Shown in pieces: positions 1 to 36,066 of a stretch of DNA of 36,066 nucleotides. The notes under the pieces were generated by a model. It saw only the letters and a program-made list of their open reading frames with translations, had not been told where the DNA came from and did not search any database. The stretch comes from an uncultured bacterium (GTDB lineage: Bacteria > Bacteroidota > Bacteroidia > Bacteroidales > CAIWKO01): the NCBI GenBank assembly GCA_903862465.1, contig CAIOYH010000074.1:1-36066 (forward strand), given 5' to 3'. The position numbers were made by a program, and so were the translations under genes. Each line of letters starts with the position of its first letter. Position 1 is the first letter of the stretch.

Positions 1-257
1 AACCTCGTGCGAACCCTTTGTAACCTCGTGCGAACCCTTTCGAAGCTCGTGCGAACCCTTTGTAACCTCGTGCGAACCCTTTCTAACCTCGTGCGAACCC
101 TTTCTAACCTCGTGCGAACCCTTTGTAACCTCGTGCGAACCAATCGAGGATACGTGCGAACCAATCGAGGATACGTGCGAACCAATCGAGGATACGTGCG
201 AACCAATCGTGGATACGTGCGAACCAATAACACGGTCGTGCGAACCCTTACCTCCGC
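1..257. repeat. 21-bp tandem repeat array 1 (at least 12 copies)
   Basis: The decamer CGTGCGAACC recurs at 6, 27, 48, 69, 90, 111, 132, 153, 174, 195, 216 and 237, always exactly 21 bp apart. The array continues off the left edge. The other 11 bp of the unit come in two versions: CCTTTGTAACC-like in the first six copies and AATCGAGGATA-like in copies 7-10, with two diverged copies at the end. Because 21 is a multiple of three, a frame stays open through the array and encodes heptads such as VRTLCNL and VRTNRGY. I read that as a by-product of the period, since no promoter or gene-like start precedes it. The rest of the stretch up to 400 shows nothing else recognisable. Confidence 0.93.
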
Positions 258-400
258 AAATCGAAACCCTGCAAACAAAAAAAACATTCGACTAAAACTA
301 AATCCTAAAATCTTTTCTTGTAATATTCCAAACCCAAAACCCCAAAACAATCAACTCACCCCCCTGTTCATATCTTAGTTTGAAAAATATTTTTCTGAAA

Positions 401-431
401 TTGAATTAGTAAATAAAAATTTCTACTTTTG
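401..431 (+). promoter_or_regulatory. Bacteroidota-type promoter for purL
   Basis: TACTTTTG at 424-431 matches the -7 consensus TAnnTTTG. A TTG at 401-403 lies 20 bp upstream as the -33 element. The purL ATG follows 24 bp downstream. Confidence 0.7.
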
Positions 432-455
432 TCGTGATTTAAAATCAGAAATAAA

Positions 456-2693
456 ATGAATAACACAAAATCAGAAAAAGCCGTAAGTGTCGAAACGGCT
501 CAATTGCTCGGATTGCTTCCCGAAGAGTTCGAACAGATAAAGACCATTTTGGGTCGCACACCCAATTTCACGGAGTTGAGCGTCTATTCGGTGATGTGGT
601 CGGAGCATTGCAGCTACAAAAATTCTATCTTTTGGTTGAAGAAACTGCCGAAAGACGGTCCGCAGATGTTAGCCAAAGCCGGGGAAGAAAATGCCGGCAT
701 GGTGGATGTGGGCGATGGTATGGCATGTGTGTTTAAGATAGAATCGCACAATCATCCCTCGGCTGTGGAACCCTATCAGGGAGCTGCCACGGGGGTGGGC
801 GGTATCAATCGCGACATTTTTACGATGGGTGCGCGCCCTATTGCACAGTTGAATTCGCTGCGTTTCGGCAATTTGGCATTGGACCGCACGAAACGTTTGG
901 TGAAAGGTGTGGTGAAAGGCATAGGCGACTATGGCAATGCGTTTGGCGTGCCTGTGGTGGCGGGCGAGACCAATTTTGATGATTGTTATAACCAAAATAT
1001 ATTGGTGAATGCGATGTCGGTGGGCATAGTTCGCATCGGCAACACGGTTTCAGCCACGTCGGAAGGGGCGGGCAACTCGGTGTTTATCGTGGGTTCGTCC
1101 ACAGGCAAGGACGGCATACACGGCGCCACCTTTGCCTCGGTTGACATCACCGAAAACTCCGCCGACGATTTGCCTTCGGTTCAGGTGGGGGATCCGTTTC
1201 AGGAGAAATTGCTGTTGGAAGCTTCTTTGGAGTTGATAAAAAGCGGCACTGTGGTGGGGATGCAAGATATGGGTGCGGCGGGTATCACCTGTTCCACCTC
1301 GGAAATGTCGGCAAAAGGCAAGCATGGCATGAATATCTATTTGGATAAAGTGCCCTTGCGTCAACAAAACATGAAACCGTTTGAGATACTGCTGTCGGAA
1401 TCGCAAGAGCGCATGTTGGTGATTATCCAAAAAGGAAAAGAAGACATAGCGAAGGCGATTTTCGAGAAGTGGGATTTGAATTGCGTGGAGATAGGTGAGG
1501 TGATAGAAGGGGAGATGCTCAACTATTATATGCAAGGCGAATTGGTGGCGCAGGTTCCGGCTGACAGCTTGGTGTTGGGCGGGGGTGCTCCGATATATCA
1601 ACGGGAATACACAGAGCCGGACTATTATGCCAAGACGAAAAAATTCAACATACAGTCGGTGCCCGAACCATGCGACCTGCGACAGATAGCCAAGACGTTG
1701 TTGGGCAATCCGAATATATGTTCGAAGAAATGGGTTGCCGAACAGTATGACACGATGGTGGGCACCAAAAACATGACGACCAATGCGCCCGCCGATGCAG
1801 CAGTGGTGAATCTGAAAGGAACCAACAAGGCGTTGGTGATGACGGTGGATTGCAATGCCCGTTATGTTCATGCCGACCCACGCATAGGTACTGAGATTGC
1901 TGTGGCAGAAGCTGCGCGCAACATCGCTTGTGCGGGAGGAATGCCGTTAGCCATCACGAATTGTTTGAATTTTGGGAATCCCTATAGCCCTGAGGTTTTT
2001 TGGCAATTTGTTCATGCCATCAAAGGTATGGGGAATGCCTGCAAGAAATTTGGCACGCCCGTGACCGGAGGCAACGTGAGTTTCTACAACCAATCGAACA
2101 TAGATGGCAACATCATCCCGATTTTTCCTACTCCGGTGATAGGCATGATAGGTCTGCTGACCGACAAAGGCAATCGCATGTCAATGGATTTTAAACAAAA
2201 AGGCGACACCATTTATATGTTGGGTGCTTCTCACAATGATATCAACTCGTCGCAATACTTGGTGAACTATCACAAGGTGACGCTGTCGCCTCCTCCTTAT
2301 GTGAATCTTGATAAAGAGCTAATCTTGATAAGCACCTTAAACCATTTGATAAACTCCAAATTGGTGAATGCGGCTCACGATGTTTCTGAAGGCGGACTTT
2401 TTGTAGCTTTGTTTGAGATGGGCATGTATCGCCAATTGGGCTTCGACATCACAAGCGACAGCGAAATTCGTTTGGATGCGTTTTTGTTTGGCGAATCGCA
2501 GGGGAGAATCGTCGTAACGGTGTGCGAAGAAGATGAGGGCGACTTTATTGACTTTATTGCCGATTCGAAAATCACCTGTACCTTGCTTGGACATATCACC
2601 AAAGGAGATATGCGCGTGGATGATATTTCGTATGGCATGATAGCGGATGGCAAGAAGATTTATGATGGGGCGTTAGAGGAATATCTCAAGTAA
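456..2693 (+). CDS. purL: Phosphoribosylformylglycinamidine synthase subunit PurL (small type)
   Basis: PurL performs the ATP-dependent amidation of FGAR to FGAM, the fourth step of purine synthesis, in the cytoplasm. At 745 residues it is the small PurL type that works with separate PurS and PurQ subunits, not the fused enzyme of about 1,300 residues. The conserved N-terminal motif SEHCSYKNS is at residues 49-57. The glycine-rich motif [11 protein letters not shown] marks the first AIRS-like half, and a second half containing AHDVSEGG follows, so the duplicated ATP-binding and C-terminal domains are intact. The ATG start sits 24 bp below a good promoter. No purS or purQ is adjacent, so those subunits must be encoded elsewhere. 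It is transcribed alone; the next gene has its own promoter. Confidence 0.97.
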
Positions 2694-2717
2694 TTCTGTG
2701 CATTCAGAAATAATGCG

Positions 2718-2746
2718 TTGAAAACGAAGTTTTATTCGTAATTTTG
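2718..2746 (+). promoter_or_regulatory. Promoter for the secreted nuclease gene
   Basis: TAATTTTG at 2739-2746 fits TAnnTTTG, with TTG at 2718-2720 placed 18 bp upstream. It lies 37 bp before the ATG at 2784. Confidence 0.6.
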
Positions 2747-2783
2747 CACGCGATTGTTTTTTATCTTCTTTCAATGTACTATT

Positions 2784-3869
2784 ATGAAAAAAATCTTTGT
2801 TTTTCTTTTTGCCTTAGCGATATTTTTCCGTATATCGGCTCAAATCCCTGTTGGATATTATGATGCTGCAGCCGGTTTGTCGGCTTTGCCTTTGAAGACG
2901 GCTTTGTTCAACATCATCAAGAATCATACTACGCTCTCTTATACCCCCGGTTTGTGGACTGCTTTTCAAACCACAGATGTGAAACCTAATGGTAAGGTTT
3001 GGGATGTTTATTCTGATGTCCCCGGAGGCACGCCGCCTTATGAATATACTTTTGTGACCAACCAATGCGGAAGTTATAATAGCGAAGGGGATTGTTATAA
3101 CAGAGAACATTCTTTGCCTGAGAGTTGGTTTGCGGGGGCTTCGCCGATGTACTCTGATTTGTTTCATATCTATCCTACGGATGGGAAGGTGAATAATCAG
3201 AGAAGCAATTATCCTTTAGCCGATGTGGGAAGCGTTTCATGGACTTCCATGAATGGCAGCAAACTTGGCACATGCTCTGACGCGGGCTATGCAGGAACCG
3301 TTTTTGAACCTTTAGATGAGTATAAAGGTGATTTTGCTCGTAGTTATTTTTATATGGCTACCTGTTATGAGAACGTCATAGCTAATTGGTATAGCAATTC
3401 TACAGAAGCCAATGCCGTACTCTCTAATAATTCGGGTTTGGTTTTCGAAACGTGGTATATCAATACCTTGTTGGCATGGGATACGAATGACCCCGTTAGC
3501 CCGAAAGAAGTTGACCGTAACAATGCTATTTATGCCGTTCAAAACAATCGCAATCCTTATATTGATCATCCCGAATGGGTTTTAGCTATTTGGGGACCTA
3601 CAGCAGGCATTCGCACTACAGATGTTTCAGATTATTTGAGTCTGTATCCTATGCCTGCAAAAGATTATATCACCATCAATCTGAATAGGGCAGACTTGGA
3701 TATTAAGAAAGTGGAGTTATATACCATGTCATCTGGCATGTTGCAAAGCTATCCGGTGGTTGGAAAATCAGTGACAATTAAGTTGAATGATTATGCAGCA
3801 GGGGTTTATTTTGTGCGTATCTTCACCAACAATGAGGTGATACAAAAGAAAATTGTTGTTGTAAAATAA
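2784..3869 (+). CDS. Secreted endonuclease I family nuclease with T9SS sorting domain
   Basis: 361 residues from the ATG at 2784. That start is preferred over an in-frame TTG at 2754 because it gives a clean signal peptide (residues 1-19, ending FRISA before Q). Residues about 25-275 match the EndA/NucM endonuclease I family of beta-beta-alpha-metal nucleases. The block NREHSLPESW (106-115) with His109 as the likely general base is followed by DLFHIYPTDGKVNNQRSN (125-142), the metal-site signature. Residues about 286-361 form a type A T9SS C-terminal sorting domain: it starts LYPMPAKDYI and ends with GVYFVRIFTNNEVIQKKIVV. The protein should cross the inner membrane by Sec, then be exported by the PorU/PorV system encoded at the other end of this window. 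It probably degrades extracellular DNA or RNA. It converges with the MCE gene 18 bp away. Confidence 0.93.
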   Translation: MKKIFVFLFALAIFFRISAQIPVGYYDAAAGLSALPLKTALFNIIKNHTTLSYTPGLWTAFQTTDVKPNGKVWDVYSDVPGGTPPYEYTFVTNQCGSYNSEGDCYNREHSLPESWFAGASPMYSDLFHIYPTDGKVNNQRSNYPLADVGSVSWTSMNGSKLGTCSDAGYAGTVFEPLDEYKGDFARSYFYMATCYENVIANWYSNSTEANAVLSNNSGLVFETWYINTLLAWDTNDPVSPKEVDRNNAIYAVQNNRNPYIDHPEWVLAIWGPTAGIRTTDVSDYLSLYPMPAKDYITINLNRADLDIKKVELYTMSSGMLQSYPVVGKSVTIKLNDYAAGVYFVRIFTNNEVIQKKIVVVK

Positions 3870-3887
3870 GATATATTTTCCGAAGAA

Positions 3888-4880
3888 TTACTTTTTAGGC
3901 TCAGTGTATGCATTTTTCTTTTTGCTGCCACCAAATACTGAGAAGTTCAGATAACGTTTCGGGTTGAGTTTGATATCTTCAACCAATTTGTTGAGTTCTT
4001 TGGAGGCACCTTCCAAGTTGTTATACAAGGTGTCGTTGTTCACCAACATTCCCAAACTGCCTTCACCACGATTTACTTTTGCAATAATCTCTGAGAAATC
4101 TTTCAGTGTTTTATCAGCATTATTGATGGTACTAGCAATCTTTGCTTTCGCCAAGGTGTCGCTGATATTTGAGAAGTTGACGATGATGTTGTTAATCTTG
4201 TCGTTGTTCTTTTTGATATTGGCAGTGATAGATTCCACATTTCCGATGATGTTAGCCAAGCGAAAACGTTGGGTTACGACTAAAGTATCAAGATTATAGG
4301 TGGTGCTTTCTAAGTTTTGAATGGTGTAGCGAATACTTTCGAAGCTTTGTTCTAAATTGCGCTGCGTGTTTTCATTAAAAATACCTTTAATGATTACCAA
4401 CACAGAGTCAATAGAGGACATCACGGTCTCAAATTTTTGTTTGATAGGTTGAAACTGTACATTGACTTCTTCCCCTAAGGTGGATTGGACAAAGGTATTC
4501 AATGTGTCGCCGCTAGCCGCCATGGTGGATGCGCTGCCCAATTGAATTTCAATGGCACGCGAGCCTAATAAATCAGAGCTATAGAGGCGAGCAATGGAGT
4601 TTTTGGGGATTTGCAGGTCGCTATTATTCACGATAAACTCGACAATGATTTTGCCTGAGTTGTTGGGATGGAAGTACATGTTTTGAACACGTCCTACTCG
4701 AAAGCCATTGACTAAAACAGGATTAGCGACCACCAATCCGTTTACTTGGTTGTATATAGCAAAATAGGTTCGTTCTTTACTGAATAAACTTCTACCTTTC
4801 AGGAAATTAATTCCCCAATACAGGAGTGCCAAACTTGCTATAAATACAATGGCTATTTTTATTTCTTTTGAAATTTTCAA
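3888..4880 (-). CDS. MCE/MlaD family lipid-transport protein
   Basis: 330 residues. One N-terminal membrane helix (about 8-24, the stretch IAIVFIASLALLYWGINF) is followed by an LKGRSLF linker and a single MCE domain (about 38-115, including VNGLVVANPVLVNGFRVG). A long alpha-helical tail (about 130-300) follows, and the protein ends in basic residues. This architecture fits MlaD-like subunits that sit in the inner membrane and pass lipids across the periplasm with an MlaE/MlaF ABC transporter. No such transporter genes are next to it here, so the partner must be elsewhere. The amidase gene follows the same strand upstream with a 156-bp gap. In many Bacteroidota an MCE gene sits beside an N-acetylmuramoyl amidase, as seen here. 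Confidence 0.9.
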   Translation of the reverse strand: MKISKEIKIAIVFIASLALLYWGINFLKGRSLFSKERTYFAIYNQVNGLVVANPVLVNGFRVGRVQNMYFHPNNSGKIIVEFIVNNSDLQIPKNSIARLYSSDLLGSRAIEIQLGSASTMAASGDTLNTFVQSTLGEEVNVQFQPIKQKFETVMSSIDSVLVIIKGIFNENTQRNLEQSFESIRYTIQNLESTTYNLDTLVVTQRFRLANIIGNVESITANIKKNNDKINNIIVNFSNISDTLAKAKIASTINNADKTLKDFSEIIAKVNRGEGSLGMLVNNDTLYNNLEGASKELNKLVEDIKLNPKRYLNFSVFGGSKKKNAYTEPKK

Positions 4881-4899
4881 TTCGAATTTAATTTTTGTG

Positions 4900-4907
4900 C
4901 AAACCTA
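4900..4907 (-). promoter_or_regulatory. -7 promoter element for the MCE gene
   Basis: Read on the minus strand this is TAGGTTTG, a match to TAnnTTTG, 19 bp upstream of the MCE start codon. No clear -33 TTG is at the usual distance. Confidence 0.5.
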
Positions 4908-5036
4908 CACATAATTTTTTAAACTGCCTAACTCAATCAAAAAAATCTTGTGTTATTTTATTAATTTTTCTTAATGTAGTATAATTTCCGCGTTTATTTG
5001 TACGTAATAAATGTGTTTTTGTTTTACAATGTGACA

Positions 5037-6203
5037 TTAATTTTTTACATATTTTAAAGCATCTTTCGGTGCAATGCGTTCTTCATTTAAAAAAGCCACT
5101 ACAAACGCATCTTTAAAACCTTTGCTTTGGACTTCATGTTGATATTTTACGGCTTCGTCGAGTGTCTTGAAATTGCCTGCCGTATATTTATAAACACCCT
5201 TCTGTACATATACTTTGATATCATTCAAACCATTAAATTCAGGGGAATTCAAAGGTTTTTTGTTTGGCAATGTAAGCATCTGTACTCTAAAAAAAACTTC
5301 GTTTTTTTGATTGACCACTTGATGCGTGTTTGTGTCAACAGGATGATTTTTCTTGATAGTATCTTTTTGAACTACAGGATTGTTGATGACATAGTCAGGA
5401 GTTTCATCTTCCGTTGAGTTTAGTCCTCCATTTTCGAAATTTGTTTTGTAGGATTTGAAAGCACGGAAAATTCCTGAGGCAATTTGATTTTGTCCGTTTT
5501 CACTTAGCAGATATTCTTCTTCTTGAAGATTGCTGACAAAACCCGTCTCGACCAATACTCCGGGCATGGTTGTTTTGTAAAGCACTAAAAAGCCTGCTTG
5601 TTTCACGCCTCTGTCGCCACGACCCACTTTCGTTTTGAATTGCTTTTGAACTTGTTCGGCAAAAAGCAAACTTTGATCGAGATAGGCGTTTTGATATAGG
5701 GAGAATATAATATTGGCTTCGGGCGAGTTCGGATCGAAGCCATCGTATTGTTTTGCGTAGTCGTTTTCAAAAAGAATGGAAGCATTTTCTTTTTTTGCGA
5801 CTTCTAAATTCGCGGAACTTTTATGCAAACCCATCACCCAAGTTTCAGTTCCTTTCACTTCGGTGTTGGTGGTGGAATTGCAGTGGATGGAAATAAACAA
5901 ATCAGCTTTGTTGCTGTTTGCAATTTGCGCCCTACGATACAATTCAATAAACACATCTGTTTTGCGGGTGTAAATCACTTCGATGTCAGGAAAATTTGTT
6001 TTAATATAATTTCCTAGCTTTAATGCGACAGCTAGCGCAATATTCTTTTCTTTTGAGTTTTTACCAACAGCTCCGGGATCGTCTCCACCGTGGCCTGCAT
6101 CTATAACAACTTTTTTGATTTTTATGATGTTAGGAGCTACATTACCAAGTGAATACAAAAACATCAATGTTAATAAAACAAAAAATAGATTAAATCGTTT
6201 CAT
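5037..6203 (-). CDS. N-acetylmuramoyl-L-alanine amidase with C-terminal SPOR-like domain
   Basis: 388 residues, cleaving the bond between MurNAc and the stem peptide of peptidoglycan in the periplasm. An N-terminal hydrophobic signal or anchor (about 5-22) is followed by an Amidase_3 zinc domain (about 30-255). The expected ligands and catalytic residues are visible: His38 in DAGHGG, Glu52 in KEKN, His107 in SIHCN and Glu219 in VLVETGFVSN. The segment about 125-195 is an insertion of the kind that acts as a regulatory blocking helix in division amidases. A charged linker leads to a C-terminal SPOR-like module (about 305-380, with TAGNFKTLDEA) that would bind denuded glycan at the septum. The role in daughter-cell separation is inferred from the family. 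Confidence 0.92.
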   Translation of the reverse strand: MKRFNLFFVLLTLMFLYSLGNVAPNIIKIKKVVIDAGHGGDDPGAVGKNSKEKNIALAVALKLGNYIKTNFPDIEVIYTRKTDVFIELYRRAQIANSNKADLFISIHCNSTTNTEVKGTETWVMGLHKSSANLEVAKKENASILFENDYAKQYDGFDPNSPEANIIFSLYQNAYLDQSLLFAEQVQKQFKTKVGRGDRGVKQAGFLVLYKTTMPGVLVETGFVSNLQEEEYLLSENGQNQIASGIFRAFKSYKTNFENGGLNSTEDETPDYVINNPVVQKDTIKKNHPVDTNTHQVVNQKNEVFFRVQMLTLPNKKPLNSPEFNGLNDIKVYVQKGVYKYTAGNFKTLDEAVKYQHEVQSKGFKDAFVVAFLNEERIAPKDALKYVKN

Positions 6204-6254
6204 CTGAATAATATATTTTAATTAGTTTTGCAAGAATTCGTTTTGAATACTCTG

Positions 6255-6284
6255 CAAATTTAGACACTTTTTCGATAACAACAA
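6255..6284 (-). promoter_or_regulatory. Promoter for the amidase gene
   Basis: On the minus strand TAAATTTG (6262-6255) fits TAnnTTTG, and TTG (6284-6282) lies 19 bp upstream. It ends about 51 bp before the amidase ATG, inside the divergent spacer shared with lptD. Confidence 0.65.
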
Positions 6285-6354
6285 GCATGCTACCATCAAA
6301 TTATTAACGATTTTATCAACTAAATCTACAGCCATACGTTTATTTGTTTCAATA

Positions 6355-8874
6355 TTGCTCCTTATCATTATATCTCAAGCACATGCTCAAGTGATTGCGA
6401 CGGATAGTTTATTATCGAATAAAAAGGATAGTTTAGCTATCCTGAACGATACTATCAAGAAAGATACCATTATTGATTTACGCGATCAACTTGCACCTAG
6501 CGCTATAGGGTCAAAGATAGACTATCAAGCTACGGATTCCATAAAATTGAGTATCACGGAGAAAAAAGCGTATCTGTATAACACTGTTGTGATAAAATAT
6601 GAAACGATAACTTTACAGGCAGGTTATGTGGAAATGAATTTTGCCAATAATTCGTTGTATGCAGATGGTGTGCTTGATTCTTTGGGGAAAGAAGTGCAAA
6701 AGCCTGACTTTATTGATGGATCAAATACTTTTTCTGCCACGAGTTTGGATTATAATTTCGAAACAAAGAAAGGATTGGTCAAAAACATCATTACCAACGA
6801 GGGGGAGAGCTATTTGCATGGAAATATAGTGAAACGTTTCCCTGATCATTCAGCAAATATCAAAAACGGTTTATATACTACCTGTGAAGAAGAAGTGCCA
6901 CATTATGCTATAAAGTTCAGCAAAGCACGTATGACAGCCAATGATAAAATTGTTTCAGGTCCTGCGTATATGGAGATAGAAGGTGTGCCGACGCCTTTGG
7001 TGTTGCCTTTCGGATATTTTCCTAATAAAAAAGGACAAGTGTCAGGGATACTTATTCCAACATGGGGCGAATCGGCAAACCGTGGGTACCACTTCGATAG
7101 GGGGGGGTATTATTGGGGAATTAATGATTTTATTGATTTGACCTTACAGGGAGATATCTATACAAGAGGAAGTTGGGCTGCTTATGCATCATCCACTTAC
7201 AGAAAGAAATATAAATATCAAGGGAATATTGCGCTTTCGTATGCTGTTAATATTATGAGTCAGAAATTTTTGCCTGATTATTCACGAAACAAAGCTTTCA
7301 AGATTCTATGGAGTCACAGACAAGATCCTAAGGCTCGCCCGAACAGTAGTTTTTCGGCTAACGTAAATATCGTTAGTAGTAATTTTTCAAAATATAATCC
7401 AACTTCCAACACTGAATATCTTTCGAATACTTTCGAGTCGAGTATAGCGTATCAAAAAACACTTTTCAGAGGGAAGGCAAATTTATCCTTGAACATTGGT
7501 GGTACACAAAACGTAACTACCAAGGAATTGAATTTGAAACTCCCGCAGTTGAATTTTTCGGTGAATACGTTTTATCCTTTCCGCAAGAAGAATAAAGCAG
7601 GCGCACTGAAGTGGTACGACAATATTAGTGTGGGTTACACCATGAATATGGATAACAATATCAATACTTATGATAGTTTGTTGTTGACTCCACGCATATT
7701 TAGTTTGATGCAAAACGGTATGCAGCATAGTATCCCAATACGCAGCACGGTGAAGGTGTTGAAGTTTATAAATTGGACAAATGCTATTACCATTAACGAA
7801 AGATGGTATTTGCGTTCTATAGATAAGCAATGGTATAATGATGAGGTGAACGATACTTCGTATTTGAAATCAGATACGATACAGGGTTTTCAGATGGCAC
7901 ACGAATTTAATTTCTCCTCTTCTGTAACCACCAAACTTTATGGCATGTATCAGTTTAAGAAGGGAGCATTGAAAGCTATTCGGCATGTGATGACGCCTTC
8001 GATTAGTTTTGTGTATCGTCCTGATTTTGGTTCTCGGTTTTGGGGATATTATAAATACGCACAAACAGATATGGTTGGACATTTTCGTAGGTATTCTATC
8101 TTTGAAAACAATGTGTATGGTTCGCCTGCCGATGGATTGTCGGGCAGAGTGGTTATGAGCATAAACAATAATTTGGAAATGAAAATCCGCAACAGAAAAG
8201 ATACAATTACAGGCTCGAAGAAGATTATGTTGTTGGATAATTTGGGCATACAAACAGCTTATGATATCGCAAAAGATTCTTTGCGTTGGGACCCTATCTC
8301 CATCAATGGTAGAACTCGTTTGTTTAATTTGTTGGATATCAATTTTACAGGAGCTTGGGATATGTATGCCTCGGATTCATTGGGGCGCATCAATAAGTAT
8401 GAATGGAATGTTCACCATCGTATCTTGCACCGCAGTAATACACATTGGATTTTGGGGATGTCCTATACCCTCAGCGATAAAACATTTCAGAAGAAGGATA
8501 AAAAGAACAACACCACCAAACCGATTTTCTTCAACCAATGGAATGTAAATCTAAGTTTAAGTTATACTTCCTCTGCCAATTTTATGTACTTGACTCGGAT
8601 GTATAAACATGATACCATTCTAACTTTAGGTATCAATGGTGAGCTTTATGTTACTCCAAAATGGAAAGTAAGTTTTACGACAGGTTATGATTTTATCCAC
8701 AAGAAGTTTTCCTTCACTTCCTTCAATATACATCGCGATTTGCATTGTTGGGAAATGGAGTTGGAATGGATACCGTATGGTTTCAGAAAGAGTTATAATT
8801 TCACTATCCGTGTGAAATCAACCATTTTGAAAGATTTGAAAATTACACAGAAAACCGATTTTCGCGATAATTAA
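6355..8874 (+). CDS. lptD: LPS-assembly outer-membrane protein LptD (Bacteroidota type)
   Basis: 839 residues as annotated. The protein takes LPS from the periplasmic Lpt bridge and inserts it into the outer leaflet of the outer membrane. An N-terminal OstA/LptA-like beta region covers about 60-200. The Bacteroidota LptD signature follows, including EGVPTPLVLPFGYFPNKKG and SGILIPTWGE, then a long C-terminal beta-barrel rich in alternating aromatic strands. The start is problematic. The only usual codon near the front is TTG at 6355, which leaves the short leader MLLIIISQAHA. The same frame is open upstream to a stop at 6244, and residues RLFVSI directly before it would complete a normal signal peptide starting at an ATA codon at 6334. 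No in-frame ATG occurs until well inside the mature domain. Followed 15 bp later by the DUF3822 gene. Confidence 0.88.
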   Translation: MLLIIISQAHAQVIATDSLLSNKKDSLAILNDTIKKDTIIDLRDQLAPSAIGSKIDYQATDSIKLSITEKKAYLYNTVVIKYETITLQAGYVEMNFANNSLYADGVLDSLGKEVQKPDFIDGSNTFSATSLDYNFETKKGLVKNIITNEGESYLHGNIVKRFPDHSANIKNGLYTTCEEEVPHYAIKFSKARMTANDKIVSGPAYMEIEGVPTPLVLPFGYFPNKKGQVSGILIPTWGESANRGYHFDRGGYYWGINDFIDLTLQGDIYTRGSWAAYASSTYRKKYKYQGNIALSYAVNIMSQKFLPDYSRNKAFKILWSHRQDPKARPNSSFSANVNIVSSNFSKYNPTSNTEYLSNTFESSIAYQKTLFRGKANLSLNIGGTQNVTTKELNLKLPQLNFSVNTFYPFRKKNKAGALKWYDNISVGYTMNMDNNINTYDSLLLTPRIFSLMQNGMQHSIPIRSTVKVLKFINWTNAITINERWYLRSIDKQWYNDEVNDTSYLKSDTIQGFQMAHEFNFSSSVTTKLYGMYQFKKGALKAIRHVMTPSISFVYRPDFGSRFWGYYKYAQTDMVGHFRRYSIFENNVYGSPADGLSGRVVMSINNNLEMKIRNRKDTITGSKKIMLLDNLGIQTAYDIAKDSLRWDPISINGRTRLFNLLDINFTGAWDMYASDSLGRINKYEWNVHHRILHRSNTHWILGMSYTLSDKTFQKKDKKNNTTKPIFFNQWNVNLSLSYTSSANFMYLTRMYKHDTILTLGINGELYVTPKWKVSFTTGYDFIHKKFSFTSFNIHRDLHCWEMELEWIPYGFRKSYNFTIRVKSTILKDLKITQKTDFRDN

Positions 8875-8889
8875 TACTTGAAGAACCTC

Positions 8890-9759
8890 ATGGACACAGC
8901 CGAATTACATACCTTTATTCAAAAAACGGATCCTTGTTTTTATAATCTGCCGTCAACTGCCTATCATTTGACTGTCGGCTTACACAAAAATGCACTGCAA
9001 TATGCTGTTTTCGATGCCGAGAAGAATAAGTTTGTGGCGTTTGCTCATAAATACATTCAAGGTATCCACAATAAGAATAAGTATTTTGAGCATTTTGGCT
9101 TGTTTGTTTCTGAGCATGAGATGTTGCAATTGCCCTATATAGATGTTCGCATTGTGTATGAAACGCAGCAAGCTACTTTGGTGCCTGATGCTCTCTTTGA
9201 TGCATCGGAAGCAGCCACTTTTCTTCGATTTAATCAACAAATAGGGGAGGAGGACGAAATCTGCTATGACAAACTGCGCAACAACGAAAGTGCTAACATT
9301 TTTGCTGTTCCCAACGGATGGAGACATGCATTGAATATTCCCCAAAGCAAAATTCATCATCATGCTTCGGTGTTTATCGAATCCTTGCAACTAGCCAACA
9401 AACATAGCATCAAACCGCATCAAGTTTATATACAAGTGCACGCTACTTTCTTTGACATGATGGTGCTCGACGGCAGAAAGCTGATGTTTTACAATACGTT
9501 TACCTACCGAACTGCTGAAGACTTTATGTATTTCGTCTTGTTTGTTTATGAGCAATTGAAGATGAGTCCTGAGCAGACGGGGGTGGTGTTGATGGGCGAA
9601 ATTGTGGAACATTCTGCTTTGTATGATTTGCTCTATAAATATATTCGAAGCATAGCTTTTGTGGAAACCAACCTGACGATACAAAACAGTCATATCTTGA
9701 ACGATGTTGCTCCACATGTTTTTTATTCATTATTAAATACTGTATTATGCGAATTATAA
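8890..9759 (+). CDS. DUF3822 family protein
   Basis: 289 residues from the ATG at 8890; a TTG at 8878 is also in frame but less likely. The pattern fits DUF3822, a Bacteroidota-restricted family of unknown function: an early block YHLTVGLHKNALQYAVFD, a middle HQVYIQVHATFFDMMVLD, then KLMFYNTFTYRTAEDFMYF and a late GVVLMGEIVEHSALYDLL. This looks like an actin/ASKHA-type two-lobed fold in outline, but that is only an impression. No signal peptide or membrane segment, so cytoplasmic. It overlaps rsmD by 13 bp and follows lptD by 15 bp, so the three are probably co-transcribed. DUF3822 next to rsmD is a common Bacteroidota pairing. Confidence 0.85.
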   Translation: MDTAELHTFIQKTDPCFYNLPSTAYHLTVGLHKNALQYAVFDAEKNKFVAFAHKYIQGIHNKNKYFEHFGLFVSEHEMLQLPYIDVRIVYETQQATLVPDALFDASEAATFLRFNQQIGEEDEICYDKLRNNESANIFAVPNGWRHALNIPQSKIHHHASVFIESLQLANKHSIKPHQVYIQVHATFFDMMVLDGRKLMFYNTFTYRTAEDFMYFVLFVYEQLKMSPEQTGVVLMGEIVEHSALYDLLYKYIRSIAFVETNLTIQNSHILNDVAPHVFYSLLNTVLCEL

Positions 9760-10304
9760 GCGGAAGTCTTGGCAGACGCCGACTCCATCCTCCCGACAAC
9801 CTACCCGTGCGTCCCACCACCGATATGGCTAAAGAAAGCCTGTTTAATATTTTGAACAACCTGATAGATTTTGAAGACATCAGCATGTTAGATTTGTTTG
9901 CAGGCACAGGCAGCATTGGCTTTGAATTTGTGTCGCGAGGCAGCAGCGAAGTGTGTGCGGTTGACACCAATCATGCCTGCATTGCTTTTATTGAAAAAAC
10001 TGCCATCGAATTTAAAGTAATGACCATGAAAACCTACCATGCCGATGTGTTTTCTTTCATTCAACATACTCTAAAGAAGTTTGATGTGATTTTTGCCGAC
10101 CCACCTTTCGATTCAAATGCTACTAGCAGTTTGCCCGACAAAATATTTGCTAAAAACCTACTGTTGCCCGATGGTTTGCTCGTCATCGAACATCCCCGCG
10201 AAGTGGATTTCAGTAAGCATCCACATTTTAGTCAACATCGCCAGTATGGAAAAGTGAATTTTAGTTTCTTTACGGCGGAAGAGGCTGAGGGAAATGAAAA
10301 ATGA
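9747..10304 (+). CDS. rsmD: 16S rRNA (guanine(966)-N2)-methyltransferase RsmD
   Basis: 185 residues, close to the usual RsmD length. It methylates G966 of 16S rRNA in the assembling small subunit using S-adenosylmethionine. The start MRIISGSLGRRRL and the downstream VRPTTDMAKESLFNIL are the RsmD N-terminal signature. The SAM-binding motif DLFAGTGSIG is at residues 49-58, and the catalytic DPPF at 118-121 is the form normally found in this family. The ATG lies inside the end of the DUF3822 gene (13-bp overlap), suggesting coupled translation. After the stop the DNA turns to a short A-rich run before the channel gene. Confidence 0.94.
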   Translation: MRIISGSLGRRRLHPPDNLPVRPTTDMAKESLFNILNNLIDFEDISMLDLFAGTGSIGFEFVSRGSSEVCAVDTNHACIAFIEKTAIEFKVMTMKTYHADVFSFIQHTLKKFDVIFADPPFDSNATSSLPDKIFAKNLLLPDGLLVIEHPREVDFSKHPHFSQHRQYGKVNFSFFTAEEAEGNEK

Positions 10305-10449
10305 AAAATTAAAAATTTAAAATGGTCATTAAGATGTCATTTGATGGTCATTTATTGTCATTTATACTAAATGTTTAATTTTCAGAATGCTGACAGTTTT
10401 ACTAATTAACCAATCAACTCAATCAATCCAAGTAACTAATGAACTCAAT

Positions 10450-12915
10450 ATGAAAAGATACTTTATACTTTTTCTCCTTCTCTCAACAAGTTTCGGCGTT
10501 TTTGCGCAATCGAAGCATGGGCATAGCGCTTCAGGTCAAAGTAACAAAACAAAAGCGGATAGCCTCAAAAACAAAGCCGACACAGCAGCCAATGCAGGAG
10601 GGGTGCACAACAAATTGTTGTTGGAGTCTGACACACTCACCGCGAGCGATTATATGTTGAGCATCCAACGTGTGAACGATAACCTGAATGAGATTCGCGA
10701 CAGCATCAAATTAAATTTTGATTTGACGAGCATGAGTCAACGCAATAGTGCCATCATGAAGGATGTTACAACGATACGCCGTAATATATTTGACAAACAT
10801 TCCGTAATACGTATCAAAAATCTCTATCTCTATCAAAACTTCGCCTCAAATTTGGATGATGAGGTGGATGGCTATCAAAAGCATGTGGCAGCGGAGTATA
10901 ATACGGTATATCGCGCCAAACTTCTGTTAAAAAAGGTGTTGACCGACTCTGTTTTTCGCAAGTTGTATGCCGACAGCAGTCTTCGCAAGACGTATGACAA
11001 GAAGCTGATACGTTTGGAACGCAAATGGGCTAAGACCGACTCCACGGCAAAAGCCACCATCGACAGCCTCAATGCACTCAAAGTGAAAGTGGCTGACAAT
11101 GCCATCAGCCTGACCAATATGTTGAAAATTATCGAAAGCAAATTGGACAAAGCCGGACAACAACTCTTTGGCAAAGAGGTGAACTTCCTTTGGGAACAAA
11201 CGCCTGCCATCGTTCAAGTGAAAGACACTTCGAGCAAACCTCAAAGTTTGTTTGTTAACGAAAGCAAAGCCATAGGATATTATTTCAATCAAACGTCGCA
11301 ACAGCGAGGCGTGGTGTTAGCATTGGGTGTATTGCTTCTTTTTTGGCTTCTTATGAAACGAAAACTCTTGAAAAGAATACGCACACAAAAAGAAAACTTC
11401 GAGTATCTCCAAATGCATTATCTGAACAAAAGCCCCATCTTTGCCATTTTCGTAATTATATTTTGTTTGATGCCTTTTTTTGATGCTTATGCGCCCACAG
11501 CTTATTTCAGCATCGAATATTTAGTGTTGCTGCTCGCCTCATCCTTCATCATTTTCAGAAACAAAGAATCCTTCCGTTTCGATTTCTTGATATTAGCTGT
11601 AGTGTTCATCGCAATTGCGTTCACCTTTTTGCAAATTGAACCCACCTTACCCGCTCGTTTGTGGCTCTTACTGCTTCATGCCGCGGTGGTCGTGTTCTCC
11701 TTGCGTATCTACAAAAAGCTTCACCTACAAAAGTCTTACGTCAAATTGACCCGTTCGGCTGCCATCGTCGCTATACTATTAGCCACCCTAGCCATCTTCA
11801 GCAATCTCTTCGGTAGGTTTTCTTTGTCGAACATCTTGGGCATTTCCGCTGTGATTGCCATCACTCAGGCGGTCATCTTGCCTATATTTATCCAAAGCAT
11901 CCTCGAAATCATCTTGGTGCAACTGCTCGGCAGCCGTTTGAAAAAAGGCGTTGACAAACCTTTCAACAGCAGCATCGTTATCAACAGAATCAAAGGACCT
12001 TTGTTGATACTTGCCCTCATCGTGTGGGGCATTATGTTGGCATCCAACCTCAACCTGTTTCATAGCATCAGCAATAGCGTGGTGGAGATGATGACCGTGC
12101 AACGTAGCTTGGGGAGCATCTCCTTTAGATTGGTCAACTTGCTGTTCTTTTTTGTTATTATTTGGTTTGCTCATATTTTGCAACAGTTGATAAGCTTTTT
12201 GTTTGGCGAAATTGGTAGCGAAGCCGAAGATATGACTCCTGCCACCAAAGGACAACACTCCCGCCTATTGATCACCCGCCTGTTGGTGCTCATAGGTGGC
12301 TATATGCTTGCCATTGCGGCATCGGGATTGCCCTTAGACAAACTCACTTTCCTCTTGGGCGCTTTGGGCATCGGTATTGGTATGGGTTTGCAAAACATGG
12401 TCAACAACTTTGTGTCGGGCATCATCCTGATTTTCGATGGCTCGTTGAAGATAGGCGACGAAATTGATGTGTGCGGACAAAATGGCAAGGTGACCGAAAT
12501 TGGTTTGCGCGCTAGCACTATACATACCCCCGACGGTGCTGAAGTCATCATCCCCAACGGCAACATCCTATCGGAAAACATCATAAATTGGACTCTGCCG
12601 AACGACCAACGCTGTGTGACGCTTCATTTTTCCTTGGCGGGAAACGAATTGGATGCCAACATGATTAACGAAGTTATCAACACCACCATCAAAGCCGTTC
12701 CCCATGTGATTTCCAAACGCAAACCCGTGATACTCTATACTAAGGTGAAACAGGAAACCTACTCGCTAACCGTCCGCTTTTGGTGCAACCTCCATCGAGC
12801 CGACGACGTGAAAAGCGATGCCACGCTCCACCTCAACGAAGCTTTCACTGCCAAACATATCGGATTTACATTCAACTCATTCACGGCGGAGGAAATCTTT
12901 GTTAATGTGAAGTGA
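10450..12915 (+). CDS. MscS-family mechanosensitive ion channel (large, multi-helix type)
   Basis: 821 residues from the ATG at 10450. This start gives a signal peptide (1-20, ending GVFAQ); an in-frame ATG at 10387 would put 21 extra residues of low-complexity spacer in front. A periplasmic helical region (about 60-270) rich in charged residues is followed by a series of membrane helices starting near 287. The MscS pore-lining helix and beta domain lie at about 627-740 and include GALGIGIGMGLQNMVNNF, IFDGSLKIGDEIDV and VIIPNGNILSENIINW. The layout resembles MscK/YbiO-type channels. Its role is to open under membrane tension and release solutes during osmotic downshock. The upstream spacer is made of short simple repeats. 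Confidence 0.93.
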   Translation: MKRYFILFLLLSTSFGVFAQSKHGHSASGQSNKTKADSLKNKADTAANAGGVHNKLLLESDTLTASDYMLSIQRVNDNLNEIRDSIKLNFDLTSMSQRNSAIMKDVTTIRRNIFDKHSVIRIKNLYLYQNFASNLDDEVDGYQKHVAAEYNTVYRAKLLLKKVLTDSVFRKLYADSSLRKTYDKKLIRLERKWAKTDSTAKATIDSLNALKVKVADNAISLTNMLKIIESKLDKAGQQLFGKEVNFLWEQTPAIVQVKDTSSKPQSLFVNESKAIGYYFNQTSQQRGVVLALGVLLLFWLLMKRKLLKRIRTQKENFEYLQMHYLNKSPIFAIFVIIFCLMPFFDAYAPTAYFSIEYLVLLLASSFIIFRNKESFRFDFLILAVVFIAIAFTFLQIEPTLPARLWLLLLHAAVVVFSLRIYKKLHLQKSYVKLTRSAAIVAILLATLAIFSNLFGRFSLSNILGISAVIAITQAVILPIFIQSILEIILVQLLGSRLKKGVDKPFNSSIVINRIKGPLLILALIVWGIMLASNLNLFHSISNSVVEMMTVQRSLGSISFRLVNLLFFFVIIWFAHILQQLISFLFGEIGSEAEDMTPATKGQHSRLLITRLLVLIGGYMLAIAASGLPLDKLTFLLGALGIGIGMGLQNMVNNFVSGIILIFDGSLKIGDEIDVCGQNGKVTEIGLRASTIHTPDGAEVIIPNGNILSENIINWTLPNDQRCVTLHFSLAGNELDANMINEVINTTIKAVPHVISKRKPVILYTKVKQETYSLTVRFWCNLHRADDVKSDATLHLNEAFTAKHIGFTFNSFTAEEIFVNVK

Positions 12916-13203
12916 GAGGAGAATTGTTAAATTGTTGAATTGTTAGATTGTTGATCGCTTACTCAATCAACTTAATTAATTATTGCTTGATTTTATGCCT
13001 TAAACATCGCATTTGTTGCCTGTCTAGGACTAAAATAAATGTAATTTTTTATTTGTCAATGAATTACTTGTATATGTCATGTGGATAATTTGAACTATTT
13101 TCCTATTTACTCAAAAAGAAAGAGTACTATTGCATTCTCAAATAAATTCATACTGCTAATCAAATTTAAAATCATAATTCTTAATCTTTAAAAAAGTAAA
13201 TAT

Positions 13204-13971
13204 ATGGCAACAGAATTAAACATTAACGAACTTACAGTTCTAAGACTTAACCGTAAAGACAAAGTTTCGAATATAATAGAGGCTGCACTTGGTCAAAATA
13301 CCACTGGAAATCCTTTGTTTACAAATATTACGTATGATGATACTGAAATGCATGGCTTTGGAACGGCACTGCAAACAGTTCATACAAAATTTAATGCAAA
13401 ACCTCCTACAGCAACAAAAGCAGAAGTTACAATAGCAGTAGATGTTGTCGTTGACGCTCATGGTATTAATGGAAGTGAAGTTCAAGGAATTGCCCGCACA
13501 CAAGCAAAAGCGGCTGGAAATGTGAATGTTGGGATTAATATCATTCTAAAAGCAGGGTATTTTTACAAAAAGCCTAAATCTGCTATGGAAAATGCCTTTG
13601 ATGCTCAACCTGATGGACCAAATGCAGTAAAAATTACTACTAAAGCAGTTGCTCAACGTGCAGTTTATATTAGAGATTGGGCACAAGTATCTGGCAAAAA
13701 TGTAATTCCTTTACCTGGAGAAATGAAGGAACGCTTAATTAGTACAGAAAATGATATACGTGTTGAGGGTTTGGAAACTGCAGGAGTCTATGCATTTCGT
13801 GAAGCTACTATATTGCCAATTAGTCGCAAATCCGATAGCGGTACTCCAACTCCTCAACCTGAAACAAAGGCAACTAAATCAAAAGCTACTAAGGCACATC
13901 GTCGTACTTTTAGTGCACAAGCCGAGACAAATTATGACTTTGGTCCTTGGATTTGGGCAGTTTCTCAATAA
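13204..13971 (+). CDS. Unrecognised 255-residue protein, possibly with an FnIII-like C-terminal part
   Basis: I do not recognise a named family. The N-terminal half (about 1-110) looks alpha-helical with alanine-rich segments. The part at about 120-205 contains KAVAQRAVYIRDWAQVSG and later VEGLETAGVYAFREATILP, which resembles the strand pattern of fibronectin type III-like modules. The tail (about 206-235) is a Pro/Thr/Lys linker, ending with an aromatic FGPWIWAVSQ. There is no signal peptide. Codon usage is more AT-rich than in the mscS gene before it. It lies between core genes and the cassette block, with a 21-bp repeat array just after its stop. The sequence GTTGCCTG at 13015-13022 hints that this gene could itself be an older cassette, but the match is weak. 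Confidence 0.75.
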   Translation: MATELNINELTVLRLNRKDKVSNIIEAALGQNTTGNPLFTNITYDDTEMHGFGTALQTVHTKFNAKPPTATKAEVTIAVDVVVDAHGINGSEVQGIARTQAKAAGNVNVGINIILKAGYFYKKPKSAMENAFDAQPDGPNAVKITTKAVAQRAVYIRDWAQVSGKNVIPLPGEMKERLISTENDIRVEGLETAGVYAFREATILPISRKSDSGTPTPQPETKATKSKATKAHRRTFSAQAETNYDFGPWIWAVSQ

Positions 13972-14042
13972 GCAACCTAAAAGAGAATTGTATTAATCTG
14001 CTGTAATCAGGCATTTATCCTGTTATTTCTTATCTAAGCTAA

Positions 14043-14315
14043 GATTTACCTTATCCATGTCTGGATTTACCTTATCCATGTCTGGATTTACCTTACCCAT
14101 GTCTGGATTTACCTTGCCCATGTCTGGATTTACCTTACCCATGTCTGGATTTACCTTGCCCATGTCTGGATTTACCTTACCCATGTCTGGATTTACCTTA
14201 CCCATGTCTGGATTTACCTTGCCCATGTCTGGATTTACCTTGCCCATGTCTGGATTTACCTTACCCATGTCTGGATTTACCTTCCCCATGTCTGGATTTA
14301 CCTTACCTTGGTATG
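14043..14315. repeat. 21-bp tandem repeat array 2 (13 copies)
   Basis: GATTTACCTT recurs at 14043 and every 21 bp after it through 14295. The unit continues (A/G/C)(C/T)CCATGTCTG. Variation is almost confined to two adjacent bases (TA-T, TA-C, TG-C, TC-C types), so the array is much more uniform than the other two in this window. Both strands stay open as MSGFTLP and MGKVNPD heptads, which I take as a result of the period rather than coding. It fills the spacer between the unknown gene and the cassette block. Confidence 0.95.
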
Positions 14316-14373
14316 TTTAAGGTAAACGATGATTTTTATGTAGATTATTTTTTATTTGTAATCAGAAAATGTA

Positions 14374-14381
14374 TATCTTTG
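14374..14381 (+). promoter_or_regulatory. -7 promoter element upstream of the cassette block
   Basis: TATCTTTG matches TAnnTTTG. It reads toward the cassette block, about 110 bp before the first GTT boundary, and could act like the Pc promoter of an integron. The -33 region is only a T-rich run, so the call rests on the -7 match. Confidence 0.4.
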
Positions 14382-14418
14382 TAAAAAAATATTGTACACC
14401 ATGAAAAGTCGAAAAGGT

Positions 14419-14500
14419 ACGGCAACCGATCCAATCCGGACGCTTGCCGTAATAAATATAGTAGATATTGCCGTAATACGGCAACTTAAGCGTTATCGTT
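14419..14500 (+). other. Left recombination boundary of the cassette block
   Basis: The heptamer ACGGCAA or its complement TTGCCGT occurs four times: direct at 14419 and 14478, inverted at 14444 and 14468. TTGCCGTA (14444-14451) can pair with TACGGCAA (14477-14484). The site ends with GTTATCGTT at 14492-14500, the 5' end of the first cassette, whose reverse complement recurs at 16680-16688. It could be a degenerate attC site, or an attI-like site from a lost integrase; I cannot tell which. Confidence 0.5.
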
Positions 14501-14569
14501 CATGCTTAGAAAAATGGAGACAGTTGACAACTTCTGAATTTTGTAGGCTCAATAATAATTTTGAAATAG

Positions 14570-14577
14570 TATCTTTG
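14570..14577 (+). promoter_or_regulatory. -7 promoter element just before the methyltransferase gene
   Basis: TATCTTTG matches TAnnTTTG and ends only 4 bp before the ATG at 14582. If used, transcription would begin at or beside the start codon, giving a leaderless or nearly leaderless message. It lies inside the cassette, so the pair would carry its own promoter. Confidence 0.45.
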
Positions 14578-14581
14578 CATC

Positions 14582-15775
14582 ATGATTTTAGAACAAAAAA
14601 AATTAGACGTAATAGCTAAAAAAAGGTCAAACTTATTCAATTGGCGCGGACAGTTTACACCTGAGTTTGTTGAGTATATTCTTACTTCGTTCGCCAAAGA
14701 AGGAGACCACATATTTGACCCATTTTCTGGTAGTGGAACAGTATTACAAGAATCTGCAAGACTCGGTTTGACAGCAACAGGATTTGAGATAAATCCATCT
14801 GCTTATGCAATGTCGAGATTTTTCAGTTTTTGTAATTTAACAAGTGGTGAACGTAATCATTTCTGTAATTCATTTGAGACGAAGTTAAATTTTCAACTAC
14901 TAGGACTCAATGGAGAAAAAGTATATGTGGACAATGAGGATTATCGTGTAGCTTATGCAAATCTCTTAGCTTTTGCTATAAGTTTTGACCATTTTATCTC
15001 AGACAAACAAGAAAGAATTTTTTTCATGAATATTCTTTTTCAATCTGAAAAGGATAAGAAACTTACTGTTTCCGAATCAATACTGAAATCGTTTTATTAT
15101 ACTAAAAATTGCCTTTTACATCTTCCCTATACTACCAATTCAATCCAATCAAAACTTTTAGATGCAAAAAAATCAGGAGAGTATCTTACAAATAATGTTG
15201 ACCTTATTTTAACATCCCCGCCTTATATTAATGTATTTAATTATCATCAAAATTATAGAGCAATAATTGAGACATTTCATTTCGATATACTCAAAGTTGC
15301 ACATAGCGAATTTGGCTCAAATAGAAAAAACAGAGGTAACAGATTTAAAACAGTAATTCAGTATTGCATAGATATGGAATTGGCAATAAGGTCATTTTGG
15401 AAAGCGCTTAAACCAGATGCAAAAATGATTTTGGTTGTTGGTAGGGAATCAAATGTAAGAGGTATTCCGTTCTATAATGGACAGTTGGTAATGGAAATTA
15501 TAGAACAGACAAATGGTTTTTCAGAAATAGAAACTTCAGAACGGCAATTTACTAATAAGTTTGGGGTTACAATTAAAGAGGATATAATAATTGCATCAAA
15601 AACAAATAATTTATCTGATTCTTTAAATGGTCGAAATATCGCAATATCACATTTAGAACAAAGTCTTAAAACTACCCAAGACGGAGTTTATTTAGACCTT
15701 ACCGAAGCTATTTTAAATAGTGAAGAAGTTAAAGAATCCCCAATTTTCAACCCAACATTAATATTAAAAAAATGA
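14582..15775 (+). CDS. DNA amino-methyltransferase of a type II restriction-modification system
   Basis: 397 residues. It transfers methyl groups from S-adenosylmethionine to the exocyclic amine of adenine or cytosine at the recognition site, protecting host DNA. The SAM-binding motif FDPFSGSGT is at residues 45-53, preceded by GQFTPEF. The catalytic TSPPY is at 211-215, followed by INVFNYHQNYR. Motif I coming before motif IV with about 160 residues between them is the alpha- or gamma-type order. The TSPPY form is common in N4-cytosine enzymes but is not decisive. The gene ends in a 4-bp overlap with the endonuclease gene and lies in the first cassette (14492-16732). Recognition specificity cannot be read from sequence; if the partner truly is Bpu10I-like, CCTNAGC-like sites are a candidate. 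Confidence 0.9.
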   Translation: MILEQKKLDVIAKKRSNLFNWRGQFTPEFVEYILTSFAKEGDHIFDPFSGSGTVLQESARLGLTATGFEINPSAYAMSRFFSFCNLTSGERNHFCNSFETKLNFQLLGLNGEKVYVDNEDYRVAYANLLAFAISFDHFISDKQERIFFMNILFQSEKDKKLTVSESILKSFYYTKNCLLHLPYTTNSIQSKLLDAKKSGEYLTNNVDLILTSPPYINVFNYHQNYRAIIETFHFDILKVAHSEFGSNRKNRGNRFKTVIQYCIDMELAIRSFWKALKPDAKMILVVGRESNVRGIPFYNGQLVMEIIEQTNGFSEIETSERQFTNKFGVTIKEDIIIASKTNNLSDSLNGRNIAISHLEQSLKTTQDGVYLDLTEAILNSEEVKESPIFNPTLILKK

Positions 15776-16662
15776 GCAGCACACCACACAGAGAAAAATT
15801 ATTAGCAGCGATAACAAATCCAAAATGTAGTGGAGATGTAACATTATTAAATGAAGCATTGACAGCTTATGAAAACTGGATTACTCAAACGATAGGACTT
15901 ACTTCTAATGGAGAAGAAAGAATTAATGAAATGACGGCGCTTCTCAATGAGTATAAAGATTACCTTGAAGTTGACCTTATTGCAACAAGAGGGTCTGAAT
16001 TTCTAAAAAGACAGAAAGGTCAATTGAAGTTAGACAATAGTGTAATGGAAGAATTCCTCATTCATTTGGTAAGTCCTCATATCCTTACAAATTTGCCCGC
16101 ATTTTCACTCGAAACCGGACCGCAAACAGCCTTTATGTCTTTAGCATTTCGACCCTCAAGCGTTTCAACATTAAATCAAAAACCTGAAATAATCGTCAAA
16201 GTAAAAGACCAGGATTTTACTATTGGAAAAGCAATTCACTATAAGTTTTCATCTGATGCAGCATTTACAGCACCGAAAACCGTAGATGGAAAATTTTTCT
16301 TGGCAGTTCTGGCAGCAGAATGTAAAATAAACTATGACAAGACAATGTTTCAAGAATGTGCCGGTACAGCTTCTCGATTAAAACAAGGTTGTCCAATTGC
16401 AAAATATTATGCTCTTGTAGAGTATTTAGACATGCAACCCGAAGATACACGTTTAACTGAAATTGATAATGTATTCTTACTTCGTAAAGCCAAACGTTTA
16501 CCTTTTGAAAAACGAAGCTCATTAGCAGAGGTAAAAGCTCAACACAGGGACTTTCCTATATCATCAGAAGTGATTGGAAAGTTTACTCATGAAATACAAA
16601 GGTTCGTTGATGCTACTTGGTACAATCCTGACGAGGCTTTAGAAAGAGGTTCTTTCGTATAG
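15772..16662 (+). CDS. Type II restriction endonuclease, probably Bpu10I-like family
   Basis: 296 residues. The block AAECKINYDKTMFQE (about 181-195), followed by a KYYALVEYLDM strand, is the conserved core of the Bpu10I-like group of PD-(D/E)xK endonucleases, with Glu183 and Lys185 as the E-x-K part of the site. The region before it (about 138-180) would supply the acidic metal ligand. The start codon overlaps the end of the methyltransferase gene (ATGA), so the two are translationally coupled, with the methyltransferase made first, as expected for safe establishment. Bpu10I itself is a heterodimer encoded by two endonuclease genes; only one is present here, so a homodimer or palindromic site is possible. 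The 3' end runs directly into attC site B. Confidence 0.78.
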   Translation: MSSTPHREKLLAAITNPKCSGDVTLLNEALTAYENWITQTIGLTSNGEERINEMTALLNEYKDYLEVDLIATRGSEFLKRQKGQLKLDNSVMEEFLIHLVSPHILTNLPAFSLETGPQTAFMSLAFRPSSVSTLNQKPEIIVKVKDQDFTIGKAIHYKFSSDAAFTAPKTVDGKFFLAVLAAECKINYDKTMFQECAGTASRLKQGCPIAKYYALVEYLDMQPEDTRLTEIDNVFLLRKAKRLPFEKRSSLAEVKAQHRDFPISSEVIGKFTHEIQRFVDATWYNPDEALERGSFV

Positions 16663-16679
16663 AATAAAAAAAAGCACGA

Positions 16680-16742
16680 AACGATAACGCAAAAATTGCA
16701 GTAATTGAAAAAAAAACTGCAATTTTATTTCCGTTATCAGTA
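16680..16742 (+). other. attC-like site B (end of the restriction-modification cassette)
   Basis: Left end AACGATAAC (16680-16688) is the exact reverse complement of the cassette's own start GTTATCGTT at 14492. Inner arms AAAATTGCAGT (16692-16702) and ACTGCAATTTT (16716-16726) form an 11-bp stem. Outer GATAACG pairs with CGTTATC. The right end GTTATCAG (16733-16740) starts the next cassette. Confidence 0.85.
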
Positions 16743-16761
16743 ATTTTAGAAAGACCCGACA

Positions 16762-17406
16762 ATGACAGATTGGTACAGACGAAAAACTTGGACTAAAACA
16801 GATGAAGAAGAATACTTCGCCAAACTTGGACGTGCAAGAAAGGACGGACGAGCTCAATATTTAAGAGTTCAAGCAATCGAACTTATTGAAACTAAGAATA
16901 AGAATTTACTATCTGTTGCAGAGACTCTTTTGAACAAAATATTGACAGATTACCCTGACAACAGAATTGAAAAAAGTCAAACATATAACTCATTAGGAGA
17001 TATATATCAACTGAGAGAAGACTACAAAACGGCATTGGAGTATTTTCAGAAATCGCTTGACTTTGAAAAAGAGTTTCCCAATGTAATTACAACTGCGTAT
17101 TTAAATTTTTCTGAAACAGTTGTGCGTGCAGAAAGAACAGATTTATATGACGAAGTTGAAAATCTTCTTATTGAAAAAATAAATAAAGACACTTTAAAGT
17201 TTCCAATTCAAAACTACATTATGTACTCTGTAATGACGGTCATCTCAGAATTTAAAGGAAACAGAAAACAAGCAAATATTTATTCAGACTTAGCAGAAAA
17301 GAACGCTACGACACAAACAAATTCACTTTGGAACCCGCAAAAGAAAAAATGGGGAGTTGTAAAAGAGAGAATAAAATGGTTAGACAAACTTGTTGGAAGA
17401 AAATAA
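16762..17406 (+). CDS. Small tetratricopeptide-repeat protein (cassette gene)
   Basis: 214 residues. At least one clear TPR is visible at about 73-106: the pattern TYNSLGDIYQL, then DYKTALEYFQKSLDFE. Flanking helices (about 35-65 and 108-185) probably form further degenerate repeats. The N-terminus WYRRKTWTKTDEEEYFAKLGRARKDGR is charged and lacks a signal peptide, so the protein is cytoplasmic. TPR proteins bind other proteins, but nothing shows the partner. The ATG lies 29 bp after the cassette boundary, which is typical of cassette genes. The gene is alone in its cassette (16734-17464). Very similar N-termini occur in other small Bacteroidota TPR proteins (from memory), so it may be a widely shared cassette cargo. 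Confidence 0.85.
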   Translation: MTDWYRRKTWTKTDEEEYFAKLGRARKDGRAQYLRVQAIELIETKNKNLLSVAETLLNKILTDYPDNRIEKSQTYNSLGDIYQLREDYKTALEYFQKSLDFEKEFPNVITTAYLNFSETVVRAERTDLYDEVENLLIEKINKDTLKFPIQNYIMYSVMTVISEFKGNRKQANIYSDLAEKNATTQTNSLWNPQKKKWGVVKERIKWLDKLVGRK

Positions 17407-17410
17407 AAAA

Positions 17411-17473
17411 TACTGATAACTAAAAAATTGCAGTAATTGAAAAAAAAACTGCAATTTTCTATCCGTTACCAAC
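17411..17473 (+). other. attC-like site C (end of the TPR cassette)
   Basis: Left end TACTGATAAC (17411-17420) is the exact reverse complement of the TPR cassette start GTTATCAGTA (16733-16742), a 10-nt match. Its arms AAAATTGCAGT (17424-17434) and ACTGCAATTTT (17448-17458) and loop are identical to site B over 36 bp. The right end GTTACCAAC (17465-17473) starts the next cassette. Confidence 0.88.
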
Positions 17474-17494
17474 AATGCGAAAAAATAAACCCAA

Positions 17495-18472
17495 ATGGAT
17501 TTACCAGAAATACTATATGACTATTATAAATCAGTTCTAGAACCATTTTTTCCCAAATGTGGACAAATATCAAGGTATAGTGGAATGAGTGACTTTAAAA
17601 ATGACATTATCTCTGATATTAAAATTACACTAGATAACACATATGAATTTTTTAAAGAGAGTGATTTCTTTATTGATAAGGGGACTGAAATAGTCCATTT
17701 TACATCTCTTCAAAATGCCATTTCGATAGTTAAGGACTTAAAAATAAGATTATATAGTATTGACAGCCTGGACGACCCAAATGAAGTGAAACGCATAACT
17801 GATATTATTACTTTTTTAGAAAATGACAATATTTATAATCCCGAGAATCAAAAGGAGAGTTTCTATATTTTTTGTGGTTCAGATTACACAAAAATAAATA
17901 GTGACAAATCTGCGGAGTTTAATATGTGGCGTTTATATGGGAATTCAGGTAATGGAATTGGTCTGGTTTTTAAATATGATGATGAGCCACAAAATATTTA
18001 TAAGTGTTATTTGAGCAAAGTTTATTATGAGAATAATTCTATTTTCCAACAATGCTATCAAAATCATAGAAAATTCGCAGATGAACATAATTACACAATA
18101 AGCGGACTAGATAATGTGTTAGTGCCATTGTCTCTTTTTTATAAAGACCATATATACAAAATTGAGAATGAAATAAGAATTCTTAAAAAGATGTCTTTAT
18201 TAGAAAATCGGACCAAAACCATTGGTTATGATTTTAAAAAAAGCAGAAAAGTTCCATATTATGATTTGCCCTTTAATTCAAAAAAACTTGGTGCTGAACC
18301 GAATCTAGAATTGACTAAAATAATAATTGGCTATAAATACAAAACAAAGGAAAAACAAGAATTAGAACAACTGTTTGATGGCCTCAATTATTTAAATGAA
18401 AGGATTCCATTCACTATTGAGCAAACATCACTGAAAGACGACTATTTCAATGAAGGGCAATCACACAAATGA
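17495..18472 (+). CDS. DUF2971 domain protein (cassette gene)
   Basis: 325 residues. The pattern of DUF2971 is visible: VHFTSLQNAISIVKD (about 70), then YSIDSLDDPNEVKR (about 89-102), SFYIFCGSD, and FNMWRLYGNSGNGIGLVFKYDD in the middle. The biochemical activity of the family is unknown. Members are often found as accessory genes on islands, and a defence role has been suspected, but this sequence does not prove it. No signal peptide or membrane segment is seen. The gene is AT-rich, carried alone between attC sites C and D, and starts 30 bp after the cassette boundary. The C-terminal end (about 285-325) is a charged helical tail. Confidence 0.85.
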   Translation: MDLPEILYDYYKSVLEPFFPKCGQISRYSGMSDFKNDIISDIKITLDNTYEFFKESDFFIDKGTEIVHFTSLQNAISIVKDLKIRLYSIDSLDDPNEVKRITDIITFLENDNIYNPENQKESFYIFCGSDYTKINSDKSAEFNMWRLYGNSGNGIGLVFKYDDEPQNIYKCYLSKVYYENNSIFQQCYQNHRKFADEHNYTISGLDNVLVPLSLFYKDHIYKIENEIRILKKMSLLENRTKTIGYDFKKSRKVPYYDLPFNSKKLGAEPNLELTKIIIGYKYKTKEKQELEQLFDGLNYLNERIPFTIEQTSLKDDYFNEGQSHK

Positions 18473-18504
18473 TAAAACTAATTAATTTGAAACAGAAACG
18501 CACA

Positions 18505-18640
18505 GTTGGTAACAAAGGCTTGCTATCAGCGGCGTTCGTGTCTTCGTGGACACGAACGCAAGTTATTTAGCGTTTGTCCTTGCGGACAACTATTCGGCTA
18601 TAAAATCGCCGCCGAATAGCAAGCCTCAACCGTTGGTGGC
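18505..18640 (+). other. attC-like site D, long form (end of the DUF2971 cassette)
   Basis: Left end GTTGGTAAC (18505-18513) is the exact reverse complement of the cassette start GTTACCAAC at 17465. Arms GGCTTGCTAT (18517-18526) and ATAGCAAGCC (18616-18625) pair perfectly. Inside them GCGGCG pairs with CGCCGC. Two internal hairpins (18535-18556 and 18574-18589) fill the loop. The right end GTTGGTGGC (18632-18640) opens the next cassette. Confidence 0.9.
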
Positions 18641-18666
18641 AATATTTAAACAAAAACATCAAAATA

Positions 18667-19647
18667 ATGTGGAGTAAAATTGGAAAATGGATTGGTAAAT
18701 CGCTAATTGTAAGCATTGTTGTTTATTTGGTAATATGTTTGGTTCTTATTTATTGGCCAATCAATATTGAGAAAAATGTTAAAAACTATGATTATAGTTC
18801 AATCAAGGGAAACTCAGAATCATATTTGGGGAAAGAACAATGGATTAAAACAAGAGACAATTACGAGATTTTCAATAGAGTATATAAGAGTGATAGTAAA
18901 GATGTATTAATTTTAATTCATGGTTCTGGGTCAGAAAGTAGATACTTGGCGAATTTAGCGGATTCAATTGCCAAAGCAAATATTGCCACTGTCTTAACGC
19001 CTGACATGAGAGGTCACGGAAGAAACAGTGGAAAAAGAGGAGATATTGATTACATTGGACAACTTGAAGACGACATTGAAGATTTGATTCAATTCAGCAA
19101 AAAAAATCTTGGCGCTAAAAAAATAATTTTAGCAGGGCATTCTACTGGAGGAGGTTTCGTTTTGAGGTTTATTGGAAACCCGAAAAATAGTAAGGTGGAT
19201 AAGGCAATTCTGCTCTCACCTTATCTAGGGTATGATGCACCAACCGTTAAACCCAATAGCGGAGGATGGGTGAAAGTTGCCTTGAAAAGAATCATCGGAC
19301 TGTCAATGTTAAATAAAATAGGCATTAAAAGTTTTAACAATTTACCTGTTTTGTTTTTTAATCGCCCAGAAGATATTAATGATAACTTACAAGTTCCTTA
19401 CTATTCATTCAATATGACAATGAATTTCGACACCAAGAATTATAAAGACGAAATAAAAAATATTAATATTCCTTGCCTAGTTTTGGTTGGAAAACAAGAT
19501 GAAAGTTTTTATTCTGAACAATTCCCCAAAATATTTGAGCCAGCCAAAAAATTTGTTCGCTTAGAAATATTGGATAGTGTAAAACATTTAGACATTGTTA
19601 AGAGTCATCAAGTATTTGAAATAATTAAAGAATGGAACAAAGATTAG
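18667..19647 (+). CDS. Membrane-anchored alpha/beta hydrolase (cassette gene)
   Basis: 326 residues. One N-terminal membrane helix (about 12-30) is followed by a serine hydrolase of the S33/lysophospholipase type. The oxyanion loop HGSGSES begins at residue 85, and MRGHGRNSG is at 114-122. The nucleophile elbow GHSTGGG puts the serine at 159. Probable acid and base are Asp278 in GKQDE and His307 in VKHLD, so the triad is complete. The substrate is unknown; esters of lipids or small molecules are possible. It is a single-gene cassette between attC D and E, with the ATG 34 bp after the boundary. Confidence 0.9.
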   Translation: MWSKIGKWIGKSLIVSIVVYLVICLVLIYWPINIEKNVKNYDYSSIKGNSESYLGKEQWIKTRDNYEIFNRVYKSDSKDVLILIHGSGSESRYLANLADSIAKANIATVLTPDMRGHGRNSGKRGDIDYIGQLEDDIEDLIQFSKKNLGAKKIILAGHSTGGGFVLRFIGNPKNSKVDKAILLSPYLGYDAPTVKPNSGGWVKVALKRIIGLSMLNKIGIKSFNNLPVLFFNRPEDINDNLQVPYYSFNMTMNFDTKNYKDEIKNINIPCLVLVGKQDESFYSEQFPKIFEPAKKFVRLEILDSVKHLDIVKSHQVFEIIKEWNKD

Positions 19648-19666
19648 GAACAAGAGAAATACTACT

Positions 19667-19786
19667 GCCGCCAACAAGGGTTTTGCGTCAGGTGGGCTGA
19701 AGTGCAAACTTGGTGCTAATTGCTACTATTAAAATGTAGTGACAAATTGAAGCTTTGTGTTCCGAAACCCGCCCCCTGTTCAGCTT
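19667..19786 (+). other. attC-like site E, degenerate (end of the hydrolase cassette)
   Basis: GCCGCCAAC (19667-19675) matches the reverse complement of the hydrolase cassette start GTTGGTGGC except for one position that still pairs as G-T. GGGTTT (19678-19683) can pair with AAACCC (19765-19770), and a GTT at 19778 marks the likely right end. The middle is less symmetric than site D, and what follows is a core-type lipoprotein gene, so the array may end here. Confidence 0.6.
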
Positions 19787-19854
19787 AGGCTGTGCCTTAG
19801 TTGAATATATCTATATAGGTTCTGCCAATTTCATCAATTAACCAATTAACCAAA

Positions 19855-20211
19855 ATGAAACTACTTCAACCTTTTATTCTAATTTTACTTATTAGTTTCT
19901 GTTTCGTCTCCTGTGAGGGACCGAAATATTTTTCTGTCACTGTTGTTGACAAAACCACACAGCAGCCTATTGATAGTGTACTTGTTTTGGTGAAAGTAAA
20001 GGCAGGTAAAGAAGAAAAAAGCGCTTACAATTTGCAAGGCTTCACCGATACTGTCGGCAAATTTAAACGAGAGGAAATGATAGGCTATGGTTTGAGCATG
20101 ACGCGTTGGGATTTTTATATGGAATATAACAAGAAGGGCTATGTCCCCAAAACAGAATTAAATCATGTGGAGGGCAAAGTTGAATTAGAACCCCTTCTGC
20201 CAAAGCAATAA
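19855..20211 (+). CDS. Small lipoprotein with a carboxypeptidase-regulatory-like fold
   Basis: 118 residues. A lipoprotein signal peptide has hydrophobic residues 5-17 and the lipobox VSC with Cys20 as the lipid-modified residue, followed by EG. Residues about 27-110 show the pattern of a small beta-sandwich such as carboxypeptidase regulatory/DUF4198-type domains: FSVTVVDKTTQQPIDSVLV, then a glycine turn and GKF. The protein is expected to sit on the outer membrane facing the periplasm. Function unknown. The upstream spacer contains the short AATTAACC repeat and the end of the cassette block. Confidence 0.8.
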   Translation: MKLLQPFILILLISFCFVSCEGPKYFSVTVVDKTTQQPIDSVLVLVKVKAGKEEKSAYNLQGFTDTVGKFKREEMIGYGLSMTRWDFYMEYNKKGYVPKTELNHVEGKVELEPLLPKQ

Positions 20212-20490
20212 ATAAGACAATAAAAATAGCGAACCCAAATCAACAATAGAACAATCTAACAATAGAACAATCCAACATTTTTCATTTTTTATTATTCATT
20301 TTTCATTTAACAATCCTAAAAGGTATTACGAATTTGCTCAAAATAGCTTAATGATAAACCCACATCAACAATATCCACTTACACTTCTCCGTTACTATTA
20401 ACAATCGCCTGTTAAAAACTTAATGCCTATAGCACTATTCAATACTTAGAAAACCATTACTTTTATTTTTTTCATTTAAAATAGATTCTT
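20212..20490. other. Intergenic spacer with simple repeats
   Basis: 279 bp without a gene. It carries two copies of ACAATAGAACAATC near 20240-20275 and a run of CATTTTT motifs near 20277-20310. A weak -7-like TACTTTTA lies at 20458-20465, ahead of exbB, with A instead of G at the last position. Nothing else is recognisable. Confidence 0.6.
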
Positions 20491-21204
20491 ATGCTAGGTA
20501 TAATATTGCAAATCACCCAAGGCACTCCTGTGGTTCAGGACACGGTGAATCAGGTTGTTCAAGCCACAACTCAAGCTCCAACTCAAGTTTCTTTATCCTT
20601 ATGGGAACTGATTTTAAAGGGCGGTGTCATCATGATTCCTATTTTTATTTGCTCGCTATTGGCAGTTTATTTTTTCATTGAGCGTTTTATTGCTCTCAGA
20701 AAGGCAGGGAAATCTGATAAAAATTTCATGAACAATATTGAGATGTTGGTCTCGGATATGAAATTGGATGCTGCCAAAACGATGTGCAAAACCAACAACA
20801 CTCCTGTTTCGCGCATGGTGGAGAAAGGTTTGGCGCGCATTGGTCGCCCCATCAACGACATCGAACGCAGCATTGAGAGCGTTGGCAAATATGAAGTATC
20901 GAAACTGGAACGCAATATGAAGATATTAGGTATCGTAGCGGGTATTGCCCCCATGCTTGGATTTATCGGTACGATTATGGGTGTTATCAAGATTTTCTAC
21001 AACATTTCGCTCACCAACAACATGAGTATTGGTTCCATATCGGGCGGGTTATATGAAAAGATGATTACAAGTGCTGCCGGTTTGATAGTGGGCGTGTTAG
21101 CCTATGTCGGCTACAATTACTTGTCTATCTTATTGGATAAAGTAATTTTTAGATTAGAGGATGCCGGTATAGAATTTATGGATATCTTACAAAAAGAAGC
21201 ATAA
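20491..21204 (+). CDS. exbB: ExbB/TolQ-type proton channel
   Basis: 237 residues. ExbB forms the inner-membrane pentamer that, with ExbD, uses proton flow to energise TonB. There is an N-terminal Gln/Thr-rich periplasmic stretch, one membrane helix at about 45-68 and two more in the conserved MotA/TolQ/ExbB domain (about 145-220). Characteristic sequence includes GIVAGIAPMLGFIGTIMGVI and ITSAAGLIVGVLAY. The cytoplasmic loop between them carries the helical regulatory segment. It is followed one base later by exbD, then tonB and folC, a gene order common in Bacteroidota. Confidence 0.95.
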   Translation: MLGIILQITQGTPVVQDTVNQVVQATTQAPTQVSLSLWELILKGGVIMIPIFICSLLAVYFFIERFIALRKAGKSDKNFMNNIEMLVSDMKLDAAKTMCKTNNTPVSRMVEKGLARIGRPINDIERSIESVGKYEVSKLERNMKILGIVAGIAPMLGFIGTIMGVIKIFYNISLTNNMSIGSISGGLYEKMITSAAGLIVGVLAYVGYNYLSILLDKVIFRLEDAGIEFMDILQKEA

Positions 21205-21205
21205 T

Positions 21206-21607
21206 ATGAATTTGCGCAAGTCGAGAGGCTACTCAGCCGAGGTTTATACAGGTTCGTTGAACGACATCATGTTCTTTCTGTTGTTGTTCTTCTTGATAGT
21301 GGCTACTATGGTCAATCCTTCTGTCATCAAACTCATGTTGCCCAAAGCCACCACCTCACAAGAAATGAACGTAAAGCAAATAGCGCTTTCCATCACGGCT
21401 GACAAGACCTATTATATTGACAACAAAATGATACCTAGCGACCAACTCGAAATAGAGATGGCAAACGCTACCCGTAACGTAAAAGACCCAACAATCGTAT
21501 TAAGGATAGATAACGCTCTCACCATCCAAGATTTGGTTGATGTGTTGCAAATCGGCAACAAACTAAAGATTAAAATGGTGTTAGCCACAAAACCTACGCA
21601 AAAATGA
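21206..21607 (+). CDS. exbD: ExbD/TolR-type proton-channel subunit
   Basis: 133 residues. It has a short cytoplasmic start, one membrane helix (about 22-40, starting SLNDIMFFLLLFFLIVATM) and a periplasmic domain. The aspartate in LNDIMFF is the position of the essential proton-carrying residue of the family. Sequence near 95-125 fits the ExbD periplasmic fold (VLRIDNALTIQDLVDVLQIG). It begins directly after exbB and overlaps tonB by 4 bp (ATGA), so the three subunits are translated together. Confidence 0.94.
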   Translation: MNLRKSRGYSAEVYTGSLNDIMFFLLLFFLIVATMVNPSVIKLMLPKATTSQEMNVKQIALSITADKTYYIDNKMIPSDQLEIEMANATRNVKDPTIVLRIDNALTIQDLVDVLQIGNKLKIKMVLATKPTQK

Positions 21608-22422
21608 TCTTAGAACAAAAACAAACTCATAGACCCCTTGCGGCAATTCTTACCCTTGTTTTTCATGGGTTATTGATACTTTTTTTAGTATTGATGATAT
21701 TCCACACGCCACTTCCGCCTTATCCTGAAGCAGGGGGTGGTTCAGGATTGGAAGTTAATTTTGGCAATACCGAAAACGGCATGGGAAACAATAATTCAGA
21801 GCAACTGATTCCCATCAGTACACAGAACCTCTCTAATAAAAGCGACGATAATGTAATTACTCAAGATAATGAAGATGCTGTCGCTCTGAACAATCCTGAT
21901 AAAAGCAAAAAAGTTACCACTAACGTCGTCAAAATTAACGATCCTGTTATTAACCCTAACGCACTCTACAAGAAAAAAACAGGTGATGGTACCACCAATA
22001 CAGCAGGAAATCAAGGCAAGCAAACGGGTGATATCAATGCTACAGGTTATAAAGGTAATGGAGGAAGTGGCGGTGGCGACGAGGGTGGCATCGGACCGGG
22101 AAAAGGTCCCGGAGAGGGTCCCGGTCAAGGTCCCGGACATGAAAAAGGTATTTCCTATGTGATGAAAGACCGCACGGCGAAATTTATTCCGAAGCCGGTT
22201 TATAATTCAAAAGCTGAAGGAATAGTTGTTGTAGATATATGGGTGGATAAAAAAGGAAATGTAACAAAATACATTGCCGGTACTAAAGGTTCCACAACCA
22301 CCAACACAGGGTTATTAAAAATAGCAGGAGATGCTGCCAAACGAGCTACCTTTAGCGTAAAAGCAAATGCACCCGAAGAACAAAAGGGAACTATTTCCTA
22401 CAATTTTATCAATTTGAATTAA
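21604..22422 (+). CDS. tonB: TonB-type energy transducer
   Basis: 272 residues. An N-terminal membrane anchor (about 14-36) is followed by a long Asn/Gly-rich periplasmic spacer with a glycine-proline run (about 152-178). The C-terminal domain (about 190-272) contains VVVDIWVDKKGNVTKYIAG, the beta-strand pattern of TonB carboxyl domains that bind the TonB box of outer-membrane receptors. The spacer is glycine-rich rather than the classical proline-lysine type, as in many Bacteroidota TonB proteins. Overlaps exbD by 4 bp. Confidence 0.88.
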   Translation: MILEQKQTHRPLAAILTLVFHGLLILFLVLMIFHTPLPPYPEAGGGSGLEVNFGNTENGMGNNNSEQLIPISTQNLSNKSDDNVITQDNEDAVALNNPDKSKKVTTNVVKINDPVINPNALYKKKTGDGTTNTAGNQGKQTGDINATGYKGNGGSGGGDEGGIGPGKGPGEGPGQGPGHEKGISYVMKDRTAKFIPKPVYNSKAEGIVVVDIWVDKKGNVTKYIAGTKGSTTTNTGLLKIAGDAAKRATFSVKANAPEEQKGTISYNFINLN

Positions 22423-22428
22423 TTTGAT

Positions 22429-22436
22429 TACTTTTG
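22429..22436 (+). promoter_or_regulatory. -7 promoter element for folC
   Basis: TACTTTTG fits TAnnTTTG, beginning 6 bp after the tonB stop and 69 bp before the folC ATG. No good -33 TTG at standard spacing. Confidence 0.5.
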
Positions 22437-22504
22437 CACAATAAAACGTATTTATTACGTTTTGGAATATATTAGTAAAGGATATTAACAAAAAAAATTA
22501 TTTT

Positions 22505-23803
22505 ATGGCTGCATATAGTCGAACCTTAGATTACTTATTTAATCATTTTCCTATGTTTCATAGCATAGGCGCAGATGCATATAAGAATAACCTCAACAAC
22601 AGTATTACATTAAGTAATATTATGGGGAAACCCGAACAGAAATTTCGTTCAATCCACATTGCAGGCACGAATGGTAAAGGTTCTGTTGCAAACATGCTGT
22701 CATCCGTTTTACAAGAAGCCGGATACAAAACGGGACTTTTTACATCGCCCCATCTCAAAGATTTTCGTGAACGTATTCGCATCAATGGTGAGATGATTCC
22801 TAAGGAGTTTGTTACTGAATTTGTGGCGACTCACAAGAAGATTTTTGATACCATTCATCCTTCATTTTTTGAGATGACTTTTGCCTTGGCAATGCAATAT
22901 TTCGCTGATCAAAATGTTGATATTGCTGTGATAGAAACCGGCATGGGAGGGCGGATAGATTCTACCAATATTGTGAATCCTGTGATGAGTATCATCACAA
23001 ATATCAGCCTCGATCACACACAGTTTTTGGGCAATACACTCCAAGAAATTGCTATGGAAAAAGCAGGAATCATTAAAAAAGGTGTTCCTGTTCTGATTGG
23101 AAAATCGCAACCAAAGACGGATACTGTATTTAAAAATGCAGCAAAAAGTTTAAATACTGATGTTCAATATGCGGATAAGATTTACAAGATTGATGATTTA
23201 TGGTCGTGGAGCGAAAGACCTTTTGGTAGCGTTTTTACGATGAATAAATATGCCGTAACAAAGTTTAAAAATATGTATTGCCCATTATCGGGAAGCTATC
23301 AGCGTGAGAATTTGCAGACGGCTTTTGCTGCTGTGGATATTTTGAATGAACAAGGAATCACGATAAGCAAAGACGCATTGACTGATGGTATTGCCAATGT
23401 AATTAAAAACACGGATTTTAAAGGTAGATGGCAGGTAAGATCGCGCAGACCACTGACTATTTTTGATACAGCACACAACGAAGCAGGAATTAAACAAGTA
23501 GCCTTACAAATTAGCGAATTGCAATTTGCTAAACTGCACTTTGTTTTAGGAATGTTGGGCGATAAAGATATTTCCAAGATATTATGTTTACTTCCGAAAA
23601 AAGCCACCTATTATTTCTGTAAACCAAAACTTCCTAGAGGGCTTGACCAAAAGGTTTTGGCAGAGCAAGCTCATGAGTTGGGTTTGGAAGGAAATTCATA
23701 CCTATCAGTTCATATAGCATATAGCCATGCGCGAAAAGCTGCTAGCAAGGAAGATTTGATTTTTGTTGGTGGAAGTAGTTTTGTGGTGGCTGAGGTTGTT
23801 TAA
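22505..23803 (+). CDS. folC: Bifunctional folylpolyglutamate/dihydrofolate synthase
   Basis: 432 residues, the usual length. FolC adds glutamate to dihydropteroate and then extends the glutamate tail of folates, using ATP, in the cytoplasm. The P-loop GTNGKGSV is at residues 54-61, followed by TGLFTSPHL and FRERIRINGE, all family hallmarks. VIETGMGGRIDSTNI and ITNISLDHTQFLG mark the metal and omega-loop regions, and DTAHNEAG lies in the C-terminal Mur ligase-like domain. It has its own promoter but follows tonB on the same strand. A strong hairpin lies after its stop. Confidence 0.95.
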   Translation: MAAYSRTLDYLFNHFPMFHSIGADAYKNNLNNSITLSNIMGKPEQKFRSIHIAGTNGKGSVANMLSSVLQEAGYKTGLFTSPHLKDFRERIRINGEMIPKEFVTEFVATHKKIFDTIHPSFFEMTFALAMQYFADQNVDIAVIETGMGGRIDSTNIVNPVMSIITNISLDHTQFLGNTLQEIAMEKAGIIKKGVPVLIGKSQPKTDTVFKNAAKSLNTDVQYADKIYKIDDLWSWSERPFGSVFTMNKYAVTKFKNMYCPLSGSYQRENLQTAFAAVDILNEQGITISKDALTDGIANVIKNTDFKGRWQVRSRRPLTIFDTAHNEAGIKQVALQISELQFAKLHFVLGMLGDKDISKILCLLPKKATYYFCKPKLPRGLDQKVLAEQAHELGLEGNSYLSVHIAYSHARKAASKEDLIFVGGSSFVVAEVV

Positions 23804-23830
23804 TATTACTTTCAAAAGAAATTCCAAGCC

Positions 23831-23872
23831 AATAGGTGCAGTACTGATAAGTGCTGCACCTATTTTGTTTTT
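23831..23872 (+). terminator. Rho-independent terminator after folC
   Basis: AATAGGTGCAG (23831-23841) pairs perfectly with CTGCACCTATT (23854-23864) over 11 bp around a 12-nt loop. A T-rich tail TTTTGTTTTTA overlaps and follows. It lies between the convergent folC and tamL genes and could act on both strands. Confidence 0.8.
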
Positions 23873-23943
23873 ATATAAACGATATTAAAATAGTATTACT
23901 AGTCCTTGTTATTTTCTTCTTGAAAATAAATCGGTTATATTCC

Positions 23944-26310
23944 TTAGAAAGGATACCCGATACCAAAGTTTCCGAAAATTAAGAATCGTCGGTCGTTTTG
24001 TCCTATCCATCTGCTGTTCTTATTCTGAGCAGGGTCTTTTAAAACAAATGCTCCATCGAGCCTTATGACAAAATAGCCAAAATCGGCTCGCAATCCAAGA
24101 CCTCCGTCCACAGCAAGTTCACCTATGAACCTTGTGATATTGAATTCTCCTCCGGGGAATAAAGTCGCTTTCTTTCTTAGCCAAACGTTGCCAATATCTA
24201 TAAATGCTGCTCCGCGTAAAAACTTATAAATCGGGAAACGATATTCCACATTGAATTCCATTCCTATTTCGCCGATTTTATCCAAAGCGTATGTTGCGGA
24301 ATCTTTATATGAACCCGGTCCCAAAGTTTTCAGTCTCCAAGCGCGCATACTGTTGGCACCGCCTGCATAAAAACTCTTTTCAAACGGCAGTGTGTTTTCC
24401 TTATCTAATGGACCACCAAAACCTGCGTATGTTCTGAAAACCATTAGATTTTTATCATTAAAATACATATAGTATCTGAAATCGGCATCAATTTTATAAT
24501 ATTGTGAGTAGGGGATGCTGAACAATTCATACGCTCCTTGCCTCTTTTGAATTTTACTGTAAACCCAAAACAACAAGCCGGCAAGCTCTGCATTCGCTTT
24601 CAAATAAATGAAATCTTCTTTCAAGTTTATGTTTTGATTGTTATACACGAAACTATAAGCCAAAGCTGTGATAATATGGTCGCGGAAAGTATTTTGCAGA
24701 GCTCTGTCTTTAATTGAATCCACTTGAGAGGTGAAGGTGGAATCGGGGAAGATCTTTACGAGATTTACCTGTAAAGGCGTTAAGTAATGCGTCTTGTATT
24801 GATTTTCTTTCCACTGATAACCAAAGGAACCTATGGCGTAATAGCGTTCATATTCGGGGCGAATCTGATAATTGAATGAGGCGTTGATATTGGTTTTAGG
24901 TTTAAAGTATTTCGGAAAACGATATTGCCTAACAGGCATTAAAAAGCGCGGGATTTTAATGTTCAATTCCAACCCTGTTTCAATGGTATGGATAAAAGAT
25001 AAATTAGGAATAACAGGTTTTATGACTCCTGTACTCTTTTTGAAAGATTGAAAATCAACGGCACCATTAAACTTTATATCATAGATTTCGGCACCATGAA
25101 AAATGTTTTTGTTGGTATAAATCAAACTCGCTTGCACCCCAAGTTCGCCGCCTGTGTGGGTGGCATCGGTACTCACTGCCAATGCCTGAGTGGGCGATTT
25201 AGAGAGTTTGATATAACAATCCATCTTGCCCTCAACAGTGCTGGTGTCTGGAAGACTTTGAAATTCGATGTTCACGTAGCGATAAATCTTCAAATCCAAC
25301 AGGCTTTTATACGTCATATCCACATCATTGTAGTTATAGACATCATTGCTGTCAATATAAATAGTTTGGGCTAAGGTGCGCAGATTAATCTTCAACTTGT
25401 TGGGATAGCAGAAATAATACACCTTATGCGGACGTGTTTTTACCCGATTCGGGATGATGGCTCGAATGGTATCATAGTGTGTATTGGCAGGTCTGTCGCG
25501 TTCGAAATCAGTGTTTACGATGATTTTGTTGATGGTAAATCTTTTGTGTTTCACGGTGACCAATGAGTCAGGATTCTTTTTTGACGGACCCATCGCATCC
25601 GAAATCTTTATGGAGATATCAATCTGATGCGAATTCAAAGAGCTATCAACTAAAAAACTGATGTAACTTTTACTGAAATAAAAGTAACCATTGTTCTGCA
25701 GATTCCTCGTGATTCTATCCCGCTCACCATCCATCTTGTCAACATTATAGTTTTCGCCACTCACAATCTTACAATTGTTTTTGTCAGCATACACAAAGGC
25801 TTTCAGGGTTGCATCAGGTATCAGATAATTGATGTTTCTGACCGTATAGGGAGTCTTGGTGTTTACCAAATAATCCGTTCGGGCACCCCACTTTTTGTAT
25901 TTAGTGACATATTCAACCAATGAGTTGAAGTAGCCATGACTTTCGAGATAATATTTCAATTGTCGGACGCTGCTTTCTGTCATAATGGTGTCGAGCAATA
26001 TCGGTTCGGCAGCAATGGTGTTCTTTAGCCATTTTTTGAATCCCGTTTCTTTGCCTTTGACGGCGAAGTTCCATAAGCGAATATTTATATACAATCCGAA
26101 ATTCGTCCGCGTAGGTTTTTGCTTTATCAAGGAGCGCATCTCATTGATGTCGAGATTGGTTTTATTGATGTTGATGTGGTTTTTCTTCAGCAAATACGTA
26201 CCTTTCGGATATTTCCGAATCGGGTTACAGGATGTTGCAAGAGCAAAAAACAATAAAACGATGACTCCCCAATATGCCCAACGATATTTCAAAAGCACAT
26301 TGTTATTCAT
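23944..26310 (-). CDS. tamL: TamL: lipoprotein Omp85/TamA-type outer-membrane assembly factor
   Basis: 788 residues from the ATG at 26310; an in-frame ATG at 26325 would add five residues. A lipoprotein signal has a hydrophobic helix and the lipobox ATSC followed by [16 protein letters not shown], the start typical of Bacteroidota TamL. POTRA-like repeats (to about 400) are followed by an Omp85 surface barrel, with the late motifs [15 protein letters not shown] and [11 protein letters not shown]. TamL assists the insertion of some beta-barrel or surface proteins, usually with TamB, whose gene normally follows; no tamB is seen here. The start overlaps the stop of the permease gene by 8 bp, so the two are co-translated. 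Confidence 0.9.
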
Positions 26311-27541
26311 ACCGGAGTGCTTCAATCGGGTCGAGGCGGGCAGCTTTTATCGCGGGGAATATTCCCGAAATCAAGCCAACGATTACACACAGCATCACAC
26401 CCGAGAATATCCATATCCACGGGATGACAAAGCTGCTATGCAGTAACAACGACATCAGATTGCCAATCATTATACCCAATAGAATGCCCAACAAACCGCC
26501 CAATTGACCTATGACGATGGCTTCCATCAAAAATTGATTGCGAATCATTTGGCGTGTGGCGCCCATCGCTTTGCGTATGCCAATTTCGCGGGTGCGTTCG
26601 GTGACGGAAACCAACATGATGTTCATCAGTCCGATGGCGGCTCCCATCAGGGTTATCAAGCCGATGATGGTGGCTGCGAGGGTTACGTAGGAAATGTTTT
26701 CGAAGAGCATCTGCGCCAAATTATCACTTTTCTCTACGGCGAAATTGATGTTGTCGCCGGGGATAATCTTGCGTATAACGCTGAACAAACCTGTGGCTTC
26801 GCCTATGGCAATGTCCATCAGCAACGGGTCGTTCACCATGACGTTTATGGTGTAAGAAAGTTCTTTGCCCGAAACAAATTGTCGTAAATTGGTCAAAGGA
26901 ACCAAGCAATTTTGGTCGCCGGAGAAGCCCATGCTCGACCCTTTGGATTTCAGGACGCCAATGATTTTGTATTTTTGAGGTCCGATGGAAATCATTTTGT
27001 CAATCGGGTTTTGATTGTTCACGAAAAGTTTCTTGACAACCTCGCTGCCGACAATCACCACATAATCGCCATCGTTGAGTTCTTGCGCCGAGAAGTTTCT
27101 GCCATCATCAATATCGAAGCCTGAGGTGACTAGATAATTTTCGTCAACACCCATCACGGGGATGTTGGGATTGGTTTTCTCCGATTCATATTTCACCGTT
27201 GCCGTATGGGTGCCGGTGGTCAAAATAGAGGTTAGTGCAGGGAAAACAAAGCGTTCTTTGAAATCGCGGGCTTCGTCGTAACTGATTTGGCGATAGTCGT
27301 TAGCACGTTCGCCGCCACCACCGTGCATGCGGATGCCGTGGTTGCGGATGCTGAAGGTGTTGGAGCCCATGCGGGCAAAATTGCTGTTGAGCGAGCCTTT
27401 GATGGATTCAATCGCCGTCAAGATGCCTACCAACGCCATGATGCCAAAAGCGATAATCAAGACGGTTAATATGGTGCGCAACAGATGGCTGCGGATGGAT
27501 ATGAGCGAGATTTTTATATTTTCGGTTATCAATAGTTTCAT
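26303..27541 (-). CDS. ABC transporter permease of the MacB/FtsX family
   Basis: 412 residues. One N-terminal membrane helix (about 22-44), a large periplasmic MacB_PCD domain (about 45-280), then three C-terminal membrane helices (about 285-400) in the FtsX domain. The block [15 protein letters not shown] before the last helices and the ending [13 protein letters not shown] are family hallmarks. Such permeases export lipoproteins, peptides or drugs, or act as mechanotransmission proteins, with an ATPase and often a membrane-fusion protein. Neither is next to it here. Co-transcribed with tamL, which suggests an envelope role. Confidence 0.93.
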
Positions 27542-27568
27542 ACGGACTTAGGTGTTTTTATGAATTAA

Positions 27569-27576
27569 CAAAAGTA
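27569..27576 (-). promoter_or_regulatory. -7 promoter element for the permease-tamL operon
   Basis: On the minus strand TACTTTTG, a match to TAnnTTTG, 27 bp upstream of the permease start codon. Confidence 0.5.
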
Positions 27577-27683
27577 TGAAAAAAATATTAGGTAGGTTTG
27601 TTTTTAAATAATTCAGGTGGTTTATTCTTTCCAAATGGAATGTCTTAGATGAAAATGTAATTTGTTCTGTCCTCTTTTTTCAC

Positions 27684-27974
27684 TTAGGCGTATTTTATTT
27701 TGCTCAGAATATCCTCTTTAATCTGTTCTTTCAAAGCATTTTTGGTTACTAAATCAATGTGGCGTTCAAAAATTTTCTCAAGATATATTTCGAGAGAGAA
27801 AAATTTCCATCCGATAGGCTTTTCCAACTCCACGAGGATGTCTATGTCGCTCTCGGAGGTGTTGGTGTTGTCTGAAAATGAACCAAACAAGCCAATTTCC
27901 TTCACAGAATAATCTTTGTAAAGAATGGGTTTCAGTTCTTTCAGCTTCGCTAATATTTCTTCAGTTGTAATCAT
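27684..27974 (-). CDS. MNT-type minimal nucleotidyltransferase
   Basis: 96 residues. The nucleotidyltransferase signature GSFSDNTNTSESDIDILVE lies at 31-49, with Asp43 and Asp45 as metal ligands. This is the size and form of MntA-like proteins that often inactivate a partner HEPN ribonuclease by adding nucleotides. No HEPN gene lies beside it, so it may be solitary or the partner has been lost. A TAnnTTTG match ends just 4 bp before its start codon, implying a nearly leaderless message. Confidence 0.87.
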   Translation of the reverse strand: MITTEEILAKLKELKPILYKDYSVKEIGLFGSFSDNTNTSESDIDILVELEKPIGWKFFSLEIYLEKIFERHIDLVTKNALKEQIKEDILSKIKYA

Positions 27975-27978
27975 AGGA

Positions 27979-27986
27979 CAAAGGTA
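27979..27986 (-). promoter_or_regulatory. -7 promoter element for the nucleotidyltransferase gene
   Basis: TACCTTTG on the minus strand, 4 bp from the start codon at 27974. Confidence 0.45.
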
Positions 27987-28076
27987 GTATTTTTGATTGA
28001 TATGGATATATTAATGAATATAAATGTTCATATAACTCTTATTTGGGATTCGACTTTTTTATAAAATCCTGATGAT

Positions 28077-28526
28077 TTATTTCTTTGCAAGTTTTGCTCT
28101 TATTTTCAATAGGTCTTGTGTGTTTACGACCTTTTTAAATCCTTTATTTTTTAATCCGTTGTAGAGTTCTTTGTCGCCTGTCCACAAAACTCCTTTCAGA
28201 TATTCTGTCAAAGCAACAAAATCAGTGTCATCAATATCAATGTCGTGCGTAAGTTTTTCGGCATGCAACCATATTTTTTCAGCAATTTGTTCTTCGTTGA
28301 TGAAATGAATCTTTGTGTAGAGCCGAAAAAGAGATTCTTTAAGGTCTTTATCCGATAGTTTTGAGATGCGTTTCAGTTTGTCCCAATGCTTTTCAATCTC
28401 GAAGCGCATATAGCCGCAACTATAGAATTCAAAGATATTTTCAGAGTCAAAAATCAAATCACCTATAGCACCATTGGTGTTGAGCAAGGCACTGAAAATG
28501 ATATTTGTATCAACAATTACTTTCAC
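28077..28526 (-). CDS. PIN-domain toxin (VapC-like ribonuclease)
   Basis: 149 residues. The PIN fold is shown by VDTNIIFSALL with Asp6, then Glu43, and a cluster DIDIDDTDFVALTE with Asp102, and WTGDKEL with Asp118: the full set of acidic metal ligands. PIN toxins cut RNA and stop growth when freed from their antitoxin. The gene overlaps the upstream 67-residue gene by 4 bp, the normal antitoxin-toxin order. The fold is of the longer PIN subtype often found in Bacteroidota (PIN_3). Confidence 0.9.
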   Translation of the reverse strand: MKVIVDTNIIFSALLNTNGAIGDLIFDSENIFEFYSCGYMRFEIEKHWDKLKRISKLSDKDLKESLFRLYTKIHFINEEQIAEKIWLHAEKLTHDIDIDDTDFVALTEYLKGVLWTGDKELYNGLKNKGFKKVVNTQDLLKIRAKLAKK

Positions 28527-28726
28527 TTGATATATTTGCTACGGTTTTTTGCCCAAAAGTCTTTTTTCACTTCTTTTGCCAATTGGTCAACCGCGTCTTG
28601 GGTGGCTTGCGATTTGGCGGTGGCTTCTTTATAGCATAGATAATCTATAAACCGTTGAAGTCCATCGGTGTTCACATAAGCAGGCAGGCGGATTATTACT
28701 TCATCCTTGGTTCTTTCTATATACAT
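28523..28726 (-). CDS. Antitoxin partner of the PIN toxin
   Basis: 67 residues. The N-terminal part (MYIERTKDEVIIRLPAYV) fits a short DNA-binding or beta region. The C-terminal half is helical and charged (about 38-67, ending KKDFWAKNRSKYIK), suited to wrap a toxin. I do not recognise a named antitoxin family; the role is inferred from size, order and the 4-bp overlap with the PIN gene. A promoter element lies 23 bp upstream, and autoregulation would be expected. Confidence 0.75.
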   Translation of the reverse strand: MYIERTKDEVIIRLPAYVNTDGLQRFIDYLCYKEATAKSQATQDAVDQLAKEVKKDFWAKNRSKYIK

Positions 28727-28749
28727 TGTTGTTGGTTTTAATATTTCGG

Positions 28750-28757
28750 CAAAGTTA
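28750..28757 (-). promoter_or_regulatory. -7 promoter element for the antitoxin-toxin pair
   Basis: TAACTTTG on the minus strand fits TAnnTTTG, 23 bp upstream of the antitoxin start codon. Confidence 0.5.
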
Positions 28758-28792
28758 CGGAAAATAATAATATCTATTCTTCGAAAAAATAT

Positions 28793-29746
28793 TTATTCCT
28801 CCCCCGGCGGCGGGTTGGCGGCAGGGGCAATGAGGATGTTGATGTGGGTATTTTGGTTTTCTATTAGGGTGATTTTGCCCTGTTGGAGGATATGTTGGTC
28901 GGATTCTGCCCAAAATTGAGTGCATTCAATGGGCACTTTTTTGCATTGCCAAAAACCCGAAGCGTTAGGAATGATGGGCTTTTTGACATATTCCAAATTG
29001 ATTTTAGCATTCGGGGTGGGCTCAAGGGTTTGTGCATCGAGCAGGCTGCCCGAAACGCTGCACGTTTTGCCCGAAAGTTTTGGCTTGGCGGTGGGCGTGT
29101 TATAAATGATATAAGCTTTATAGCGAGCATAATTGCGTGAAGACCAATAGTCTTTGCCGTAGCTGAACAGTTCGACTATCATGCCATAGAGTTTGTTAGC
29201 CACCTCGATGCGGTCGGCGGTGGCGGCTATGCGCTCCAAGGCGGCATCGTCATGAGCCTCTATGCTCACCAACAGTTTGTTAGATAAGGTCAAGAGGTCG
29301 TCAATAAGCTCAACCGTAACGCCCTTTGGCGCCAACTGAGCCAAAAACAAGGTAGCCATACGCCCAACACGCAATCCGCAATCGTGAAGAGCCGTATCCG
29401 ACATCTTATTTAACCCTTTCGTATCGAAACGTATCCAATTTCCTCTGTTTCTTGGGAATACATTAACCACCCGACTCATCATGGAACGTATAGCAATCGT
29501 AAGATTTTCGGCATCAATGTCTTTGGTTTCGCGCAGGTCTTTCACCTTACCCATATATTCAATGTCGGTAGGGAAATTTCTAACTTCTTCTAAGATAGAT
29601 GAAAACAACGACATATACGCATCATCAATCCCATAAGAAAGCAAGATGTCATGGTCGCGCACACGGGCTGAAACAGCTCTATCGCCAAACGTTACAAGGG
29701 TAGTTAAGCCAAAATTAAAGTTAGTTTTGATGATTTGTGTCTTCAT
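28793..29746 (-). CDS. Unrecognised 317-residue protein with a carboxypeptidase-regulatory-like tail
   Basis: No named family recognised. Residues about 1-215 appear mainly helical, with a repeated spacing of Arg/Asp-rich helices (for example ALHDCGLRVGRMATLFLAQL). The end (about 228-310) has the pattern of a carboxypeptidase-regulatory-like beta-sandwich: SGKTCSVSGSLLDAQTLEP, then PNAKINLEYV and a glycine turn SGFWQCKKV. There is no signal peptide. It has a strong promoter of its own and lies at the edge of the 1.4-kb gene-free repeat region. The stop is reached at a proline-rich PPPGEE. Confidence 0.8.
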   Translation of the reverse strand: MKTQIIKTNFNFGLTTLVTFGDRAVSARVRDHDILLSYGIDDAYMSLFSSILEEVRNFPTDIEYMGKVKDLRETKDIDAENLTIAIRSMMSRVVNVFPRNRGNWIRFDTKGLNKMSDTALHDCGLRVGRMATLFLAQLAPKGVTVELIDDLLTLSNKLLVSIEAHDDAALERIAATADRIEVANKLYGMIVELFSYGKDYWSSRNYARYKAYIIYNTPTAKPKLSGKTCSVSGSLLDAQTLEPTPNAKINLEYVKKPIIPNASGFWQCKKVPIECTQFWAESDQHILQQGKITLIENQNTHINILIAPAANPPPGEE

Positions 29747-29775
29747 AAAAATGAATTTATGGATAAATAGCGACG

Positions 29776-29806
29776 CAAAGATATAAAATCTCTTTTAAAT
29801 GACAAA
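29776..29806 (-). promoter_or_regulatory. Promoter for the 317-residue protein gene
   Basis: On the minus strand TATCTTTG (29783-29776) is the -7 element and TTTG (29806-29803) the -33 element, 19 bp apart. This is one of the best promoter matches in the window. Confidence 0.7.
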
Positions 29807-29930
29807 ATATTTTATGATAGAAATATTTTTTAAGATGAATGGAATAGTATATAAGATGAAAATAATATAGGTTGAAATAATAGATAAGTTATTTATATTG
29901 AATATTATATATTTTATGATGAAAGAATCA

Positions 29931-30182
29931 ACCGCCATTCTAAAAGAAATCTCCGCAATAGTAAAAATAATCTCCGCTGAGATGAAAATAATCTCCGCAG
30001 AACAAAATACAATCTTCGTAATAATAAAAATAATCTCCGCAATAGTGAAAACAATATCCGCAGAAATAAAGATAATCTCCGCAAATATAAAGACAATCTC
30101 CGCAACAATAAAAATAAAGTCCGCAATAGTCAGGAGACAGTCCGCAATAGTAAAGACATAGTCCGCAATAGTGGGGACAGTG
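29931..30182. repeat. 21-bp tandem repeat array 3 (12 copies)
   Basis: TCCGC or a close variant recurs at 29931, 29952 and every 21 bp to 30162 without a single slip in phase. The best-conserved part is TCCGCAATAGT; the remaining 10 bp vary (AAAAATAATC-like). Copies at 29931 and 30015 are the most diverged. Both strands stay open as heptads (for example KIISAEM on the plus strand), explained by the 21-bp period. Confidence 0.93.
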
Positions 30183-30436
30183 CTATTTTGGTTGCGAAAC
30201 GTGCTTTTGTTTCTATATAGGATATTTTGGGGTTTGCGAAGGATGGATTTGAGATAGCGTAGGAGGGGTTTGTATTGAAGTAGATTAAATTTATAGCTGA
30301 TACTATTCAAAATATTACTGAGGATGATGTTTTTAGATTAGCGAATATATTTTTCAATAAAGAATAGCATACGAATGCTTCATCTAAGAAAACGTTTATT
30401 ATTAATGATAGGCAAATCATATTATAATTCGCCACG

Positions 30437-30593
30437 CTAAAACCTTAGTAGCATATTTTTGAACAAAAAACAATCAACCTTATTCCCTTATTTAATCCTT
30501 TGAAACCACTTCGAATGTGTTTCATCATAGCCAATATAATAAGGTAATAAGGTTAGATTTCTTCCATTTTTTACTTTTCTACTAAGGTTTAGG
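30437..30593. repeat. 157-bp nested inverted repeat
   Basis: The outer arms CTAAAACCTTAGTAG (30437-30451) and CTACTAAGGTTTAG (30579-30592) pair with one bulged A. Inside, 30476-30492 pairs with 30538-30554 over 17 bp with one mismatch. An inner GAAACCAC/GTGTTTC stem closes around TTCGAAT. It could be a miniature transposable element or a structured RNA; no gene is inside. Confidence 0.75.
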
Positions 30594-30683
30594 AAATTGG
30601 ATTTTTTGGTTTATCTATATCATTAATTACTGAATAATAGAGCTTTTTGATTGAAGAATAGATAATGGTTGAGGTTACTCAAA

Positions 30684-30827
30684 AGTCCGAAGGGCTGAAA
30701 TTATTATAGAAAATTATTCCAACAATCCCGCTTAGAATCCCGAAGGGATGATAGTATTATGTCACCCTTTCAGGGTTTTGGCTTTTTTGGCATTCTGTGT
30801 TCTATAATAGTGTCATCCCTTCGGGAT
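30684..30827. repeat. Four 13-bp hairpins with GAA or TTC loops
   Basis: AGTCCGAAGGGCT (30684), ATCCCGAAGGGAT (30737), ACCCTTTCAGGGT (30764) and ATCCCTTCGGGAT (30815) all have 5-bp stems around a 3-nt loop GAA or TTC. The second and fourth lie in a longer inverted pair that extends to TATTAT/ATAATA. Confidence 0.8.
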
Positions 30828-30856
30828 TTGTTTATCATGCCACACATTATGGAGCA

Positions 30857-30928
30857 AAACGAATTACGAATAAACGAATTACGAATCAGGATTAGCCTCT
30901 ACGAATTACGAATGGACGAATTACGAAT
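30857..30928. repeat. ACGAATTACGAAT direct repeats
   Basis: Four copies of ACGAATTACGAAT in 72 bp. The segment GCCTCTACGAATTACGAAT found here recurs at about 32358, so this is a dispersed spacer repeat of the genome. Confidence 0.8.
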
Positions 30929-31117
30929 GAGGAGGGGGCAGGCAGCATGATTTAGGTTTGGATAAGGATATAAAACACTGCTTTATAATTAAATGACATT
31001 CCAAATTTTTCATTTTTCATTTTTCATTTTTCATTATCCTCTCCTCATTTTTCATTTTTCATTACATCCATCTTATTTTTAATTTCTCATTTTTCATTCA
31101 AATCCCCCCAAATTCCG

Positions 31118-31125
31118 TATCTTTG
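31118..31125 (+). promoter_or_regulatory. -7 promoter element for the THUMP methyltransferase
   Basis: TATCTTTG fits TAnnTTTG and ends 15 bp before the ATG at 31141. Confidence 0.55.
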
Positions 31126-31140
31126 CTCAAAAATATAAAA

Positions 31141-32304
31141 ATGGATCAAATTCCTTATATCGCAAAAACCCAATTCGGCTTGGAAGATGTGCTTGCCGAC
31201 GAACTGCAAGCCCTTGGTGCCAAACAAATTGAGGTGCTTCATCGCGCAGTGTCCTTCACGGGCGATTTGGCGATGATGTATGCCGCCAATTATTGCTGCC
31301 GCACCGCGCTCCACATCCTGATGCCCGTTTTGGAGTTCAAATTTCGCGACAAAGAACAGTTTTTCGAAAAAATAAAAGAATTTGAGTGGGTCAATCTGTT
31401 CACGGATGACAAAACGATGTCGGTTGACACCGTGATGAGCGACTCGATTTTCACCAATTCGCACTATGTATCACTCTATTGCAAGGACGCTATCGTGGAT
31501 TATTTCCGCGACAAATTCAATCGGCGCCCGAGCGTTGAATTGGAAAATCCCGACATCAAAATTCATATCCACATCCGCGGACATGAGTGTTCGGTGGCTT
31601 TAGACAGCTCCGGCGGCTCCTTGCATCGTCGCGGTTATCGCATCAAACAAGGCATGGCTCCCCTCAGCGAGGTGTTGGCTGCCGGCATGATACTCCTGAG
31701 CGGTTGGGATCGCAAAACCGACCTCTACGACCCGATGTGCGGCTCAGGCACACTGCTCTCGGAAGCCGCCATGATAGCCGGCAACATCCCCGCAGGCTAC
31801 TATCGCAAAGGATTTGGCTTCCAAAATTGGAACAATTTCGACGCCGAGCTGTGGCAACAGGTGAAACGTGATGCCGATGACAAGATTTGCGAATTCGATT
31901 GCCAAATTGTCGGTTCCGATGTGTCCGAAGTGGCTATCGCAGTGTCGCAAGCCAACCTCGTGAACGCCAAATTGCATAAAGATGTGACCCTCTACGAGAG
32001 CGATTTCCGCACCTTCAATTTCCCGAAGAAAAAAGGCTTCATCATCACCAATCCGCCCTATGGCGAACGCCTCCAACCCGACGACATCGTGCAGTTGTAT
32101 CGCGATTTGGGCGACATACTCAAAAGAAATTGCGCCGGATACGTCGCGTGGATCATCAGTAGCCATTTCGATGCACTGAAGTTCGTCGGACTGAAACCCT
32201 CCAAGAAGATACCTTTATTTAATGGACCTTTGGATTGCCGCTTCGTGCGTTTCGAACTCTTCCAAGGCAGCCTCAAAGAGAAGAAGGAGCGGGAGAATTC
32301 TTGA
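31141..32304 (+). CDS. THUMP-domain class I rRNA methyltransferase (RlmL N-terminal-like)
   Basis: 388 residues from the ATG at 31141; a TTG at 31123 lies inside the promoter element and is not used. The N-terminal ferredoxin-like/THUMP part (about 1-160) binds RNA and starts IPYIAKTQFGLEDVLADEL. The methyltransferase domain has the SAM motif DPMCGSGTLLSEAA at about 197-210 and the catalytic NPPYGERL at about 304-311. This matches the family of RlmL/YcbY N-terminal enzymes that make N2-methylguanosine in 23S rRNA (G2445 in E. coli). The exact target in this organism is inferred. Confidence 0.92.
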   Translation: MDQIPYIAKTQFGLEDVLADELQALGAKQIEVLHRAVSFTGDLAMMYAANYCCRTALHILMPVLEFKFRDKEQFFEKIKEFEWVNLFTDDKTMSVDTVMSDSIFTNSHYVSLYCKDAIVDYFRDKFNRRPSVELENPDIKIHIHIRGHECSVALDSSGGSLHRRGYRIKQGMAPLSEVLAAGMILLSGWDRKTDLYDPMCGSGTLLSEAAMIAGNIPAGYYRKGFGFQNWNNFDAELWQQVKRDADDKICEFDCQIVGSDVSEVAIAVSQANLVNAKLHKDVTLYESDFRTFNFPKKKGFIITNPPYGERLQPDDIVQLYRDLGDILKRNCAGYVAWIISSHFDALKFVGLKPSKKIPLFNGPLDCRFVRFELFQGSLKEKKERENS

Positions 32305-32350
32305 TTTTGGGGGAAAGAACCAAGATCCAAATTCCAAATACCAAGCTCCA

Positions 32351-32398
32351 AGGATTGCCTCTACGAATTACGAATTTGCGAATTACGAATTACGAATA
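32351..32398. repeat. ACGAATTACGAAT direct repeats, second locus
   Basis: AGGATTGCCTCTACGAATT begins a block nearly identical to that near 30888. Further copies of CGAATTACGAAT follow. Next to it, 32448-32515 is a run of AATTAACC-like short repeats before the helicase gene. Confidence 0.75.
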
Positions 32399-32521
32399 GG
32401 AGAGGGGCGGCTTGAAGTAATGAACACCCTGAACGATATAACGAATTGACCAATTAACTCAATTAACCTAATCAACGAATTAACCAATCAACCTAATTAA
32501 CCCAATTAACTAAGTCACTCC

Positions 32522-33946
32522 ATGACTCTCGCAAAAGTCGCCCAATTATTCACCACCAACTTCCCCCATCAGCCTACTTCAGATCAGGCGCAGGCTATCG
32601 GGAAATTGTCGGAGTTTATCTCATCAAGGGAGGAGAATCGGATATTTATGTTGAAGGGTTATGCAGGTACGGGCAAGACTACTTTGGTGAGTGTTTTGGT
32701 CAAGATAGTGTCGTCCATGGGGCTGCGCACGGTGTTGTTAGCGCCCACAGGCAGAGCGGCTAAGGTGTTGGCGTCCTATTCGGGCGACCGCGCTTACACC
32801 ATCCACAAGGCGATATATAAAACCAATGAGGACGACTCGGGCTACAGTCTTTCGTTGCGCGAGAACAAAAGCAAGAACATTATTTTTGTTGTGGATGAAG
32901 CTTCGATGATAGCGGGCGAGATGTCAGTCAACAACTCCCTGTTTCCATCTTCTAATTTGTTAGAAGATTTGTTGACGTTTGTCTTTTCGGGCATCAACTG
33001 TTCCTTGATTTTTGTGGGCGACAGCGCCCAATTGCCTCCTGTGGGTACCGACATAAGCCCCGCGCTCAATCAAGAATATCTCCGCACAAGCTTCCATGTC
33101 TCCACCGACCTCTTCGAACTCACTGAAGTGGTGCGCCAAGCCGAAGAATCGGGCATATTGGCAAACGCCACCTACATCCGCACCTTGATTCATGCCGACG
33201 ATATCTCCAAAAACTTCTTCCAAACCTACGGATACAAGGACGTGGTGTCCATCAACGGCGCCGATTTGGAAGATATGCTCAACACCTGCTACTCCAACTC
33301 CGACGATAATGAAACTATCGTGATATGTCGCTCCAACAAAAGAGCCAACCTCTATAACAATGAGATACGGCGGAGAATCCTCTTCCGCGAAGGCGAAATC
33401 AACGCCGGCGACAAGATCATGATAGTCAAAAATAATTACTTTTGGATTTCCAAGAAGTCGAAAGCGGGCTTCATAGCCAATGGCGACATTGCCGAAATCC
33501 TCCGCATCAAAAACATAGAAACCTTCGGCGACGAATTTCAGTTCGCCGATGCCACCATACGCCTCCTCGACTATCCCGAAGAGAAAGATTTCGATGTGAA
33601 ACTCCTCCTCAACACCTTGACAACGGAGTCGCCCGCTATGTCTTACACCGATTTCAAGAAACTATACAACCTCATAGCCAACGAATATGCCCACATCCCT
33701 GAGCGATATAAGCGTTTGAATTTAATAAGAAACGATCCATATCTGAATGCGCTCCAAATTAAGTTTGCGTATGCGCTCACCTGTCACAAAACTCAAGGCG
33801 GACAATGGCAAAATGTGTTTGTGGAGCAGGGATACCTCACCGACGATATGATAAACACCGAATATATGCGTTGGCTCTACACCGCCGTTACACGAGCCAC
33901 ACGGAAGCTCTATCTCGTGAACTTCCACGAACGATTTTTTAAGTGA
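32522..33946 (+). CDS. RecD-like superfamily 1B DNA helicase
   Basis: 474 residues. The SF1B motifs appear in order: Q-motif DQAQAIGKL (21-29), Walker A GYAGTGKTT (46-54), motif Ia APTGRAAKVL (74-83), Walker B VVDEASM (123-129), motif III GDSAQLPPVG (166-175). The C-terminal UvrD-type part contains ALTCHKTQGGQW and TAVTRATRKLYLVN (motifs V and VI). It unwinds DNA 5' to 3' using ATP and probably acts in repair or recombination. It lacks the N-terminal helical extension of full RecD2. Convergent with ispF 31 bp away. Confidence 0.9.
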   Translation: MTLAKVAQLFTTNFPHQPTSDQAQAIGKLSEFISSREENRIFMLKGYAGTGKTTLVSVLVKIVSSMGLRTVLLAPTGRAAKVLASYSGDRAYTIHKAIYKTNEDDSGYSLSLRENKSKNIIFVVDEASMIAGEMSVNNSLFPSSNLLEDLLTFVFSGINCSLIFVGDSAQLPPVGTDISPALNQEYLRTSFHVSTDLFELTEVVRQAEESGILANATYIRTLIHADDISKNFFQTYGYKDVVSINGADLEDMLNTCYSNSDDNETIVICRSNKRANLYNNEIRRRILFREGEINAGDKIMIVKNNYFWISKKSKAGFIANGDIAEILRIKNIETFGDEFQFADATIRLLDYPEEKDFDVKLLLNTLTTESPAMSYTDFKKLYNLIANEYAHIPERYKRLNLIRNDPYLNALQIKFAYALTCHKTQGGQWQNVFVEQGYLTDDMINTEYMRWLYTAVTRATRKLYLVNFHERFFK

Positions 33947-33977
33947 TTACCTTAGCGGATAAAACTCCCGCGACAGC

Positions 33978-34448
33978 TTAGTCTATCAGCACCACTGCGT
34001 AGGCAGAAATGCCTTCCTCGCGACCAATAAACCCAAGCTTTTCGGATGTTTTTGCCTTAACGGATATGTCGAATTCGGGTATGCCCATCACTTCCGCTAA
34101 TTTTTTCTTTATGGATGGGATGAAGGGAGCAATCTTCGGTTTCTCGAGGCAAATGGTGGTGTCAATATTTGAAATGTGGAAGCCTTTCTCGTTCAACAGA
34201 GCGATAACTTCCTTTAGGAGGATTTTACTGTCAATACCTTTATATAGTGCGTCCGTGTCGGGGAAATGCGTACCGATGTCGCCTAAGTTAGCGGCACCTA
34301 ACAGCGCATCGCAGATAGCATGTATCAGCACATCGGCATCCGAATGACCGATAGCGCCTTTGTCAGAAGGGATTTTTATTCCACCTAAGAATAAATCGGA
34401 GGCAATTTCGAGTTTATGTGTATCAAACCCGAAGCCTATTCTACTCAT
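33978..34448 (-). CDS. ispF: 2-C-methyl-D-erythritol 2,4-cyclodiphosphate synthase
   Basis: 156 residues, the standard length. IspF converts CDP-ME 2-phosphate to MEcPP with loss of CMP in the MEP isoprenoid pathway. The metal ligands are visible: Asp9 and His11 in GFDTHKL and His43 in GHSDADVLIHA. DALLGAANLGDIGTHFPDTD is the family signature, and the late KAKTSEKLGFIGREEGI closes the fold. Its start overlaps the end of porV by 8 bp, so it is translated from the porV message. Confidence 0.96.
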   Translation of the reverse strand: MSRIGFGFDTHKLEIASDLFLGGIKIPSDKGAIGHSDADVLIHAICDALLGAANLGDIGTHFPDTDALYKGIDSKILLKEVIALLNEKGFHISNIDTTICLEKPKIAPFIPSIKKKLAEVMGIPEFDISVKAKTSEKLGFIGREEGISAYAVVLID

Positions 34449-35667
34449 TTTTCTTGATGCTATTGTCGTCTTTATCTTTCTTGCCTTTCACTTTATCAAA
34501 GTTGAACAGCAAGGAGAAACGAAGCGTGTTTTCGAGAGGGTTGCGTTGTGTCACAGGAACCAAATAAGCAAAATCCAAACCGAAAACGCTATAGCGCAAG
34601 CCTGCACCTACCGTGATGTATTTACGATTTCCTTTAGTTTTACTTTCGTTGAAGTAACCTGCGCGTATGGAGAATTGATTGTCATACCAATATTCGATGC
34701 CCAAGGAATAATTAATCTCTTTAAACTCTTCTCTGTAGCCTCCCGGAGCATCATAAAACGATTGTATCATGCCTCTTACAACAGGAACGTCGGGATTTTT
34801 TCCATGTTCAATAATTTTATTGTTAGAAGCGTCTAACACAAATTTTCCGGTACTATCAAGCAGATAAACAGGAGGGGTGGGTACCAATAATTTATTCAAA
34901 TCGAGCATCACGCCCAAGCTATTGTGCTTATCGAAATTCATCAAATAGGAAGCACCAATGCGTAAATTTGTTGGGATGAAATCTTTGTCGAGATTTTCCG
35001 TATATGATATTTTATTACCGATATTAGAAATGTTCAAACCAAAAGCAACGGTAGTATTCATTTTGCTCACTTTGATGGGTTTTTGATAATAAATGTTTAC
35101 GTCGGCAGCAGCAGCCTGTCCTGCATTTGAAGCTGCACCTGCCACACTGATACCTCCCGTTAGATTTGAGTAGATATAGCGCAGTGCGATTGCTCCTGAA
35201 AGTGTGTTGGTGAATTTATAACCATAAGAAACATCTAAAGCAAATTCATTGGGCTTATAATTTCCTATAGAACTGCCATTAATATCCGTAAAAGTAATAT
35301 TTCCTAAAGAGAAATAGCGTAAAGACATAGCAACAACCTGACGTTTCGTGATTCTTTTGTAAGCGCCCAAATAAGCCAAATTGATATCGTTTACTAATTT
35401 GCGCAACCACGGTGCGTAAGAAACCGAAATGCCAAAATCTTTATCAATGAAAGCATATTTAGCTGCATTCCAATGCTGCGAATTTGCATCCGGCGACGAA
35501 GCAACGCCTGCATCACCCATGCCGCCCCCGCGAGCATCAGGAGCAATAAGTAAGAAAGGTACAGCGGTGGTTAGTGTATTAAGATTGTTATAATAATCAG
35601 ATGCTTGTGAGAAAACTTTAGAAGTCAGGACTACTAAAATTATTAATAATGCAATGTTTTTTTTCAT
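34441..35667 (-). CDS. porV: Type IX secretion outer-membrane shuttle protein PorV
   Basis: 408 residues. The signal peptide (1-20) ends KVFSQ. The PorV/LptO hallmark follows: TAVPFLLIAPDARGGGMG, then GVASSPDANSQHWNAAKYAF (about 37-72). The rest is a 14-strand FadL-like barrel. PorV carries T9SS cargo from the SprA/Sov translocon to the PorU sortase, where the sorting domain is removed. It follows the porU end by 105 bp and overlaps ispF. Matches the cargo-type nuclease at the other end of this window. Confidence 0.95.
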   Translation of the reverse strand: MKKNIALLIILVVLTSKVFSQASDYYNNLNTLTTAVPFLLIAPDARGGGMGDAGVASSPDANSQHWNAAKYAFIDKDFGISVSYAPWLRKLVNDINLAYLGAYKRITKRQVVAMSLRYFSLGNITFTDINGSSIGNYKPNEFALDVSYGYKFTNTLSGAIALRYIYSNLTGGISVAGAASNAGQAAAADVNIYYQKPIKVSKMNTTVAFGLNISNIGNKISYTENLDKDFIPTNLRIGASYLMNFDKHNSLGVMLDLNKLLVPTPPVYLLDSTGKFVLDASNNKIIEHGKNPDVPVVRGMIQSFYDAPGGYREEFKEINYSLGIEYWYDNQFSIRAGYFNESKTKGNRKYITVGAGLRYSVFGLDFAYLVPVTQRNPLENTLRFSLLFNFDKVKGKKDKDDNSIKKNE

Positions 35668-35695
35668 TTTTGGTTGTGTGCTTTTAATGTGAATG

Positions 35696-35703
35696 CAAAA
35701 ATA
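35696..35703 (-). promoter_or_regulatory. -7 promoter element for porV
   Basis: TATTTTTG on the minus strand fits TAnnTTTG, 28 bp upstream of the porV start codon. Confidence 0.5.
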
Positions 35704-35772
35704 ACGATTATTTGTATAGTATATTGTTTTAGATATATTTTTCTAATACTTGAATAACGATTTTTTCTTTTT

Positions 35773-36066
35773 TTATTTTATGATGATGAGTTTTTCTGAT
35801 TGTTGCCTGATTTTTCCGTTGTCATCTGACAAAGTTATGGTGTAAGTAAAAAAGCCTTTCGACAGACGTTCCCCATTAGTGCTACATGCGTTCCAATAGA
35901 CTTTAATGGGTAAGTATTCTCCCGGAATAATATCTCTTTGGATTTCTGCTGCGGCTTTTCCGGTGATATCATATACCACAATTTTTAGAAACATCATATT
36001 GTCGCTTAAATTGTGTTCGATATAAAAATAGGTGTAATCACTCACAGGGTCAGGATAATTATAAAC
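35773..36066 (-). CDS. porU: 3' end of the T9SS sortase PorU (partial)
   Basis: Only the last 97 residues are in the window; the frame is open to the right edge, so a GTG at 36045 is not the real start. The visible part reads YPDPVSDYTYFYIEHNLS, then a terminal sorting-type beta domain with LKIVVYDITGKAA and GFFTYTITLSDDNGKI. This is the C-terminal signature of PorU, the cysteine protease-like sortase that cuts off T9SS sorting domains and anchors cargo. Its place directly before porV supports the call. Confidence 0.87.
   Translation of the reverse strand, partial: VYNYPDPVSDYTYFYIEHNLSDNMMFLKIVVYDITGKAAAEIQRDIIPGEYLPIKVYWNACSTNGERLSKGFFTYTITLSDDNGKIRQQSEKLIIIK

What the first reader, a model, noticed from the sequence alone, without database searches (positions are those of the whole stretch)
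14492..19786. Integron-like cassette array without a visible integrase
Four consecutive one- or two-gene units, all on the plus strand, each start with GTT plus a unit-specific sequence and end in a hairpin site whose left end is the reverse complement of that unit's own start: GTTATCGTT/AACGATAAC, GTTATCAGTA/TACTGATAAC, GTTACCAAC/GTTGGTAAC and GTTGGTGGC/GCCGCCAAC. In integrons this pattern arises because a circular cassette's single attC site is split on insertion. Four such pairs in order are very unlikely by chance. No integrase is in the window, so this is CALIN-like. The core sites deviate from the classical RYYYAAC/GTTRRRY consensus in several positions, so the recombinase may be of a divergent type.
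Basis: partly seen in the sequence, partly recalled or inferred. Interest (0 to 1): 0.92.

Follow-up and report, generated by a model that had tools for sequence, protein, structure and literature searches.

The report
Integron without the classic integrase domain
A bacterial gene-capture array like the integrons that spread resistance genes, but belonging to a family whose recombinase lacks the protein insert, and whose DNA hairpins mostly lack the bulged bases, that are held to be the mark of integrons.

Summary
The cassette array is real. Three of four units have 9-10 nt start/end complementarity and a strong hairpin; the fourth has one core mismatch and no supported hairpin. The array starts at an attI-like site. 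Contig C5 of the same genome carries the matching platform: a tyrosine recombinase, an attI with direct repeats, and three cassettes. One C5 cassette is 95.5% identical to one in a sister species, the match ending at the GTT cores; flanks are unrelated and the recombinase region is 74% identical. At the window's own site another sister species carries a different cassette behind homologous left-flank DNA. The recombinase family is found mainly in Bacteroidota: in 96 loci, 75 cassette sites lie downstream on its strand and 3 upstream. All 96 lack the IntI-specific insert (25-30 residues where 19 of 19 IntI have 67), and most sites lack the extrahelical base (45 of 55 without any bulge; IntI controls 25 of 26 with it). 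IntI and this family are separate clades. So this is an integron-type system outside IntI, bearing on the published view that the insert made integrons possible. Recombination itself is inferred, not shown; subscription papers and preprints could not be searched.

The parts
14444..14491 (+). attI-like site: direct repeat TTGCCGTAATA at 14444-14454 and 14468-14478, ending 13 nt before the first core GTT; no recombinase gene beside it
   Evidence: a repeat this long in 0.3% of 1000 shuffles; alignment with the attI regions of C5, G296 and G298
14492..16732 (+). cassette 1: N6/N4 DNA methyltransferase (14582-15775) and Bpu10I-type restriction endonuclease (15772-16662)
16680..16741 (+). attC-like site 1 (AAC end 16688, core GTT 16733)
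   Evidence: 30.0 bits; the site was in the model's training set; z -6.4
16733..17464 (+). cassette 2: TPR-repeat protein (16762-17406)
17412..17473 (+). attC-like site 2 (AAC end 17420, core GTT 17465)
   Evidence: 30.8 bits; training set; z -5.8
17465..18631 (+). cassette 3: DUF2971 protein (17495-18472)
18505..18640 (+). attC-like site 3, long loop (AAC end 18513, core GTT 18632)
   Evidence: z -5.6; not reported by model R1
18632..19777 (+). cassette 4: alpha/beta hydrolase (18667-19647)
19667..19786 (+). probable degenerate terminal attC (AAC end 19675, GTT 19778): core match with one mismatch, hairpin not supported
   Evidence: z 0.06

Best explanation
The stretch is an integron-type cassette array, started by its own attI-like site, in a genome that carries the cognate platform on another contig. 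A tyrosine recombinase of an IntI-like but separate family (here the 450-aa protein of contig C5) binds folded single-stranded attC hairpins, cuts at the GTT core, and inserts circular one- or few-gene cassettes at an attI that lies mostly 45-140 nt downstream of its own stop codon, in the direction in which the recombinase gene is read. The window array would be served in trans, or was cut off from a lost copy of the gene. Shown by comparison: array anatomy, recombinase association and orientation, cassette-wise exchange with breakpoints at the cores, absence of the IntI insert and mostly of the extrahelical base. Inferred: that the substrate is single-stranded, that the bottom strand is used, that the C5 enzyme acts on the window array, and that the unequal spacers (usually 2-4 nt against 4-7 nt), perhaps with the HARP-like N-terminal domain, serve as landmark in place of the extrahelical bases.
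For: Own genome: recombinase L010:9581-10933, then core GTT at 11039, cassettes starting at 11039, 13470 and 15481, and a further core at 18647. Cassette mobility: 2019 nt at 95.5% identity with G296 C28, the match running from CGTT to CGTTA, 20-27% ungapped identity over 20-60 nt outside on both sides, recombinase region 74%. Orthologous site in G298 with another cassette. Unanchored changepoint at a core in 2 pairs of close loci. Family, hairpin required: 75 sites downstream same strand (488 kb), 3 upstream same strand (776 kb), 8 and 2 on the other strand; first cassette start within 300 nt of the stop in 23 loci, at 28-251. Family, hairpin NOT required: exact 10-nt start/end pairs starting 10-300 nt after the stop, 37 in 35 of 64 loci, against 11 in 9 loci for a zone further down the array and 2 in 2 loci for the other strand beyond the gene start; a hairpin follows in 14 of the 37, against 136 of 5500 AAC triplets (2.5%) in the same DNA. 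Spacers unequal in the same sense in 75 of 77 downstream sites without filtering for it. Catalytic R, K, H, R, H, Y kept in 96 of 96. IntI (19 rows) and family (96 rows) on separate branches, SH-aLRT 99 and 95.
Against: No recombination was observed. Only 39 of 96 family loci showed a hairpin site (38 of the 64 with at least 1.5 kb downstream); the rest may be arrays that the detector misses or recombinases with another role. The samples are biased: the 80 genome-contig loci are the best of a capped list found with an alignment of array-positive members, and some of the 20 extended loci were chosen after a positive first scan, so 39 of 96 is no prevalence. The covariation count (inner stem 96.8% paired) is partly circular, because the detector demanded that stem. 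The window array has no recombinase beside it, and G298 had no family match at E 1e-40 (81% complete). Direct repeats in attI are clear in 4 of 5 loci of the genus but reach p <= 0.05 in only 5 of 23 loci of the wider family. G298's attC folds no better than shuffles, and the first attC of C5 (AAC end 13330) was missed by the detector. With IntI, sites without extrahelical bases still react with attI, 6-fold less (PMC2727003, passages), so their absence alone does not prove another enzyme.
Confidence: 0.86

Rival explanations
1. Ordinary IntI integron remnant (CALIN): the sites are attCs left by an IntI that is absent, lost or unassembled, and the C5 recombinase is a bystander.
For: True IntI over the curated cut-off occurs in 84 of 296 sampled genomes of the phylum; the layout of the hairpins, unequal spacers included, is similar; the assembly has 230 contigs; IntI can use sites without extrahelical bases against attI at a lower rate (PMC2727003, passages).
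Against: No match over the TIGR02249 cut-off in the own genome. With one detector, sites of 19 IntI loci of the same phylum carry a 5'-arm bulge in 25 of 26 and lie upstream on the opposite strand in 21 of 26; of the family's 66 sites 55 lie downstream on the same strand, and 45 of these 55 have no bulge. The C5 recombinase heads an array of such sites and the pattern repeats across the family.
Confidence: 0.07
2. A double-stranded Xer/dif-like module system: genes bounded by recombination sites that are used as duplex DNA, the hairpins serving only as terminators between genes.
For: The C5 recombinase scores just over the XerA model (220.8 against 220 bits); the best solved relatives by E-value are an archaeal Xer and XerA, XerA also by fold; several attI regions hold imperfect inverted repeats (by eye).
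Against: Each unit's end complements its own start, as a split hairpin predicts; a hairpin follows such ends far more often than other AAC triplets, 14 of 37 against 2.5%; spacers are unequal in one sense in 75 of 77 sites.
Confidence: 0.05
3. Transcription terminators or other inverted repeats between operons, with chance complementarity at the ends.
For: Chains of three end pairs without hairpins occur in 25 of 1000 shuffles of the window.
Against: Hairpin-plus-pair sites are rare in shuffles, lie on one strand and one side of the recombinase, and a cassette exchange ends exactly at the cores.
Confidence: 0.02

Closest known systems
IntI integrons (class 1, Vibrio and other chromosomal integrons; IntI4 structure 2a3v)
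   Same: Tyrosine recombinase, attI, arrays of cassettes each ending in a hairpin site split on insertion, core GTT, unequal spacers, cassette exchange.
   Different: Recombinase lacks the insert (25-30 against 67 residues), forms another clade, is read in the direction of the array rather than away from it; sites mostly lack the extrahelical base.
Treponema-type integrons with the integrase read in the direction of the cassettes (PMC3607928, passages seen)
   Same: Integrase and cassettes in one direction.
   Different: The paper calls those genes intI; whether they carry the insert was not tested here.
XerA and other Xer recombinases; NCBIfam NF040815 'site-specific tyrosine recombinase/integron integrase'
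   Same: Same two-domain catalytic core without the insert; the C5 protein scores 220.8 bits against a cut-off of 220.
   Different: Xer proteins are known for acting on duplex dif sites (recalled); the own genome's two Xer-like proteins lie outside the family.
'Integron-like' subgroup of tyrosine recombinases (Smyshlyaev 2021, PMC8138268, section 7 read)
   Different: The paper calls the insertion essential for integron function; here proteins without it head cassette arrays.

Membership tests
Integron of the IntI type | Recombinase with the IntI-specific insert (I2 domain) | tested here: not met
   25-30 residues between anchors in 96 of 96 family rows, 67 in 19 of 19 IntI; C5 protein 211.5 bits against the TIGR02249 cut-off of 265
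Integron of the IntI type | Array of cassettes whose ends complement their own starts | tested here: met
Integron of the IntI type | attI beside the recombinase gene | tested here: met
   C5 (core 105 nt after the stop) and 23 family loci, first core 28-251 nt after the stop; the window array has an attI-like site but no recombinase beside it
Integron of the IntI type | attC with extrahelical base on the L'' arm | tested here: not met
   of 55 same-strand downstream sites 45 have no bulge, 8 a 3' bulge, 2 a 5' bulge; IntI controls 25 of 26 with a 5' bulge
Integron of the IntI type | Recombinase divergent from the array | tested here: not met
   same direction; a known exception exists in Treponema
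Integron of the IntI type | Cassette-wise exchange with breakpoints at the core | tested here: met
   C5; window site; 2 of 8 pairs testable, both at a core
Integron of the IntI type | Recombination of single-stranded attC shown | not testable with these tools
   needs an assay
CALIN (attC cluster without integrase) | At least two attC sites, no integrase beside them | tested here: met
   an attI-like site is present too
CALIN (attC cluster without integrase) | Match to the IntegronFinder attC model | not tested
   model not available
Xer/dif modules | Duplex dif-like 28-bp sites at the module ends | not tested
   no dif model was run

The most novel reading that the evidence does not exclude
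A second kind of integron, sister to or independent of IntI, recombines single-stranded attC hairpins without the I2 domain and mostly without extrahelical bases; enzyme and site differ from IntI at just the two parts that meet in the IntI-attC complex, and the hairpin is read by its unequal spacers, in many members perhaps with help of a HARP-like N-terminal domain. It would be widespread in Bacteroidota, with a few instances in bins of other phyla and one binned as an archaeon.
Probability: 0.6. Interest if true: 0.93.

Novelty: new variant of a known kind. Interest (0 to 1): 0.87.

Why it matters
[quoted passage not shown] A family that keeps cassette arrays while lacking the insert, and mostly the bulges, makes that account directly testable, gives a natural comparison enzyme, and shows a cassette reservoir in Bacteroidota that surveys requiring the IntI insert would pass over.

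Tried and rejected
Rfam at gathering thresholds found nothing in the window. Model R1 reported only short-loop sites in the window and C5; long-loop site 3 was not reported. In the whole genome it returned one site at E <= 1, on C5; only 150 of 448 candidates were scored and even the window sites did not appear, so this is no census. A pattern for the short hairpin had exact matches only at C5 and at the two window sites. The idea that the gene upstream of both arrays (window 13204-13971, L010:8202-8948) belongs to the system was dropped: it is a multicopy family, 11 matches in the own genome. A clean empty site with both flanks could not be shown: in G296 and G298 other genes lie left of exbB, so a rearrangement intervenes. 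A relative of the window's methyltransferase and endonuclease pair in G284 (66.5% nt identity) has no cassette sites by the detector and so does not show cassette transfer; that search hit 4 of 395 genomes, the own included. HARP in the N-terminus is below Pfam's cut-off (E 5e-5, 0.0019 and 1.1 in 3 of 10 segments), so it is called HARP-like only. Of 8 locus pairs given to the unanchored breakpoint test, 2 aligned without gaps and both broke at a GTT core; the other 6 gave no usable ungapped alignment. In neither of the 2 had the hairpin detector called a first cassette there; for L120, L184 and L186 the pairs-only test does find one starting at 105-106. In the GTT-anchored version the anchor was chosen to favour a break, so it is not counted. 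Chryseobacterium plasmid L274 gave one weak site, L275 and L276 none. The covariation count is not used as independent evidence, because its sites were picked by their stems. Classical IntI CALIN, Xer/dif modules and terminators were considered and rated low.

Rows dropped: L051, L060, L106, L159, L183, L192 (no recombinase by my motif, although L051 has a chain of sites); the second recombinases in L174 and L162; for model R1, sites whose spacers did not differ by 3, sites with a short loop and sites that I judged to be on the wrong strand or side (35 of 86 kept).
Full report
What is in the window. The window is contig C74 of an unnamed 4.2-Mb draft genome of 230 contigs; gene content and relatives point to Bacteroidota (inference). 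Four plus-strand units follow one another from 14492 to 19777. Starts and ends agree in 9, 10, 9 and 9 of 10 positions. Sites 1-3 have 11-bp stems and fold far better than shuffles; site 4 does not. Genes: a methyltransferase with a Bpu10I-type endonuclease, a TPR protein, a DUF2971 protein and an alpha/beta hydrolase. Pairs alone are only moderately unlikely, 25 of 1000 shuffles reaching a chain of three or more; pairs with hairpins are rarer.

The platform in the same genome. The own genome has three Phage_integrase matches. The one on C5 (450 aa) is the best TIGR02249 hit but stays under the cut-off, 211.5 against 265 bits. Downstream of it, on the same strand, lie a core GTT at L010:11039 and cassettes starting at 11039 (histidine kinase and two response regulators), 13470 (methyltransferase and a gene without Pfam match) and 15481 (DuOB, two DUF488, ParA-like), with a further core at 18647 just before the contig ends. 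The site between the second and third cassette is almost the same sequence as window sites 1 and 2. The first attC of C5 was missed by the detector and is placed by its core match. The attI regions of C5, of sister species G296 (C28) and of the window align around ATATAG. They hold direct repeats of 11-12 nt (p 0.019, 0.008, 0.003); a second G296 platform has one of 10 nt (p 0.021); G298's site has none. So the window array begins at an attI-like site without a recombinase gene beside it.

Cassettes move singly. C5 cassette 2 matches G296 contig C28 over 2019 nt at 95.5% identity. The match runs from CGTT to CGTTA. Outside it, ungapped identity is 20-27% over 20, 40 and 60 nt on either side; inside it is 90% over the first and last 20 nt and 95% over the last 60, falling to 52% over the first 60, where the two sequences differ by a length change. 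The recombinase region is 74% identical in the two species. In G296 the cassette lies behind cassettes starting at 8207 and 10274. At the window's own site, sister species G298 has homologous left-flank DNA (gene 75% identical in protein, 81% in DNA, and a 57-nt match reaching window 14382), the attI-like site, and then a different cassette with a DNA-glycosylase-like gene (by eye) and a site of the same make as window site 3, whose AAC is changed to GAC. A family recombinase was not found in G298 at E 1e-40. In two further pairs of close recombinase loci an unanchored changepoint falls just behind a shared GTT, 109 and 110 nt after the stop.

The recombinase family. Matches at E <= 1e-20 occur in 273 of 296 genomes sampled from the phylum, XerC/D-like ones probably among them. 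Eighty named loci with flanks were kept from a capped list in genome contigs. Most titles are Bacteroidota, isolates such as Flavobacterium, Pontibacter, Rufibacter and Arenibacter among them; there are also bins of Nitrospirota, Nitrospinae, Aminicenantes, Neomarinimicrobiota, WOR-3, Ignavibacteria and Altarchaeum, and two Bacillota isolates. Over 96 family loci (77 of these 80, 18 of 20 extended loci, and C5) the detector found 75 sites downstream on the same strand in 39 loci, 3 upstream, and 10 on the other strand, although the upstream DNA was longer. Among the 77 alone, 27 loci had downstream sites. The same detector gave one downstream same-strand site and one upstream opposite-strand site in 19 IntI loci. 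Contigs end within 1.5 kb of the recombinase stop in 32 of 77 loci, against 5 of 77 before the gene, as repeat-rich arrays would cause. In the first scan of the 80 loci, 67 plus-strand and 46 minus-strand sites (the latter largely mirror readings of the same hairpins) compare with 6 and 4 in one Markov shuffle of each locus.

A test that does not presuppose the hairpin. Exact 10-nt start/end pairs that start 10-300 nt after the recombinase stop were counted in the 64 loci with at least 1.5 kb downstream: 37 pairs in 35 loci. A control zone 590-880 nt after the stop, itself inside the arrays, gave 11 in 9 loci; the other strand beyond the gene start gave 2 in 2. A hairpin follows the AAC in 14 of the 37, against 136 of 5500 AAC triplets in the same DNA. 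So arrays next to the recombinase are commoner than the hairpin detector shows, and the hairpin goes with the cassette ends.

How it differs from IntI. On a quick tree of 118 rows (SH-aLRT support only), 19 IntI rows from the same phylum form one branch (99) and 96 family rows another (95), array-positive members being scattered through it; which of them is nearer to Xer is not settled, as only three Xer-like rows were used, one on a very long branch. Between two conserved anchors the family has 25-30 residues (96 of 96), IntI 67 (19 of 19); the six catalytic residues are kept in all 96. The profile match to IntI4 likewise skips residues 182-241 of it. The AlphaFold model of L116, from an Ignavibacteria bin (pLDDT 84, pTM 0.61), has XerA and IntI4 as first matches. 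With one relaxed detector for both groups, IntI loci gave 26 sites, 21 of them upstream on the opposite strand and 25 with a 5'-arm bulge; family loci gave 66, of which 55 downstream on the same strand, 45 of these 55 without bulge. So the detector sees classical attCs, and the classical orientation is the rule for IntI here. Unequal spacers are common to both groups; in the family 75 of 77 downstream sites have the shorter spacer on the AAC side, no filter applied. In the 35 sites used for model R1 the base before the core GTT is always C, which the detector did not ask for; their inner stem is 96.8% paired, but that was largely imposed by the selection.

How it most likely works. As in IntI integrons, a cassette's hairpin is cut at one core and joined to attI, giving new cassettes next to the recombinase. 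The published landmarks for IntI are missing, so the enzyme should read the hairpin otherwise; unequal spacers are the obvious candidate, although in the IntI system inverting the spacer did not change strand choice (PMC2727003, passages). The N-terminal HARP-like domain, weak by Pfam, is attractive because HARP domains are associated with forked DNA (recalled), but two array-positive members have open frames of only 290 and 308 codons (L180, L176) and probably lack it, so it cannot be essential everywhere.

Literature. Ten searches of the held library (listings and abstract beginnings; two returned nothing) showed no paper on integrons without I2 or on such arrays in Bacteroidota. Integrons in Bacteroidota are known as such (PMC8618304, PMC9668308 and PMC2426708, passages; in the last, hits were required to have the insert). 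Subscription papers and preprints are not held, so novelty is not certain. NCBI names some members 'site-specific tyrosine recombinase/integron integrase', so a likeness to integron integrases is already in annotation.

Noticed in passing
window 14056-14315; 7-378; 29898-30161; L010:9024-9330: Short intergenic tandem arrays, of 21-nt units at 14200-14328 and of similar units elsewhere by eye, that stay open in frame; two lie just upstream of the integron arrays.
   Followed up: no
window 13204-13971: A multicopy gene family without Pfam match: 11 matches in the own genome and 5 in sister species G298.
   Followed up: partly
plasmids listed: Catalytic-core relatives (about 53% identity over two thirds of the query) on Acinetobacter and other proteobacterial plasmids, one annotated TnpF; whether they act on cassettes is unknown.
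   Followed up: no
window 20239: Synteny with sister species breaks here: in G296 and G298 a Kup-like transporter (by eye) and another gene lie left of the exbB operon instead.
   Followed up: partly
L096 (Candidatus Altarchaeum bin): An array with recombinase in a contig binned as archaeal; could be transfer or a binning error.
   Followed up: no
window 14582-16662 and L010:13517-15396: Methyltransferase-led cassettes (the window one a clear restriction-modification pair) at the first and second position of the two arrays; the C5 one is also in G296.
   Followed up: no
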